Shown here piece after piece: positions 1 through 64,000 of a stretch of DNA of 64,000 nucleotides. The first letter of the stretch is position 1; each line of letters opens with the position of its first letter. The stretch spans positions 62,001-126,000 of the forward strand of contig QKPN01000001.1 of assembly GCA_003258405.1 (NCBI GenBank), given 5' to 3'. This DNA comes from Rhodobacteraceae bacterium DSL-40. GTDB lineage: Bacteria; Pseudomonadota; Alphaproteobacteria; Rhodobacterales; Rhodobacteraceae. Under the pieces are notes generated by a model. It ran no database searches and was not told where the DNA came from. It saw nothing but the letters and a program-made list of their open reading frames with translations. Position numbers and translations under genes: made by a program.

Positions 1-262
1 TCACCAGCATCGCGATCAGCTGGCGCAGCCAGCCCGGCAGCCGGTGGCCCACAACCGGAAACCGCTCGAGCGCCTGGGCGAGCCCGAGGATGACGTAGGC
101 AACGATGATCGCCATCACGAAGGGCACGATGATCCCGCGCCCCATATAGAGAATCCAGCCACACATGATTGCAAGGCCGAGCACGTGAAATGCAGCCTGC
201 ACCGACTGGCGCAGCGCAGCCTGTCTGGTCAGCTCCGAGTCGGGTCCGTCATGTCGCTCCAT
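1..262 (-). CDS. AI-2E family transporter, N-terminal part (cut by window edge)
   Basis: The first 87 codons of a minus-strand gene are present; the rest lies left of the window. After a polar head the protein has two hydrophobic stretches, one containing GLAIMCGWILYMGRG and one FVMAIIVAYVILGLAQ, followed by an LERFPVVGHRLPGWLRQL segment. The pattern of a helix, a VPFVMAIIVAY helix and then a short 'LP.WL' link matches the start of AI-2E/PerM/YdiK family membrane proteins. Family members export autoinducer-2 or other small solutes, but most are uncharacterised. The ATG at 262 lies inside the 3' end of the upstream acyl-CoA synthetase gene (34-nt overlap), so the two are probably co-transcribed. 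Family assignment rests on the N-terminus only. Confidence 0.7.
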   Translation of the reverse strand, partial: MERHDGPDSELTRQAALRQSVQAAFHVLGLAIMCGWILYMGRGIIVPFVMAIIVAYVILGLAQALERFPVVGHRLPGWLRQLIAMLV

Positions 263-2145
263 GCCCAAGGTATAACGAACTCTCCCAGAATATGACCAGC
301 AGCCTCGTCGTCCGCGGCGTCACGTCCATGCGATACGATTGCGACGAGGCCGCGGTGCCGGTCCTCGATCACGTTCTGGATCCGCGCGCCACTGCCGGCT
401 CGTTCCAGGGCCGCGCCGAGCACGCGCTCTATTGCACGGCGCCGGAGATCGGGCTTGAAGATCTTGCCGACCGCCGTCTTCGGCAGCGTCTCCATCACCT
501 CGATATGGCGCGGGATCGCGGCGCGCTCTCCGATGCGGGTGCGGGCGCTCTTGGCGATCTCCTCGATCGGGGTTTGCGCACCCGCGATGAGCTCGACATA
601 GACCGCCGGAACTTCGCCCGAATGCGCGTCAGGCTGTCCGATTGCCCCGGCAAAGGCGACATCGGGATGATGCATGAAGGCATCCTCGATCATCGCGGGA
701 TCGATGTTATGGCCGCCCCGGATGATGATTTCCTTTGCGCGGCCGGTGATCCAGATGTAGCCGTCCGCGTCGATCCGCCCCAGATCCCCGGTGCGCAGGT
801 AGCCTTCGGGCGTAAGCGTACCGCGATTTTTCGCCGGATCGGCATAGACCGGGTTGTTGACGCCCGGGCTCCGCACACAGATCTCGCCGACCTCGTCGGT
901 GCCGCATTCGCGCTCGACGCTGCCGTCGGACCGGCAATTCAGGATGCGGACATCCGTATAGGGAAAGGGCAGCCCGACGCTACCGATCTTGCGCGCGCCA
1001 AACACCGGGTTGATCGAGACGAGACAGGTCGCCTCGGTCATTCCGTAACCCTCGAGGATCTTCACGCCCGTGGCAGTCTCGAAACGCCGGAAAAGCTCCA
1101 CGGGCATTGCTGCCGAGCCACTGATTGCTAGCCGGAGCGAAGAAACATCGGCCTTGACCGGGCGCTGCATCAGCGCCGCGGCAGCGGTCGGCACCATGAG
1201 CAGAAGCGTTGCCCGGTGCCGCTCGACCAGCGCCCAGAAATTGCCGATAACCCCCTGGCCGCGGTAGCCTTGCGGCGTCGGCAACACCACCTGCGCTCCC
1301 GACATCACGGCGGTCATGAACACCGGATAGGCGGCAAAGACATGGAAGAGCGGCAGCGGACACATGAGTGTGTCCTGCTCGGTGATCTCGTGAATGACGC
1401 CGCACCAGCCGTTGTAGAGAATGCCGCCGGGCCGGTGGCCGGTGATCTTTGGCAGGCCGGTCGTGCCGCCCGTGTGGAAATAGGCACAGATCGAATCGTC
1501 GCGCCGCTCCTCGAAGTCGAGTTTCGTGCCGCTTTGTCGTCTGAGCGCCTTGTGAAAGTCCAGCACCCGGGCGGTGTGACGCCGCTCGACCTTCGGGCGG
1601 ATGAGAGGCACGATCCAGCGCAAAGGGGCGGGAAGATAGCGGGCGAGATCGACCTCGAGCACTGTCTCGACCCGCGGGGCACGCACGATGGCATCGGCGA
1701 CGGTCTGCGGCAGATCGGTCTTGGGGAAGGGGGCGAGCGTCACCACCATCTTCGCGCCGCTCTCGCGCAGGATGCCGGCTATGTGCTCCGGTGTGAGCAG
1801 AGGATTGACCGGATTGACGATGCCGGCCGTCGCGCCGGCGAGGAGCACTGTGGCGGCCTCGAGCCCGTTGGGCAGAATATAGGCCACCACGTCGTTCGGG
1901 CCGATCCCGAGAGCGCGGAAGACGTTGGCGGCGCGGGTCACGTCCTCATGGAGCTGGGACCAGTTGCGGGTAAACGCCGGGTCCTTGGGCCCGACGCGCA
2001 ACTGGAAGGTCACGGCAGGTCTTTCGGGCACCCGCGCGGCGGTTTCGCTCAACTGTTCGTAGAGCGTCCTGGCGGTCCATTGCTCGGCAAGCGGCATGGC
2101 ATTTTCGGCGGCGATCTTGTCGGCAAGCGCCGAGATCCTGATCAT
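229..2145 (-). CDS. AMP-binding acyl-CoA synthetase
   Basis: A 638-residue member of the ANL adenylating family that activates a carboxylic acid with ATP and transfers it to CoA. The phosphate-binding loop HTGGTTGLPK lies near residue 224, the adenine motif GYGMTEAT near 380, the hinge region RTGDLGRIDADGYI about 470-485 and the C-terminal catalytic lysine in PKTAVGKIFK near 590. Substrate cannot be read from the sequence; a medium/long-chain or aryl acid is likely. The ATG at 2145 is chosen because a GGGGGAG ribosome-binding site sits 8-9 bases upstream; an in-frame upstream extension lacks any such site and looks untranslated. The last codons overlap the next gene (AI-2E transporter). Confidence 0.88.
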   Translation of the reverse strand: MIRISALADKIAAENAMPLAEQWTARTLYEQLSETAARVPERPAVTFQLRVGPKDPAFTRNWSQLHEDVTRAANVFRALGIGPNDVVAYILPNGLEAATVLLAGATAGIVNPVNPLLTPEHIAGILRESGAKMVVTLAPFPKTDLPQTVADAIVRAPRVETVLEVDLARYLPAPLRWIVPLIRPKVERRHTARVLDFHKALRRQSGTKLDFEERRDDSICAYFHTGGTTGLPKITGHRPGGILYNGWCGVIHEITEQDTLMCPLPLFHVFAAYPVFMTAVMSGAQVVLPTPQGYRGQGVIGNFWALVERHRATLLLMVPTAAAALMQRPVKADVSSLRLAISGSAAMPVELFRRFETATGVKILEGYGMTEATCLVSINPVFGARKIGSVGLPFPYTDVRILNCRSDGSVERECGTDEVGEICVRSPGVNNPVYADPAKNRGTLTPEGYLRTGDLGRIDADGYIWITGRAKEIIIRGGHNIDPAMIEDAFMHHPDVAFAGAIGQPDAHSGEVPAVYVELIAGAQTPIEEIAKSARTRIGERAAIPRHIEVMETLPKTAVGKIFKPDLRRRAIERVLGAALERAGSGARIQNVIEDRHRGLVAIVSHGRDAADDEAAGHILGEFVIPWAWSDMTDPTRS

Positions 2146-2270
2146 CGCGTCATCTCCCCCTCGGGCGCCCCCCTGCGCCTGCCGTGCCGGAGGGCACAGC
2201 CGCATAAGATAATGCGCATGGGCCGGTTGACCCGCAAGCGGTTCCGCTCGTTAGGGTAATTTTGCCGGGC

Positions 2271-4055
2271 TCAGGCTGCGCCGTCGGTGAACTGGAGCCG
2301 CGCGAGCCGGGCATAGAGCCCGTCCTCGGCCACCAGCGCGCCATGCGTGCCTTCGGCCACGACGCGGCCATCCTGGAAGACGACGATACGGTCGGCGCGC
2401 TTCACCGTGGCGAGACGATGCGCGATGATGAGTGTCGTGCGCCCTTCCGCGAGCGTTTCCACCGCCTGCTGAACGGCCCGCTCGCTTTCGGCATCGAGCG
2501 CACTCGTTGCTTCGTCGAGGAGCAGGACAGGCGCGTCGCGGAGGATTGCCCGCGCGATGGCAATCCGCTGCTTCTGGCCGCCCGAGAGCATCACTCCGCG
2601 CTCGCCGACGAAGGAGTCATAGCCCTCCGGAAGGCGCGAGATGAAATCGTGCGCAGCGGCGGCCTTCGCAGCCGCCTCGACCTCGGCATCGCTTGCCTCG
2701 GGTCGCCCGAAACGGATGTTCTCGCGGGCGGAGGTCGCGAAGATCACTGGTTCTTGCGGCACGAGTGCGATCTGGCGCCGGAAATCGGTGCGGGTAAGCG
2801 CGCGGAGATCGGTGCCGTCTAGCGTGACCTGACCCGAAACCGGGTCGAAGAACCGCATGAGAAGCTGGAAGACCGTGCTCTTGCCCGCGCCGGAGGGGCC
2901 GACGAGCGCCACCGTTTCGCCGGGCCGGATCGAGAGCGAGAGATCGCTCAGCGCCGCGATGTCGGGCCGGGCGGGATAGCGGAATGTCACGTCATCGAAG
3001 GTGATCGCGCCGGAAACGCGCGCCGGCAGTGCCGCGGGCTTTTCGGGGTCCGCGACCGCATCGATGGACTGGATGAGTTCGACCATGCGCTCCGTCGCCC
3101 CTGCGGCGCGCTGAAGCTCGCCCCAGATCTCCGAGAGCGAGCCGACGGCGCCCGCGACCAGCACGGCATAGATCACGAACTGCACGAGTTCGCCCGGGGT
3201 CATCCCGCCGCCGCGGACGTCGCGCGCGCCGATCCAGAGCACGCCGACAACGGAGGTGAAGACGAGAAAGATCACGATTGCGGTCATCACCGAGCGGGTG
3301 AAAATGCGTGTCTTTGCAGTCTGATACGCGGCCTCGGTCAAGGCGCCGAACTCGGCGCGGCTCGCCGCTTCATGGGTATAGGCCTGCACCGTCTGGGCCG
3401 CGAGCAGGGTCTCGGACGCCTGGGCGCTCGATTCGGCCACACGGTCCTGGTTCTGGCGGGAGAGGGCGCGGAGTTTGCGGCCCAGGGTCAGGATCGGCAT
3501 CACGACGAGGGGAACGCCGATCAGCACGAGCGCGGTGAGCTTCGGGCTGGTGAAGAAGAGAAGCACGAGGCCGCCCAGGAGGGTGAGCACGTTGCGGAGC
3601 GCCACGGAGACCGAGGAGCCGATCACCGAGAGCACCAGCGTCGTGTCGGTGGTGAGCCGGGAGAGCACCTCGCCGGTCATGATCCGCTCGTAGAAGGCGG
3701 GGCTCATGCCGATGACGCGGTCGTAGATCGCCTTGCGGATATCGGCCACCACACGCTCGCCCAGCCGGGTCACGAGGTAGTAGCGCATTGCGGTGCCGAG
3801 CGCGAGAAGTGCAGCGATTCCAATGGCTGCGGCGAAGTAGAGATCCATCCGGGTGAGGGATTCGGCGAAGAAGCCATCGACGACGCGGCGCACCGCCAGG
3901 GGCAGCGTGAGCGAGAGCCCGGCGGTGACGACGAGGGCGGCGAGCGCGCCGAGCGCGAGGAGCCGGTAGGGGCGGATGAAGGGGCCCAGCGCCCTGAGCG
4001 GGGAAATGGTTTTCGACTTCGCACGGTCCTGCGCCGCGCTGCTCAATCGTGCCAT
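2271..4055 (-). CDS. ABC exporter, fused membrane and ATPase domains (MsbA/ABCB type)
   Basis: A 594-residue half-transporter. Residues about 25-300 form a six-helix ABC-transporter membrane domain. The ATPase domain carries Walker A GPSGAGKST near residue 385, the signature LSGGQKQRIAIARA near 492 and Walker B VLLLDEATSALDAES near 512. As a half-transporter it should work as a homodimer in the inner membrane, exporting a lipid, drug or peptide; the substrate is not predictable. The ATG at 4055 is the most usual family start (a GTG one codon earlier is an alternative; GGGAG lies just upstream). It stands alone between the TPR-repeat gene and the acyl-CoA synthetase, all on the minus strand. 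Confidence 0.9.
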   Translation of the reverse strand: MARLSSAAQDRAKSKTISPLRALGPFIRPYRLLALGALAALVVTAGLSLTLPLAVRRVVDGFFAESLTRMDLYFAAAIGIAALLALGTAMRYYLVTRLGERVVADIRKAIYDRVIGMSPAFYERIMTGEVLSRLTTDTTLVLSVIGSSVSVALRNVLTLLGGLVLLFFTSPKLTALVLIGVPLVVMPILTLGRKLRALSRQNQDRVAESSAQASETLLAAQTVQAYTHEAASRAEFGALTEAAYQTAKTRIFTRSVMTAIVIFLVFTSVVGVLWIGARDVRGGGMTPGELVQFVIYAVLVAGAVGSLSEIWGELQRAAGATERMVELIQSIDAVADPEKPAALPARVSGAITFDDVTFRYPARPDIAALSDLSLSIRPGETVALVGPSGAGKSTVFQLLMRFFDPVSGQVTLDGTDLRALTRTDFRRQIALVPQEPVIFATSARENIRFGRPEASDAEVEAAAKAAAAHDFISRLPEGYDSFVGERGVMLSGGQKQRIAIARAILRDAPVLLLDEATSALDAESERAVQQAVETLAEGRTTLIIAHRLATVKRADRIVVFQDGRVVAEGTHGALVAEDGLYARLARLQFTDGAA

Positions 4056-4152
4056 CACTCCCACCCCGAGGCTGTTTCGCTGGCGACGGTCTAGCAAGCG
4101 GCGCGGGCGTGCTCAAGCTGACGAAGGTCGCAAACCGGTGTGTCTGGAATCG

Positions 4153-4178
4153 ATATGGAATCGATATGGATTCCATAT
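4153..4178. promoter_or_regulatory. AT-rich inverted repeat with tandem GGAATCGATAT units
   Basis: Two tandem copies of GGAATCGATAT begin around 4146 and 4157. The second forms part of a perfect 10-bp inverted repeat (ATATGGAATC at 4153-4162, GATTCCATAT at 4169-4178, 6-nt gap). It lies between the stop of the repeat-protein gene and the start of the ABC exporter. On the minus strand no T-run follows, so an operator for the ABC gene fits better than a terminator; read on the plus strand it is followed by TTTTT. No regulator is identified. Confidence 0.4.
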
Positions 4179-4188
4179 GGCAAGTTTT

Positions 4189-6378
4189 TCACTCGGTCTT
4201 TGGCCCCTGCGGCCCCTCCGACGGCCCGAGGGCCGCGAGCTTCGCGGCGACGCGATCACGGTTGCGCCGGCACGTCGCATGGTCGGGCGCCATGTGCGCG
4301 GGGTCGAAGACCTCGAGCGCCCGGTCGACACACGCGAGCGCCTCCGCATAGAGCGCGCCGGGATCGCCAGCCGCACGCTCGGCCATCGCCTCGAAGGCGA
4401 GGCCGAGGTTCTCCTGCGTCATCGCCCAGTTCACCGGATGGGCGGCGCGGGTGTAAACCTCAAGGGCGGCGCGGTAGGCGGTGACGGCCTCGGCGAGGAG
4501 GTCGGTGCCGGCCGCTCCCTCTGTGCGGGCGGCCTGATGGGCGAGGGCGGCGGCGAGGTTGTTCTGTGTCATGGCCCAATCCACCGGATGGTCGCGGCGG
4601 GTGTAGACTTCGAGGGCGGCGTGGTAGGTGGTGACGGCCTCGGCGAAGAGGTCGGTGCCCGCCGCTCCCTCCGTGCGGGCGGCCTGTTTGGCGAGAGCAG
4701 CGGCGAGGTTGTTCTGTGTCATGGCCCAATCCACCGGATGGTCGGCGCGGGTGCGGACCTCAAGGGCAGCGCGGTAGGAGGTGATAGCTTTAACGAAGAG
4801 CTTGATGCCCGGGAGCCCCTCCGTGTGCGCAGCTTGATCGGCTCGCACGTTGCCGAGATTGTTCTGAGTAATTGCCCAGTATCGTGGGTGCTCAATGCGA
4901 GTGGCGACTTCGAGAGCTACTTGGTATGCCATTGCGGCTTCTGCGAGGAGGTTAGCTGCTGCCTCGCCTTCGGTGCGAGCAGCTTGGTCGCGAAGGACGT
5001 TGGCAAGGTTGTTTTGCGTCGTTGCCCAGAACACGGAGTGATTGACATGCAGAGGGATTTTTAGGATGGCCCGGTATGCAGCCGCGGCTTCGGCGAGGAG
5101 AAGCACGCCTGCCTGTCCCTCAGTTCGGGCGGCTTGGCTTCGAAGTGCCATCGCAAGATTATTCTGTGTCTTTGACCAAGCTTCCGGATGCCGCGCATGA
5201 TTGTAAACTTCGAGCGCGGATCGATAGGCGGTGACAGCTTCGGCCAGAAGATGCGTTGACTCTTCCCCCTCTGTTCGCGCGGCCTGTTCGCGGAGTGCCA
5301 AAGCAAGGTTGCTTAGCGTTGTCGCCCACAAGCCAGGATGCTCGGCGCGGGAAGCGATCTCGAGATTCTTACGGCAGGCCGTCGACGCCAGCGACAGGCC
5401 TGCTCCGCCGAAACGCAGGCCATGATTGTAAAGGCTGATAGCAAAAGCTTCGCGTGTCCGGGCTTCCTCCCACCGATCGACGCCCGAGAAGAGGCGGGCG
5501 CCGGTTTCGAAGGCGGCGGCGGCCTTCGCGGCATCGCCTTGCAGGAGATGGGTCTCGGCCTTCAGGGCGTGGATTTCGGCGAGTTTGCGCAAGGCCGGAA
5601 GGGCCTCGTCTTCGGTGCGGAGGCGGAGGGCGTCGTCGAGGCGCGCGTGGGCGGTGTCGAAATCGCCCGCAGCCAGGGCGTCCTCGGCGGCGGCTCGGAT
5701 ATCGGCGATGCGGGCGTCGGAGGCTTCCAGTTCGGCGAGGCGGGCCTTCAGCGCCTTCCACTCGACGGCCTTGTCCTTGAGGTGGCGTTCGAGCTCCGCG
5801 ACGGGGGCATCCGGGTTGTCATGACCGAAGCGTTGCGCGAGGCTCTCGAGAAGGCTCCGGGGAATTCCATTCTGGGGCTGGGCGACGAGCTCTAGGACGG
5901 CAAGCATGCCCTCGCTTGCAAGCTGATCCCGGAAGGCCTTGCCCTCCATTGCGCTCGCGACGCCGGATTGCAGCAACGCGCGGGCATAGGCCTGAGCCTG
6001 TTCCGAGAGGCCGATGTCGGCGATGCCGAGGCGGGCGAGGAGGTGGTCGGTCGCGGCGGTTTCGTATTTGCCACTTTTCAGCAGGCCCCGGAAGATCTCG
6101 CGCTCGATCGGCACGCCGCCTGCGTTCAGGGCGAGGAAGTCTTCCATCCGGGCGATGTCGGGATCTTCGCGGGCGCGGGCGGCCCAGTCGGTGCGGACGG
6201 TGGCCTGGGCGGCGGCAACACGCCTGCGGTCCGCGCCCATTGCGCGAAGGCAGCCGATGGCGGTGACCGCGAGTTCGCCGGCGGCCGTGGTGGCGGCGAG
6301 GCCCGCCCCGCCGACCCCGAGGCTGCAGGCGACGAGGCCGATGCAGAGGGCGCTGGCTTCCTTGAGAAAGTCCGTCAT
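4189..6378 (-). CDS. Large TPR-like protein with seven 50-residue repeats
   Basis: A 729-residue protein of unknown function. Residues 10-45 are hydrophobic and rich in Gly/Ala (possible membrane anchor or poor signal peptide). Residues 75-300 are helical, with charged stretches near 195-290 resembling a short coiled coil plus TPR-like helices. From residue 347 to 696 seven consecutive 50-residue units follow the pattern HPxxWAxTQNNLAxALxxQAARTEG...LLAEAVxAYRxALEVxTRxx, ending in a degenerate unit and a short tail. Such TPR-superfamily solenoids bind proteins or peptides. No catalytic or NTPase motif is visible. Units 5 and 6 are nearly identical at DNA level, while units 2-4 are more diverged and lower in GC, suggesting recent unit duplication. 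The gene lies directly 3' of tRNA-Gly on the same strand. Confidence 0.8.
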   Translation of the reverse strand: MTDFLKEASALCIGLVACSLGVGGAGLAATTAAGELAVTAIGCLRAMGADRRRVAAAQATVRTDWAARAREDPDIARMEDFLALNAGGVPIEREIFRGLLKSGKYETAATDHLLARLGIADIGLSEQAQAYARALLQSGVASAMEGKAFRDQLASEGMLAVLELVAQPQNGIPRSLLESLAQRFGHDNPDAPVAELERHLKDKAVEWKALKARLAELEASDARIADIRAAAEDALAAGDFDTAHARLDDALRLRTEDEALPALRKLAEIHALKAETHLLQGDAAKAAAAFETGARLFSGVDRWEEARTREAFAISLYNHGLRFGGAGLSLASTACRKNLEIASRAEHPGLWATTLSNLALALREQAARTEGEESTHLLAEAVTAYRSALEVYNHARHPEAWSKTQNNLAMALRSQAARTEGQAGVLLLAEAAAAYRAILKIPLHVNHSVFWATTQNNLANVLRDQAARTEGEAAANLLAEAAMAYQVALEVATRIEHPRYWAITQNNLGNVRADQAAHTEGLPGIKLFVKAITSYRAALEVRTRADHPVDWAMTQNNLAAALAKQAARTEGAAGTDLFAEAVTTYHAALEVYTRRDHPVDWAMTQNNLAAALAHQAARTEGAAGTDLLAEAVTAYRAALEVYTRAAHPVNWAMTQENLGLAFEAMAERAAGDPGALYAEALACVDRALEVFDPAHMAPDHATCRRNRDRVAAKLAALGPSEGPQGPKTE
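4291..5340 (-). repeat. Seven tandem 150-bp coding repeats
   Basis: The repeat array of the TPR-like gene. Period is exactly 150 bp (50 codons) without gaps. The best conserved pair shares a run of more than 40 identical bases, at about 4553-4594 and 4703-4744. Identity falls toward the 5' end of the gene (higher coordinates), where base composition is also less GC-rich. Confidence 0.9.
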
Positions 6379-6501
6379 CGTGAAATGTGCCCGGCTGCCA
6401 ATGCCGGGCAGGTTAACGCGGGGCGATCAGAATGCAACGGGGGCGCGCCTCGCCGCACTTCTTCAGCGAGTCGCGGGGGCGGGATTCGGCAGGGAGGAAG
6501 G

Positions 6502-6575
6502 TGGAGCGGGTGATGGGAATCGAACCCACGTATTCAGCTTGGAAGGCTGCTGCTCTACCATTGAGCTACACCCGC
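6502..6575 (-). tRNA. tRNA-Gly (anticodon TCC)
   Basis: A complete 74-nt cloverleaf with encoded CCA. The acceptor pairs GCGGGTG with CACCCGC, the D arm reads GCTCAATGGTAGAGC, the anticodon stem CAGC/GCTG encloses CTTCCAA (anticodon TCC), and the T arm is GTGGG TTCGATT CCCAT. It decodes GGA/GGG glycine codons. The 3' end faces the large repeat-protein gene. Confidence 0.97.
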
Positions 6576-6689
6576 ATGAGCGTCTTGCTAGGACATTCCG
6601 TGCCGGAGGTCAACGCGCTGGCGGCAGGAGATGGGCTGAGCGCGGCAGGCTTTCCGCGAGGCCGGTTGCGGCCGGCCCCGCGGGGCGGA

Positions 6690-7649
6690 TCAGGCGACGC
6701 TGAGGACGACCTTGCCGGTGGCCTTGCGGCTCCGCAGGAGCTCGAGCGCTTCTTCGGCGCGTTCGAGCGGCAGGACATTGGAGATGTGCGGGCGCAGGCG
6801 GCCTTCCTCGTACCAGGTGAAGAGCTGGCGGAAGCTCTCGGTCAGCACCGAGGGGCGGAGGGTCGCGTAGGCGCCCCAGTAGAGCCCGTGGACGGTGAGG
6901 TTCTTCACCAGCAGGATGTTGGCCGGGATCTGCGGCACGGTGCCGGAGGCAAAGCCCACCGGCAGCAGGCGGGCCTCGGGCTTGCAGGCGCGGAGCGCGG
7001 CCTCGAACTGCTCGCCGCCGACGGGGTCATAGACCACATCGGCACCGCCGAGCGCCTTCACCTCGGCGCGGATGTCGCCCTCGCTGTCGAAGGCGTGATG
7101 CGCGCCGGCGTCGATCGCGATGCGGCCCTTTGCCGCGCCGCGGGCGACCGCGATCACCGTCGCGCCCATGAGCCGGCCGATCTCGACGGCGGTGAGGCCG
7201 ACGCCGCCCGAGGCGCCGAGGACGAGCAGGGTCTCGCCGGGCTGGAGCCGGGCGCGGTAGTCGAGCGCCACATGGCTCGTGCCGTAGGCGATGAGGAAGC
7301 CCGCGACCTCGGTGTCGGGCATCCCTTCGGGCACCTCGACGCAGCGGTTGGCCGGGACGGTGGCGTATTCCGCGAAGCCGCCGGCGCCGCCGTAGCAGGC
7401 GACGCGGGTGCCGGTGACGGGGCCGGTCACGCCCTCGCCGAGCGCCTCGATGGTGCCGCAGAGCTCGAGGCCGGGGGTGAAGGGCGGCTCGAGGCGTTCC
7501 TGGTAGCGGCCCTGGACCAGCAGGGTGTCGGCGAAGTTCACCCCGCAGGCATGGACGCGCAGCAGCACCTCGCCCGGTCCCGGCATCGGCCGGGGCAGAT
7601 CCACGAGCTCAAGGGGGGTATCGAAAGCCTTCACCTGCATCGCCCGCAT
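6690..7649 (-). CDS. NADPH:quinone oxidoreductase family (zinc-independent MDR)
   Basis: A 319-residue medium-chain dehydrogenase/reductase of the quinone oxidoreductase subgroup: an N-terminal GroES-like fold (HACGVNFADTLLVQGRY, then PFTPGLELCGTI), a Rossmann nucleotide-binding motif GASGGVGLTAVEIG near residue 150, and the C-terminal AHISNVLPLERAEEAL-like dimer region ending with KATGKVVL. The structural and catalytic zinc cysteines of alcohol dehydrogenases are absent, as usual for this subgroup. It probably reduces quinones or enoyl compounds with NADPH in the cytosol. The ATG at 7649 has a GAGGAG site upstream. Confidence 0.88.
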   Translation of the reverse strand: MRAMQVKAFDTPLELVDLPRPMPGPGEVLLRVHACGVNFADTLLVQGRYQERLEPPFTPGLELCGTIEALGEGVTGPVTGTRVACYGGAGGFAEYATVPANRCVEVPEGMPDTEVAGFLIAYGTSHVALDYRARLQPGETLLVLGASGGVGLTAVEIGRLMGATVIAVARGAAKGRIAIDAGAHHAFDSEGDIRAEVKALGGADVVYDPVGGEQFEAALRACKPEARLLPVGFASGTVPQIPANILLVKNLTVHGLYWGAYATLRPSVLTESFRQLFTWYEEGRLRPHISNVLPLERAEEALELLRSRKATGKVVLSVA

Positions 7650-7729
7650 CGGGGTCTCCTCGCGTCTGGACCTGTCGGCCCCCGCGCATATCAGACCGGC
7701 CGGGGCCGCGGAAGGGGCGCGGGCGCCGC

Positions 7730-8545
7730 TCAGGCGGTGTCGGGATCCCAGGCGTGGATCTCGGCGGGCTGGACGGCGTGGTGGTCGAGGAAGTTCTCCT
7801 GATGGACGACGACGCCGTCCGGCCCGGCGAGCACGACGCCGATCTGGCCCGGCCCCTCGAGCCGCGGCACGGTGTCCATGGGCCCGTGGAGCTGGGGGTA
7901 GATGCTGTAGGTGTTGCCCGAGATCGTGGTGAAGGGGATGCCGCCGCAGACCCCGGAGGTCGACATGTGGACATGGCCGGAGATCACCTGGCGCACGTCG
8001 CCATGGGCGCGGAGTGCTGCGAGGAAGGGCTCGCGATCGGCAAGGCAGATCGCATCGGTCGGCACGCCGAGCGGGCAGATCGAGTGGTGGAGCACGACGA
8101 TCACGCCGCGCCCTGCGGCCTCCGACAGCCGGGCGCGGAGCCAGTCGAGCTGTTCGGGGGTGAGCACGCCCTCGTCGGTGGTGTCGCCGAGGCTGTCGAG
8201 CACGATCACCCGGATGCAGCCCGCGTCGATCACGCTGTCGACGCAACCCGAGGCCGCCGCCAGCGAGGGGCCGAAGGCCTCGAGGAAGACCGGGCGGTTG
8301 TCATGGTTGCCGAGCGTGAGGTGGAAGGGCAGCTCGAGATGGGCGAGCTTGCCGGCGAGGCGCTCGTAGGAGGGGCGGTCGCCATCATCGACGAGGTCGC
8401 CCGCGAAGACGCAGAAGGCGGCGTCGGCGTGGCGGGTGTTCACATGGTCGATGGCGCGGGCGAGACGGTCGGCGGTGTCGATGCCGCGGCTGAGCCGGCC
8501 GCGGGGAACGATGTGCAAATCCGATATGACAATGAATTTCAGCAT
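7730..8545 (-). CDS. Metallophosphoesterase (CpdA/GpdQ-like phosphodiesterase)
   Basis: A 271-residue calcineurin-like phosphoesterase with all metal-binding motifs: SDLHIV (residues 8-13), AGDLVDDG near 50, GNHD near 79, VVLHHS near 151 and SGHVHMS near 190. Length and motif spacing match the class III cyclic nucleotide / glycerophosphodiester phosphodiesterases (CpdA, GpdQ). Likely substrates are cAMP or glycerophosphodiesters; the choice between them is not possible here. It is followed by the quinone reductase gene and preceded closely by gph (23-nt gap), all on the minus strand. Confidence 0.85.
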   Translation of the reverse strand: MLKFIVISDLHIVPRGRLSRGIDTADRLARAIDHVNTRHADAAFCVFAGDLVDDGDRPSYERLAGKLAHLELPFHLTLGNHDNRPVFLEAFGPSLAAASGCVDSVIDAGCIRVIVLDSLGDTTDEGVLTPEQLDWLRARLSEAAGRGVIVVLHHSICPLGVPTDAICLADREPFLAALRAHGDVRQVISGHVHMSTSGVCGGIPFTTISGNTYSIYPQLHGPMDTVPRLEGPGQIGVVLAGPDGVVVHQENFLDHHAVQPAEIHAWDPDTA

Positions 8546-8568
8546 GTTGAATAGCCTTGAATGGGGGA

Positions 8569-9258
8569 CTATCCGGCGCGGCGGCGGCGCGGGATCATGG
8601 CTTCCAGAAGGCCGGGCAGGTCGTCGTAGCGGGCAAGCATGGCCTCGGGGGCAAGCCGCGCGACGCCCGCGCCCTCGGGCCCGAAGCCCACGAGGATGCA
8701 GGGCAGGCCCGCGCGGCGGGCGGTTTCGCGATCGGTTTCGGTATCGCCGATCAGCACGGCCCCCTCGGGGCGGCCGCCGGCGCGGGCGATGGTCTCGAAG
8801 AGATGCTGCGGATCGGGCTTGCGCACCGGCAGGCTGTCGGCGCCGAGGGTTGCGCGGAAGCGTGGCGCGATGCCGAGCTCGGCGAGCAGCGCCTCGGCCA
8901 GCGCGACCGGCTTGTTGGTGCAGACCGCGAGGATCCAGTCTTCGGCCGCGAGCCGGTCGAGCGCGGCTTCGACGCCCGGATAGAGCCGGGTCTCGCGGCA
9001 GAGCCCGGTGCGGTAATGCTCCAGCAGCCGGGGGTAGAGCGCCTCGATCACCGCATCCGCGCCGCCGTCCGGGGCGGGAAGGCGGGCAAGGCCCGCGCGC
9101 AGCATGGCGCGGCCGCCGCGAAAGGCCGTATGCGCATCCGCCACGGCCTCGAGCGGCGTACCGAAGCCGCCCTCGCCGAGGGCCGCGTTTGCCGCCGCGA
9201 TCAGGTCGGCGGAGGTGTCCGCGAGCGTTCCGTCAAGGTCGAATACGGCTGTACGCAT
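8569..9258 (-). CDS. gph: Phosphoglycolate phosphatase
   Basis: A 229-residue HAD-superfamily hydrolase. Motif I FDLDGTLADT is at residues 5-14 (nucleophile Asp), motif II CTNKP near 109, motif III lysine in VRKPDP near 142 and motif IV GDTETDRE near 168. Gph removes phosphate from 2-phosphoglycolate, a product of DNA repair or of photorespiratory metabolism. The ATG at 9258 follows a GGAGAG site; the longer in-frame reading begins without one. It is transcribed divergently from glmU. Confidence 0.87.
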   Translation of the reverse strand: MRTAVFDLDGTLADTSADLIAAANAALGEGGFGTPLEAVADAHTAFRGGRAMLRAGLARLPAPDGGADAVIEALYPRLLEHYRTGLCRETRLYPGVEAALDRLAAEDWILAVCTNKPVALAEALLAELGIAPRFRATLGADSLPVRKPDPQHLFETIARAGGRPEGAVLIGDTETDRETARRAGLPCILVGFGPEGAGVARLAPEAMLARYDDLPGLLEAMIPRRRRAG

Positions 9259-9312
9259 GCCACTCTCCAGATACAGAAGGCCGCCTTTCTCTTGCCCGAT
9301 CGCGGCAACCTT

Positions 9313-9341
9313 TTGAAACACATTCTGATGCGGGGTAGCCT
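9313..9341 (+). promoter_or_regulatory. Candidate sigma-70-type promoter for glmU-glmS
   Basis: TTGAAA (9313-9318) and TAGCCT (9336-9341) are separated by 17 bp, 58 bp upstream of the glmU start in the 140-bp divergent gph/glmU intergenic region. The -10 element matches the consensus only partly. Confidence 0.4.
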
Positions 9342-9398
9342 TTTTCCCGCCGGAGCGGGCTGCTATGTCCCGGAGACCGACTTACCCGGAGGATGCGC

Positions 9399-10763
9399 AT
9401 GCCCACTGCCGTTGTCGTTCTGGCCGCCGGACAGGGAACACGGATGAATTCCGACCTGCCCAAGGTCCTGCACAGCCTCGCGGGCGCGCCGCTCGTCGCC
9501 CATGCGATGCGCGCGGCGGATGCGATCGAGCGCGAGCGCCTGGTGGTGGTCACCGGCCATGGCGGCGTGGATGTCGAGGCGGCGGTGGCCGAGATCGACG
9601 ACACCGTGCTCTTCGCCCGGCAGGAGGACCAGCGCGGCACGGCGCATGCGGTGCGGGCGGCCGAGGCGGCGCTCGAAGGCTTCTCCGGGGACGTGATCGT
9701 GCTCTATGGCGATACGCCGCTGATCCGGCCCGAGACGCTCGAGGCGATGCTCGCGGCGCGGGCGGACGGGGCCGACGTGGTGGTTCTGGGCTTTCAGGCC
9801 GCGGATCCGACGGGCTATGGCCGGCTGGTTCTGGACCTCGATGGCTCGCTCATCGCGATTGTCGAGGAGAGGGATGCAACGCCCGCCGAGCGGGAAATCT
9901 CGCTTTGCAATTCCGGTGTGATTGCAGCCGATTGCGCGACGCTCTTCGAGCTTCTTGGCGCGGTGCGGAACGACAATGCAAAGGGCGAGTTCTACCTCAC
10001 CGACGTGGTGAGCCTCGCGCGGGGGCGCGGGCTCAAGGCGGCGGTGATCGCCTGTGAGGAGGCCGAGACGCTCGGGGTGAATTCGCGCGCCGATCTCGCC
10101 GCGGCGGAGGCGGCCTTCCAGGCGCGTGCACGGGCGGAGGCGCTCGAGACCGGCATCACGCTGAGCGATCCCGGCTCTGTCTGGTTCTCGCTCGACACCG
10201 TGATCGGGCGGGATGTGGAGATCGGGCCCTCGGTGGTGTTCGGGCCGGGGGTGACGGTTGAATCCGGCGCGGTGATCCGCGCCTTCTGCCATCTCGAGGG
10301 CTGTCATGTGAGCCGGGGCGCGACCGTCGGACCCTTCGCGCGGCTCCGGCCCGGCGCCGAGCTGGCCGAGGACACGCATATCGGCAACTTCGTCGAGATC
10401 AAGAACGCGGTGGTGGACGCGGGCGCCAAGGTGAACCACCTGAGCTACATCGGCGATGCGCATGTGGGGGCGGCAACGAATATCGGCGCCGGCACCATCA
10501 CCTGCAATTACGACGGTGTCTTCAAGCACCACACCGAGATCGGGCCGCGGGTCTTCGTCGGCTCGAACACCGCGCTCGTGGCACCGGTGACGGTAGGGGC
10601 GGATGCGATGATCGGGGCGGGCTCGATCGTGACCTCGGATGTGCCCTCGGGCGCCCTTGCGGTGGCGCGCGCGCGGCAGGCGAACAAGCCCGGGCTCGGT
10701 GCGCGGCTCATGGAGCGGCTCCGGGCGGCCAAGGCGGCGAAACGCGCCGGGGAGGCGAGCTGA
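9399..10763 (+). CDS. glmU: Bifunctional GlmU (GlcNAc-1-P uridyltransferase / GlcN-1-P acetyltransferase)
   Basis: A 454-residue enzyme that acetylates glucosamine-1-phosphate and then makes UDP-GlcNAc for peptidoglycan and LPS. The N-terminal nucleotidyltransferase has LAAGQGTRM (residues 7-15), LYGDTPLI near 102 and EFYLTDV near 200. The C-terminal left-handed beta helix has hexapeptide repeats and the acetyltransferase signature GDAHVGAATNIGAGTITCNY near 350-370. The start is set at 9399 because GGAGG at 9388-9392 is six bases upstream; the ATG at 9393 directly abuts that site and is unlikely. One base separates its stop from the glmS start. Confidence 0.97.
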   Translation: MPTAVVVLAAGQGTRMNSDLPKVLHSLAGAPLVAHAMRAADAIERERLVVVTGHGGVDVEAAVAEIDDTVLFARQEDQRGTAHAVRAAEAALEGFSGDVIVLYGDTPLIRPETLEAMLAARADGADVVVLGFQAADPTGYGRLVLDLDGSLIAIVEERDATPAEREISLCNSGVIAADCATLFELLGAVRNDNAKGEFYLTDVVSLARGRGLKAAVIACEEAETLGVNSRADLAAAEAAFQARARAEALETGITLSDPGSVWFSLDTVIGRDVEIGPSVVFGPGVTVESGAVIRAFCHLEGCHVSRGATVGPFARLRPGAELAEDTHIGNFVEIKNAVVDAGAKVNHLSYIGDAHVGAATNIGAGTITCNYDGVFKHHTEIGPRVFVGSNTALVAPVTVGADAMIGAGSIVTSDVPSGALAVARARQANKPGLGARLMERLRAAKAAKRAGEAS

Positions 10764-10764
10764 G

Positions 10765-12581
<1,817 letters not shown>

Positions 12582-12585
<4 letters not shown>

Positions 12586-13286
12586 GCGAGAATATCACGG
12601 CTCCGCAAGCACTTGAAGAGCTGGAGGCGCTTGCCGACCCTGCCGCCGCGGAGCAGATGGCGGCCTATCACCGGGCCAGCCGGCGGTATCTCGGCGTGGG
12701 CGTGCCGGCGATCGAGGGCTGCGTGCGGCGCTGGCGGGCGGGGATCGGCGGGATCGAGGCGCGGGTGGCGCTGGCGCGCGGGCTCTGGGACAGCGATGTG
12801 CATGAGGGTCGGGTGGCGGCGGCGAAGCTGCTGACGCAGGCGCGGATGGGTGAGGGCGAGGGGCTGGTCTGGGACGAGTTCCAGCGATGGGTCCGGGGGT
12901 TCGACGCCTGGGCCATTGCCGATCATGCCTGCAAGGTGGGCGAGCGGCGGCTGGTGGCCGATCCGGCCCGGCTCGATACGGTCGAGGGCTGGATCGCCGA
13001 TCCGAACAAATGGGTGCGCCGATCGGCCCTGGTCGTGACGCTGCCCTGGACGAAGATGCGGCATCCCTCTGACAGGGACAGGGAAATCCGTGAGAGGGTG
13101 CTGGGCTGGGCCTCCGGTTACGTGGCCGACCGGGACTGGTTCATCCAGAAGGCGGTGTCCTGGTGGCTCCGGAGCCTGTCGCTCCGGGAGCCCGAGCGGG
13201 TGCGGGCGTTTCTGGCCGGGCCGGGGCAGGAGCTGAAGGCCTTCGCGCGCAAGGACGCGGGGCGTCTGCTCGGCGCGCGGGGATGA
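12582..13286 (+). CDS. AlkD-like DNA alkylation repair protein
   Basis: A 234-residue all-helical protein of the DNA alkylation repair (AlkD, HEAT-like) family, which excises alkylated bases. Recognisable elements are LARGLWDSDVHEGRVAAAKLL (residues about 63-83), FDAWAIADHACK near 107, and DPNKWVRRSALV near 142, followed by DRDWFIQKAVSWWLR near 190 that corresponds to the catalytic/DNA-contact helix. It begins in an ATGA overlap with the glmS stop, so it is translationally coupled to amino-sugar genes with no evident functional link. The family call is good; enzymatic activity is inferred. Confidence 0.82.
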
Positions 13287-13411
13287 CCGGCGGCCCTGTC
13301 TGGACGCCGTTGGGGCCCGATATGGCGGCCGGCCCTGCGGAAGTTGATCGGGCGTTAACCCCGACGCGCTAGCATCGCGGTCTATCCCGAGACAGCGATG
13401 GAGGGCCGCGC

Positions 13412-13744
13412 ATGGCGGACCGCAAGCGGACGAAGTCCGAGGAGCGCAGCTATGTCGAGCTCATCGACGAGATCTTCCAGCTCGAGATCTGGCACCGGCA
13501 GAACCAGCTGAAGCTCCGGCACATTCCGGAAGGCTGGGAAGGCATCGAGGCGGCGCATCCCTGCCGTCGGAGGAAGTCCAAGCTCACGGCGAATTTCGAC
13601 AGCGACGTGGTGAAATGGTTCCGCGGGATGGGCCATGGCTATCAGGCGCGGATGAACGCGGTGCTCCGGATCTACATGCTCTCGGTCGTCTCGAAGGAGA
13701 TCAGGCGGCGCGGCGACAAGGACTGGAAGGGCGATCCGATCTGA
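13412..13744 (+). CDS. BrnA-like antitoxin family protein, no adjacent BrnT
   Basis: A 110-residue basic protein. The C-terminal half reads LTANFDSDVVKWFRGMGHGY followed by QARMNAVLRIYM, matching the ribbon-helix-helix-like DNA-binding region of BrnA antitoxins (dxDVxxWFRxxGxGYQxRxNAVLRxYm). The N-terminal 55 residues are acidic then basic and not typical. BrnA normally represses its operon and neutralises the ribonuclease toxin BrnT encoded just upstream; here the upstream gene is alkD and no BrnT-like gene is seen on either side. It may be a stand-alone transcription factor. A GGAGGG site precedes the ATG. Confidence 0.75.
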   Translation: MADRKRTKSEERSYVELIDEIFQLEIWHRQNQLKLRHIPEGWEGIEAAHPCRRRKSKLTANFDSDVVKWFRGMGHGYQARMNAVLRIYMLSVVSKEIRRRGDKDWKGDPI

Positions 13745-13933
13745 GGGGGCGCTCGGTGCCGGATGTCCTGGCCATGAGACGAGCTACTGATCCGGATCGT
13801 CTCGAACGGGGCGTTCAACCCACAACATAAGGGCCGCCCACTTTTCTCTGTTGCTTTATGGGGTTGATATCAACCCTGAAATGTATTCTCATATCTGCAA
13901 TTGTGATAGTTTTTATAGCGACTGAGGAATTCC

Positions 13934-15970
13934 ATGCGGCAATCTTTATTGCAGAAGATGAAGAATATTGAGTTGGATATAGAAAAATCATCTCATAAGG
14001 ACAAATTTTATCCCCTAAGTTTTTGCTATGTAATGTCGAGAGAATTCGACGAGCGGGCAGCCCTGAAACTTTTGGGAGATCATAATCCTTCATTTGAGCG
14101 GCTCCTTGCGGAGATGTTTCCTCTCTATGATGGAGCCCCGCTTGAGGGGGCGCTGCCAGAGCGTTCAGCCGATCTTTCAGTCCGAATTCCGGGCTTTCCA
14201 GAGGTGCGGATCCCGTCGCCGATCGACTGGGCGGTGCACACTGGCGACATATATCGCTGGAGGCTCGAGTTCCACGGTTTGAAGTGGCTGCCAGATGCCT
14301 GCGCCGAGGGCCGTGCGGGACGCAGATCAGCCGAGCGGGCGATCCTCGACTTTCAGGATTTCGTGCTGAACAGGGCGGTTCCCTTAGATTTTACGTGGGA
14401 CAGATTCACTTGGGGCGATGTTGCGCTGGCGATCCGCACCAATGCGCTCCTCGAATTTCTGGATACTTATCTAGAGAGCCCGAGAAACGCGAATAGGCAG
14501 GTTGTTCTTGCGGCGATCCAGATCCTGGTCATCCAGATTGCAGCGATGCTGAACGAAAACTGCTATACGACTGGCCACAATCATGGCCTGTTTCAGGATG
14601 TCGCACTCCTGAGGATCATCGGGCGATGCAAGGGCATGTATGCCCGAGACGAGATCCTCGAGCATGTTTCCCAACGGATCTGTGATCTGCAGATGCGCAA
14701 GTCGCTGGTTGGTGGCATGCACGTGGAGAACAGTCCCGAATATCACCTGCTTTTTGTTAGATTGGCCCTTCGTGCCGCAGGCGCGGAAGCGCTCGGTCAG
14801 AGCGCCAAGAAGGAGATCGCGGACGCTCTGTCCCAGGCTCTGCGCAGTCTCTGCTATTTTGTGGTGCCGCCCTCGCAGATCGTGCCGTTCGGTGACACGG
14901 CCAGGCGCAATGTGCAGCAGGACTTTCGGAAGATCTGGCGCCGCGCCAGGCGCGACACGCTGCTCGGATCGCGGCAAGAGATAATGGATGTGGTCGACTT
15001 TCTGCGGAGCTCCGGTGACGAACGGACGCCGGACCTTCCCAAGAATGTCGTCTTCAAGGAGACGGGTTATGCCTGTTTTCGAAACGGGTGGATGCGGCAG
15101 GATGTGGATACGTCATCACGGTCTGCAACCTGCGTCTTCCTGAAATGCGGATCGGCCAGCAAGATCCATAAGCATGATGACGACGGAAGCGTGCAGATCT
15201 TCGCATTCGGCCAGGAACTGATTCTCGATCCCGGAAAATTCTCCAATGATCGGGCGGCGCCCGGCTCACGCCAGACCAATGCGAGCGCGAGCCATAGTCT
15301 CTTGCTGCTTGACGATGGTCAGGGTGGCGTGCGGTCGCCAAGGCGGTCACGCATTCTGCGATATGCCACCGAGGGTACACCCTGGGTACTGTGTGAGCGG
15401 GTTTTCGGTTCCGAGCGTCTTCTGCGCGCGCTGGTTCTGTTCGAGGAGGGAGGCGTCCTCGTGGTGGATATCGCCGGTTCGAAATCGCGCCTGAGCGGCT
15501 GGTCACAGTTTCTGCTGTCCCCGACCCTCTCGCTTTGCGAGAGGGAATCCTCTCCTGGACATCATCGCTTCGAGGGGGAGAGCGGGGTTGGCATGTCGAT
15601 CTCGGTTCTCGGCGTCGCTGGGGCAGATCGCTGCACGCCGGAGCATGGGAAGTTGAATTTCGCGGAGTCGCATTTTCATCCCGCCCTTGGGCGACGCGAG
15701 CCGGCGGCGATGGCGCAGATCCGTTTCGACACGCGGGGTGGGCCGGCAGCGCTTGCCGTCTTTCTTCAGCCGGAGCGCGCGGGCGGGCCGCCGACCACGG
15801 CGCCCGCAATCCGGCGCACTGGCGGTGACCTCGTGATTGCGACTGGCAAGGAGAGGATATCCATTCCGGTGGAGATAGCCTCGACAACGCGAAGATCAAA
15901 AATTCGCAGCTGGATCTCAGCGGCGCTGAGCGTTCGCCGCGCCGCGCGACGGCGCCCTCCCAAGATGTGA
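13934..15970 (+). CDS. Heparinase II/III-family polysaccharide lyase
   Basis: A 678-residue protein. The middle region contains TTGHNHGLFQDVALLRI near residue 211, typical of the alpha-helical toroid of heparinase II/III and alginate-lyase-like enzymes; the C-terminal beta-sandwich begins with SKIHKHDDDGSVQIFAFG near 409 and LILDPGKFS, the Hepar_II_III signature. Such enzymes cleave uronic-acid polysaccharides by beta-elimination. No signal peptide is visible, so it may act in the cytoplasm or with a capsule system. The first 60 codons are AT-rich and use TTA, CTA, AGA and ATA, unlike the neighbours, which suggests horizontal acquisition. GAGGAA precedes the ATG at 13934. Confidence 0.82.
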   Translation: MRQSLLQKMKNIELDIEKSSHKDKFYPLSFCYVMSREFDERAALKLLGDHNPSFERLLAEMFPLYDGAPLEGALPERSADLSVRIPGFPEVRIPSPIDWAVHTGDIYRWRLEFHGLKWLPDACAEGRAGRRSAERAILDFQDFVLNRAVPLDFTWDRFTWGDVALAIRTNALLEFLDTYLESPRNANRQVVLAAIQILVIQIAAMLNENCYTTGHNHGLFQDVALLRIIGRCKGMYARDEILEHVSQRICDLQMRKSLVGGMHVENSPEYHLLFVRLALRAAGAEALGQSAKKEIADALSQALRSLCYFVVPPSQIVPFGDTARRNVQQDFRKIWRRARRDTLLGSRQEIMDVVDFLRSSGDERTPDLPKNVVFKETGYACFRNGWMRQDVDTSSRSATCVFLKCGSASKIHKHDDDGSVQIFAFGQELILDPGKFSNDRAAPGSRQTNASASHSLLLLDDGQGGVRSPRRSRILRYATEGTPWVLCERVFGSERLLRALVLFEEGGVLVVDIAGSKSRLSGWSQFLLSPTLSLCERESSPGHHRFEGESGVGMSISVLGVAGADRCTPEHGKLNFAESHFHPALGRREPAAMAQIRFDTRGGPAALAVFLQPERAGGPPTTAPAIRRTGGDLVIATGKERISIPVEIASTTRRSKIRSWISAALSVRRAARRRPPKM

Positions 15971-16140
15971 GCGTCGAATTCCATCGTTCGGCGCCCTGTC
16001 GCCGGGCGATCGGGATGGGCGGGAATGTGGGTGATGCCAGCCTGATCCGCTTGCGATCATGGGCCCGATCTCGCTTCGGATCGTAACTGGGCACGGTTTC
16101 GTCACGCTGACCTGCAAGAGCGTGTCTTTGAGCGACGGGG

Positions 16141-17739
16141 CTACTCCGCTGCGGCCCTCAGATCAAACGCCGCGGCCATCAGGGTGCGGGTGTAGTCGGT
16201 CCTCGGTGCGTCGAAGATCTGCGCGGCGGGGCCGGCCTCGACCACCTCGCCCTGCTGCATCACCATCACCTTGTGGGCGAGCGCGCGCACGACGCGGAGG
16301 TCGTGGCTGATGAAGATGTAGGCCAGCCCGTATTTGCGCTGGAGCCGGCGCAGGAGCTCGACGATCTGGACCTGCACCGTCATGTCGAGGGCGGAGGTCG
16401 GCTCGTCGAGGAGGACGAGTTTCGGTTGCAGGACCATCGCGCGGGCCACCGCGATGCGCTGGCGCTGGCCGCCGGAAAACTCGTGGGGGTAGCGGTCCAT
16501 CATCGCGGGGTCGAGCCCCACCTCGGTCAGGATGTCGGCGACGCGGGCGCGGGTGTCGCCGCCGTGGCCGTGGAGGGCAAGGCCCTCGGCGACGATCTGT
16601 TCGATCGACATGCGGGGGCTGAGCGAGCCGAACGGGTCCTGGAAGACCATCTGCATGTCGGCGCGGAGGCGGCGGAGCTCGCGGTGCCGGAGGCCCTGGA
16701 TGTCGCGGCCCATGAAGGTGATGGGGCCGTTGGAGGAGATGAGGCGCATGAGGGCAAGCGCGAGCGTGGTCTTGCCCGAGCCGCTTTCGCCGACGATGCC
16801 GAGGGTCTCGCCGGCGCGGACGCCGAGGCTCGCGCCGTTCACCGCCTTGATGTGGCCCACGGTCTTGCGCAGGAAGCCGCGGCGGATCGGGAACCAGACC
16901 TTGAGGTCCTCGGTCTCGATGACGGCCTGGGTGGCTTCCGGGGCGGGCTCCGGGATGCCGCTCGGCTCCGCGGCGAGGAGCTTGCGGGTGTAGGGGTGCT
17001 GCGGGTTCTTGAAGATCTCCGCCGTCGGGCCGGTCTCGACGATCTCGCCGTCCTTCATCACCGCGACGCGGGTGGCGATGCGGCGGACGATGTTGAGGTC
17101 GTGGGTGATGAAGAGCATCGCCATGCCGAGGCGGCTCTGGAGCTCGGCAAGCAGGGTCAGCACCTGGGCCTGGATGGTGACGTCGAGCGCGGTGGTGGGC
17201 TCGTCGGCGATCAGGATGGCGGGGCCGTTGGCCAGCGCCATGGCGATCATCACCCTCTGGCGCTGGCCGCCGGAGAGCTGGTGGGGATAGGCCTGGAGGC
17301 GGCTTTCGGGGTCGCGGATGCCGACCTGGCTCAGGAGCTCGAGGATGCGGGCGCGGGCCTTCTGGCCGGCGAGGCCCTGATGCAGCGCGAGGCTTTCGCC
17401 GAGCTGGCGCTCGATGGTGTGGAGGGGGTTGAGCGAGGTCATCGGCTCCTGGAAGATGAAGCTGATGTCGTTGCCGCGGGTGGCGCGCAGCTCGCGTTCG
17501 GTGGCGTCGGCGAGGTCGCGGCCGGCGTAGCGGATGCGGCCGGTGACCTCGGCGCTCTCGGGCAGGAGCTTGACCGTCGACATGGCGGTGACGGATTTGC
17601 CCGAGCCGCTCTCGCCGACGAGGGCGAGGGTCTCGCCGGGGGCGAGATCGAAGGAGACGCCGCGGACGGCGCGGGTTTCCTTGGCGCCCTGGCGGAAGGT
17701 GACGGTGAGGTTCTCGACGATGAGGAGGGGCTCGGTCAT
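16141..17739 (-). CDS. yejF: Peptide ABC importer, double ATPase subunit YejF
   Basis: A 532-residue protein with two complete ABC ATPase domains. Domain 1 has Walker A GESGSGKS near residue 40, signature [14 protein letters not shown] near 165 and Walker [15 protein letters not shown]. Domain 2 has [15 protein letters not shown] near 315, [13 protein letters not shown] near 430 and [14 protein letters not shown]. Tandem ATPases of this length are the hallmark of YejF. It powers the YejABEF importer for oligopeptides, including microcin C-type compounds in enterobacteria. Last gene of yejA-yejB-yejE-yejF, after a 145-nt gap from yejE. Confidence 0.93.
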
Positions 17740-17884
17740 CGGCGGATCCGGCCCGTCGGGCTGTCGGCGGCCGTTCCCTGAGCGGCGGTGCCGCCGGGCG
17801 CGCCCTGACCCGATCGCGTTGCACGGGGGCGGGCAGTGTGGGCGATGTCCGCAGGCGCGATCGGGCGGGGATGCGGGTTCGGGC

Positions 17885-19006
17885 TCATCGGAAGGTCTTT
17901 CTCGGGTCGAAGGCGTCGCGGATGCCCTCGAAGATGAAGACGAGCAGCGAGAGCATGAAGGCGAAGGTGAAGAAGGCGGTGAAGCCCAGCCAGGGGGCGT
18001 TGAGGCGGTTCTTGCCCTGGAGCGCCAGCTCTCCCAGCGAGGGGTAGGATGGCGGCAGGCCGAGGCCGAGGAAGTCGAGCGCGGCGAGCCCGCCGATGGC
18101 GCCGGTGATGATGAAGGGAAGCAGCGTGAGGGTCGCGACCATGGCGTTGGGGAGCAGGTGGCGGAACATGATGGTCCAGTCGCCGACCCCGAGCGCCCTG
18201 GCGGCGCGGACGTATTCGAAGTTGCGCGCGCGCAGGAATTCGGCGCGGACCACGCCGACGAGCGAGGTCCAGGAGAAGAAGGCGATGAGCAGCGTGAGCA
18301 GCCAGAAGTTCATCGTGAAGAGCGCGGAGAGGATGATGATGATGTAGAGGCTCGGCATGTTCGACCAGATCTCCACCACGCGCTGGAAGGTGAGATCGAC
18401 CCAGCCGCCGAAATAGCCCTGCACCGCGCCCGCAGCGATGCCGATCACCGAGGAGATCACCGCGACGAGGAGGGCGAAGAGGACGGAGATGCGGAAGCCG
18501 TAGATCACGCGGGCCACGACGTCGCGGGTCTGGTCGTCGGTGCCGAGCCAGTGGTTGCGGTCGGGCGGCGAGGGGGCGGTGCTGACCTCGTAGTTGATGG
18601 TGTTGTAGCTGTAGGGGATGGGCGGCCAGAGGATCCAGCCGGGATCGGTGATCGGCACGCCCGCAGCGGTGCCGTGCTCGCGGGCCTCGGCGAGAATGCC
18701 CTCGGGATCGTCGAGGCAGGCCTCGGCGCCGCCGGTGCGGATGAGGCAGATCACTTCGGGGGCGTTGTATTCCGCCTCGGTCTGGAATTCGCCGCCGAAC
18801 TCGGCCTCCGAATGGAAGCTGAAGATCGGCATGTAGAGTTCGCCCCGGTAGCTCAGCAGCAGCGGCTTGTCGTTGGCGACGAACTCGGCGCAGAGCGTGA
18901 TGAGGAAGACCGCGAGAAAGATCCAGAAGGACCAGAACGCGCGGCGGTTGGCCTTGAAGTTCGCGAGGCGGCGGCGCTGGAGGGCGTTGAGGTGCAGGAG
19001 GCGCAT
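17885..19006 (-). CDS. yejE: Peptide ABC importer permease YejE
   Basis: A 373-residue inner-membrane permease. One transmembrane helix near residues 25-45 (FWIFLAVFLITLCAEFV) is followed by a roughly 90-residue periplasmic section with NDKPLLLSYRGELYMP, characteristic of YejE. It then has HWLGTDDQTRDVVARVIYGF and five further helices of the binding-protein-dependent transport fold, with the EAA-type loop around ARALGVGDWTIMFRHLLPNA. It pairs with YejB to form the pore. The start shares one base with the yejB stop (TGATG), indicating translational coupling. Confidence 0.94.
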   Translation of the reverse strand: MRLLHLNALQRRRLANFKANRRAFWSFWIFLAVFLITLCAEFVANDKPLLLSYRGELYMPIFSFHSEAEFGGEFQTEAEYNAPEVICLIRTGGAEACLDDPEGILAEAREHGTAAGVPITDPGWILWPPIPYSYNTINYEVSTAPSPPDRNHWLGTDDQTRDVVARVIYGFRISVLFALLVAVISSVIGIAAGAVQGYFGGWVDLTFQRVVEIWSNMPSLYIIIILSALFTMNFWLLTLLIAFFSWTSLVGVVRAEFLRARNFEYVRAARALGVGDWTIMFRHLLPNAMVATLTLLPFIITGAIGGLAALDFLGLGLPPSYPSLGELALQGKNRLNAPWLGFTAFFTFAFMLSLLVFIFEGIRDAFDPRKTFR

Positions 19007-20079
19007 CAGGTCTCGCGGCTTTCGAAGTCGATGCGGGGATCGACCCAGACATAGGTGAGATCGGAGAGGAGCCCGACGAGGAGGCCCAGCAGCCCGAAGA
19101 CATAGAGCGTGCCGAAGACGACCGGGTAGTCGCGCTGGATCGCGCTCTCGTAGGCGAGGCGGCCGAGCCCGTCGAGGGAGAAGATGGTCTCGATGATGAG
19201 CGAGCCGCCGAAGAAGACCGAGATGAAGAGGGCGGGAAAGCCCGCGATCACGATCAGCATCGCATTGCGGAACACATGGCCGTAGAGCACGCGGTGCTCG
19301 GTCAGGCCCTTGGCGCGGGCGGTGATGACATACTGCTTCTTGATCTCGTCGAGGAAGGAATTCTTGGTGAGCAGGGTGAGCGTCGCGAAGGCGCCGATGG
19401 TCGAGGCCGCGACCGGCAGCGTGATGTGCCAGAGATAGTCCCCGATCTGGCCCAGGAGCGAGAGATCGGCGAAATTGTCGGAGGTGAGCCCGCGGAGCGG
19501 GAAGATCCGCCAGTAGGAGCCGCCCGCAAAGAGCACGAGCAGCATGATGGCGAAGAGGAAGCTCGGGATCGCGTAGGCCACGATGATGAGGCCGGAGGTC
19601 CAGGTGTCGAAGCTCGATCCGTCTCTGATCGCCTTGCGGATGCCGAGCGGGATCGAGATGAGATAGGCGATCAGGGTGGACCAGAGCCCGAGCGTGATCG
19701 AGACCGGCATCTTCTCGAAGACCAGATCCACCACCGAGATCGAGCGGAAGTAGCTCTCGCCGAAGTCGAAGGTGAGATAGTTGCCGACCATGATGAAGAA
19801 GCGCTCGACGGGCGGCTTGTCGAAGCCGAACTGCTTCTCGAGATCGGCGATGAATTCGGGCGGCAGGCCCTCGGCGCCGCGGTATTCGCTGCCGCCGCCG
19901 GTCTCGCCGCCGCCGCCGGAGATGCGGTCGAGCGCGCCCGAATCCTGGGAATTGATCTCGGCGATGATCTGTTCGATCGGGCCGCCGGGCATGAACTGGA
20001 CCAGCACGAAATTGACGAGCAGGATCCCGATCAGCGTCGGCACGATCAGCAGGATGCGGCGGAGGATATAGGCGCCCAT
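19006..20079 (-). CDS. yejB: Peptide ABC importer permease YejB
   Basis: A 357-residue permease. It begins with the typical [20 protein letters not shown] helix and [14 protein letters not shown], has a glycine-rich insert ([12 protein letters not shown], residues 55-66) and then [19 protein letters not shown] and [10 protein letters not shown] as in YejB. Five more hydrophobic helices follow, with an EAA-like loop near [21 protein letters not shown]. It forms the channel with YejE. It lies 14 nt downstream of yejA. Confidence 0.94.
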
Positions 20080-20093
20080 GTCAGGTTCTCATC

Positions 20094-22013
20094 TCAGCGG
20101 AGCGCGCCCTGCGCCTTGAGCGCCTCGTATTTTTCCTGATCGAACCACCAGTAGGCATCGCCGCGCGCGTATTCGGGCTGCATGTCGGGGCGGCCGAAGA
20201 CGTCCCAGTAGGCAATGAGATACTGGCCGGAATACCAGTTCGGCACCCAGATCTGCATCGAGCGCAGCACGCGGTCGAGGGCGCGGACGCGGGCTTCCAT
20301 CGTCGGGCGGTCCTCGGCGGAGATGACGGCTTCGAGCAGCCCGTCCACCACCGGATCGGCGATGCCCGAGAGGTTCGGCGAGCCCTTGGCCTCGGCCGCG
20401 GCGGAGGAGAAGAGCTGGCGCAGTTCGAGCGAGGGCGACAACGACATGGAGAAGCGGCCGGGGACGAGGTCGTAGTCGAAATCCTCCTGGCGCTGCTGCA
20501 TCTGGGCCGCGTCGATCTGGCGGTAGCTCGCGTCGATGCCGAGGCGGCGGAGGTTCTGGACATAGGGGTTGAAGACGCGCTCGAAGGAGGAGTTGTCGTC
20601 GATGAACTCGACCTTGAGCGTCTCGCCGGCGGCGTTGCGGCGGAGGCCGCCGTCGCCGATGGTCCAGCCCGCCTCATCGAGCAGCTTCGAGGCGCGGCGG
20701 ATCGCGGAGCGGTCGAGCTGCTGGGTGCTCATCACCGGGGGCGTGTAGGGCGGCTCGGTGAAGATCTCGGGCGGCAGCGTGTCGCGGTAGGGCTCGAGCG
20801 CGGCGAGCTCCTCGCCTTCGGGCAGCCCCTCGGCCTGCATGGTCTCGGTGTTTTCCCAGAAGCTGTCGGTGCGCTTGTAGAGGCCGTAGAACAGCGTCTT
20901 GTTGGTCCATTCGAAGTTGAACATCAGCGCGATCGCCTCGCGCACGCGCGGGTCGGCGAATTTCTCGCGGCGGAGGTTGAACCAGAAGCCCTGGGTGCCG
21001 GTCGGGGTGTTGTCGGGCAGGGCCTCGCGCTTCACCCAGCCCTTCTCGAGCGCGGGGAAGTTGTAGGCCGTGGCCCAGAGTGCGGAATAGAACTCCTGGT
21101 GGAACAGGTAGTTGCCGACCTTCAGTGCTTCGAAGGATGCGTTGTTGTCGGCGAAGTATTCATAGACGTAGCAGTCGAAATTGTTGGCGCCGACATTCAC
21201 CGCCAGCTCCGCGCCCCAGTAGTCGGGATTGCGGCAGTATTTGATCGTGCGGCCGGGCTGGACGCTCGCGACCTCGTAGGCGCCGGAGCCCACCGGGGGC
21301 GTGAGGGTCGATTCCTCGAAGGGCACCGTCTCGTAGTAATGCTCGGGCAGGATCGAGAGTCCGCCTGCCGTCATCGGCAGATCCTTGGTCGCGGCCCCTT
21401 CGCGGAAGGTGAACTTTACCCGGTGCGGGTCGAGCGTCTCGACGCCGGTGATGTCGCGGAGGATGATCTTGTAGGAGGGCGCGCCCTTCTCGAGCAGCAC
21501 GTTGTAGGTGAAGACCACATCGTCTGCGGTGATCGGTTCACCGTCGGAGAAGGTCGCTTCGGGGCGCATGTTGAAGATCACCCAGGAGCGGTCCTCGGGA
21601 TACTCGAGGCTTTCGGCGACGAGGCCATAGGCGCTGTCGGGCTCGTCGGCGGAGCCCACCAGCAGGCTGTCGTAGAGAAGGCCGAGGCCTTGGGCCGGTT
21701 CGCCCTTGAGGATGAAGGGGTTGAGGCTGTCGAAGGTCTGGCTCGCCCCGGTGCCGCGGAAGCTCATGGTGCCGCCCTTCGGCGCCTCGGGGTTCACGTA
21801 GTCGAAATGCGCGAAGCCCGCGGGGTATTTCAGCTCGCCGTAGGTGGAGATGCCGTGGCTCGTGATGATGCCCGGCTCCTCGGCGGGGGCGGGCCCGGGC
21901 AGGGCGAGCCACAGGGCGAGGGCGGCGGGCATGAGGCGGCGGGACAGGAGGGCGGCCCTTTTTCCGCGACGGGTCTCTGCCGGGGCGGGATGGGACGGAT
22001 CGTGTCTTGCCAT
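20094..22013 (-). CDS. yejA: Peptide ABC importer solute-binding protein YejA
   Basis: A 639-residue extracellular solute-binding protein of family 5. After a long arginine-rich head, a signal peptide runs through LMPAALALWLALPGPAPAEE (cleavage near AEE). Mature features are HGISTYGELKYPAGFAHFDY, APKGGTMSFRG and FDSLNPFILKG, all standard in YejA. It captures oligopeptides in the periplasm and delivers them to YejBE. The chosen ATG (22013) has a weak GGAAG site; a start at the internal Met before the hydrophobic core cannot be excluded. It heads the yejABEF operon; a GC-rich hairpin separates it from the cytochrome gene upstream. Confidence 0.92.
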   Translation of the reverse strand: MARHDPSHPAPAETRRGKRAALLSRRLMPAALALWLALPGPAPAEEPGIITSHGISTYGELKYPAGFAHFDYVNPEAPKGGTMSFRGTGASQTFDSLNPFILKGEPAQGLGLLYDSLLVGSADEPDSAYGLVAESLEYPEDRSWVIFNMRPEATFSDGEPITADDVVFTYNVLLEKGAPSYKIILRDITGVETLDPHRVKFTFREGAATKDLPMTAGGLSILPEHYYETVPFEESTLTPPVGSGAYEVASVQPGRTIKYCRNPDYWGAELAVNVGANNFDCYVYEYFADNNASFEALKVGNYLFHQEFYSALWATAYNFPALEKGWVKREALPDNTPTGTQGFWFNLRREKFADPRVREAIALMFNFEWTNKTLFYGLYKRTDSFWENTETMQAEGLPEGEELAALEPYRDTLPPEIFTEPPYTPPVMSTQQLDRSAIRRASKLLDEAGWTIGDGGLRRNAAGETLKVEFIDDNSSFERVFNPYVQNLRRLGIDASYRQIDAAQMQQRQEDFDYDLVPGRFSMSLSPSLELRQLFSSAAAEAKGSPNLSGIADPVVDGLLEAVISAEDRPTMEARVRALDRVLRSMQIWVPNWYSGQYLIAYWDVFGRPDMQPEYARGDAYWWFDQEKYEALKAQGALR

Positions 22014-22107
22014 GGAGCTTCCGGTTCTGCGGGATCTGGTTCCCGCGACTTTACTGCGCAGGGCCTGCACGTAAAGCGCGATCTGGGCCGGAGGGGCACA
22101 GGAACGC

Positions 22108-22140
22108 GTGAGGGCGGCGAATGGGATCCGCCGCCCTCAC
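22108..22140 (-). terminator. GC-rich hairpin downstream of cytochrome c gene
   Basis: A 12-bp perfect stem (GTGAGGGCGGCG / CGCCGCCCTCAC) with a 9-nt loop lies 22 nt past the cytochrome gene stop and before yejA. No T-run follows on the minus strand, so it is a terminator-like or RNA-stabilising hairpin rather than a classical intrinsic terminator. Confidence 0.5.
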
Positions 22141-22161
22141 GTCGAAATGCCTGTGGCGTGC

Positions 22162-22665
22162 TTACTGCGAGATGGTCTCGAGATAGGCGATCAGGTTGGC
22201 GCGGTCGTCTTCCTTCTTGAGGCCGGCGAAGGACATCTTGGTGCCGGAGACGACGCCCTTGGGGTCGGCGAGGAAGGCGAAGAGCGCATCCGGCGTCCAG
22301 GGGCCGTGGGCCTTCATGCCATCGGAATAGGCGAAGTCCGGCACGGTGCCGGCTTCGCGGCCGACGACGCCGTCGAGGTGCGGGCCGACCGCGTTGCTGC
22401 CGTCGACCTTGTGGCAGGCGGCGCATTTCTTGAAGACCTTCTCGCCCGCGGCGGGATCGGCGGCGGCGACGAGGGCGGCGACATCGACCGGCGCGGCGTC
22501 GGCTTCAGCGGCGTCGCCCGCGCTCTCGTCGGGAACCTCGACCGTGTAGGCGACCATTTCGCTGTGAGTGTCGAAAATTCCGTTCGAGACCAAGTTGATC
22601 AGCAGGAACACCAGCAGGGCGCCACAGATGGCGCCGACGAATTTCGTAATCTCCATAGTGTTCAT
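22162..22665 (-). CDS. Membrane-anchored cytochrome c (CycM/c552-like)
   Basis: A 167-residue class I cytochrome c. An uncleaved N-terminal helix (MEITKFVGAICGALLVFLLI) anchors it, an Ala/Glu/Asp-rich linker spans about residues 40-65, the haem site CAACH lies near residue 80, and the axial methionine is in SGTKMSF near 142. This layout matches CycM/cytochrome c552 of Paracoccus and Rhodobacter relatives, which carries electrons from the bc1 complex to terminal oxidases. The ATG at 22665 has GAGGTG about ten bases upstream; an ATG three codons later is an alternative start. Confidence 0.9.
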   Translation of the reverse strand: MNTMEITKFVGAICGALLVFLLINLVSNGIFDTHSEMVAYTVEVPDESAGDAAEADAAPVDVAALVAAADPAAGEKVFKKCAACHKVDGSNAVGPHLDGVVGREAGTVPDFAYSDGMKAHGPWTPDALFAFLADPKGVVSGTKMSFAGLKKEDDRANLIAYLETISQ

Positions 22666-22812
22666 GGGTTGGACACACCTCTGCTGCATGGCCCCGTGCG
22701 GCCGGCCTGTTTCCGTCGCGTTCTTCTAGCCGCAACGCAGCAGGTGACGCAAGGCGGAGATGCAGGCCGCAGCGGGCGGAACCGGCGGTTTTTTCTTCCG
22801 GTGTTGCGGGTT

Positions 22813-23673
22813 TCAGTCGTCGTAGCCGTTGCGCTGGCTGCGGCGGAAGGGGTGGGCGGGGTAGGTGCCGAGCACCTTGGTCATCGAGGTGAAGAACTCG
22901 AGCTCCTCGAGCGCGCGGCGGACGGGCGCGTCGTCCGGGTGGCCCTCGATGTCAGCGTAGAACTGGGTCGCGGTGAACTGGCCGCCGATCATGTAGCTCT
23001 CGAGCTTCGTCATGTTGATGCCGTTGGTCGCGAAGCCCCCCATCGCCTTGTAGAGCGCGGCGGGGATGTTGCGGACGCGGAAGACGAAGGTGGTGAGCAC
23101 GTCCCCCGGAGGCGCGGGCGCGGGATCGGGCGACATCACCAGGAAGCGGGTGGTGTTGTTCGACTGATCCTCGATATGGCGGGCGAGCACCTCGAGGCCG
23201 TAGATCGAGCCCGCGAGCTCCGAGGCCAGGGCGGCGAGCGAGGGATCGTCCTGCGCGGCGACCGCCTGGGCGGCGCCCGCGGTGTCGGCGGCGGTGCGCG
23301 GCGTGATGCCGTGTTCGCGCAGGAAGCCGCGGCACTGGCCGAGCAGCACGGTGTGGCTCATCGCGCTCCGGATGTCGCTGATCCGGGTGCCGGGGTGGGC
23401 GAGGAGGTTGATGTGCACCCGCAGGAAATGCTCGCCGATGATGTGGAGGCCGGATTCGGGCAACAGGTGGTGGATGTCGGCGACGCGGCCGTAGGTCGAA
23501 TTCTCGACCGGCAGCATGGCGAGATCGGCCCGGCCCTCCTCCACCGCGGCAATCGCGCCCTCGAAGGTGTTGCAGGGCAGCGCCTCGTAGTCCGGATAGG
23601 CCTCGGAACAGGCCTGGTGGGAATAGGCGCCCGGGACGCCCTGGAAGGAAATCCGCCCTTTGGGACTGGTCAT
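22813..23673 (-). CDS. pheA: Prephenate dehydratase
   Basis: A 286-residue enzyme converting prephenate to phenylpyruvate in phenylalanine synthesis. The catalytic domain starts ISFQGVPGAYSHQA and has VENSTYGRV near 57 and the essential NNTTRF motif near 170. A C-terminal ACT domain for feedback by phenylalanine holds NINMTKLESYMIGG-type sequence near 230. There is no chorismate mutase domain, as in most alphaproteobacteria. It sits between the cytochrome c and methyltransferase genes on the minus strand. Confidence 0.95.
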   Translation of the reverse strand: MTSPKGRISFQGVPGAYSHQACSEAYPDYEALPCNTFEGAIAAVEEGRADLAMLPVENSTYGRVADIHHLLPESGLHIIGEHFLRVHINLLAHPGTRISDIRSAMSHTVLLGQCRGFLREHGITPRTAADTAGAAQAVAAQDDPSLAALASELAGSIYGLEVLARHIEDQSNNTTRFLVMSPDPAPAPPGDVLTTFVFRVRNIPAALYKAMGGFATNGINMTKLESYMIGGQFTATQFYADIEGHPDDAPVRRALEELEFFTSMTKVLGTYPAHPFRRSQRNGYDD

Positions 23674-23734
23674 GGCTCTGCACTCGCATCGGGGATCTTG
23701 AGGCCCGATGCAGTATTGGCGGCGCGGGAAAAGA

Positions 23735-24445
23735 TCAACCTTCGGCGCGGCGGGCGAGCCAGGCGCCCCAGAAGAGGCTCACGAAGAAGCGGAGCGGGGC
23801 TCCGAAGCCCGCGCCGGTGAGCAGGGCGGCCAGCGCGTCCTCCGAGGCGGGGGGCTCGGCGCCCTGAAGGATCTTCGCCATCTTCGTCTCGACCTCCTCC
23901 GGCGCGGCGCCGTGCATCCGCCAGCGGGCGGCCCAGGCCGCGAGCAGCAGCGGCTCGGAGGCATAGGGGCGGACGTTGCCCGCGAGCACGAGCGGCGCGC
24001 CGGGGCGCAGGCGTTGCGCGATCTGGCCGAGAAGCGCGCGCTTCGCCGCATCGCCCGGCAGATGGTGCAGGACGCCGATCAGGATGGCGGCATCGAAGCC
24101 GGGCCGCGGATCGAGATCGGCCACGGTGGCGGGCACGGTCTCGACCCGCGCGGCGAGGCCCTCGGCCGCGAGCCGGTCGCGGGCGAGAGCCAGCATCGGC
24201 GGGGAGGGATCGACGGCGGTGAAGGTCCAGCCCGGTTCGAGGCGCGCGGCGGCAACGATCTCGCCCGCGGTGCCGCCCGCGCCGGCGACAAGCACCCGTG
24301 CGCTGCCGCCCGCGCCGAGGGCCGCGGAGAGCATGCAGGCGGAAAGCTCGTGGCAGGCATCGTATCCTGCCAGCGCGATGCGGGCCTGTTCGGCGTATTC
24401 CCCGGCGCGGGAGGTGTCGAACTTGGCGGCAGAATCCTGGGTCAT
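23735..24445 (-). CDS. Class I SAM-dependent methyltransferase
   Basis: A 236-residue protein with a Rossmann methyltransferase fold. Motif I is VLVAGAGGTAGEI near residue 52, the acidic ribose-binding position lies in FTAVDPSPPM near 77, and post-motif sequence FDAAILIGVLHHLPGDAA near 120 resembles UbiE-like methyltransferases. C-terminal residues (LRFFVSLFWGAWLARR) are moderately hydrophobic. The substrate is unknown. It lies 61 bp upstream of pheA on the same strand and could be co-transcribed with it. Confidence 0.82.
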   Translation of the reverse strand: MTQDSAAKFDTSRAGEYAEQARIALAGYDACHELSACMLSAALGAGGSARVLVAGAGGTAGEIVAAARLEPGWTFTAVDPSPPMLALARDRLAAEGLAARVETVPATVADLDPRPGFDAAILIGVLHHLPGDAAKRALLGQIAQRLRPGAPLVLAGNVRPYASEPLLLAAWAARWRMHGAAPEEVETKMAKILQGAEPPASEDALAALLTGAGFGAPLRFFVSLFWGAWLARRAEG

Positions 24446-24585
24446 GGGGCCTCTCGGGCGTGTCTCCGGCTCCGGTGGAGAGGTTTGCGTAGGACGCGGC
24501 GGCTGTGAAGTCCATACAGGGGGGGGGCCGGGGACGCGGCGATGCCCGCGTTCTCGATCCCTGCCGCTGAGCCGCTGACCTTGCG

Positions 24586-24614
24586 CCGGTTTTTATTCGG
24601 CACCGGTTTTTATT
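24586..24614. repeat. Pair of 12-bp direct repeats upstream of membrane-protein gene
   Basis: CCGGTTTTTATT occurs at 24586-24597 and 24603-24614, a 17-bp period, 70 bp before the start of the gene at 24684. T-rich repeats in a GC-rich intergenic region are consistent with a promoter or activator-binding site. No known binding site is recognised. Confidence 0.5.
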
Positions 24615-24683
24615 TGCGCGCGGCGGGGCTGCCCGATAACTCTCTCGTGAAAATCCAGCGCAGGCAGGTCGGAGTTCCAGTTG

Positions 24684-25181
24684 ATGGCGGGCGAAATGCA
24701 CCCGATGGCACCACACCATATCCCGTGGTATCTCCCCGGTCCGGATGGGAGCGATACGCTCTTCACCGTCACGGTGGTGCTCATGATCGGGATCCTTCTG
24801 CTCGTGGGGGATCTCTACCTCAGGCTCCATGCGGTGCCCGAGCGCATGGCGCATTCGAGCAACCACACGCAGCAGCAGGCGGTGACGATCCTCGCGCTGC
24901 TGGCGCTCTTCACCCACAACAACATCTTCTGGGTTGCGGCCCTCTTCATCGCCGTGGTGCGCTGGCCCGATCTCACGACGCCGCTCAATGCGATCGCGGA
25001 TTCGCTTGAGCGGCGCGAGGGGCGGCGCGTGCCGCCGGATGTGGATCACGCCCCGCTGGGGATGACCGGGGCGTCCGAACCCGAGCGCCATCGCGATCCG
25101 GCGCCGGAGGTGCGGGCCGATCCCGCCGTGCCGCCGGAGGGCACGCCCCATGGGGCGCCCTCTGCCGGGCGGGAGGTCTGA
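24684..25181 (+). CDS. Small two-helix membrane protein, partner of HlyD-like protein
   Basis: A 165-residue protein of unknown function. The N-terminus is His/Met-rich (MHPMAPHH), two transmembrane helices follow (FTVTVVLMIGILLLVGDLYL near residue 27 and AVTILALLALFTHNNIFWVA near 66), then a polar, proline-rich C-terminal tail of about 65 residues. The pairing of a small two-helix protein with a membrane fusion protein four bases downstream resembles the YiaW-YiaV or AaeX-AaeA arrangement. ATG 24684 is preferred over the TTG at 24681: GGAG lies nine bases upstream. Confidence 0.7.
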   Translation: MAGEMHPMAPHHIPWYLPGPDGSDTLFTVTVVLMIGILLLVGDLYLRLHAVPERMAHSSNHTQQQAVTILALLALFTHNNIFWVAALFIAVVRWPDLTTPLNAIADSLERREGRRVPPDVDHAPLGMTGASEPERHRDPAPEVRADPAVPPEGTPHGAPSAGREV

Positions 25182-25185
25182 GCCG

Positions 25186-26418
25186 ATGGTCGAGCTCGTA
25201 CTCTGTTCCCTGCTCACGATCCTGCCCGACTACCTGCTGCGCCGCCATTTCCAGGGCAAGCGCTGGGGTCATGAAATCACCTTCTTCACCATGTGGTACG
25301 AGTTGCGGTGGGGAATCACCGCCTGCGTGATGCTGACGGTGACGCTCATCACCATTGTCTTCTATTTCCACCCCTCGACGACCAATGCCTCGCCCTTCTT
25401 CCGCACCGTCTCGATCCTGCCCGAAGGCGGCGGGCGGGTTCGCGAGGTCTATGCCGCGAACAGCGACGTGGTGGAGGCGGGCAAGCCGATCTTCGCCTTC
25501 GATGATTCGAGCCAGCAGGCGGCGGTCGATGCGGCGAAGCAGCGCGTGGTGGAGGCCGAGGCGGCCTTTGCCATCGCGCAGGCGCAGATCGCGGTGGCCG
25601 ACGGGACGATTCACCAGGCCGAGGGCGCCTATCAGCAGGCGCTCGACGAGCTCGAGACCAAGACCGAGCTGCGCAAACGCAATCCCGATGTGGTGACAAC
25701 CCGCGAGCTCGAGAGGCTCCAGAACCTCGCGGATGGCCGTTTCGGCTCGCTCGAGGCGGCGCGGGCGCAGAAGACGGTGGCGGAGAACAATTTCAAGACC
25801 GTGCTGCCCGCGCAGCTCGCGAGCGCCGAGGCCGCGCAGCGGCAGGCCGAGGTCGAGCTCTCCAAGACGGTTGTCTATGCGGGCGTGACCGGGCGGCTCG
25901 AGCAGTTCACCTTGCGGCCGGGCGATTACGTGAGCCCGATCCTGCGGCCCGCAGGCATTCTCGTGCCGCTCGATGCCGGGCGCGACCGGGTGCAGGCGGG
26001 CTTCGACCAGCTTTCGGCGAGTGTCATCAAGCCGGGGATGGCGGCGGAGATTTCCTGCGCGTCGAAGGCCTTCACCGTCATCCCGATGGTGGTGACGGAT
26101 GTGCAGGACGTGATCGCGGCTGGTCAGATCCGGCCGGCCGATGGGCTGATGGACGCCCAGGACAGCGCAAGGCCCGGCACGATCACGGTGTTCATGGAGC
26201 CGCTCTATGCCGGACAGCTCGACGATATCCTGCCCGGCAGCAAGTGTGTGGCGAATGCCTATACCGACAATCACGAGCGGCTGGCGGAGGAGGATCTCGG
26301 GCTCGGGACCTATCTCTTCCTGCATCTGGTGGACACGGTCGGCTTCATCCACGCGCTGATCCTGCGCATCCAGGTGATGCTGATGCCGATCATGACGCTG
26401 GTCTTCTCGGGGCACTGA
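25186..26418 (+). CDS. HlyD-family membrane fusion protein
   Basis: A 410-residue periplasmic adaptor. Two N-terminal hydrophobic stretches (VELVLCSLLTILPDYLL and WGITACVMLTVTLITIVFYF) precede a barrel-lipoyl region (GGRVREVYAANSDVVEAGKP), a long alpha-helical hairpin rich in Ala/Glu/Gln (about residues 110-215), and a second lipoyl half (YAGVTGRLEQFTLRPGDYV). Unusually, the C-terminus is hydrophobic (LHLVDTVGFIHALILRIQVM...MPIMTLVF). Such proteins link inner-membrane pumps to outer-membrane channels; here no pump or TolC gene is adjacent, only the small membrane protein upstream. A GGGAGG site precedes the ATG at 25186. Confidence 0.82.
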   Translation: MVELVLCSLLTILPDYLLRRHFQGKRWGHEITFFTMWYELRWGITACVMLTVTLITIVFYFHPSTTNASPFFRTVSILPEGGGRVREVYAANSDVVEAGKPIFAFDDSSQQAAVDAAKQRVVEAEAAFAIAQAQIAVADGTIHQAEGAYQQALDELETKTELRKRNPDVVTTRELERLQNLADGRFGSLEAARAQKTVAENNFKTVLPAQLASAEAAQRQAEVELSKTVVYAGVTGRLEQFTLRPGDYVSPILRPAGILVPLDAGRDRVQAGFDQLSASVIKPGMAAEISCASKAFTVIPMVVTDVQDVIAAGQIRPADGLMDAQDSARPGTITVFMEPLYAGQLDDILPGSKCVANAYTDNHERLAEEDLGLGTYLFLHLVDTVGFIHALILRIQVMLMPIMTLVFSGH

Positions 26419-26424
26419 GAGGAG

Positions 26425-26448
26425 GGGAGGCTCCGGAAGGGGCCTCCC
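26425..26448. terminator. Hairpin between convergent genes
   Basis: GGGAGGC (26425-26431) pairs with GCCTCCC (26442-26448) in the 38-bp gap between the converging HlyD-like and nudC genes. There is no T-run, so it is a probable but unproven bidirectional terminator. Confidence 0.4.
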
Positions 26449-26456
26449 GGGTCCCC

Positions 26457-27416
26457 TCAGTCGAGCCGGTCCGCGAGCCAGCGATCGACGAGAAAGCGGG
26501 CGATCGAGCCCTTGCGGGCAGGGCGGACCGGCCCGCCGGGGCGCGCGAGGCTTTCGTGCACCGCCTCGCGGGTCATCCAGAGCGCATCCTCGAGCTCGGC
26601 CGGGTCGCGGCGGATTTCGTGGGTGAGCGCCATGCCCTGGCAGCCGATCATCAGGCTCGAGGGGAAGGGCCAGGGCTGGCTTGCGAGGTAGCGCACCTCG
26701 CCGACGGCAATGCCGGCTTCCTCGAAGGTCTCGCGGCGCACCGCGGCCTCGATGCTCTCGCCGGGCTCCATGAAGCCCGCGAGCAGGGAATACATGCCCT
26801 CGGGCCAGCCGGGCGAGCGGCCGAGCAGCACCGAATTGCCGTGGGTCACCAGCATGATGACGACCGGATCTGTGCGGGGGAAATGCTTCGCGCCGCAGGC
26901 GGGGCAGCCGCGGCGCCACCCGGCCTCCTCGACCTCCGAGGCCGCGCCGCAGCGGGCGCAGTGGCCGTGGGTCTCGTGCCAGGCGAAGAGGCCGCGCGCG
27001 GTGGCGGCATTGCCGGCATCGGCGGCGGAGAGCCCGGCCATCATCGCGCGGAGCTCGGCGAAGACGAGGTTTTCCGGCAGGCCGGGGTGCGGCGTCTGGC
27101 TCTGATCGATGAAACCGCCGGCATCGTCGGGTGCGCCCGGCCAGTCGGGCACCACGCGGGCAAAGCGCGGCGCGCCGGCCTCGAGGCCGAGGAAAAACGC
27201 AGGCCCCTGCGCCGGGCCGAAGACCGGGGCATCGAGGGGCAGCCAGGCGAGTGCGCTCGCGGCGCCCGCATCAAACAGCGGGCGGTTGCGCCAGAGCGGC
27301 AGGCAGCGGGCCTCCGGCCGGGCTGCGAGGTCTGCGAGCCTGCCGGGATCGGCGCGGAGCTCGGCGGCGCGATCGAGCGTGGCGCCGGCGAAGGTGACGG
27401 CTTCTGCGTTCCTCAT
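26457..27416 (-). CDS. nudC: NAD(+)/NADH diphosphatase (RNA de-NADding)
   Basis: A 319-residue Nudix hydrolase that cleaves NADH to NMNH and AMP and removes NAD caps from RNA. A zinc ribbon CARCG...CPACG is near residues 152-175; the Nudix box GFMEPGESIEAAVRRETFEE lies near 220; and the NudC-specific signature SQPWPFPSSLMIG near 257 fixes the subgroup. The N-terminal domain is typical. The start at 27416 follows an AAGGGGAT site. It converges with the HlyD-like gene. Confidence 0.95.
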   Translation of the reverse strand: MRNAEAVTFAGATLDRAAELRADPGRLADLAARPEARCLPLWRNRPLFDAGAASALAWLPLDAPVFGPAQGPAFFLGLEAGAPRFARVVPDWPGAPDDAGGFIDQSQTPHPGLPENLVFAELRAMMAGLSAADAGNAATARGLFAWHETHGHCARCGAASEVEEAGWRRGCPACGAKHFPRTDPVVIMLVTHGNSVLLGRSPGWPEGMYSLLAGFMEPGESIEAAVRRETFEEAGIAVGEVRYLASQPWPFPSSLMIGCQGMALTHEIRRDPAELEDALWMTREAVHESLARPGGPVRPARKGSIARFLVDRWLADRLD

Positions 27417-27695
27417 GGCGATCCCCTTGCGAGTCGGGGGCAAGGGGTAGACCGGAACGCGCGGAACGACAATCCGGCTTTGTCAGGGTGCGCGGGGCGC
27501 CAATCCGTTAACCTTCACGCGCATTCGTCGCGCGACGGGCGGCGCTGGTTTTGCGAAGAAAAGAAGGGAATAGCTTCAAGTTCACGCGACGATCAAGTTT
27601 TGGTGTTCATGTGTTGAATTGTTTTAACCATAAGAACCGATGAATAATTCTCTTCAACAAGTGTGCGTGTGCATGGGGCGGGGGAGATTGGATTG

Positions 27696-28883
27696 ATGTC
27701 GGGACAGGATGGTGTCCGGGGAGCCACGGCGGTCAGGCTTTCGGCAGAGGAGCATGAGCGTATCGACTTTCTGCGGATCCTGCTGGTTCTGCTTCTGGTG
27801 CTGCTGCATTTCGGCGGGCTCTATGGCGCGAACTACAATCCGAACCTGGGCTATGTCGGGCAGGACGAAGCCTTCGCCGCGATCGTCGTCTCCTACATCC
27901 ATTTCCTCGGTTTCACGGCGGTGCCCGCGCTCAGCGCGATTTCGGGGTATCTGTTCTTCATGGGCGCCCGGCCGGGCAAGGCGCCCGACTTCCTGCGCAA
28001 GGTGAAAAGCCGGGTGCGCTCGCTTGGCCTGCCGTTCCTGATCTGGAGCACGGTCTTCATGCTGCTGGGCTATGCGCTCTTCCGGTTGCTGCCGGGGCAG
28101 TATTCGGATGTTTTCGCCCCGGCGGACGGCAATCTCGTGCGCTCGATCGGCAATGCCTGGCTCGGGATCGACGGATTTCCGCTGGCGATCCAGCTCTGGT
28201 TCGTGCGCGATCTCATTGTCACGGTGCTGATCTCGCCGCTGATCTGGCTGCTGGTGAGCCGGGTGCCGGTGCCGCTGCTTCTGGGGCTTCTGGTGCTCTG
28301 GTTTGCCGAGCACGACCTCTGGATCTTCACCAAGCTCGATGTGGTCGGCTTCTTCACGCTCGGTGCGGCCTTTGCGGTGCATGGCTGGCGGCGGGATCTG
28401 CCGCGGCGCTGGGTGCTGCCGCTGCTGGCGGTGTTCCTGCTCCTCGTGCTGCTGCGGAGCCTGGCGCCGGCCCTTCTCGATATCGAGCCCGAGAGCCGGG
28501 GGCTCTACATCGCGACCTGCCTCATGCGGATTGTCGGGCTGGTGACGGTCTGGAGTGCTGCCCCTTTGCTCATGGGGGGGCTGCTCGGGGCGATCACGCC
28601 GCAGGTCTCCTACATGGCGTTCTTCATGCACTGCGCGCATTTCCCCCCGATCATCGTGGTGAAGATGCTCTTTGGCCGGCTGCTTGATCCGGCGGGAAGC
28701 CTGGTGCATCTCGCGGTCTACTTCGGGACGGTGATCGTCACGATTGCGGTCATCGCGCTCGCCGCGCATCTGATGCGGCATGCAACGCCCCGGCTCTTCT
28801 CGGTGCTGAGCGGCGGGCGGACCGGGCCGAAGACGGCCCGGAGCGCGCCCGGCGCAGCCGAGCCGCGCAACCTCATGGCCTGA
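27696..28883 (+). CDS. Membrane acyltransferase, family 3
   Basis: A 395-residue integral membrane protein with about ten transmembrane helices. The N-terminal ERIDFLRILLVLLLVLLHFG fits the acyltransferase-3 pattern in which Arg and His flank helix 1. SAISGYLFFMGARPG and LPFLIWSTVFMLLGY are further family features, as is AIQLWFVRDLIVTVLISPL near residue 170. Family members O-acylate LPS, exopolysaccharide or other glycans. The substrate here is unknown. The start at 27696 follows GGGGAG; 280 bp of AT-rich sequence lies upstream. Confidence 0.85.
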   Translation: MSGQDGVRGATAVRLSAEEHERIDFLRILLVLLLVLLHFGGLYGANYNPNLGYVGQDEAFAAIVVSYIHFLGFTAVPALSAISGYLFFMGARPGKAPDFLRKVKSRVRSLGLPFLIWSTVFMLLGYALFRLLPGQYSDVFAPADGNLVRSIGNAWLGIDGFPLAIQLWFVRDLIVTVLISPLIWLLVSRVPVPLLLGLLVLWFAEHDLWIFTKLDVVGFFTLGAAFAVHGWRRDLPRRWVLPLLAVFLLLVLLRSLAPALLDIEPESRGLYIATCLMRIVGLVTVWSAAPLLMGGLLGAITPQVSYMAFFMHCAHFPPIIVVKMLFGRLLDPAGSLVHLAVYFGTVIVTIAVIALAAHLMRHATPRLFSVLSGGRTGPKTARSAPGAAEPRNLMA

Positions 28884-28892
28884 GCCCGGCCG

Positions 28893-28913
28893 GGGGCGCC
28901 CTTCTGGCGCCCC
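28893..28913. terminator. GC hairpin between convergent genes
   Basis: GGGGCGCC (28893-28900), loop CTTCT, GGCGCCCC (28906-28913). It lies ten bases past the acyltransferase stop and before the end of the convergent aldo/keto reductase gene. There is no clear T-run. Confidence 0.45.
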
Positions 28914-28926
28914 GCGGCGCGCGCGC

Positions 28927-29973
28927 CTACATCGGCATCGGGTAGGTCCGCCGGATCTCCTCGATGCCGGAGCGGACGTCGTCCGTCAGGGTGATCTCCG
29001 CGGCCGCGATGTCGGTGGCGAGCTGCTCCACCGAGGTCGCCCCGAGAATCACCGAACCCATGAACGGGCGGCTGGCGCAGAAGGCGAGCGCCAGATGCGC
29101 TGGCTCCAGACCGTGGGCGCGGGCGAGCGCGGCGTAGGCTTCGGTCGCGGCTTCCGCCTGTTCCGTGCGGCGGTGGTGGAGCGTCGGGTTGATGCTCGCG
29201 CGGCTGCCCTCGGGGACGGCACCCCCGGCATACTTGCCGGTCAGGAGCCCGGCGGCGAGCGGTGAATAGGCGAGCAGACCCACATCCTCCTGATGGCTGA
29301 GCTCGGCGAGATCGAGGTCGAAATGCCGGCAGAGGAGATTGTATTCGTTCTGGATCGAGACCACGCGCGGCAGGCCGTGGGCCTCCGCCACCTCGAGCCA
29401 GACCGCGGCTCCCCAGCAGCTCTCGTTCGAGAGGCCGAAATGGCGAATCTTGCCCTCGGCGACGAAGCCCGCGATCGTCTCGAGGATCTCGCGGAACTCG
29501 CCGCGCTGATCCTTCGGCTGGCCGCTCGGATCGAAGCTCCAGTTCTGGCGGAAGTGGTAGGAGCCGCGGTTCGGCCAGTGGAGCTGATAGAGGTCGATGT
29601 AGTCGGTCTTGAGCTTCCGGAGGCTTGCCTCGAGGGCCACGCGCAGCGTCTCGGGCGAGATCGGGCCGGTCTTCGGCGGACGGACGGTCGAATTGCCGGG
29701 GCCGACGATCTTGCTTGCGAGGATCACCTCACTGCGGCGGCCGGTTCTTGCGAACCATTCGCCGATGATGAGCTCTGTCTGGCCCACCGTGCCCGGCGAT
29801 TGCGGCGTAGTGGGGTAAAGCTCGGCGGTATCAATGAAATTCATGCCGTGATCGAGCGCGCAGTCGATCTGGGCATGCCCCTCTTCCATCGTGTTCTGGC
29901 TGCCCCAGGTCATGGAGCCAAGGCAGAATTCGCTGACGACCAGATCGCTCCGGCCAAGCGTGCGCTTCTTCAT
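28927..29973 (-). CDS. NADP(H)-dependent aldo/keto reductase (Tas-like)
   Basis: A 348-residue TIM-barrel oxidoreductase. It starts MKKRTLGRSDLVVSEFCLGS with MTWGSQNT; GMNFIDTAELYP near residue 43 carries catalytic Asp and Tyr, lysine is in LASKIVGPGN near 85, and histidine in DLYQLHWPNRG near 130. ETIAGFVAEGKIRHFGLSNE and a C-terminal SVILGATSVEQL cofactor loop complete the fold. Length and the long loop after the His motif match Tas of E. coli. The physiological substrate is unknown. It is 54 bp from the B12-transport operon end, on the same strand, and may be downstream of it. Confidence 0.9.
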   Translation of the reverse strand: MKKRTLGRSDLVVSEFCLGSMTWGSQNTMEEGHAQIDCALDHGMNFIDTAELYPTTPQSPGTVGQTELIIGEWFARTGRRSEVILASKIVGPGNSTVRPPKTGPISPETLRVALEASLRKLKTDYIDLYQLHWPNRGSYHFRQNWSFDPSGQPKDQRGEFREILETIAGFVAEGKIRHFGLSNESCWGAAVWLEVAEAHGLPRVVSIQNEYNLLCRHFDLDLAELSHQEDVGLLAYSPLAAGLLTGKYAGGAVPEGSRASINPTLHHRRTEQAEAATEAYAALARAHGLEPAHLALAFCASRPFMGSVILGATSVEQLATDIAAAEITLTDDVRSGIEEIRRTYPMPM

Positions 29974-30027
29974 GGGATTGTCCTCGCTCGGGATCGGCGC
30001 GCAGGCTGGACCGGCGCGGCGGGAAGT

Positions 30028-30806
<779 letters not shown>

Positions 30807-30810
<4 letters not shown>

Positions 30811-31808
30811 GTGAGGCTCCTTCGGCCCTTCCAGACCAGCCAGAAGAAGAAGGGCGCACCGACGAGGGCGGTGAGCACGCCGAGCTTGAGATCGCGATCG
30901 GGGGCGATGAGGCGGACGGCGAGGTCGGCCGCGAGCAGGAGGGCCGCGCCGCCGAGCGCCGAGGCAGGCAGCAGCCGCGAGGGCAGGCCGCCAGTGATCG
31001 GCCGCAGAAGGTGCGGCACGACGAGGCCGATGAAGCCGATGGATCCCGCGACCGCGACGCCCGCGCCGACTGCGAGCGCCGTGCCGAGGACGGCAAGTGT
31101 TCGGGTGCGGCGGATATCGATGCCCATGGAGGCGGCAGCGTCCTCGCCGAGCGTGAGCGCATCGAGCGCCCGACCGGTGAGGGCGAGGAGCGCGATGCCT
31201 GCGACGATGAACGGGCCTGCGAGCCAGACATGGGCCATGGAGCGGTCGGCGAGTGAGCCGAGCAGCCAGTAGACGATTTCGGAGGCGGCGAAGGGATTGG
31301 GGGAGAGGTTGAGCACGAGCGAGGTGAGGGCGCCTGCGAGGCTCGAGACGGCGACGCCCGCGAGAATGAGGCTGATCGAGCCGGGCGCGCTGCCCGCGAG
31401 GCCCTGCAGCAGGACGGTGGCGGCGATGGCGCCGGTGAGGGCCGAGAGGGGCAGCGCCAGGGGGAAGGCGACGGACAGGCCGGTATAGAGCGCGAGGACG
31501 GCGCCGAGCGCGGCCGCGCCGGAGATGCCGAGCAGGCCGGGTTCGGCGAGCGGATTCCTGAGATAGCCCTGAAGCGTCGCGCCGGAGGCGCCGAGCCCGG
31601 CACCGATCAGGAGCGCGAGGAGCGCGCGGGGGAGCCGGATCTCGCGCATCACCAGCGCGATGGCATCGCCCTGGCCAGAGAGGAGCGCGCGCAGGCTCTC
31701 CCCCATGCCGAACCCCGCCGGGCCGACGAGAAGGGAGCCGGCGAAGAGCGCTGCGGTCAGGAGGCCGAGGGCGGCGATCACCAGCCGGGTGCGGGCGGCG
31801 GCGGTCAT
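30807..31808 (-). CDS. btuC: Vitamin B12 ABC importer permease (FecCD family, BtuC-like)
   Basis: A 333-residue permease with about ten transmembrane helices. Hallmarks are REIRLPRALLALLIGAGLGA (about residue 55), SGATLQGYLRNPLAEPGLLG near 75 and GFIGLVVPHLLRPITGG near 250, all standard for FecCD permeases. It is the B12 pore together with BtuD. The start at 31808 follows a GGAAGG site; the in-frame extension upstream would overlap the btuF end and is compositionally unlike a membrane protein. Confidence 0.9.
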
Positions 31809-31848
31809 GGTGCCTTCCGGGGCACGGAGGATGGGATGGGTGCGCGCT

Positions 31849-32661
31849 TCATTCGGGGCGTGCCGCGCGCAGGAGGCGGACTGCTTCGGCCGCGCGCGGC
31901 GTGGCGCAGACCCAGAGCTTGTCGGAAACCTGCGCCCGGTCCCGGGGCAGGTGGGCAAGCGCCGGGTGGCTCAGGATCTCCTGGGCGCGGGCGGGGCTCC
32001 CGTAGTCCTGGCCGGTGATGAGGAGATCGGGATGGGAGAGCGCAAGCAGCTCGAGGGGGAAGCGCGAGAGGCCTTGGCGGCCGTCTTCGGCGGCGATGTT
32101 GCTGTAGCCCGCGGCCTCGAGAACGGCGTCAGCGAGGGTGCCGGTTCCGGAGGTGTAGCCGTTGGCGTAGAAGATCGCGGCGCGCGGGCGCTCTGCGGGC
32201 AGGGGGGCCGCAAGCTCGGCATCCATCTCGGTGATCAGGCGTTCGGCGCGCTCCGGCGTGCCGAGCAGATCCCCCATGCGGCGGACGGCGGTGCGGATAT
32301 CCCCGAAGCTTTCGCCGATCGGAAAGCTCTCGACGCGAATGCCGAGGCGACGGAGCATCGAGACGGTCTCTGCGGGGGAATACTCGCCGGCGAGCACGAG
32401 GTCGGGGGCGAGGAGATAGATCTCCTCGGCGCTGTTGTGATGCGTGGGATAGGCGCGGGCCTCCGCGGCCATGGCGGAGGAGACAGGGTCGGCGGCAATG
32501 TCGCTCACCGCCACAAGCTGGCCGGGGCGGGCGAGCAGCATCGCGAGCTGATCGGTGCAGAGGTTCATCGAGACGACCCGGGCGGCCGGCGCGGCGCGGA
32601 GCGGCGCTGCTGCCAGCACGAGGCAGGCAAGGAGCGTCGCGAACCGCGCCATGGCGTGCAT
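31849..32661 (-). CDS. btuF: Periplasmic cobalamin-binding protein (BtuF-like)
   Basis: A 270-residue type III solute-binding protein. A signal peptide (FATLLACLVLAAAPLRAAPA) is followed by ARVVSMNLCTDQLAMLLARPG, LLAPDLVLAGEYSP near residue 85 and GRQGLSRFPLELLALSHPDLL near 195, typical for TroA/BtuF-like cobalamin- or haem-binding proteins. It passes substrate from the receptor to BtuCD. Its ATG shares one base with the btuB stop (TGATG). Confidence 0.85.
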   Translation of the reverse strand: MHAMARFATLLACLVLAAAPLRAAPAARVVSMNLCTDQLAMLLARPGQLVAVSDIAADPVSSAMAAEARAYPTHHNSAEEIYLLAPDLVLAGEYSPAETVSMLRRLGIRVESFPIGESFGDIRTAVRRMGDLLGTPERAERLITEMDAELAAPLPAERPRAAIFYANGYTSGTGTLADAVLEAAGYSNIAAEDGRQGLSRFPLELLALSHPDLLITGQDYGSPARAQEILSHPALAHLPRDRAQVSDKLWVCATPRAAEAVRLLRAARPE

Positions 32662-34538
32662 CAGAAGATGCCCCTGACGCCGAGGAAGACCGCCTGGTCG
32701 GAGGTGCCGTAGCCGCGCACGGTCTGGTATTCGGCGTCGAGCAGGTTCTCGACCCGGACATAGAGCTCGGCCGCATCGCTGATCGCATAGCCCGCGCGAG
32801 CGTTCACGATGAGGAAATCGTTGTGGAAGTTCGCGGTTTCGGCCGGGCCGGTGCTGTCGGTGTAATCGCCCGAGTAGCGGGCTTCGAGCCCGTAGGAGAT
32901 GCGCTCCATCGCGGTGCCGTCGAGCGAGAGTGAGAGCGCGTGGCGCGGGATGCGGTCGCGATGCGCGCCATCGGCATCGGTGGCGTCGGTATAGGTATAG
33001 GCGCCCGAGAGGCTGAGGCTCGGGGCCAGTGCCCAGGAGGCGGAAAGCTCGACGCCGGAGCTCTTCGCCGTGCCGTCGCTCTGCACGTAGCGCCAGAGAT
33101 CGTAGTCGTACTCGATAAGGTCATCGATCTCGAGCCAGAAGAGCGTCGCCGTCGCCTGGCCCCGGCCGTCGGCGAAGGCCTGTTCGATGCCGATATCGGC
33201 GCTGCGGCTGGTTTCGGGATCGAGGTTCGAGTCGCCGGCGAACGGGTCATAGAGCTCGTAGAGCGAGGGCGGGCGGAAGCCGGTTCCGAGGGAGGCGCGC
33301 AGCACGGTGGCGCTCGGCAGCAGGTAGGCCGCGGTCAGGCGGCCGGTGGTGTAGCTGCCGAACTCGGAATGGCTGTCGTTGCGGAGGGCGGCATTGACCG
33401 TGAGCGCGTTGGTCGGGGCCCAGTCGGCCTGGGCGAAGATGCCGGTGATCGAGCTGTCTTCGCGCGCGCCGTCACTCGGGGTGCTGGTCTCCTGCGACCA
33501 GTCGAGGCCGTATTGCAGGCCGACCGCCGCCCCAGCGTCATAAGTGCCGAGATATTCGGCGCGAACGCGGTTGCCGTCGGTCTTGTAGGGGTAGTCGTCG
33601 TGGAACTCGCGCTCGACATCGTAGTAGCTGATGGCGAGATGGTGGGTGAGGAGGCTCGCGGGCGGGGCGATGTCCAGCCCGGCGCGGGCACCCCACTGGT
33701 CGGATTCGGACCAGTAATCCGCATCGGCATAGGCCGGAAAGCTCATGTCGTAATCCGCCTTCTCGTGCTGCTGGAATGCGGAGGCGAAGATGGTCACCGT
33801 GTCGGAGGTCGCGTAGCGGCCGGTGAGGGCGAGGCGGGTGGTCTCGTAGCCGTCGCGCTCTGGATTGCCATCGTCGGCCTCGACGGCGGAGAACCCGTCG
33901 GTACGGTAGTGGGTGAGGTTGAGGGCGAATTCACCGCGCTCGTCGCGGCCGGCGAGGCCGAGCTCGCCGCGGAAGGTGTCGAAGCTGCCCCCCTCGAGGG
34001 TGTAGCGGGTCTCGAGCCCGTCCTTCGTTGGCCCGGCCGTCGAGATGTCGACAACGCCGGCGACGGCCTGGCCGCCGTAGAGCGCGGACTGGCTGCCGCG
34101 GAGCACCTCCATGCGGCCGATGCCGTCGGTGCCGAGGCCGGTGAGCGACGAGGCGACCTGGGGACCGGTCGGATCGGAAATCTCGATCCCGTCGACATAG
34201 ACGCGCACATACTGCTGCGGTGCGCCGCGGATGGCAAAGCCCGAGGTGGCGCCCGCCGGACCTGCCTGGCTGGTGGTGACGCCGGGCATGGAGGTGAGCT
34301 GCTGGAGCACGAAAGGGCGATCGTCGGCGGCGATCTCCGCCTCATCGCGGACGGAGACTGCGGCGCCGGACCGGTCGGCGGGCGTGGCCGTGCGGTTGGG
34401 GGTGATGACGATTTCGTCGAGCTCGATCACATCGCCGTCGTCCGCGGCGGCAACCGGACCGGCGGCAAGCGCGGTGGTGGCAAACAGGGCCGCGATCGCG
34501 GTCCGGGCGGGTCTATGATGCGGTGCCGTCACTGGCAT
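32661..34538 (-). CDS. btuB: TonB-dependent cobalamin receptor (BtuB-like)
   Basis: A 625-residue outer-membrane receptor. A signal peptide (AALFATTALAAGPVAAADD) is followed by a TonB-box-like LDEIVITPNRTATP, a plug domain (VLQQLTSMPGVTTSQAGPAG, GIEISDPTGPQVASSL) and a 22-strand barrel rich in aromatic/glycine alternation, closing with AVFLGVRGIF, a proper barrel C-terminus ending in Phe. It imports vitamin B12 using TonB energy. The cobalamin riboswitch 150 bp upstream fixes the ligand. GAGGGAA precedes the ATG at 34538. First gene of btuB-btuF-btuC-btuD. Confidence 0.92.
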   Translation of the reverse strand: MPVTAPHHRPARTAIAALFATTALAAGPVAAADDGDVIELDEIVITPNRTATPADRSGAAVSVRDEAEIAADDRPFVLQQLTSMPGVTTSQAGPAGATSGFAIRGAPQQYVRVYVDGIEISDPTGPQVASSLTGLGTDGIGRMEVLRGSQSALYGGQAVAGVVDISTAGPTKDGLETRYTLEGGSFDTFRGELGLAGRDERGEFALNLTHYRTDGFSAVEADDGNPERDGYETTRLALTGRYATSDTVTIFASAFQQHEKADYDMSFPAYADADYWSESDQWGARAGLDIAPPASLLTHHLAISYYDVEREFHDDYPYKTDGNRVRAEYLGTYDAGAAVGLQYGLDWSQETSTPSDGAREDSSITGIFAQADWAPTNALTVNAALRNDSHSEFGSYTTGRLTAAYLLPSATVLRASLGTGFRPPSLYELYDPFAGDSNLDPETSRSADIGIEQAFADGRGQATATLFWLEIDDLIEYDYDLWRYVQSDGTAKSSGVELSASWALAPSLSLSGAYTYTDATDADGAHRDRIPRHALSLSLDGTAMERISYGLEARYSGDYTDSTGPAETANFHNDFLIVNARAGYAISDAAELYVRVENLLDAEYQTVRGYGTSDQAVFLGVRGIF

Positions 34539-34689
34539 GTGCGTTCCCTCTGGCCTCGGGGCCTTATCAGGGCGCCCGCTGGAATGTGCGTCCGCTGCCG
34601 TCGGGTATGACCCCTCCGCAACGGACCTTGATCCGGATCACCGCTGCGGGGAGCCGCACCTGCACGCGCCCCGCGTGGAGGTTGGGTGA

Positions 34690-34880
34690 CATATCCGGGC
34701 AGGTCTCCTGGCTTGCGGGTCGTGGCCCCCTGCGCCCGACCTTCCCGGATTGCTCCAGTGGCCGAATTCCTGGGCGCGGGACTCACCGCTTACAGTTGCG
34801 GGGGCAGCTGCGGCTCTGGGGCCTTTCCCCGCACCGCATTCCCTCTTGGCCCACCCCGGAGGGCAGGCACCCGAATTCGT
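34690..34880 (-). promoter_or_regulatory. Cobalamin riboswitch
   Basis: On the minus strand the leader of btuB carries the conserved B12-box region GCTGCCCCCGCAACTGTAAG (about 34790-34812 in plus coordinates), the upstream AAGAGGGAAT and GGGTGCCTGCCC elements near 34840-34870 and the closing GCCAGGAGACCTGCC at 34697-34711. These are diagnostic of the adenosylcobalamin riboswitch. When ligand binds, expression of btuBFCD is expected to be turned off. Ends are approximate. Confidence 0.95.
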
Positions 34881-35019
34881 GCCTTTTCCCGTGCGGCCGG
34901 TCTTCTGTCAAGATGGCACGCCTCCTGGAGCGGGGAGCGTTGCGTGAGGGCGGGAGCGCCAGCGTATGCCGAAATCCGGTGGACTTTCACGGGCCGCTTC
35001 GGTAGCGATCGCCGGGCGT

Positions 35020-35363
35020 GCGGACGTGGCGAAACTGGCAGACGCGGCAGACTTCAATTGGAGTGCCCGGGCGGGAAACCCCCGGTGCAGAACCGCTCAA
35101 AGTCGGGGAAAGCTAACGGGTTGGGAGGCTGGCGCGCCCGCTCTCCCGGCCCCATGCCAATCCCGAGCCAAGCTCTCCTTCGGGGGAGAAGGTGTAGAGA
35201 CTGGACGGGCGGTGCCTAAGGCTGGAAAGGAGGCTTTCCGGCTATGGTGAAGGGACAGTCCAGACCACGAACGCCCCGGAGAGGGGCGGCTTCGAAAGTC
35301 GAAGTGGTACGAAAATCTGCTTCCCGTAAGGGAGTACGGGTTCGAGCCCCGTCGTCCGCACCA
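35020..35363 (+). tRNA. tRNA-Leu (anticodon TAA), interrupted by a group I intron
   Basis: Two exons, 35020-35054 and 35312-35363, join to an 87-nt class II tRNA with encoded CCA. The acceptor pairs GCGGACG/CGTCCGC, the anticodon stem pairs GCAGA/TCTGC and the loop becomes CTTAAAA, giving anticodon TAA at the boundary T|AA. The long variable arm (TTCCCGTAAGGGAG) and T arm (ACGGG TTCGAGC CCCGT) are typical for leucine tRNAs. It decodes UUA (and UUG by wobble). The interruption lies after position 34, the same site as in cyanobacterial and plastid tRNA-Leu(UAA). Confidence 0.93.
35055..35311 (+). ncRNA. Group I intron (IC3-like) in tRNA-Leu(UAA)
   Basis: A 257-nt intron without an open reading frame. 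P1: exon ACTT (35051-35054) pairs with intron GAGT (35061-35064), giving the obligatory U-G wobble at the 5' splice site. The 3' end is the conserved terminal G (35311). Conserved core segments are GCCAATCCCGAGCCAAGC (35156-35173) and GTGTAGAGACTGGACGG (35192-35208), with P7 formed by GACTG (35199-35203) and CAGTC (35256-35260), followed by CAGACCACGAACG. A stem capped by TTCG (35173-35188) and a 9-bp hairpin near 35221-35242 complete typical peripheral helices. Expected to self-splice using guanosine. Confidence 0.92.
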
Positions 35364-35367
35364 GGAC

Positions 35368-35386
35368 GGCTGCGCCCAGCGCAGCC
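35368..35386 (+). terminator. Hairpin after tRNA-Leu
   Basis: GGCTGCG (35368-35374), loop CCCAG, CGCAGCC (35380-35386), followed by AACCTTTCGG. It starts four bases after the encoded CCA, so it is a likely 3' boundary for the tRNA transcript; the T-run is weak. Confidence 0.5.
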
Positions 35387-35575
35387 AACCTTTCGGCTTC
35401 GGTGTATCCCGGAAGCAGAAAAGGAGCTCCCGAGCGGCCGGAGCGGAAATGTCATCCCGACGCATTTTCAGAGCGTACATGCGTCGCGCCCCCGCGGACC
35501 CTCCATGGCATTGGGGCGCAGGGGCGGACGGGCGCATCCAGGGCGCGGGCGGCACCCGGGATGCGGAAGACCTGA

Positions 35576-36739
35576 TTACCAGGTGTGGGTCGGCTCGATC
35601 GACGGAATGTCGATTTCGCACTTGAACTGAAGCAGGAAGCCGAGGCCCTGGGCAACGGCGGAATTCAGTTCGGTCGGCGTCAGCACGCTGTCGATATACT
35701 TGGTCTCGACGGCATAGTCGTAGGCCGTGCCGTCTTCGAAGCGCGGGTTGTACTTGTCGCGGCAGACCGAGGCCTGAAGGCCGAGCACTTCGGCTTCCGA
35801 CTGCACGACTTCGGCGAGCTCGTTGATGCTGTACTTGCCGGGGCAGTTGTTGACGATGCGGTGCTGGCCCGCGGCGCCCGGATTATAGGCCAGGCTCTTC
35901 AGGATCTCGATGCAGTCCTCGAGCACCATGATGCCGGAGGTCTGCGTGCCGGAACCGTAAACGGTCATCGGCACCCCGGCGATCGCCTGGGTCACGAAGC
36001 GGTTCACCACCGTCCCGAAGATCTCGTCATAGTCGAAGCGGGTGCACAGGCGGTCGTCCTGAAGCGTCCGTTCGGTGGCTGCGCCGAAGACGGTCGACTG
36101 CATCACGTCGGAGATCTTGAGGTTCCACTTGCGGCAGGCGAGGCCCGCGAAGTTGCCGTCGTTGATCTTGGTGATGTGGTAGAAATCGTCGCTCGCGCGC
36201 GGGAAGGGCACCGGAACGGCGGATTCCTTGCCGTTGAGCGAGATCTTGGCGTTGCCTTCCGGGATATCGAGGCCCGGTTTGGCGTAGGCGCCGAAGCTGC
36301 CGAGCTTCACGAGATGGCAATCCGGAGCGTGCTCCTTCATGCCCCAGATCACGTTGAGGAAGCCGGCTTCGTTGTTGGTGATCGTTTCCACCGCTTCCTT
36401 GACGCCGAGCATCGAATAGGGCGCGGTGCGCTGATGCGCGAGGTGATAAACAACCTCGGGTTTGAACTCGGCAAAGAGCGCCATCACCTGATCGGAATTC
36501 GCACAATCGAGTTCGCGGAAGCTCAGGTTGGTCTGACCGGTGACCTCGCGGAAGGCGGCGAGACGCTCTTCCATGCTGCAGATCGGGGAAAGCGACTTCC
36601 CGCCGACCTTAGCCGAATTACGCCGGGTCAGGAAATTGTCGACTATCAAAATTTCCTTGTTGGGAAAGGAGTTTGCCAACTCCAATGACAGTGGCCAGCC
36701 GATATAGCCGTCACCGCCAAAAACAATGATATCCCCCAT
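35576..36739 (-). CDS. SqdB-like (UDP-sulfoquinovose synthase-like) epimerase/dehydratase
   Basis: A 387-residue extended short-chain dehydrogenase. The NAD-binding GGDGYIGWPLSLELAN lies at residues 8-23, IVDNFLTRR near 33, AHQRTAPYSMLGVKEAVETI near 100, CHLVKLGSFGAY near 145, and the catalytic Tyr/Lys in FYHITKINDGNF near 186-191. The GDGYIGWPLSLELA start, 'RTAPYSM' and HLVKLG motifs are those of UDP-sulfoquinovose synthase (SQD1/SqdB), but the rest is diverged and no sqdC, sqdD or sqdX gene is adjacent. It may make a sulfonated or other modified UDP-sugar for an exopolysaccharide. The upstream region is AT-rich. Confidence 0.75.
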   Translation of the reverse strand: MGDIIVFGGDGYIGWPLSLELANSFPNKEILIVDNFLTRRNSAKVGGKSLSPICSMEERLAAFREVTGQTNLSFRELDCANSDQVMALFAEFKPEVVYHLAHQRTAPYSMLGVKEAVETITNNEAGFLNVIWGMKEHAPDCHLVKLGSFGAYAKPGLDIPEGNAKISLNGKESAVPVPFPRASDDFYHITKINDGNFAGLACRKWNLKISDVMQSTVFGAATERTLQDDRLCTRFDYDEIFGTVVNRFVTQAIAGVPMTVYGSGTQTSGIMVLEDCIEILKSLAYNPGAAGQHRIVNNCPGKYSINELAEVVQSEAEVLGLQASVCRDKYNPRFEDGTAYDYAVETKYIDSVLTPTELNSAVAQGLGFLLQFKCEIDIPSIEPTHTW

Positions 36740-37158
36740 CTATCACACCTTTACTCGAGAATAGACTATAACAAATTCTTTACACTAAAAGTTTCCGAAT
36801 TCAATGATGCAACGCACCTATAGTTAAATTTTTGCGCTTCGAAGTTTTGCACTCATGGGTTGGGAACCTCCACCCTTGCGTGCAAGCTGCTTGCTGCTCG
36901 GCGAGCATCCCGACAACATCTATTCCCTGGAGTGAGTATTCCGCGCCCTCGGAATCATCTTAATAGCGTGGGGCGATTATCTGCGCAAGTCGCTTGGTTT
37001 CGTAGGGTTGACGGTATGATTCGACCCTGAATCGTCCGGTCTTCCCGCCCGCGGCGGCGGCGCCCGAGTGAGGAATATCTCGCTCCGGCCCCGTGGGGCT
37101 TGCCAATGCGCACGAGCGTCGGGAGATTGGCGGCAGGATGGTTCCGGAGGTATGCTGC
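36740..37158. other. 419-bp intergenic region, AT-rich half next to sqdB-like gene
   Basis: A divergent promoter region between the SqdB-like gene and the CRTAC1-type gene. The first 110 bp is strikingly AT-rich for this genome and on the minus strand contains TATAGT-like elements near 36765, consistent with a promoter for the epimerase. Further right, GATTC-N6-GAATC (37018-37033) is a short inverted repeat. No gene or RNA is supported. Confidence 0.5.
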
Positions 37159-38748
37159 ATGGCACAACGCCCTGTTTTCACAGCGCTCGCGTTTCTGGCT
37201 GCGAGCAGTCTGTCAGCGGCCGAGCCGGTCTTCGTCGAGCGCGCGCAGGAGTATCCGTTTGCGCATGTCTACGGGGGTGGATGGGAACATTTCGTTGGTG
37301 GCGGGGTGGCGGTGCTCGATTGCGATGGCGATCTCTTCCCGGACGCCTTTGTCGCGGGAGGGGCGAATCCCGCACGCCTCCTGCGCAATCGGACGGCGGC
37401 GGCGGGGCGACCGATCCTGTTTGAGGACGCGACAGACGCTGGGCTGGCGGTGCGCGGGGTCACCGGCGCCTGGCCGCTGGATTTCGACAATGATGGCACA
37501 CTGGATCTCGCGGTGCTCCGGGTCGGGGGGAACCGGCTGCTGAAGGGCGGGCCAGAGTGCACCTTCCGGGATGTGACGGAGGAGCTGGGCTTCATGGCGG
37601 GAGAGCGGTGGAGCACCGCGTTTTCGGCAACCTGGGAGCCGGGGCAGCGCCTTCCGACGCTCGCGGTCGGCAACTATGTCGATCGCAGTGTGCCGGAGGG
37701 GCCGTTCGGGGCCTGCGACGTGAACGAACTGCACCGGCCGGAGGGCGCGCAGTACGCGACGCCGCTCACGCTTGCGCCCGGATTCTGTCCGCTTTCGATG
37801 CTCTTTACCGATTGGGCGCGGCGGGGGCGGCAGGATCTGAGGATCTCGAATGACCGCCATTATTACGTGAAGGGCGGCTACGAGCAGCTCTGGCGGCTCG
37901 ATCCCGAGCCTCATCCCTACACCGAGGCCGATGGCTGGGCGAAGGTCAGCATCTGGGGCATGGGGATTGCGAGCCGGGATGTGAATGGCGACGGCTTGCC
38001 GGATGTCTATCTGACCTCGATGGGGGATCAACTGCTGCAGTTCCGCGATCCGGGTGCGCCGGGGCCGGTCTGGCGGGACGCGCCCTATGCGCTCGGGGCG
38101 ACGGCGACGACTCCCTATCTGGGGGACGACGGACGGCCCTCGACCGGCTGGCACGCGCAGTTCGGCGATGTGAACAATGACGGGCGCGACGACATTCTCG
38201 TGGTGAAGGGCAATGTCGATCAGATGACGGAGAATGCGGCCTTCGATCCAAACAACCTGCTGATGCAGCAAGCGGATGGCAGCTTTCGCGAGGCGGGCGG
38301 TTCCGCGGGGATCGGCAGCCTGCATCGCGGTCGGGGCGGCGCACTCGTCGATCTCGATCTCGATGGCCGGCTCGACATCATCGTCGTGAACCGGCGGGCA
38401 CCACTGGAGATCTACCAGAACACAACCGACGGCACCGGAAACTGGCTGGAGATCGAGGCGCGGCAGGCCGGGGTGAACACCCATGTGGTCGGGGGCTGGA
38501 TCGAGCTCCGCGCCGGCGACTGGCATGCCGTGCGCGAGATTACCGTCGGGGGCGGCCATGGCGGCGGGCAGGCCGGTTTTGAGCATTTCGGGCTTGGAGA
38601 TCGTGCGCAGGTGGAGCTGCGTCTCGTGGCGCCGGATGGCACCGCGAGCGATTGGGAAACGGTCGAGGCGAACGGATTCTGGCGCGCGATGCGGGCAGGC
38701 GGGTCCGAACCTGTGCCGGTGCATCTGGAGCGGCTTGCACCCCGATAG
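37159..38748 (+). CDS. CRTAC1-family secreted FG-GAP/VCBS-repeat protein
   Basis: A 529-residue exported protein. A signal peptide (FTALAFLAASSLSAAEP) precedes a beta-propeller with integrin-like calcium loops of the type DxDxDG: DCDGDLFPD near residue 53, DFDNDGTLD near 117, DVNGDGLPD near 275, DVNNDGRDD near 334 and DLDLDGRLD near 397. The C-terminus has the ASPIC/UnbV domain (NWLEIEARQAGVN, then EITVGGGHGGGQ), so it belongs with CRTAC1-type proteins. Function in bacteria is unknown; extracellular carbohydrate or protein binding is likely. GGAGG lies eight bases before the ATG at 37159. Confidence 0.88.
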   Translation: MAQRPVFTALAFLAASSLSAAEPVFVERAQEYPFAHVYGGGWEHFVGGGVAVLDCDGDLFPDAFVAGGANPARLLRNRTAAAGRPILFEDATDAGLAVRGVTGAWPLDFDNDGTLDLAVLRVGGNRLLKGGPECTFRDVTEELGFMAGERWSTAFSATWEPGQRLPTLAVGNYVDRSVPEGPFGACDVNELHRPEGAQYATPLTLAPGFCPLSMLFTDWARRGRQDLRISNDRHYYVKGGYEQLWRLDPEPHPYTEADGWAKVSIWGMGIASRDVNGDGLPDVYLTSMGDQLLQFRDPGAPGPVWRDAPYALGATATTPYLGDDGRPSTGWHAQFGDVNNDGRDDILVVKGNVDQMTENAAFDPNNLLMQQADGSFREAGGSAGIGSLHRGRGGALVDLDLDGRLDIIVVNRRAPLEIYQNTTDGTGNWLEIEARQAGVNTHVVGGWIELRAGDWHAVREITVGGGHGGGQAGFEHFGLGDRAQVELRLVAPDGTASDWETVEANGFWRAMRAGGSEPVPVHLERLAPR

Positions 38749-38755
38749 CGCAGGA

Positions 38756-39178
38756 TCAGCGGGAGAGGAGGCTCAGCGTTCGGGCGTCGGGTTCGCCACC
38801 ATAGAACGCCTCGAGTGCCTCGGCGAAAAGCGGATCGTCCGGTGCGGCGGCGGAGAAGAGGGTCAGGCAGGAGCGGAGCTTCACCGCATCGATGCTGCCG
38901 AGGATGCGCTCGGGCGGGGTGCCACGATGGGGTAGCAGAAGCCCGACGGCTTCGCGCAGCCGAAGGCCGAGCACCGGATGAGCGAGGTAGGCGCGGGCCT
39001 CCTCGAGAGAGGTGAGTGCAAAGCGCTCGGCCATCGCACTCCGGCCGAGGCCTGCAATCTGGGGAAAGACGAACCACATCCAGTGGCTGGCCTTGGCTCC
39101 GGCGCGCAGCTCGGCGGTCACGCTGTCCCAGACCTGGTCCTGCGCCGCGACGAAACGGGAGAGATCAGGGCTGGTCAT
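38756..39178 (-). CDS. DUF1810 family protein
   Basis: A 140-residue helical protein. DLSRFVAAQDQVWDSVTAEL, then GAKASHWMWFVFPQIAGLG and HPVLGLRLREAVGLLL are the conserved blocks of DUF1810 (sometimes called calpastatin-like). Function unknown, cytosolic. Its ATG overlaps the stop of the di-heme peroxidase gene (ATGA), so both are read from one message. Confidence 0.88.
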   Translation of the reverse strand: MTSPDLSRFVAAQDQVWDSVTAELRAGAKASHWMWFVFPQIAGLGRSAMAERFALTSLEEARAYLAHPVLGLRLREAVGLLLPHRGTPPERILGSIDAVKLRSCLTLFSAAAPDDPLFAEALEAFYGGEPDARTLSLLSR

Positions 39179-40530
39179 CGGGCAGCCGCCGGATCGGGCA
39201 ATCGGTCGACGGGAAGGTCGCTCGGAACGGTCTCCGGGATGCCGAGGCGGCCGGCGAGGCTGCTCGCGTCCGTGAGGCTTTCCAGAAAGGCGACGATCTG
39301 GCCGATTTCCGTCTCGCTCAGGGACACCGGGCGCACTTCGTTTGCAGCAGTGATGCGCGCCATCTCGTCGGAATCCTCCAGGACAGCCCAGGTGGGTCTT
39401 GCCGCCTCGAAGGCAGGAAGGCGCGCCATGGCTGGATCATAGGCGGCGAGGGCGGTGGCGGGGTCAGCCATGTGGCGGACGGTGTCGCGAAGGTCGGCGT
39501 AAGCGCCTGCGTGTCCGTAGGGCGCGGTCTCCGCCACATTGCGGAGGCTCGGGGTGCGAAAACGATAGAGGTCGGCGTCCTGCCCGGTGACGCGGGCACG
39601 GCCGGTGTCCTTCTGATGGCGCTCGAACCGCGCGGCCTTGCCCGGCCCGAGCTGCGGCATGGCGACGGCGTGGAACTGCTGGTCGGTCTGGAACGGGCCG
39701 GAGTGACAGGTGGCGCAGCCGGCCTTGCCGTAGAAGAGTTCGAGCCCGGCGCGCGCCTGGCCGGTAAGTTCGGCCTCTCCACGCAGATGACGGTCGAAGG
39801 GGCTGTCATCGGCGCGGAATTCGGCCTCCATGAAGGCGGCGAGCGCATTGGATATGTCGGTAAAGGCGAGCGGCCGCCCTGAAGCAATTTCCGGAATCGC
39901 GGCGGCAAAACGCGTCTGGTAGGCCGGAATTGCGGACACGCGACCCGCAAGCAGATCCCAGGCCCCGCCCGAGCCGGTGATGAGGCCCTGGCGCGCGGCC
40001 TTGGCGATGTCGTTCTCACCGTAATGGCCTGCCATCTCGTCCTGAGAGAGCACCGGAAACATCGTTTGCGCTGCCAGCGCGCTGTCGAAGCCCATCACCA
40101 TCTCGTCCTCGAGCGGCGTGCGCAGGCCCGAGGGCCGCTCGGGGTCTTCCTCGAGGCGACCATCGAGGAACATGTGGGTGAATTGGCGCGCGCCAAGATT
40201 GAAGAGGGCAGGCGCGTTGCGGGGGATGAACTGCTCGGGGCGGTTTTCCTCCATGAGATGCCGATCGGGGCCAAGGCCCTCCGCGCCCTCGCCGAGATCG
40301 AGCGACACGCCGTCGGACGTGGCGAGGGAGGGGTGGTGGCACGTGGAACAGGCAATGTTGCGATTGCCGCTCAGGATCTTGTCGAAGAACAGGTCGCGGC
40401 CGAGCTCGACGAGCTCGAGGCGGACGGGGCGATAATCATCCTCCGTGACCGGGGCCGGCAGAGGGGGGGCCGCCATCGCAGGCGCTGCGACCGCGGTGAG
40501 GAGGACGATGAGTCTGGCGCATCGCGGCAT
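39175..40530 (-). CDS. Periplasmic di-heme cytochrome c peroxidase / MauG family
   Basis: A 451-residue exported protein. The signal peptide (LIVLLTAVAAPAMAAPP) is followed by two haem c sites: CSTCH near residue 62 and CATCH near 273. FFDKILSGNRNIACSTCH and RNAPALFNLG match the CcpA/MauG superfamily, and YRFRTPSLRNVAETAPYGH is the typical segment after the second haem. It either reduces hydrogen peroxide or performs MauG-like oxidation; the C-terminus ends with a VAFLESL-type motif. It is transcribed divergently from the RNase T2 gene and is followed by the overlapping DUF1810 gene. Confidence 0.9.
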   Translation of the reverse strand: MPRCARLIVLLTAVAAPAMAAPPLPAPVTEDDYRPVRLELVELGRDLFFDKILSGNRNIACSTCHHPSLATSDGVSLDLGEGAEGLGPDRHLMEENRPEQFIPRNAPALFNLGARQFTHMFLDGRLEEDPERPSGLRTPLEDEMVMGFDSALAAQTMFPVLSQDEMAGHYGENDIAKAARQGLITGSGGAWDLLAGRVSAIPAYQTRFAAAIPEIASGRPLAFTDISNALAAFMEAEFRADDSPFDRHLRGEAELTGQARAGLELFYGKAGCATCHSGPFQTDQQFHAVAMPQLGPGKAARFERHQKDTGRARVTGQDADLYRFRTPSLRNVAETAPYGHAGAYADLRDTVRHMADPATALAAYDPAMARLPAFEAARPTWAVLEDSDEMARITAANEVRPVSLSETEIGQIVAFLESLTDASSLAGRLGIPETVPSDLPVDRLPDPAAAR

Positions 40531-40650
40531 GGTGTGATGTTCTCCCGTCGGTCCGCGCGGCGGCGGTTTTTTGCCGACGATACTGCAAGCGCACGGATCG
40601 CGACAGGGGCTCTGTCCCGGAACGGTGAAGCGGCCGAAGGGGGAGCCGGA

Positions 40651-41628
40651 ATGAAATACGTGATGCTGGCGATGGCGTTGATGGCGGGGGGCGTCCGGGC
40701 CGCGGAGCCGGTCGGGGGCGTCTTTTTCGCCGAGGCGGGCTGCGTGGCGTATCTTTCGAAGAACAGCGGCAGCAATCCGGGCGATGTGCGGCTTGAACCC
40801 GGCCGGAGCTATGAGGCTCTGCAGATCAACGCTCCGGGCGGGGAATGGGTGCAGGTCCGGGTGCCGGGGGCGGCGCGGAGTGAGGCGCGCTGGGTCTCGC
40901 TTGATTGCGGGCGGCTTTCGGAGCGGATGGATGCCGTGCCGGCTTTGGCGGAGACGGAGGAGTCCTCCGAGAACCTGCTGGTGCTGAGCTGGCAGCCGGC
41001 GTTTTGCGAAACGCGGCCGGGCCGGGCGGAATGCCGGGAGCTGAACCGCGGCGGGCTGCGCGGTGCCGCGGGGCGGTTCTCGCTGCACGGGCTCTGGCCG
41101 CAGCCCCGACAGACGGCCTATTGCGCGGTTCCGGACGCGCTTGTGGGCCTCGACGAGGCGGGCGACTGGGATACGCTACCGCCGGTCGAGGTCGACCTGC
41201 AGACGCGCCGGGCGCTGGATGTGGCGATGCCGGGCGCGGCGAGCGGGCTCGACCGGCACGAGTGGGTGAAGCACGGCACCTGCTTTGGCGACTCGGGCGG
41301 TGCGGACGGCTATTTCGACGACATGTTGCAGCTGCTGAAAGAGGTCAACGCCTCGGGCGTTGGACGGTTCTTCGCCGAGCAAACCGGGGGTTACGTCCGG
41401 AGCAGCGATATTCGCGCGGCGTTCGAGGATGCCTTCGGCCGGGGCGCGGGAGCGCGGGTTACCGTCGATTGCGTTGAGGATGGCCGGCGCACGCTGATCG
41501 GAGAGTTGCGAATCGCGCTCCGCGGCGTGATCGGGCCGGAGACGCCGCTCCGGGATCTGATCCTGGCGGCCGACCCGGTGCCGCTCGGTTGCGGCGGCGG
41601 GTTGTTGGACGAGCCGGGCCTGCAATAG
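40651..41628 (+). CDS. Secreted RNase T2 with extra N-terminal domain
   Basis: A 325-residue exported ribonuclease. A signal peptide (MKYVMLAMALMAGGVRAAEP) leads to about 70 residues with a beta-rich pattern (FFAEAGCVAYLSKNSG, then WVQVRVPG and ARWVSLDCG) resembling an SH3-type module. The RNase T2 domain follows: WQPAFCETRPG, CAS I FSLHGLWPQP near 145 with catalytic His, and CAS II HEWVKHGTCF near 203 with Glu and two His/Lys positions. It should cut RNA unspecifically in the periplasm or outside the cell. GGGAG precedes the ATG at 40651. Confidence 0.9.
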   Translation: MKYVMLAMALMAGGVRAAEPVGGVFFAEAGCVAYLSKNSGSNPGDVRLEPGRSYEALQINAPGGEWVQVRVPGAARSEARWVSLDCGRLSERMDAVPALAETEESSENLLVLSWQPAFCETRPGRAECRELNRGGLRGAAGRFSLHGLWPQPRQTAYCAVPDALVGLDEAGDWDTLPPVEVDLQTRRALDVAMPGAASGLDRHEWVKHGTCFGDSGGADGYFDDMLQLLKEVNASGVGRFFAEQTGGYVRSSDIRAAFEDAFGRGAGARVTVDCVEDGRRTLIGELRIALRGVIGPETPLRDLILAADPVPLGCGGGLLDEPGLQ

Positions 41629-41652
41629 GCCCGGCGCCGGAACCTGAATGGT

Positions 41653-42153
41653 TCAGAACGGGATTTCATCGTCGAGATCGGCGGCCCCGCCGCCGGCAGC
41701 CCCGCCGCGGCCGCCGCCGTAGCTGCCCCCACCGCCACCGCCGTAGCCGCCGCCTTCGCCGCGGTCATATCCGCCGCCGCCGCCGCTCCCGCCACCTTCG
41801 CCGCGGCCGTCGAGAAGGGTGAGCTCGCCGCGATAGGGGCGGAGCGCGATCTCGGTGGTGTAGCGGTCCTGGCCGTTCTGGTCCTGCCACTTGCGGGTCT
41901 CGAGCTGGCCCTCGAGATAGACCTTGGAGCCCTTGCGCAGATACTGCTCGGCGATGCGGCCGAGGTTCTCGTTGTAGATTGCGACCGAATGCCATTCGGT
42001 GCGCTCGCGGCTTTCGCCCGAGTTGCGGTCGCGCCACTTCTCTGAGGTGGCGATGCGGAGGTTCACAACCTTGCCGCCGCTCGGAAAAGTCCGCGTCTCG
42101 GGATCGCGACCGAGATTGCCGACCAGGATCACCTTGTTGACGCTGCCCGCCAT
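41653..42153 (-). CDS. ssb: Single-stranded DNA-binding protein
   Basis: A 166-residue SSB. The OB fold starts [20 protein letters not shown] and has [18 protein letters not shown] and [18 protein letters not shown]; a glycine-rich linker (GGGSGGGGG and similar, about 118-155) leads to the acidic tip DLDDEIPF that binds partner proteins in replication and repair. It works as a tetramer. A long inverted repeat and a near-consensus SOS box lie just upstream, between ssb and the divergent lytic transglycosylase. Confidence 0.97.
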
Positions 42154-42190
42154 GCTGAGCCTCCCGTCTGCTCGAAATGTCGTTGCCTGT

Positions 42191-42227
42191 GCCGGAACTA
42201 CACAACCCAAGGTGGTGCAGTTCCGGC
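42191..42227. promoter_or_regulatory. 17-bp imperfect inverted repeat in ssb/lytic transglycosylase divergent region
   Basis: Arms GCCGGAACTACACAACC (42191-42207) and GGTGGTGCAGTTCCGGC (42211-42227) match at 15 of 17 positions with a 3-nt centre. It lies 38 bp upstream of ssb. Either an operator for the divergent pair or a strong RNA hairpin in the ssb leader. Confidence 0.55.
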
Positions 42228-42234
42228 GGGATTC
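42220..42234 (+). promoter_or_regulatory. Possible SOS (LexA) box near ssb
   Basis: GTTC-N7-ATTC at 42220-42234 matches the alphaproteobacterial LexA box GTTC-N7-GTTC at seven of eight positions, 67 bp upstream of ssb. A one-mismatch site can arise by chance. Confidence 0.3.
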
Positions 42235-42375
42235 CGGCGGTTTTAGGGCCATGCGCGGCCAAAGAACAAGTTGAAAGCTGCGCCCGGCTGTGATTTTTGA
42301 AACGAGGAGCCGCGAACCCGGGGATTTACGCCGGGGCGGTGACGTAAGCCCGGTGGCAGAAATACGGGAAGGGAC

Positions 42376-42960
42376 ATGAGGTTTGCGCTGATCGTCGCGG
42401 CGGGCTCGCTGCTCGTGGGCGGGCCGGTCTTGGCCGAAGGAAGCCTGAGCAGCGTGCTGAGCCGCCGCTCCAACGTGACATCCGAATACCGCGATCTCAT
42501 CCGGCCGCCCGTGCCGGGTGCGCTGAAGGGGCAGTTGCGGCGGCCCTCCGGCGGTTCGGGCACCGACATCGGCAGCATTCCGGCCTATGCCGGCGCAGCG
42601 GGAGTCTATCAGGACATGGCGCGTGCGGCGGCCCGCCGGCACAACGTTCCGGAAGATCTGTTCCTGCGGCTCGTGCGGCGGGAATCAAACTTCCATCCGA
42701 CGGCAAAATCGAGCAAGGGTGCCATCGGACTTGCCCAGCTCATGCCCGAGACGGCGCGGCTTCTGGGCGTCAATCCGCATGACCCGACCGAGAATCTCGA
42801 GGGTGGTGCCCGCTATCTCAGCCAGCAATACCGGAAGTTCGGCGACTGGCGGTTGGCGCTGGCGGCCTACAATGCCGGGCCGGGCGCGGTGGAGCGCTAT
42901 CGCGACGTGCCGCCGTTTGCCGAGACGCAGGCCTACGTGAAGAATATCCTCGGGCGCTGA
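42376..42960 (+). CDS. Lytic transglycosylase (SLT domain)
   Basis: A 194-residue exported muramidase that cleaves peptidoglycan glycan strands. The signal peptide ([20 protein letters not shown]) is followed by a 60-residue linker and the SLT domain: [20 protein letters not shown] with catalytic Glu at about residue 103, [20 protein letters not shown], then [20 protein letters not shown]. It is divergent from ssb. Confidence 0.92.
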
Positions 42961-42964
42961 CGCT

Positions 42965-42987
42965 GAGGCCGGCGTGTGACCGGCCTC
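42965..42987. terminator. Hairpin between convergent genes
   Basis: GAGGCCGG (42965-42972) pairs with CCGGCCTC (42980-42987) in the 40-bp gap between the lytic transglycosylase and the convergent outer-membrane protein gene. No T-run. Confidence 0.45.
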
Positions 42988-43000
42988 GTGCACAGGCTGC

Positions 43001-43807
43001 TCAGCGCGGCAGCATGACCGTCATCTGGAAGCGTGCACCCCAGTCCTGCGGGCCGCCTTCGGGCGATTCGGCCCAGTAGCGGATCCCGCCGTTGAACTGA
43101 ACCGGAACACCGCCGACCTTCACGACCTGACCGACGAAGGCGTTGATCGGCACCGACCACTCCTCGCTCTCCCAGTTGTAGGTCGATTCGGTATTGATGC
43201 CGAAGGACGTGGCCTTCGGCGTGGTATAGACCACGAACGGCTGCAGGTAGCTGTTGGACATGTTGTTGTCACCGTTGTTGTTGGTGACCGACCACACGTG
43301 GTTGGCAAGCAGCCCCATGGTCACGGGCCCCCGCTGGACCAGCGCCACGCCGGTGGGACCAAGGCCCCACTGGTTGCGGGCAATGCCGTCGGTGGCGGTC
43401 GGGATCTGGATCACCGGACCCACGCCCCAGATCAGGCCGCCGGGTCCGGGGTCTTTCGGCGAAAGAAAGAAGCTCTGCAAGGTGTTGCCAAGGCCCGATT
43501 GTGACCCTGCGCCCGGGACGACGTCGTCCTGCCAGACCACGGGAAGGATGGTGCGCGATATGATGTTCCAGTTCGGTGCAATCGAGAAGGGGATGACCGG
43601 CTGGATGTTGATGTAGCTCTGATGGCCGTCGTCCGGCCCGATGCCGGAGTTGTAGTTATACTGCAGCGGCACGCTTATGAGATTCGCGACCGGATTGGCG
43701 AGATCCTTAGCGAGCTTGGCCGTCGAGCCATCATCCTGGGCAAGGGCTGGGCTCACACCTATGGCCAGAAGGCCTGCGGCTGCGAGGAAACGGAGGACTT
43801 TGCGCAT
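43001..43807 (-). CDS. Predicted outer-membrane transporter-like protein
   Basis: A 268-residue exported protein, signal peptide [20 protein letters not shown]. The mature part is rich in alternating aromatic/polar beta strands ([38 protein letters not shown]) and belongs to the 'transporter'/MetA-pathway type proteins often annotated as putative outer-membrane components. The C-terminus [12 protein letters not shown] is barrel-like. Function unknown. The start at 43807 is chosen because a signal peptide begins there; a longer in-frame reading would bury it. It is divergent from uvrA. Confidence 0.75.
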
Positions 43808-43963
43808 GGCGGGCCTCGGGGGTTGCGCCGCTGCCGGGGTGGCAGTGGACTGCGGAACACGAGTGTAGGCGCTTTTGTGCGGTACCGCCAAGAGGTCTGA
43901 GAGCAATGCGCCGCCGAGCTCTGGCGAAGACATGACCATGGGTGCGTATTTGCGGTTGTGTAT

Positions 43964-43978
43964 GGTCCCGTTTTGTTC
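43964..43978 (+). promoter_or_regulatory. Candidate SOS (LexA) box upstream of uvrA
   Basis: GGTC-N7-GTTC at 43964-43978 matches the alphaproteobacterial LexA consensus GTTC-N7-GTTC at seven of eight positions, 63 bp before the uvrA start. uvrA is a classic SOS gene, which raises its likelihood. Confidence 0.5.
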
Positions 43979-44041
43979 TCAAAGTGGGACTCGCATCTCC
44001 GGACATGAACGCTATCTAGGATGGATCGGCGGGAGCGAGGC

Positions 44042-46918
44042 ATGGCTGAGCAGAAATTCATCGAGATCCGCGGCGCACGCGAACACAATCTGAAATCGGT
44101 TGATGTGGATATTCCACGCGACCGGCTCGTGGTCATCACCGGGCTCTCGGGTTCGGGGAAGTCCTCGCTTGCCTTCGACACGATCTATGCCGAGGGCCAG
44201 CGGCGCTATGTCGAGAGCCTATCGGCCTATGCGCGGCAGTTCCTCGACATGATGCAGAAGCCGGATGTGGATCACATCTCCGGCCTGTCGCCGGCGATCT
44301 CCATCGAGCAGAAGACCACGAGCCGCAACCCGCGCTCGACCGTGGGCACGGTGACAGAGATCTACGACTATCTTCGGCTGCTCTTCGCGCGGGCCGGCAC
44401 GCCTTACAGTCCGGCGACCGGGCTGCCGATCGAGGCTCAGCAGGTGAGCCAGATGGTGGACATCACCATGGCGCTGCCGGAGGGGACGCGGGCCTATCTT
44501 CTCGCGCCGATCGTGCGCGACCGGAAGGGGGAATACCGCAAGGAATTTCAGGAACTTCGCAAGCAAGGTTTCCAGAGGGTGAAGGTGAATGGCACCTTCC
44601 ACGAGCTCGATGAGCCGCCGGTGCTCGACAAGAAGTTCCGGCAAAATATCGACGTGGTGGTGGACCGTCTGGTGGTGCGCGACGGGTTGCAGACACGGCT
44701 TGCAGACAGTCTGCGGACAGCGCTCGATCTCGCGGACGGGATCGCAATTCTCGAGACCGCGCCCACCCCCGACGAGGAGGGCAATGCAGAGCCGCCGCAG
44801 CGGATCACGTTTTCCGAGAATTTCGCCTGTCCGGTGTCGGGTTTCACCATTCCGGAGATCGAGCCGCGACTCTTTTCGTTCAACGCGCCCTTCGGCGCCT
44901 GTCCGGACTGCGACGGGCTCGGGGTCGAGCTTTTCTTCGATCCGCGCCTCATCGTGCCCGACGAGAGCCTGCCGGTGCTGAAGGGGGCGATCGCGCCCTG
45001 GTCGAAGGGGCAGTCGCCCTATTACCGGCAGACGATCGAGGCTTTGGCGAGACATTACGGCTTCAACAAGTCGGCCCGCTGGCGCGACCTGCCGGAGCAG
45101 GCCCGCGACGTGCTGCTCTACGGATCGAAGGGCGAGAAGATCCTCTTCCGCTATGACGAGGGGGGGCGGGTCTACGAGATCGAGCGGCCGTTCGAGGGAG
45201 TGATCCCCAACATGGAGCGGCGCTATCGCGAAACGGATTCGAACTGGGTGCGCGAGGAGTTCGAGCGCTACCAGAACAACCGGCCGTGCCATACCTGCGA
45301 CGGCTATCGCCTGAAGCCAGAGGCACTGGCGGTGAAGATTGCCGGGCTTCATGTCGGCGAGGTGGTGCGGATGTCGATCCGCGAGGCGCGGGACTGGGCC
45401 GAGACCGTGCCGGAGCATCTGACGGCGCAGAAGAACGAGATCGCACGGGCCATTCTCAAGGAGATCCGGGAGCGCCTCGGATTTCTCGTCAATGTCGGGC
45501 TCGACTATCTCACGCTGGCGCGCAACGCCGGGACGCTTTCGGGGGGCGAGAGCCAGCGGATCCGGCTCGCGAGCCAGATCGGGTCGGGGCTCACGGGCGT
45601 GTTGTATGTGCTCGACGAGCCCTCGATCGGGTTGCATCAGCGCGATAACGGTCGGCTGCTCACGACGCTCAAGAACCTGAGGGATCAGGGCAACACGGTG
45701 ATCGTCGTCGAACATGACGAGGAGGCGATCCGCGAGGCCGATCATGTGATCGACATCGGGCCCGGCGCAGGCGTACATGGCGGCACGATCATCGCGCACG
45801 GCACCCCCGAGGAAATCGCGGCCAACCCCGCTTCGATCACCGGGCAGTATATCACCGGGGTCCGCGAGATCGCGGTGCCGGATCTGCGACGCGAGGGGAA
45901 TGGCAAGAGTGTCGTCGTGCGGAATGCCACGGGCAACAACCTCCGCGGCGTCACGGCGGCATTTCCGCTCGGGACGTTTACTTGCGTGACCGGGGTCTCG
46001 GGCGGTGGCAAGTCGACGCTCACGATCGAGACGCTGTTCAAGACGGCGTCCATGCGGCTCAACGGTGCGCGGCAGACGCCGGCGCCCTGCGAGGCGATCG
46101 AGGGGCTCGAGCATCTCGACAAGGTCATCGACATCGACCAGTCGCCGATCGGACGCACACCCCGGTCAAACCCGGCGACCTACACCGGTGCCTTCGGACC
46201 GATCCGGGACTGGTTCGCCGGGCTGCCGGAGGCGAAGGCCCGCGGCTACAAGCCCGGGCGGTTCAGCTTCAACGTGAAGGGTGGTCGCTGCGAAGCGTGC
46301 CAGGGCGATGGCGTCATCAAGATCGAGATGCACTTCCTGCCGGATGTCTATGTCACCTGCGAGACCTGTGGTGGCAAACGCTACAATCGCGAGACGCTGG
46401 AGATTCTCTTCAAGGGCAAGAGCATAGCGGATGTTCTCGACATGACCGTCGAGGATGCCGAGGGTTTCTTCGCCGCAGTGCCCTCGATCCGCGACAAGAT
46501 GTCGACGCTGATGCGGGTGGGTCTTGGCTATATCAAGGTCGGCCAGCAAGCGACGACGCTTTCGGGCGGCGAGGCGCAGCGGGTGAAGCTCTCGAAGGAG
46601 CTCGCGCGGCGCTCGACGGGCCGGACGCTCTACATCCTCGACGAACCGACGACGGGGCTGCATTTCGAGGACACCCGCAAGCTCCTCGAGGTGCTGCACG
46701 AGTTGGTGGAGCAGGGCAATACCGTGGTGGTGATCGAGCACAATCTCGATGTCATCAAGACGGCCGACCACATCATCGACATCGGCCCTGAGGGCGGGGA
46801 TGGTGGCGGCGAGATTGTCATCACCGGCACACCGGAGGACGTCTCCGATTGTTCAGCGAGCCATACCGGACACTATCTCAAGGAGATCCTTGCCGCCCGC
46901 CGCGTTGCGGCGGAGTAG
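44042..46918 (+). CDS. uvrA: Excinuclease ABC subunit A
   Basis: A 958-residue nucleotide-excision-repair protein that finds damage and loads UvrB. The first Walker [13 protein letters not shown] is near residue 33, signature [16 protein letters not shown] near 500; the second Walker [12 protein letters not shown] near 650, second zinc module CEACQGDG...CETCGGKRY near 749-775 and [15 protein letters not shown] near 840. The first zinc module reads CPVSGF where most homologues have CxxC, then CPDCDGLG. The ATG at 44042 has GGGAGCGAGG just upstream; an in-frame ATG seven codons earlier is less well placed. Confidence 0.97.
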
Positions 46919-46968
46919 CCGCTCCCGGTGCGCGCCTTTCGCGGCGTGCCCGGGGGAGCGAAGCAGGA

Positions 46969-47745
46969 TCAGGCGCGGGGCGGATTTCTGGTGTCCTGCG
47001 TGCCCTGTTCAAGGATCGTGAGGAGCGTGAACCCGAAGAGCGCCATGCCGAGCATCTCGAGGCTTTCCTCCACGCCGCAGAGCAGTTCGAACCGGACGCT
47101 GCCCTGGCTTTCGGCCATGCCGTGCGCCGAGACATAGAGACCGCCGAGCATCTCGATCCCCATGGCTCCCATCACGTAGATCGCACCCGAGACGATCATG
47201 AGACCCGCGATCTGTCGCGGTCGGTGCAGCAGGAAGTTCAGGAAGCCGAGCGAGAAGACGGTGACCGCGGCGCCCATCGGTACGATCCAGGCAAAACGGA
47301 AGATCCCCTTGGCTTCCACGAGATGTGCCCCGACGCTGCTGAGGCGCTCATGGAGCTGCGCCGCCTCGTCGTAGGAAAGCAGCAGGAAGATGGCGCATAG
47401 GATTACCCAATGCCAGCGCCAGCGATCCTGCGCGGCGAAACTGCGGTTGGCGATCACGCCGAGGAGCATCGCATTGATGAGGATCAGGAGATAGTTGAAG
47501 AGCGTCGGGACGCTGGTCTCGTGATCCATCATTGCGAGGCCCGCGATGGCCTTCAGGGGTTGGGTGTTCGTATGCGCTGCGATCTCGGAGCCAGCAAAGT
47601 TGCAAACGAAGAGCACGCCGATGATGCCGAGCATCAGCCGTACGTAGCCTGTCGATGACAAAGGAAAACTGCCGCTTCCGGCCAATGGACGTCCGACGTC
47701 GCGTTGCTTCGGAAATACCCGATCGGCAGTCTTCACCGTGCGCAT
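46969..47745 (-). CDS. Unknown six-helix membrane protein
   Basis: A 258-residue inner-membrane protein with about six transmembrane helices: near residues 36-58, 83-103, 110-130, 153-176, 181-205 and 228-250. Two charged motifs sit at membrane edges: SYDEAAQLHERL after helix 3 and CGVEESLEMLG in helix 6; buried acidic/His residues suggest a metal, haem or ion role, but no known family is recognised. The start at 47745 is preferred to an ATG eleven codons earlier because GGGGAAA precedes it. Upstream is AT-rich (TATTATTTATAACAC on the minus strand), a likely promoter. Confidence 0.7.
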   Translation of the reverse strand: MRTVKTADRVFPKQRDVGRPLAGSGSFPLSSTGYVRLMLGIIGVLFVCNFAGSEIAAHTNTQPLKAIAGLAMMDHETSVPTLFNYLLILINAMLLGVIANRSFAAQDRWRWHWVILCAIFLLLSYDEAAQLHERLSSVGAHLVEAKGIFRFAWIVPMGAAVTVFSLGFLNFLLHRPRQIAGLMIVSGAIYVMGAMGIEMLGGLYVSAHGMAESQGSVRFELLCGVEESLEMLGMALFGFTLLTILEQGTQDTRNPPRA

Positions 47746-48193
47746 TAATGAAATTTCCCCATGCTGCCGGGCAGCCATGCCGCCGCCCGAAAATCCCTTG
47801 TGCTAAAACTGTCATGAAAGTGTTATAAATAATACGCCGGAACGACATAATACTTAACGGGATGCCGAAGATCCGGCCTATACGATCGCCAAGCTGTGGA
47901 GTTCGCCGTTACTTTGCCCGCACCACGCGAGCCGCGTCGGGATCACGGCGTGCCTTGGAGCTGAACGCCGAATCCAGCGGGGAAAAGTGGCGGACTCCAA
48001 CTGAAGCGGTTCTATGCAGATGCCCTTTGCTGGTCGCTGATTCATCAGCGCACTTGATTGAATGGCCATGTTGCGGGCACACTTCAGTCATCCCGGATGC
48101 GCCGCGCATCCTTTCCCCGGCAGGGGCGCGGGTCTTGGCGGGTCGGGCAAAGACTGGAACGGATACAAGACAAACGAAAAACAGGAGGGCTTT
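47746..48193. other. 448-bp intergenic region with a palindrome
   Basis: Divergent control region for the unknown membrane protein and the symporter. It holds an AT-rich stretch at 47815-47860 and a perfect inverted repeat CGCTGAT-TC-ATCAGCG at 48035-48050, about 145 bp before the symporter start. No convincing gene or RNA is seen; small reading frames here lack family features. Confidence 0.5.
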
Positions 48194-49558
48194 ATGGCGG
48201 ATGTGTCGCACGGGGCGTCAGGGCACAAGCTGTCCCTGACAGCCAAAGTGATGATCGGCATGGTCGGCGGTATCATCGTCGGCGTGATATTCAACAACCT
48301 GGGATCTGCATTCATCGATGATCACATCGTTGGCGGCCTCTTCGCGATGGTCGGCAAGATGTTCGTCAACGCATTGAAGATGCTCGTGGTCCCGCTCGTC
48401 ATCTTCTCGCTGCTCTGTGGCGTCATGGGGATCGGCGATATCAGACTTCTGGGGCGCGTGGGCGGCAAGTCCTTCGGGCTCTATCTCTTTACGACCGCTG
48501 TCGCGATCGCAGTCGCGATTACGCTGGCCATCATCATCGGGCCCGGCAAAGGCTTCGACATGGTGGGGATTGACACCTCCGGGGTGACCGCGGCCGAAGC
48601 GCCGACGGTATGGGAGGTGTTTGCCAACATCGTGCCGACCAACCCGATCTCTGCCTTCGCCAATGGCGAAATGTTGCAGATCATCTTCTACACGATCGTC
48701 GTGGGGATCGCTGCTCTGACGCTGGGGGATGCGTCGAAGAGCTTTGCGGAAGCCTGCGAATACATGAACGAGCTGATGATGAAGGTGGTGGCGATCGTCA
48801 TGGCTTTCGCGCCTTACGGCGTGTTCTGCCTGATCGCAAAGACCTTCGCTGAGCAGGGGATCGACCTCTTCATCCCGGTGATCGCCTATGTAACGACCCT
48901 GGTGGGCGCACTCTTCCTGCATCTCTTCATCACGCTCATGCTGATCCTGAAGGTGACTTCCGGCCTCAGCCCGTTCACCTTCATGCAGAAGATCAGGCCT
49001 GCACAGCTCTTCGCCTTCTCGACGGCGAGCTCGAATGCGACGATCCCGGTGACCTTGCGCTGCGTGAACGAGCGTATGGGGGCCGACAACTCGGTGGCCT
49101 CCTTCACCGTGCCGTTCGGTGCAACGATCAACATGGATGGCACCGCGATCATGCAGGGCGTGGCGACGGTTTTCCTCGCCAATGTCTACGGTATCGATCT
49201 CGGGATCGGCGGCTACATCACGGTGATCGCGATGGCGGTGCTTGCCTCCATCGGGACCGCAGGTGTGCCGGGCGTCGGGCTTGTCATGCTGACCATGGTG
49301 CTGAGCCAGGTCGGGCTGCCGATCGAGGGGATCGCGATCATTCTCGGTGTCGACCGGCTCATGGACATGATCCGCACCGCGGTGAACATCACCGGCGACG
49401 CCGTCGTCACCGCGATCGTTGCGAAGAGCGAGGGCAAGCTGGATCTCGCGGTCTTCAACGATCCGGACGCAGGGCTCGTAAATGAGGAGAACCTCAGCAT
49501 CGACCCGGCGGCGGAAGAGCGTCTCGCGACCGCAGCACGGCCGCATCTCGCGGAATGA
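48194..49558 (+). CDS. Dicarboxylate/amino acid:cation symporter (DAACS family)
   Basis: A 454-residue secondary transporter with eight helices and two re-entrant loops. Motifs: IPLV-type segment KMLVVPLVIFSLLCGVMG near residue 65, the serine-rich loop FSTASSNATIPVTLR near 278, GATINMDGTAIMQGVATVF near 310 and SIGTAGVPGVGLVMLTMVL near 355, then the substrate-binding DRLMDMIRTAVNITGDA near 393. It takes up C4-dicarboxylates, glutamate or aspartate with Na+ or H+. A perfect AGGAGG precedes the ATG. A strong hairpin follows. Confidence 0.93.
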   Translation: MADVSHGASGHKLSLTAKVMIGMVGGIIVGVIFNNLGSAFIDDHIVGGLFAMVGKMFVNALKMLVVPLVIFSLLCGVMGIGDIRLLGRVGGKSFGLYLFTTAVAIAVAITLAIIIGPGKGFDMVGIDTSGVTAAEAPTVWEVFANIVPTNPISAFANGEMLQIIFYTIVVGIAALTLGDASKSFAEACEYMNELMMKVVAIVMAFAPYGVFCLIAKTFAEQGIDLFIPVIAYVTTLVGALFLHLFITLMLILKVTSGLSPFTFMQKIRPAQLFAFSTASSNATIPVTLRCVNERMGADNSVASFTVPFGATINMDGTAIMQGVATVFLANVYGIDLGIGGYITVIAMAVLASIGTAGVPGVGLVMLTMVLSQVGLPIEGIAIILGVDRLMDMIRTAVNITGDAVVTAIVAKSEGKLDLAVFNDPDAGLVNEENLSIDPAAEERLATAARPHLAE

Positions 49559-49616
49559 ACTCGGCATCGGGCGCGTGAGATCGCGCCCGGGCCTTCCATA
49601 TCTCTTCCCGAAACGC

Positions 49617-49651
49617 CAGCGGCCCGCCCCATACTCCGGGGCGGGCCGCTG
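49617..49651 (+). terminator. Strong GC hairpin after symporter gene
   Basis: A 14-bp perfect stem, CAGCGGCCCGCCCC (49617-49630) and GGGGCGGGCCGCTG (49638-49651), with a 7-nt loop, followed by AGCTTTGC. It lies 58 nt past the symporter stop. T-run is short, but stem strength supports termination. Confidence 0.65.
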
Positions 49652-49825
49652 AGCTTTGCAGGTTTGGACCCGCATGGAAAAAGGCGAGGGTGCCGCCTAC
49701 TGGTTACGGTTGAGCTGTCGCCCCCACCCTATACACGACACTCGCACGTCACCCTCTGCGGGCAATCTAGTTGCGGTGCGGAATACGGGGAAATCACAAG
49801 GCTGTGAGCAGCAGCTGGGCGCCTG

Positions 49826-50701
49826 TCAGTCGGCGGTGTTGCTGCGCCCCTGGATCCAGGGAAAGATCCCTGAGAAGTCTGTGCCTTGCCCGCCATCTTT
49901 CAGGTAGCGCCCATAGAGTTCAGTTGCCCGTTCCGCGAGCGGAGTGGAGGCATCGGCGAGGCCAGCGGCATCCTGGCTCAGATTCATGTCCTTCAGCATG
50001 AGCTCGATGGCGAAACCTGGGTGATAATCGTTGTCTGCCGGAGACTTAGGCCCTACTCCCGGCACCGGGCAGTAGGTATTTACCGCCCAGCACTGACCGG
50101 ATGACGTTGATACGACGTCATAGAGTGCGGCAGAATCGAGCCCAAGTTTGGCGGCGAGCGCGAATCCCTCGCAAACCGCAACCATGGTGGTGCCGAGAAT
50201 CATGTTGTTGCATATTTTCGCCGTCTGACCGGCACCGGCGCCGCCGCAGAGCACAGCCTTGGCGCCCATGACCTCGAAGAGTGGCTTCGCAATGGCGAAG
50301 GATTCTTCGCTACCGCCCACCATGAAGGTAAGCGTACCCGCGGCGGCCCCGCCAACGCCGCCCGAGACCGGGGCATCGAGTGCGCCGATCCCGGCGGCCT
50401 CGGCGCGCGCCGCAGCCGCGCGGGCGCTTTCCACGTCCACCGTCGAGCTGTCGACGAAGATGGCGCCGGGGCGGCCCGCCGGCACGATCTCTTCATAGAC
50501 GCTGCGGAGGATCGAACCGCTCGGCAGCATGGTGAAAACCGCATCGCGGCCAGCCGCGGCTTCGGCGGCGCTCGCGACGATCTCGACGCCTTCGACAGCG
50601 ACAACAGCCGTGTCGAAGCCCACAACCTCGTGCCCGGCGGAGGCGAGGTTTCGGGCCATGGGTGCGCCCATGTTGCCCAGTCCGATGAATCCGATCTTCA
50701 T
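49826..50701 (-). CDS. mmsB: 3-hydroxyisobutyrate dehydrogenase
   Basis: A 291-residue beta-hydroxyacid dehydrogenase that oxidises 3-hydroxyisobutyrate to methylmalonate semialdehyde with NAD in valine breakdown. IGFIGLGNMGAPMARNLASA at residues 3-22 binds NAD; DAPVSGGVGGAAAGTLTFMV near 117 binds substrate; the catalytic lysine is in GAGQTAKICNNMILG near 165. Last gene of the mmsA operon, 18 bp after the hydrolase gene. Confidence 0.95.
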   Translation of the reverse strand: MKIGFIGLGNMGAPMARNLASAGHEVVGFDTAVVAVEGVEIVASAAEAAAGRDAVFTMLPSGSILRSVYEEIVPAGRPGAIFVDSSTVDVESARAAAARAEAAGIGALDAPVSGGVGGAAAGTLTFMVGGSEESFAIAKPLFEVMGAKAVLCGGAGAGQTAKICNNMILGTTMVAVCEGFALAAKLGLDSAALYDVVSTSSGQCWAVNTYCPVPGVGPKSPADNDYHPGFAIELMLKDMNLSQDAAGLADASTPLAERATELYGRYLKDGGQGTDFSGIFPWIQGRSNTAD

Positions 50702-50719
50702 GGCGGTTTCTCCCTAGGG

Positions 50720-51763
50720 TCAGGCGTTTTTTTCGGCTTCGGGTAGGACCAGTTCGTCCGCGCCGAGTTCTGCAAGCATGGAGGCGACATTCGCATCGAG
50801 TGCGTCGGCCATTGTGAGGGTCCAGCGCGGGGTGCGATCCTTGTCGATCACCGCGGCACGGATGCCTTCGAGAAGCTCGCCCTCGCTTACGCAGCGCCAG
50901 GTACAGCGGAATTCGCGAGCGAGCGCTTTTGCAAGGCCGGGCTCATGGCGGGCCGCGCGGATGAGCTCAAGTGTGCACGCCATGGAGAGAGCGCATTGCT
51001 TGCGCAGGGTTTCAAGCGTTTCGCGCCCCCAATCCGAACCTTCAAGCCGCGCCGCAATCTCGGTGAGGTTCGCGGCGGAGAAAGCCGCGTCTATTTCTGC
51101 CTGCAGGGGGGCAAGGGAAGAAGCTGGAGCTTCGGTCTCGAAATCGGCGATGCGGGCGACGTCGCCGCTCGCGGAAAGGGCAGCGGCGAGGTCGGGCCAG
51201 GCCTCGGCCGGCACGTAGTGATCGGCGAAGCCCGCATGGATCGCTTCCCCCGGACCCATGCGGTGGCCCGTGAGCCCGAGGTATTCGCCGAGATGCCCGG
51301 GGGCTTCGGCGAGAATTGCTGTGCCGCCCACGTCCGGGATCAGACCGATCATGCATTCGGGCATTGCGACGCGGGAGCTTTCGCAGAGCACACGGTGGCT
51401 GCCATGGCCGGAGATGCCGACACCGCCGCCCATGATGAAGCCCTGTGCCAGCGTGACGTAGGGCTTCGGGTATTGTCCGGTGAGCGCGTTCATCTGGTAT
51501 TCCTGCCGCCAGAAATCACGGGCGAAGGCATAGTCGCCCTCTTGGCCTCGGCGGTAGATTTCGGCGATGTCGCCGCCAGCGCAGAAGGCCCGGTCGCCCT
51601 CGGCGTCGACGAGGACGAGTTCCACCGCCGGGTCATCGACCCAGGCGAGGAGTGCTTTTTCCATCGCGATGCTCATCTCCGGCGAGAGGGCATTCAGTGC
51701 CTTGGGACGGGTGAGGGTGATACGGCCGGCTCGGCCTTCGATGCGTGCGTGAATGTGGTTCAT
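50720..51763 (-). CDS. 3-hydroxyisobutyryl-CoA hydrolase (HIBCH-type)
   Basis: A 347-residue crotonase-superfamily hydrolase that releases 3-hydroxyisobutyrate from its CoA ester. GRITLTRPKALNALSPEM near residue 12, oxyanion-hole GGGVGISGHGSHRVLCESS near 110 and the HIBCH-typical MPECMIGLIPDVGGTAIL near 133, with catalytic Glu, and the extra C-terminal region after residue 200 distinguish it from enoyl-CoA hydratase. Its start overlaps the acyl-CoA dehydrogenase stop (ATGA). Its product is the MmsB substrate. Confidence 0.9.
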   Translation of the reverse strand: MNHIHARIEGRAGRITLTRPKALNALSPEMSIAMEKALLAWVDDPAVELVLVDAEGDRAFCAGGDIAEIYRRGQEGDYAFARDFWRQEYQMNALTGQYPKPYVTLAQGFIMGGGVGISGHGSHRVLCESSRVAMPECMIGLIPDVGGTAILAEAPGHLGEYLGLTGHRMGPGEAIHAGFADHYVPAEAWPDLAAALSASGDVARIADFETEAPASSLAPLQAEIDAAFSAANLTEIAARLEGSDWGRETLETLRKQCALSMACTLELIRAARHEPGLAKALAREFRCTWRCVSEGELLEGIRAAVIDKDRTPRWTLTMADALDANVASMLAELGADELVLPEAEKNA

Positions 51764-52905
51764 GGTCTCTCGGCAAGCAGGGCGCGGGCTGTGATGACCC
51801 GCATGATTTCATTGGTGCCTTCCAGGATCTGATGCACGCGCAGGTCGCGGACGATCTTCTCGATGCCATAGTCGGCAAGATAGCCGTAGCCGCCGAGAAG
51901 CTGGAGCGCATCATTGGCAACCCGGAAGGCAGTATCGGTGACGAAGCGCTTGGCCATGGCGCAGGCCTTGGTGTGATCAGGCGCGCAGGTGTCGTATTTC
52001 CAGGCAGCCTGATAGAGAAAGATGCGGGCCGCCTGAAGTTCGGTCTCCATGTCTGCGAGACGGAACTGGAGCGCTTGGAAGCGGTCGAGGGGCTGGCCGA
52101 AGGCCGTGCGCTCACCGGTATAGGCGAGCGCTTTGTCAAGCGCCGCCTGCGCGCCGCCAAGAGCCGCGGCGGCAATATTGAGCCGCCCACCATCGAGTCC
52201 TGCCATGGCATAGGCAAAGCCCTTGCCTTCCTCGCCAAGGAGATTTGTTGCCGGAATGCGGCAGCCGTCGAACTGGACCGCGGCGGTGGGTTGCGCCTTC
52301 CAACCCATCTTGCGCTCCTGCGCGCCGAAGCTGAGGCCGGGCGTGCCGGTTTCCACCAGCACGGCGGATATGCCCTTCGGGCCCTCGGATCCGGTGCGCA
52401 CCATTGCGAGGTAGAGATCGGAGTAGCCGCCGCCCGAGATGAAGGCCTTGGTGCCATTGAGCACGATCTCGTCGCCCCTGCGTTCGGCCTTCGTCCGGAG
52501 CGCCGCGGCATCCGACCCTGAACCGGGCTCGGTGAGGCAGTAGGAACAGACCGCTTCCATGGATGCGAGACCGGGCAGATAGCGGGCACGGATCTCCTCC
52601 GAACCGTAAGCGGCTACCATTCCCGCGCACATGTTGTGGATCGAGATGAAGCTCGCGACAGAAGGGCAAGCCATGGACAGCGCCTCGATCACGAGGGCTG
52701 CGTCAAGGCGGGAGAGGCCGCTGCCGCCCATGTCCTCAGGGACGTAGAGCGCCCCAAGGCCAAGCGCGGCGGCTTCAGTCAGAACGTCGCGTGGGATGGT
52801 GCCCGCAACCTCCCAATCCGCGGCAAGTGGCTCGATCCGGTCGCGGCCGAAGTCGCGTGCCATGTCGAAGATGGCGCGCTGATCTTCCGAAAGGGCAAAA
52901 TCCAT
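51760..52905 (-). CDS. Acyl-CoA dehydrogenase (likely isobutyryl-CoA dehydrogenase)
   Basis: A 381-residue flavoenzyme. MDFALSEDQRAIFDMARDF begins the N-terminal helices; CLTEPGSGSDAAALRTKAER near residue 125 and GTKAFISGGGYSDLYL near 150 contact FAD and substrate; ALQLLGGYGYLADYGIEKIV near 335 and HQILEGTNEIMRVITAR near 360 (catalytic Glu region shifted or in the GYGY loop) close the C-terminal domain. The operon context points to isobutyryl-CoA (valine pathway). The start at 52905 follows GGGGGAAC. Confidence 0.9.
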   Translation of the reverse strand: MDFALSEDQRAIFDMARDFGRDRIEPLAADWEVAGTIPRDVLTEAAALGLGALYVPEDMGGSGLSRLDAALVIEALSMACPSVASFISIHNMCAGMVAAYGSEEIRARYLPGLASMEAVCSYCLTEPGSGSDAAALRTKAERRGDEIVLNGTKAFISGGGYSDLYLAMVRTGSEGPKGISAVLVETGTPGLSFGAQERKMGWKAQPTAAVQFDGCRIPATNLLGEEGKGFAYAMAGLDGGRLNIAAAALGGAQAALDKALAYTGERTAFGQPLDRFQALQFRLADMETELQAARIFLYQAAWKYDTCAPDHTKACAMAKRFVTDTAFRVANDALQLLGGYGYLADYGIEKIVRDLRVHQILEGTNEIMRVITARALLAERP

Positions 52906-52956
52906 GGTTCCAGTTCCCCCGAGACTGGTTGTTCCGGTCTTCGCCGGATACTGCGG

Positions 52957-52978
52957 GCCGGGACCCGCAGGTCCCGGC
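52957..52978 (-). terminator. Hairpin between mmsA and acyl-CoA dehydrogenase genes
   Basis: GCCGGGACC (52957-52965), loop CGCA, GGTCCCGGC (52970-52978). It lies 12 nt past the mmsA stop inside the operon. Without a T-run it may attenuate transcription or stabilise the upstream mRNA rather than end it. Confidence 0.45.
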
Positions 52979-52990
52979 ACCTTGTCGGGC

Positions 52991-54490
52991 TCACCCCATG
53001 GTCGGGATGGAGAACTCGGCGCCTTCCTTGATGCCGGAAGGCCAGCGCGAGGTCACTGTCTTGGTGCGGGTGTAGAACTTGAAGGCGTCCGACCCGTGCT
53101 GGTTGAGATCGCCGAAGGCCGAGAGCTTCCAGCCGCCGAAGCTGTGATAGGCGAGAGGCACCGGGATCGGCACGTTCACCCCCACCATGCCAACATTGAT
53201 CTTGGCGGCAAAGTCGCGGGCCGTGTCGCCATCGCGGGTGAAGATCGCGGTGCCGTTGCCGTAGGGGTTCTTCATCGTGAGATCGAGCGCGTCGTTGTAG
53301 GACTTCGCGCGAACAACGGAAAGGACCGGGCCGAAGATCTCCTGTTTGTAAATGTCCATCTCTGGCGTCACCTTGTCGAAGAGGCAGGCACCGACAAAGA
53401 AGCCGTTCTCGTAGCCCTGCATCCGGAAGCCGCGACCATCGACCTTGAGGTCTGCGCCCTGGGCCACGCCGCTGTCGACGAGGCCAAGAATGCGCTCTTG
53501 GGCGGCGCGGGTGACGACGGGGCCGAAATCAACATCGTTTCCGGCGGTATAGGGCCCAATCTTGAGAGATTCGACACGCGGGATCAGCCGCTCGACGAGC
53601 GCATCTGCTGTTGCCTCACCCACCGGAACTGCAGCCGAAATCGCCATGCAGCGTTCGCCCGCGGCACCATACCCCGCACCGATCAGTGCATCGACAGCCT
53701 GGTCGAGATCGGCGTCGGGCATAATGATCATGTGGTTCTTCGCGCCGCCGAAGCACTGGACGCGCTTTCCGGCCATACAGCCGTGGCCGTATATGTACTG
53801 CGCGATAGGCGTGGAGCCGACGAAGCCGATTCCGGCGATGTCGGGGTGCTGGATGATCGCGTCCACCGCTTCCTTGTCGCCGTTGACGACTTGGAGCACG
53901 CCGTCAGGAAGCCCGGCCTCCTGCATGAGTTCGGCGAGCATGAGCGGGACCGAAGGATCGCGCTCAGACGGCTTTAGAATGAAGGCATTGCCGCAGACGA
54001 GTGCGGGGCACATCTTCCACATCGGGATCATCGCGGGGAAGTTGAAGGGTGTGATGCCGGCAACGACACCGAGCGGCTGGCGCATGGAATACATGTCTAT
54101 TGCGGGGCCCGCGCCGTCGGTGAATTCGCCCTTCAGCAGATGCGGCGCGCCGATGCAGAACTCGGCGACCTCGAGGCCTCGGATCACGTCGCCTTGAGCG
54201 TCTGGCAGCGTTTTGCCGTGCTCGCGGGAGAGCGCTTCGGCAAGCTTCTCCATGTCTCGATGGAGAAGCTGGACGAATTTCATCATCACGCGCGCGCGGC
54301 GTTGCGGGTTCTGCGCCCCCCAGAAGACCTGTGCCTCCTTCGCGCTGGCGACAGCCGCATCGAGCTCGGCGGCGGAGGCGAGGGGAACGCGGGCCTGAAC
54401 CTCGCCGGTCGCTGGATTGTAGACCTCGCCAAATCGGCCCGAGGTTCCGGCGACGCGCTTTCCGTCAATGAAATGGCTCAGCTCTTCCAT
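52991..54490 (-). CDS. mmsA: Methylmalonate-semialdehyde dehydrogenase (CoA-acylating)
   Basis: A 499-residue aldehyde dehydrogenase that converts methylmalonate semialdehyde to propionyl-CoA, the last step of valine catabolism; also acts on malonate semialdehyde. ITPFNFPAMIPMWKMCPAL near residue 147, GFVGSTPIAQYIYGHG near 222, KNHMIIMPDADLDQ near 252, and catalytic Cys in GYGAAGERCMAISAAVPVG near 278. The C-terminus GGWKLSAFGDLNQHGSDAFK is typical for MmsA. First gene of the operon, divergent from a LysR regulator. Confidence 0.96.
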   Translation of the reverse strand: MEELSHFIDGKRVAGTSGRFGEVYNPATGEVQARVPLASAAELDAAVASAKEAQVFWGAQNPQRRARVMMKFVQLLHRDMEKLAEALSREHGKTLPDAQGDVIRGLEVAEFCIGAPHLLKGEFTDGAGPAIDMYSMRQPLGVVAGITPFNFPAMIPMWKMCPALVCGNAFILKPSERDPSVPLMLAELMQEAGLPDGVLQVVNGDKEAVDAIIQHPDIAGIGFVGSTPIAQYIYGHGCMAGKRVQCFGGAKNHMIIMPDADLDQAVDALIGAGYGAAGERCMAISAAVPVGEATADALVERLIPRVESLKIGPYTAGNDVDFGPVVTRAAQERILGLVDSGVAQGADLKVDGRGFRMQGYENGFFVGACLFDKVTPEMDIYKQEIFGPVLSVVRAKSYNDALDLTMKNPYGNGTAIFTRDGDTARDFAAKINVGMVGVNVPIPVPLAYHSFGGWKLSAFGDLNQHGSDAFKFYTRTKTVTSRWPSGIKEGAEFSIPTMG

Positions 54491-54587
54491 GGCAATCCTC
54501 CCTGCCTCTTGGCAGCCTGTCTGTTCTCGGAGGGCACGCTAGCGGGTCTGCCGCGCCTTTGCAGGCCAAAAATGCACAAAGACATTT

Positions 54588-54599
54588 TGCAAATTTGCA
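54588..54599. promoter_or_regulatory. TGCAAATTTGCA palindrome, candidate LysR operator
   Basis: A perfect 12-bp palindrome in the 138-bp divergent region between mmsA and the LysR gene, with TTTGCA-related half sites nearby (TTTGCA at 54558, TGCACAAA at 54573, GCAAAA at 54631). Position and symmetry suit the binding site of the divergent regulator. Confidence 0.6.
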
Positions 54600-54628
54600 T
54601 GGCAGCAGGCCTGTGCTATGGGGAGACC

Positions 54629-55555
54629 ATGCAAAATGGCGGAATGAAATGGGACGATCTGCGCGTGTTTCTCGCGCTCGCACGCCAGAACCGCCTCATG
54701 AATGCAGGCCGGGTGCTCGGGCTTGATCCTGCGACGGTCGGTCGGCGGGTCACGAGCCTGGAGCAGGCCCTCGGCGCCAAGCTCTTCGACCGTTCGCCGC
54801 AAGGCTATGCGCTGACTGAGGCGGGGCATGCGCTGGTTCCGCATGCGCAGGCGATGGAGGGGCTTGCGGCCATGGTGACGGAGGATATCGGCGGACATTC
54901 CGACAAGCTGTCGGGGACAGTGCGAATCGGTGCGCCCGATGGCGTATCGAACTACCTGCTCACCGACGCCTGCGAGGCGCTGTCGCGCGACAATCCGGAG
55001 TTGCAGGTGCAGGTCGTTGCCTTGCCCCGGATGTTTTCACTTTCCAAGCGTGAAGCCGATCTGGCGATCACGGTCTCGCCGCCGACCGCAGGGCGGCTTA
55101 CCGTGCGCAAGATCTCTGATTATCGGCTGAGCCTCTACGCGCGGCCTGAACTTGTGGCGGCAGTCGGCTCGATCAGATCGGTCGATGATCTGCGCAAGGT
55201 GCGCGGGATCGGCTACATCTCGGACATGATCTTTGACAAGGAGCTCGACTATTTTGCCTTGCTGGGCCAGGACACCGAGCCTGCGCTCACTTCGAACAGT
55301 CTCATCGTGCAGTTGCGCTGGTGCCTCAAGGGCGCAGGTGTGTGCATCCTGCCGGACTTCGTTGCGCGCGAATATCCCGACCTGCAGGTGGTTCTCCCTG
55401 AGGATGTGCACCTGACACGGGCATTCTTCCTCGTCCGGCACCAGGATGACGCGCGTGTCGCGCGGATCAATCGCATGGCGGAAGTGATCGTGGACTGGAT
55501 GCGCGCCGCGCTGCACGAACGGGTCGAGGCGCCGGTGAATCTGACACTGCCTTGA
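54629..55555 (+). CDS. LysR-family regulator, likely controls mmsA operon
   Basis: A 308-residue LysR-type regulator. The winged helix-turn-helix (WDDLRVFLALARQNRLMNAG, then PATVGRRVTSLEQALGAKLF) occupies residues 7-65; the effector domain starts near 90 (GTVRIGAPDGVSNYLL). Divergent position from mmsA and the shared palindrome suggest it senses a valine-pathway intermediate. Start at 54629 (GGGGAG just upstream); ATG 54644 is possible. Confidence 0.9.
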   Translation: MQNGGMKWDDLRVFLALARQNRLMNAGRVLGLDPATVGRRVTSLEQALGAKLFDRSPQGYALTEAGHALVPHAQAMEGLAAMVTEDIGGHSDKLSGTVRIGAPDGVSNYLLTDACEALSRDNPELQVQVVALPRMFSLSKREADLAITVSPPTAGRLTVRKISDYRLSLYARPELVAAVGSIRSVDDLRKVRGIGYISDMIFDKELDYFALLGQDTEPALTSNSLIVQLRWCLKGAGVCILPDFVAREYPDLQVVLPEDVHLTRAFFLVRHQDDARVARINRMAEVIVDWMRAALHERVEAPVNLTLP

Positions 55556-55706
55556 TCCGATGCGCCACTTTCGGCGCGCTTCCTGTTCCCGGGTGGTCAC
55601 GGCAAACTGCACGTTTGCCGGGCAAATTCCGTTCGGGCTGCTTGACACTTAGCATGCGGATTGAAAGACTCGGTAATAATCGTGCTAGAGACAGGGGAAG
55701 TGACTC

Positions 55707-56144
55707 ATGATTGTTCGCAAGATCGTGGAGTCCAAGAACATCCAGCAGATCCTGACCGTGAAGCCTGGCGACACGGTAATGGTTGCAGCCGAAATCCTCT
55801 CGAAGAACAGGATCGGTGCCGTTGTGGTGAGCTCGGACGGAAAGACTCTCGAGGGGATACTCTCAGAGCGTGACATCGTGAAGACGATCGGCGTTGCCGG
55901 AGCAGGCTGCCTGCAGCAGGCGGTCTCGACACTGATGACGTCGAAGGTCATGCATTGCGCGCTGGACGATACGTCCGAATCCGTAATGGAGCGGATGACC
56001 GAGGGACGTTTCCGGCACATGCCGGTCATGGAAGAGGGGGAGATGGTGGCCCTCATTTCCATCGGCGACGTGGTCAAGGCGCGCATCAGCGAAATCGAGT
56101 CGGAGAATTCGGCGCTGACGGGCATGATCTCGAACAGCTGGTAG
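55707..56144 (+). CDS. CBS-domain protein
   Basis: A 145-residue protein made of a tandem CBS pair (Bateman module). CBS1 spans residues 8-65 (VKPGDTVMVAAEILSKNRIG, VVSSDGKTLEGILSERDIVK) and CBS2 73-135 (MTSKVMHCALDDTSESVMER, GRFRHMPVMEEGEMVALISI). Such modules bind adenine nucleotides and act as energy sensors. No other domain is present. It lies 85 bp upstream of coaD, same strand. Confidence 0.9.
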   Translation: MIVRKIVESKNIQQILTVKPGDTVMVAAEILSKNRIGAVVVSSDGKTLEGILSERDIVKTIGVAGAGCLQQAVSTLMTSKVMHCALDDTSESVMERMTEGRFRHMPVMEEGEMVALISIGDVVKARISEIESENSALTGMISNSW

Positions 56145-56228
56145 AACAGGCTTCCCGCGGGGGTGGGACGGGGCCCGGCGCGAGCGACTCGTCTTTCGGC
56201 AACAGACAGCAAGATCAGGAGAGCTGGA

Positions 56229-56735
56229 ATGCGCGTCGGCCTTTATCCGGGCACGTTCGACCCTTTGACGCTCGGACATCTGGACATAATCCGCCGGGCC
56301 TGCCGCATGGTAGACAGGCTGGTGATCGGCGTTGCCATCAACCGCGACAAGGGGCCGCTCTTCACGCTCGACGAGCGCGTGGCAATGGTCGAAAGTGAGT
56401 GCGCGCCTGTCGCGGCGGAGACTGGAACAGAGATCGTCGCGCATCCCTTCGAGAACCTGCTCATCCACTGTGCGCAGGATGTCGAGGCAAGCGTTATCAT
56501 CCGGGGCCTGCGGGCCGTTTCCGATTTCGAATACGAGTTCCAGATGGTTGGGATGAACCGGGCACTCAATGACGATATAGAGACGGTCTTTCTCATGGCG
56601 GATGCAAACCATCAGGCAATCGCGTCGCGGCTGGTCAAGGAAATCTCCCGGCTCGGCGGCGACGTCCGGCCCTTCGTTCCGGAACGGGTTGTGCCCGCGC
56701 TCGAGGGCAAGTTTGGCAAGAGCCGCCGGCGCTGA
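56229..56735 (+). CDS. coaD: Phosphopantetheine adenylyltransferase
   Basis: A 168-residue enzyme that makes dephospho-CoA from 4'-phosphopantetheine and ATP. The nucleotidyltransferase signature GLYPGTFDPLTLGHLDII is at residues 4-21 (TLGH for HxGH), IRGLRAVSDFEYEFQM near 94 and the second signature region ISRLGGDVRPFVPERV near 138. AGGAGAG precedes the ATG at 56229, which is preferred over any upstream in-frame extension. Confidence 0.96.
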   Translation: MRVGLYPGTFDPLTLGHLDIIRRACRMVDRLVIGVAINRDKGPLFTLDERVAMVESECAPVAAETGTEIVAHPFENLLIHCAQDVEASVIIRGLRAVSDFEYEFQMVGMNRALNDDIETVFLMADANHQAIASRLVKEISRLGGDVRPFVPERVVPALEGKFGKSRRR

Positions 56736-56858
56736 AGCGCGAATGCCCCTTTTTCCGCGCGAAGGTTCGCCCGCAGGTCGCGATCGCCGCGAAAAGCGGT
56801 TTCCACTTTCCCGCGACCTGGACTAGGGTCCGCCGCGAACAAACTGTGGAGGACCTTC

Positions 56859-57377
56859 ATGGCCGAGATCAAGGATCCGGAAAACACACTCGTCATCACC
56901 CTCAAGGGCGGCGATGTCGTGATCGAAATGCTGACCGACGTGGCGCCGAAGCATGTCGAACAGATCAAGACGCTCGCGCGCGGCGGAGAGTACGACAATG
57001 TCGCGTTTCATCGAGTGATCGAGGGCTTCATGGCCCAGACCGGCGATGTCGCGAATGGAGACATGGAAGACGGCTTCAATCTTCGCCGCGCCGGAACTGG
57101 CGGGTCTGAACTGCCGAATCTCCCGGCGGAGTTCTCCAAGATCCCGTTCGATCGTGGCATGGTCGGCATGGCGCGGTCGCAGAACCCGAACAGCGGCAAC
57201 TCGCAGTTCTTCATCATGTTCAAGGATGGCCATTTCCTGAACGGGCAATATACCGTCTGGGGCCGGGTCATCTCCGGCATGGAGCACGTGGATGCGATCA
57301 CCCGCGGCGAGCCGCCAGCCAGCCCCGACCGGATGATCTCGGTTCGTGTCGCGGCGGACGCCGAGGCCAGCGCATGA
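56859..57377 (+). CDS. Cyclophilin-type peptidyl-prolyl isomerase (cytosolic)
   Basis: A 172-residue cyclophilin without signal peptide, so cytosolic. FHRVIEGFMAQTGDVANGDM near residue 50 holds catalytic Arg; NLPAEFSKIPFDRGMVGMAR, then NSGNSQFFIMF and LNGQYTVWGRVISGM are family blocks. It assists folding at proline bonds. The gene after it is a periplasmic paralogue in ATGA overlap. Confidence 0.95.
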   Translation: MAEIKDPENTLVITLKGGDVVIEMLTDVAPKHVEQIKTLARGGEYDNVAFHRVIEGFMAQTGDVANGDMEDGFNLRRAGTGGSELPNLPAEFSKIPFDRGMVGMARSQNPNSGNSQFFIMFKDGHFLNGQYTVWGRVISGMEHVDAITRGEPPASPDRMISVRVAADAEASA

Positions 57378-57952
57378 TCCGCGCCGCCTTCACCGGCATT
57401 GCACTGGCACTCGGTCTCGGTCTTTCGGCTGCGGCGCAGGATGCGAATGATGTGATGGTGATCGAGGTCGCCGGAGAAGCGAACGGCACCATCGAGATCC
57501 AGCTTCTTCCGGATGTTGCTCCCGTTCATGTCGAGCGTCTCGAGACGCTTGCGCGTGAGGGGGCTTATGACGGTGTCGTTTTCCACCGGGTGATCGAGGG
57601 CTTCATGGCCCAGACCGGTGACGTGGAATATGGCACGGTCGATGCCTTCAATCAGGGTCGTGCAGGCACGGGCGGATCCTCCTATCCGGATCTTCCGTCG
57701 GAGTTCTCGGATATTTCCTATGAGAAGGGCGTCGTGGGCATGGCGCGGTCGCAGGACCCGGACAGCGCCAACAGCCAGTTTTTCATCATGTTCAGCGAGG
57801 CCCCCTTTCTCAACGGCCAGTATACGGTCGTGGGCAAGGTGATCTCGGGGCAGGATGTTGTTGATGAGATCAAGCGCGGCTCCGGCTCGAACGGCATGGT
57901 CTCCGACAAGCCTGACGTCATGAAGAAGGTCTACATGAAGGGCGGCCAGTAG
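57374..57952 (+). CDS. Cyclophilin-type peptidyl-prolyl isomerase (periplasmic)
   Basis: A 192-residue cyclophilin with a signal peptide (AAFTGIALALGLGLSAAAQD). The domain repeats that of the gene before it: FHRVIEGFMAQTGDVEYG, DLPSEFSDISYEKGVVGMAR, NSQFFIMFSEAPFLNGQYTV. Duplication with change of location (cytosol versus periplasm) explains the tandem pair. Its ATG overlaps the previous stop. A strong terminator follows. Confidence 0.95.
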   Translation: MIRAAFTGIALALGLGLSAAAQDANDVMVIEVAGEANGTIEIQLLPDVAPVHVERLETLAREGAYDGVVFHRVIEGFMAQTGDVEYGTVDAFNQGRAGTGGSSYPDLPSEFSDISYEKGVVGMARSQDPDSANSQFFIMFSEAPFLNGQYTVVGKVISGQDVVDEIKRGSGSNGMVSDKPDVMKKVYMKGGQ

Positions 57953-57973
57953 GGCGCGCTTTTGATTGCAACG

Positions 57974-58017
57974 AAGAGGCCCGGATGCCAGGCGGCTTCC
58001 GGGCCTCTTGCATTTTT
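57974..58017 (+). terminator. Rho-independent terminator (cyclophilin operon)
   Basis: 12-bp stem AAGAGGCCCGGA / TCCGGGCCTCTT (57974-57985, 57998-58009), then GCATTTTT. It lies 22 nt past the second cyclophilin stop; it may also serve the convergent NCS1 gene. Confidence 0.9.
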
Positions 58018-58027
58018 CGAGTGTTCT

Positions 58028-59491
58028 TCATTCGGCGGGAGTGGCTGCCTCTTCCGCGGCCTGTGCCGTGTTCGGCATGAGGAAGATATAGAGTGCGCCG
58101 CCAAAGATCGCTCCGATGAGCCAGGCGAAGCCGGTGAGCGCGCCGAATGCAGGAACCCAGACTGTCGCAATCGAGAAGATCGCAGAGATGCCGAAGGCGC
58201 TCAGGGCACGCTTGTTCCAGCCGCCATCATAATGATAGGCGCCTGCCGGGTCCGTGGTGAACATGTCCGGCAGGCTGAGCTTGCCCTTTTTCACTAGATA
58301 GTAGTCGGCGACGAGAATGCCGTAGAGCGGCGCGAGCACTGCGCCGAGTGTATCGACGAAGGCCGCAATCCCGATCGACGAGATGAAGGCAACCCAGAAG
58401 GCTCCGATGAAGAAAGCGATACCCGCGGTGATGAGGCCGCCAGTCTTTGCAGAGATTTTCGAGGGAGCCAGATTGGCGAGATCGTAGGCGGGCGGAATGA
58501 AGTTGGCCACGAGATTGATGCCGACGGTCGCAAGGAAGAAGGTAATCGCGGCGATGAGCGTCAGAAAGACGTTGTCGACGCGGGCGACGATATCGGCGGG
58601 ATTGGTCAGGGTCTCACCAAAGATTGCGACGGTTCCCGCTGTGGTGAACATTGCCAGAAACGAGAAGAACGCAAGGCTGACCGGCAGGCCCATGAAGTTG
58701 CCGAAACGCATCTGCCCGTCGCTGCGAACGAAGCGCGCGAAATCGCCATAGTTCAAGACGACTGCGGAGAAGTAAGCGATCATTGTGCCGAGCACGCCCA
58801 TGAACGCCATGAAGCCGCCACCCTCCCCATCGGCCGGCGTGAAGATCGCGCCGAGTTGCGTGAAGAGGTCGTTTCCGGCGGTAAACCAGATGTAGAGGGC
58901 GAGCGCGATCATCACGCCGTAGACGAACGGACCGGCGAAGTTGAGGAACTTGGTGATCCAGGTGATGCCGCGCATGAAGAGATAGACCTGAAATCCGCAG
59001 ACGAGGGTATAGGCAAACCAGTCGACGAAGGTCATGCCAAGGAAGGTGCCGCTCTCGGTGCCGCCGAAGATGGCATAGATCGCCATGGCAACAGCGGTCG
59101 AGGCGAAATAGGTCTGCACGCCGTACCAGAAGATTGCAACGATACCGCGCACGAGGGCAGGGAAATTCGCGCCCCGGACGCCCATGGCGGCGCGGGCCAT
59201 GACTGGATAGGGAACCCCGTATTTCACGGAAGGCCGCCCAGTCAGGTTGACGAGGGCCATGACCACGATGCCCGCGAGTACGATGGCAGCAAAAACCCAC
59301 CATCCCCCAAGGCCGGAGGATATGAAGAGCGTCGCGGCGAGTGTGTAGCCGAACAGGCTCTGGATGTCGTTCGACCAGACGTTGAATATTTCGAACCAGC
59401 CCCACTTCCGTTCGCTGTGGTTCAGCGGGGCCAAGTCTTCGTTGTAGAGGGATGGGGCGGTCTTCGAAGGGTCGATGATTGCGTCGTCCAT
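58028..59491 (-). CDS. NCS1-family nucleobase/allantoin permease
   Basis: A 487-residue transporter with twelve helices. LYNEDLAPLNHSERKWGWFE before helix 1, FNVWSNDIQSLFGYTLAATL, PYPVMARAAMGVRGANFPAL near residue 95 and the helix 3 segment IVAIFWYGVQTYFASTAVAM define NCS1 (PucI/CodB/Mhp1). NYGDFARFVRSDGQMRFGNF near 250 is also typical. Likely substrates are allantoin, uracil, hydantoin or related compounds. No catabolic gene is adjacent, so the substrate stays open. Confidence 0.9.
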   Translation of the reverse strand: MDDAIIDPSKTAPSLYNEDLAPLNHSERKWGWFEIFNVWSNDIQSLFGYTLAATLFISSGLGGWWVFAAIVLAGIVVMALVNLTGRPSVKYGVPYPVMARAAMGVRGANFPALVRGIVAIFWYGVQTYFASTAVAMAIYAIFGGTESGTFLGMTFVDWFAYTLVCGFQVYLFMRGITWITKFLNFAGPFVYGVMIALALYIWFTAGNDLFTQLGAIFTPADGEGGGFMAFMGVLGTMIAYFSAVVLNYGDFARFVRSDGQMRFGNFMGLPVSLAFFSFLAMFTTAGTVAIFGETLTNPADIVARVDNVFLTLIAAITFFLATVGINLVANFIPPAYDLANLAPSKISAKTGGLITAGIAFFIGAFWVAFISSIGIAAFVDTLGAVLAPLYGILVADYYLVKKGKLSLPDMFTTDPAGAYHYDGGWNKRALSAFGISAIFSIATVWVPAFGALTGFAWLIGAIFGGALYIFLMPNTAQAAEEAATPAE

Positions 59492-59902
59492 TATCCGGTC
59501 CCATGCATGTGTTGTGATCTTGCGCCCGATGTGCCGGGCGCGGCTGAGTGTTCCGGACTATCGGAAGTCAGCAGGCGACATGGGAAAAGGGGGCGGATGG
59601 CGCGATTGTGACTTTCTTTGGGCAAATTCATTGAAATGATTATTTGGAAGGCAGATCATCTCATCTGGTGACTGGAGCAGGGCAGAAAACCCGTGGGCGG
59701 GCTCTGGTCAGCGCCCCGCCAGAGGACGGCGTGCAGCGGGAACCGGAAGGCCGAATCGCGGGTTGCATCTCTGCTTGGCGGAGAGTCAGAATGGCGCGCG
59801 GAGCGGCCAGTGCCGTCGGGCGGCTGGTGATGCTGCTCCGCGCAGCGGACCATCGTTTTGTTTCTCGACGAAGCCATGGTCATGAGAGGAATGGAGGAAA
59901 CC
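59492..59902. other. 411-bp intergenic region
   Basis: Divergent region between the NCS1 permease and the small helical protein. Contains TCATT-GA-AATGA near 59628-59639, a short inverted repeat, and an AT-rich patch there suited to a promoter. No gene is supported. Confidence 0.4.
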
Positions 59903-60172
59903 ATGGTGGATCAACGGCAGAAACCGTCCGACCGTGTCGAGAAGCTTGGCGCCGAGATTGGAGAAGCCCGGCGGCGTCTGGAGGACCACAAGGCGCATGA
60001 CTGGACTGGCGGGCTCGGCGCGCTGCTTGAGGATCTGTCGCACGATCTGCACGGCGTTCACGAGGACGGCGCACCGGACGAGCCTGACACACATGCCCGG
60101 CTCGACGAGATAGAAGCCCGCCTTTCCGAGGCACGCTCGCGCATCGCGTCGGCGGAAAAACTCAAGACCTGA
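59903..60172 (+). CDS. Small helical protein of unknown function
   Basis: An 89-residue acidic/basic helical protein: an N-terminal helix (SDRVEKLGAEIGEARRRLED), a glycine/histidine-rich middle (DWTGGLGALLEDLSHDLHG) and a C-terminal coiled coil (RLDEIEARLSEARSRIAS). No membrane segment or known domain. Start 59903 follows GGAGGAA by five bases; an earlier ATG (59891) overlaps that site. It ends in a clear terminator, which supports real expression. Confidence 0.7.
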   Translation: MVDQRQKPSDRVEKLGAEIGEARRRLEDHKAHDWTGGLGALLEDLSHDLHGVHEDGAPDEPDTHARLDEIEARLSEARSRIASAEKLKT

Positions 60173-60180
60173 GTGCCATT

Positions 60181-60217
60181 GGCTCAGGCCGGATCGGCCT
60201 GAGCCTGCGTCGTTTTT
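60181..60217 (+). terminator. Rho-independent terminator
   Basis: GGCTCAGGCC (60181-60190), loop GGATC, GGCCTGAGCC (60196-60205), followed after seven bases by TTTTT. It closes the small helical protein gene. Confidence 0.85.
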
Positions 60218-60272
60218 CTGATCGGTGCAAAATGCGTGAGGCCGACCGCGTCCCTGGCGCGAGCCGGAATTG

Positions 60273-61529
60273 TTATACTTCCAGCCGCACGAGCGCGTGC
60301 CGTTTGCGACCCGCTGACAGCTTGCGTGGCTCTGTGAGATCCTCCAGGCCAAGGAATAGGCCGGCATCTGAGACGGGCATATCATCGAGGCGGGCGCCGC
60401 CCTCTGCAATCAGGCGCTTGGCTTCCTTGCCGGACCCTGCGAGCCCCGATTTCACCAAGAGCTGCACGATCGATATGCCTGCTTCTGGCACATCCCCCTG
60501 ACCGAGGCTGAGCGTGGGGAGATCTTCCCCCATTCCGCCGCGCTCGAAGACCTCGCGGGCGGTTGCCTCGGCGGCCGCTGCTGCTTCCGCGCCATGGCAG
60601 AGGGTCGTGACCTCATTTGCGAGCGTAATCTTTGCGGCATTGATCTCGGAGCCGCCGAGCGCCCCCATGCGCTCACATTCCTCGACCGGGAGCTCGGTGT
60701 AGAGCTTGAGGAAGCGGCCGACATCCGCGTCGGTCGTATTGCGCCAGAACTGCCAGAACGCATAGGGCGTCAGAAGATCGGCATTAAGCCAGACGGCACC
60801 GCCCTGCGACTTGCCCATCTTGCGGCCGTCCGAAGTTGTGAGCAGCGGAGTCGTGAGGCCGTAGATCTCTGTCCCAAGGACGCGGCGGGTGAGATCGATA
60901 CCGTTGACGATGTTGCCCCACTGGTCGGAGCCGCCCATCTGCAGCAGGCAGCCATAGCGGCGGTTGAGCTCCAGAAAGTCGTAGGCCTGTAGGATCATGT
61001 AATTGAACTCGAGGAAGCTCAGAGACTGATCGCGATCGAGGCGCGACTTCACGCTCTCGAAGGAGAGCATTCGGTTCACCGAGAAATGGCGGCCGATGTC
61101 GCGCAGGAAATCGAGATAGTTAAGCTCGTCGAGCCATTCGGCGTTGTTGCGCATCATGGCCCCGCCTGGCGCATCGCTGTAGGCGAGGTATTTCGCAAAA
61201 ACGCTCTGCATCGTGGCGATGTTCGCATCGATCTGCGCGGGGCTGAGCAGCGGGCGTTCGTCAGAGCGGAAGGAAGGGTCGCCCACCTTTGTCGTGCCGC
61301 CGCCCATCAGGGTGATCGGTTGGTGCCCGGTCTTCTGGAACCAGCGCAGGAGCATGATGTTGAGCAGGTGCCCGACATGGAGCGACTGGGCCGTTGCATC
61401 ATAGCCGATATAGGCGGGAACCGGTCCCTTCAGCAGCTGCTCGTCGAGGCCCTGAAGATCGGTGCAATCCTGAAGATAGCCCCGCGCCTGCAGGACGTGC
61501 AGGAAGTCGCTCTTCGGCTTGTATGTCAT
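60273..61529 (-). CDS. tyrS: Tyrosyl-tRNA synthetase
   Basis: A 418-residue class I aminoacyl-tRNA synthetase. [20 protein letters not shown] near residue 38-57 includes the HIGH-type [19 protein letters not shown] near 195 binds tyrosine; [14 protein letters not shown] near 234 is the KMSKS-type loop; a C-terminal S4 RNA-binding domain runs through [20 protein letters not shown]. Start 61529 (AAAGGA site). It is divergent from anmK. Confidence 0.97.
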
Positions 61530-61665
61530 GACGCTGGTCCTTTCACCCGCTTCTTTCACTGGGCGCGGCGCCGTTCTATAGCGTCGGGCAGGGCAAAGAA
61601 AAAGGGGCAGCAGGCGATGGACCGGAGCTCACTCGGACAGCATGCAGCGGCATGGGCGAGACGCC

Positions 61666-62760
61666 ATGCCGGTTGAGCGCCCGCTGCGAGCCTTGGGGCT
61701 CATGTCGGGAACGTCCATGGATGGAGTCGATGCCGCGGTGATCGAAACCGATGGCGTGGATATTCTCGACTTTGGACCGTCGTCCTTCATTCCCTATGAA
61801 GCGGATGAACGTGCCATATTGCGCGCCGGGCTTGGGCTCTGGCCCGGTGATGGAGGTCTTGATGGTATCGAGGCCCTTGTGCGCGCGCGTCACGCTGCCG
61901 CGATCCGGCGCTTTGACGGGCTCGATGTGGCCGGATTTCACGGCCAGACACTCGCGCATGACCCGGCTGTGCGCGGGACGCATCAGATTGGGCGTGGCGA
62001 CCTGCTGGCGCGCGAGGCCGGGCTGAGGGTGGTCTGGGATTTTCGCAGTGCGGATGTGGCAAGTGGCGGTGAGGGAGCCCCGCTCGTCCCTTACTTTCAT
62101 TTTGCCTGCGCTCGCCGGATCGGGGCGGCCGGTCCGATCGCCTTCCTCAATCTCGGCGGGGTGGGTAATGTGACCTGGGTCGATCCGGCGGCTGCGGCGC
62201 CAGAGGCACAGAGCGCTTTACTCGCGTTTGATACTGGGCCCGGTAATGCGCTCATCGACGATTTCCTGAAGCTTCGGCTCGGGCTTGCCTACGATGCGGA
62301 GGGCCAGATCGCGGCGACAGGACGGGTCGACGCAGCGGTTCTGTCCGACCTGGCAACGCACCCGTTTCTGATGCGGTCGCCACCGAAGTCGCTCGACCGG
62401 CAGGATTTTCATGGCTTCCTGGAGCGAGTTGCGCATCTCTCGACAGAAGACGGCACGGCCACGCTGACCGCGCTCACGGCAGCCTGTGTGGCAGAGGCGG
62501 CGCGCCACTTTCCGCGACCAGTTGATCGTTGGTTGGTTTGCGGAGGCGGACGGCTCAACCGCTCATTGATGGCCCGTCTCGGTCAGTCGACAAATGCCCC
62601 CGTCGATGCCGTCGAGGCGGTCGGTCTCGACGGCGACATGCTGGAGGCGCAGGCCTTCGCCTTTCTGGCTGTCCGCGTCCTGAAGGGGTTGCCGACCTCT
62701 GGGCCATCGACGACCGGCGCGCGCTTGCCGGTTTGTGGCGGACGCATCTCGCGGGGATGA
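61666..62760 (+). CDS. anmK: Anhydro-N-acetylmuramic acid kinase
   Basis: A 364-residue sugar kinase that phosphorylates and hydrolyses anhydro-MurNAc from peptidoglycan recycling to MurNAc-6-phosphate. ALGLMSGTSMDGVDAAVIET at residues 9-28, GFHGQTLAHDPAVRGTHQIG near 90, VVWDFRSADVASGGEGAPLV near 123 and DTGPGNALIDDFLK near 190 are the family signature blocks. Start 61666 is one of two close ATGs (61642 also in frame); the family usually begins a few residues before ALGLMSG. Confidence 0.95.
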   Translation: MPVERPLRALGLMSGTSMDGVDAAVIETDGVDILDFGPSSFIPYEADERAILRAGLGLWPGDGGLDGIEALVRARHAAAIRRFDGLDVAGFHGQTLAHDPAVRGTHQIGRGDLLAREAGLRVVWDFRSADVASGGEGAPLVPYFHFACARRIGAAGPIAFLNLGGVGNVTWVDPAAAAPEAQSALLAFDTGPGNALIDDFLKLRLGLAYDAEGQIAATGRVDAAVLSDLATHPFLMRSPPKSLDRQDFHGFLERVAHLSTEDGTATLTALTAACVAEAARHFPRPVDRWLVCGGGRLNRSLMARLGQSTNAPVDAVEAVGLDGDMLEAQAFAFLAVRVLKGLPTSGPSTTGARLPVCGGRISRG

Positions 62761-62895
62761 GCGGGGTTTGATGGCGGATTCCCGGCGGGTGATGCAGAGC
62801 GGACACGTTTCCGCCGTCCTTGTTGCTGGCGTGCGAGAGCCAAAGCGACTAGATTCCCTGAAAACGCTGGCACTCAGTCCAGGACGAGGCGATCG

Positions 62896-64000
62896 ATGCA
62901 GTTTCCCCGAAAAGCCGCGCAGGCTGTTAGCGCGCTGGTCATTGCCGCGATGGTTGCGGGTTGCACGCTGCCGCGCTCCGGCCCGACCACGCGCGAAATT
63001 CTTTCAGGTGGCGACAATCCGGCGATTGGTCTTCATATCGTGAGCGTGACGCCGGCCGTCGCAGCCGCGACGCACTATTCCGAACCCCTCGGCTTCGGCT
63101 CGGATTTCACAGGCGCGGGCTTGCTTGGCGCCGATGTGATCCGGGCGGGGGATACGCTCTCCGTTGCGGTCTGGGAAAATGTGGATGCCGGTCTGCTGGC
63201 TGGCGTCGGCCAGAAGGTCACCGCTGTCGATCAGCTTCAGGTCGATCAGGCCGGCAATATCTTCATGCCGTATGTCGGCCAGATCGAGGCGGCCGGCCGA
63301 ACGCCGGAGCAGCTGCGCACCGAGATCACCCGCAGTCTTGCGCCTCAGACGCCGGATCCTCAGGTCGAGGTGCGCCGCATCGCAGGTGATGGCTCGACGG
63401 TGAGCGTCCTGGGCGCGGTCGCTTCGGCGGGAGTCTATCCGATCGAAGCTCCGACGCGGCGGCTTTCTTCCATGCTTGCGCGTGCCGGCGGGGTAGGTAT
63501 CGAGCCCGACATTGCTCAGATTCGGGTCGAGCGCAATGGCCGGGTCGGCCGGGTCTGGCTCCAGGATCTCTATGACACGCCCGCTTATGATATTGCGCTG
63601 CGTGGAGGCGACAAGATCATCGTCGAGCAGGATCGGCGAGCCTTTACCGCGCTTGGGGCGACCGAGCAGCAGGCGCGGGTGAATTTCACCAAGCCCAACA
63701 TGAGCGCCATCGAGGCGATTGCTGCGGCGGGAGGGCTCGACGGGGATGCGGCCGATCCGACCGGCATCTTCGTCTTCCGTTCCGAGCGAGCCGATGTGGC
63801 GAGCAGGGTGCTGGGCGGTGTTGCCGTGTCAGGCCCGCAGCGCATGGCCTACGTAATGAATCTCACGGAGCCAGAGGGAATGTTTGCGGCCCGGGAGTTC
63901 ACCATTCGTGACGAGGACACGGTGTACATTACCGAGGCGCCGTTCAAGGCTTGGCGGCAGATCATTGGCCTGACTGCGACAACGGTGGCCCTCGGCGGGT
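62896..64000 (+). CDS. Polysaccharide export lipoprotein (Wza/KpsD-like), C-terminus cut by window
   Basis: 368 codons to the right edge. The signal peptide with lipobox (VIAAMVAGC) anchors it in the outer membrane through Cys22. A polysaccharide export domain (DVIRAGDTLSVAVWENVDAG, then VDQAGNIFMPYVGQIEAAGR) and two SLBB domains (VSVLGAVASAGVYPIEAPTR near 175; FTALGATEQQARVNFTKPNM near 255) match Wza/KpsD-like outer-membrane translocation proteins. The C-terminal barrel/helix region lies outside the window. It marks the left border of a probable exopolysaccharide locus continuing to the right. Confidence 0.9.
   Translation, partial: MQFPRKAAQAVSALVIAAMVAGCTLPRSGPTTREILSGGDNPAIGLHIVSVTPAVAAATHYSEPLGFGSDFTGAGLLGADVIRAGDTLSVAVWENVDAGLLAGVGQKVTAVDQLQVDQAGNIFMPYVGQIEAAGRTPEQLRTEITRSLAPQTPDPQVEVRRIAGDGSTVSVLGAVASAGVYPIEAPTRRLSSMLARAGGVGIEPDIAQIRVERNGRVGRVWLQDLYDTPAYDIALRGGDKIIVEQDRRAFTALGATEQQARVNFTKPNMSAIEAIAAAGGLDGDAADPTGIFVFRSERADVASRVLGGVAVSGPQRMAYVMNLTEPEGMFAAREFTIRDEDTVYITEAPFKAWRQIIGLTATTVALGG

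Follow-up and report, generated by a model that had tools for sequence, protein, structure and literature searches.

The window, by which we mean the whole stretch of 64,000 nucleotides from Rhodobacteraceae bacterium DSL-40 that was analyzed, very probably holds a functional tRNA-Leu(UAA) gene that is split after U34 by a group I intron capable of removing itself. Exon and junction analysis placed the 5' exon, which ends in U34, at 35020..35054 of the forward strand and the 3' exon, which runs from A35 to the encoded CCA, at 35312..35363; the 257-nt intron between them (35055..35311, last base G) was delineated on basis of Rfam RF00028, covariation and a core model. These are exactly the exon and insert coordinates of a first-pass annotation of the same sequence. 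The joined exons form an 87-nt class II tRNA with encoded CCA, in which the anticodon loop CUU|AAAA (anticodon UAA) is carried by a five-pair stem, and this fold bears out the identity that had been assigned to the gene. Cyanobacterial and plastid tRNA-Leu(UAA) carry group I introns after U34, and the insertion point in the tRNA-Leu(UAA) of the window is, as had been proposed, the same.

The insert displays the features of a group I intron. At the 5' splice site P1 (ACUU/GAGU; 35051-35054 paired with 35061-35064) contains the pair U54•G61, i.e. positions 35054 and 35061 of the window, the intron terminates in the G at 35311, and a P3/P7 pseudoknot together with a P4-P6 domain is backed by covariation in sets of 7 and of 101 sequences. 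The U-G pair, the terminal G, the core segments and the P7 strands GACTG/CAGTC had all been recognized correctly in the first-pass annotation. On the same strand P1 is followed by P2 (35065-35066 with 35087-35088 and 35067-35071 with 35081-35085), P3 (35093-35098 with 35207-35212), P4 (35103-35108 with 35161-35166), P5 (35112-35113 with 35156-35157), P6 (35167-35169 with 35191-35193, enclosing P6a), P7 (35197 and 35199-35203 with 35256-35261), P8 (35220-35229 with 35234-35243), P9 (35264-35268 with 35304-35308) and P9a (35272-35277 with 35283-35288). The P5 loop extension (35114..35155) exceeds the length found in the six relatives that were aligned first. P7 contains both the bulged A35198 and the G-C pair 35199/35260, which we take to be the guanosine-binding pair. 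In size and anticodon-loop site, the two properties compared, the intron fits subgroup IC3.

The case for the intron is carried by covariation, more than by the fold of the whole region, which is moderately better than that of shuffled sequences (z -3.26). In the first alignment, of the window intron with six relatives (four from Leu(UAA), one from Arg(CCU) and one from Lys(UUU)), the P1-P9 structure pairs in 91.7% of the cells, and 27 of the 60 pairs have changed on both sides, versus 10.9 in shuffles and 7-9 with slid partners. By this comparison, the core of the window intron pairs more than by chance, and a chance fold of the insert was rejected on the excess of double-sided changes over the shuffles. 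P9b pairs more poorly in the window than in the relatives. A second alignment was based on a core model, R1, that was built without the P7 pairs and that aligned 101 matches from 100 sources, the window included; here P7 pairs in 99.7% of the cells. Since the exact motif GAAGGTGYAGAGACTNGACGGG, by which 73 of the 100 sources (74 of the 101 matches) had been chosen, fixes the 5' strand of P7 except for its last position, only the last P7 pair constitutes a free test. This pair is formed in 101/101 matches, as A-U in 54, G-C in 23, C-G in 12 and U-A in 12, and its covariation is a good test of the core. Three of the six P7 pairs are invariant across the 101 matches, and the G-C pair at the presumed guanosine site is constant in 101/101, with its 5' base fixed by the motif in 74 of them.

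At default settings the annotation tools that were tried miss the gene, as the first-pass annotation had predicted for standard tRNA annotation. Run without introns, ARAGORN reports only a tRNA-Gly at 6502-6575 in the window; run with introns, it finds the split gene with the junction off by one base and the label Phe(GAA). In Rfam, at the gathering cut-off, a group I match is absent from the window. The covariance hit that was anticipated does exist, as RF00028 matches in a 601-base scan with an E-value of 3.9e-5, but its 27.9 bits stay under the curated cut-off of 50 bits. When 20 loci carrying a core match were scored with RF00028, 2 attained 50 bits, 12 fell short of it and 6 went unmatched at E 0.05, and we take the scores under the cut-off as a limit of the Rfam model. 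The low score, the weak P9b and the long, unusual P5 extension could also be read as signs of a decayed intron or a pseudogene that yields no tRNA. We consider this highly improbable, because the core helices and the tRNA stems pair and the search of the genome yielded no further UAA gene, and the pseudogene was rejected on these grounds.

The genome (4.37 Mb in 190 contigs, listed as 100% complete) contains a single match to the window locus. Its 42 tRNA matches comprise Leu genes with the anticodons CAA, TAG, CAG and GAG; they include neither a second tRNA-Leu(UAA) nor a tRNA-Ile(GAU) or a tRNA-Ala(UGC). Given the 190 contigs and the lack of Ile(GAU) and Ala(UGC) among the 42, the assembly may miss some tRNA genes; that the genome is without a second UAA gene is likely. 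By the decoding rules, UUA then depends on the split tRNA-Leu(UAA), which is the sole UUA reader found, in line with what the first-pass annotation had expected.

We infer that the precursor would fold into the P3-P9 core and bind a free guanosine in P7, and that this guanosine would attack after U34, at the U-G pair of P1. The released 5' exon would then attack after the terminal G at 35311, by which the exons would be joined to the mature tRNA-Leu(UAA). Splicing would thereby be required for the reading of UUA. The alphaproteobacterial tRNA-Arg(CCU) intron (Agrobacterium, Bartonella BbgpI) has its core plan in common with the window intron, but sits after U36 instead of U34, so that its P1 is another one, and occupies another host tRNA. 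The betaproteobacterial tRNA-Ile(CAU) intron, of which Azoarcus is a carrier, is by description also a tRNA group I intron that tRNAscan-SE misses, although in another host tRNA. Ile2 introns are reported for Acidovorax and Burkholderia, and the account of tRNAscan-SE 2.0 mentions missed group I introns in fMet and Ile2 (PMC8450103). The intron BbgpI is reported to self-splice in vitro and to splice in vivo, and by its description it conceals its tRNA from a tRNA finder as the window intron does (PMC7717549).

Two observations concern the surroundings of the gene. A cobalamin riboswitch (RF00174, 113 bits) is located on the reverse strand at 34681-34889, upstream of genes for a TonB-dependent receptor (32661-34538) and a periplasmic binding protein. 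In addition, the GC content drops to 0.56 at 36000-36999, versus 0.62-0.70 in most of the surroundings. The latter stretch lies in and just beyond an epimerase gene (35576-36739), beside the 3' end of the tRNA, and is perhaps acquired DNA.

The window intron belongs to a patchy family that extends across Proteobacteria and is hosted by several tRNA genes. The R1 core is present in 26 of 295 genomes of the bacterial family, in 49 of 385 genomes of the class, where filters may drop weak matches, and in 2 of 11 genomes of the genus, the window's own genome being counted each time; in genus mate G006, tRNA-Leu(UAA) is intact and carries no intron. A tally by hand assigns the family sample's 27 matches to Leu(UAA) (19), Arg(CCU) (3), Thr(GGU) (2), Arg(UCU) (1) and Thr(UGU) (1), with one match left without a host; further hosts in the class sample are Lys(UUU), Lys(CUU), Leu(CAA) and Thr(CGU). 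The intron family occupies nine isoacceptors, as judged from hand-checked junctions. Host labels given by ARAGORN or by script were wrong for some loci (His, Ser, Phe etc.) and were reassigned from the junctions, in some cases by hand. In a collection of named records at least 118 match, and those listed comprise 77 introns in Leu(UAA) and one more that lacks the 5' exon, 22 in Arg(CCU), 3 in Lys(UUU), 2 in Thr(GGU), 1 in Thr(UGU) and 12 without assignment. By their titles, which may be wrong for metagenome bins, these records belong to Alphaproteobacteria (76), Cyanobacteria (14), Acidobacteria (6), Gammaproteobacteria (6), Betaproteobacteria (4), Actinomycetes (2), Bacteroidota (2) and others or unplaced (8). 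The notion that alphaproteobacterial introns reside in tRNA-Arg(CCU) only cannot be upheld: the commonest host is Leu(UAA), with 19 of the 27 family matches and 47 of the 76 alphaproteobacterial records among the matches listed. By this distribution, tRNA group I introns in Alphaproteobacteria are common yet easily overlooked.

Some loci have an irregular composition. In Bradyrhizobium sp. LMTR 3, one locus (L257) consists of the intron and the 3' exon with the 5' exon gone, and another (L187) is a full copy; locus L149 combines a full copy with a further core that has no 3' exon. These arrangements look like leftovers of integration or rearrangement. Locus L142 (genome G539) contains two weak core matches in tandem, about 260 bases apart, where ARAGORN reads one tRNA-Leu(UAA) with a 693-base insert; possibly these are twin or nested introns. 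In genus mate G005, 29 bases (G005:C16:92772-92800, in L281) resemble the 5' end of a tRNA-Leu, and no tRNA is called there.

The closest kin of the window intron appear, on present data, to be proteobacterial rather than cyanobacterial. Over the columns with an occupancy of at least 60% in 76 rows, its mean identity is 77.4% to alphaproteobacterial Leu introns (n=26; best 84.8%, Rhodovulum steppense), 69.2% to alphaproteobacterial Arg(CCU) introns (n=10), 68.5% to alphaproteobacterial Thr(GGU) introns (n=4) and 55.8% to cyanobacterial Leu introns (n=10; best 59.2%), the lowest value among 11 groups. In the core tree, built on 100 rows and 135 columns with a bootstrap that had not settled and with the second core of L149 omitted, the window shares a starred set of 9 rows with 7 Arg(CCU) introns and another Leu intron. 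A second tree retained 76 of the 100 rows, after 17 without usable automatic junction and 7 with long branches or very long introns had been dropped. In both trees the window falls in starred sets of non-cyanobacterial introns, and the cyanobacterial introns form a separate starred clade (100/98 in the 100-row tree, 100/100 in the 76-row tree). The phylogeny that the first-pass annotation had called for puts the window with alphaproteobacterial Arg and Leu introns, but AU tests spare a clade of the window and the cyanobacteria (p 0.48 and 0.35 in two tests).

The cyanobacterial introns also contain the core motif that served as search pattern. The AU result and the identical tRNA and position would agree with the gain of a cyanobacterial (or plastid) tRNA-Leu(UAA) intron by horizontal transfer. 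Indeed, locus L240, from Tatlockia sp. and thus gammaproteobacterial by title, groups with the cyanobacterial introns in the core tree, which indicates that such transfer, or a mixed bin, does occur. For the window intron we nevertheless hold this origin to be very improbable, as the cyanobacterial introns, with 56% mean identity, are the least similar of all groups and the window lies inside the starred non-cyanobacterial sets. A cyanobacterial donor was rejected as the leading reading on account of this identity and the separate clade. Of the earlier proposal, horizontal transfer or ancient inheritance at the cyanobacterial site, the shared site stands, and the step from this site to a cyanobacterial source is not borne out as stated.

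A single ancient Leu(UAA) intron that predates the divergence of Proteobacteria and Cyanobacteria, was passed on vertically and was lost many times seems unlikely as well. The commonness of Leu(UAA) as a host (77 of 118 among the matches listed) would fit such a history, and a clade that unites all Leu introns is not rejected by AU tests (p 0.20 and 0.15 in two tests). However, the intron is patchy inside the genus (2 of 11 genomes), where a genus mate has an intronless Leu(UAA), and the core tree calls for 12 changes to account for the Leu introns. Moreover, a clade of alphaproteobacterial and cyanobacterial Leu introns, a group that was named post hoc and excludes other Leu introns, is rejected (p 0.001). 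Host labels as a whole need 20 changes on the core tree, against a minimum of 9 ('unknown', 3 rows, being counted as a label), from which it follows that the intron entered several tRNA genes repeatedly or moved between them.

At the Leu site, the functional self-splicing intron that we favour seems often to travel with its tRNA gene. The exons of the window are 85-93% identical to those of 20 distinct intron-bearing Leu(UAA) genes, among them genes of Caulobacterales (93%), Acetobacterales (91%), Hyphomicrobiales and Sphingomonadales, versus a mean of 73% and a best of 85% for 32 intronless Leu(UAA) genes of its own family and 79% for an intronless genus mate; the comparison covers fetched loci, mostly obtained by similarity searches and not at random. 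Joint travel of gene and intron is suggested by these exons and is put as a suggestion because three intronless Leu(UAA) genes of the class have exons 86-90% identical to those of the window, because the genus's other intron-bearing gene (G004) reaches only 77% and because a tree of the 87 exon columns, which resolves little, requires the intron state to change 18 times. Of 6 window proteins, none was matched in the regions of 6 relatives, 4 of which have a tRNA-Leu(UAA). As no neighbour gene of the window was found near the tRNA of these relatives, gain or loss at one locus cannot be read from them.

The intron family is also found on mobile carriers. The core motif is present in at least 120 stretches of viral contigs (IMG/VR, L365-L484), of which 64 look like Leu(UAA), 4 like Lys(UUU), 2 like both and 50 like neither under a loose junction rule. 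Of the three contigs in which proteins were checked, L372 and L404 have phage tail genes in the fetched stretch, and in L441 only a metallophosphoesterase was found; some viral contigs may hold host DNA. Among phage isolate records 3 entries match weakly, two of which are Gordonia phage Daredevil. In this phage the core match (L488:2501-2664) lies close to the integrase, with no tRNA annotated. Viral contig L442, which equals the genome of this phage in length, reads as tRNA-Lys(UUU).

A BLAST search with 35020-35366 against plasmids matched 1283 of 72,556 records, 1260 of them over at least 80% of the query, and with the copy of pCTX-M3 as query 1280 of the 72,556 matched, 1273 at 99% or more. 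The near-identity of these 1273 records points to one recent spread. The plasmid copy occurs chiefly in Escherichia (493), Klebsiella (365) and Salmonella (117). Each of three plasmid regions inspected has the intron-bearing tRNA close to aac(3)-IId, and 1157 plasmid records cover 80% or more of a 1250-nt stretch, a level that is out of reach unless parts of both the tRNA and aac(3)-IId are present. The figure of 1230 records with 80% of a 1808-nt stretch was dropped as a link between the two, as that stretch does not require presence of the tRNA. The alphaproteobacterial-type intron-bearing tRNA-Leu(UAA) near aac(3)-IId is located at L485:6001-6299 (NC_004464.2), and further examples are L486, L487 and L489. 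The silence of the plasmid tables on the tRNA carries no meaning, since RNA genes are not listed in them; on plasmid L487 a hypothetical protein is annotated over the tRNA. In complete E. coli genomes the copy is present in 635 of 5426 (81 places on chromosomes, 589 on plasmids). RefSeq records of E. coli do list RNA genes, and of the 658 matching records all 60 that were listed lack a feature at the position of the match.

Among the loci compared, Enterovirga aerilata comes closest to the plasmid copy, with 96.3% of the aligned letters identical (gaps ignored, only loci with an automatic junction compared), versus 90.5% for the window. From this kinship it follows that a tRNA gene of alphaproteobacterial type reached gammaproteobacterial plasmids. 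Homologues of 4 neighbouring plasmid proteins were absent from the other loci compared, except for the E. coli copy L489. Tentatively, and at slightly less than an even chance, we propose that the intron-bearing tRNA-Leu(UAA) is a travelling unit, carried by phages and plasmids across orders and phyla, that its intron has jumped among at least nine isoacceptors, and that the copy beside aac(3)-IId on more than 1100 plasmids points to an alphaproteobacterial chromosome as the probable origin of that segment.

Movement of such introns is an old idea, considering that one older title reportedly claims 'horizontal transmission and transposition' for tRNA-Arg(CCU) introns of alpha-purple bacteria and that another is said to claim 'recombination of the entire tRNA locus' for the tRNA-Leu(UAA) intron. 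Our literature search, which covered few subscription papers, found no title or abstract on proteobacterial group I introns in Leu(UAA), Lys or Thr, on the plasmid copy or on phage tRNA introns, and this silence is weak evidence of novelty. According to reviews, tRNA group I introns reside in cyanobacteria and in a few alpha- and betaproteobacteria (PMC4033280, PMC11408192), and the word 'proteobacteria' is absent from the main text of a 2025 paper on a group I database (PMC11835236). A review of 2014 places all phage introns then known in protein genes and sees little evidence of intron movement between bacterial species (PMC3984707).

The element in the window is an ordinary kind of ribozyme that has been little noticed in its lineage, and the mobile carriers, i.e. 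plasmids and viral contigs, are the more surprising part. The tRNA-Leu copies on viral contigs and on more than 1000 plasmids bear on what that review states on phage introns and on movement between species (PMC3984707), and the plasmid copy may mark where the aac(3)-IId segment came from. In its own lineage, the split gene fills an apparent gap in the tRNA set.
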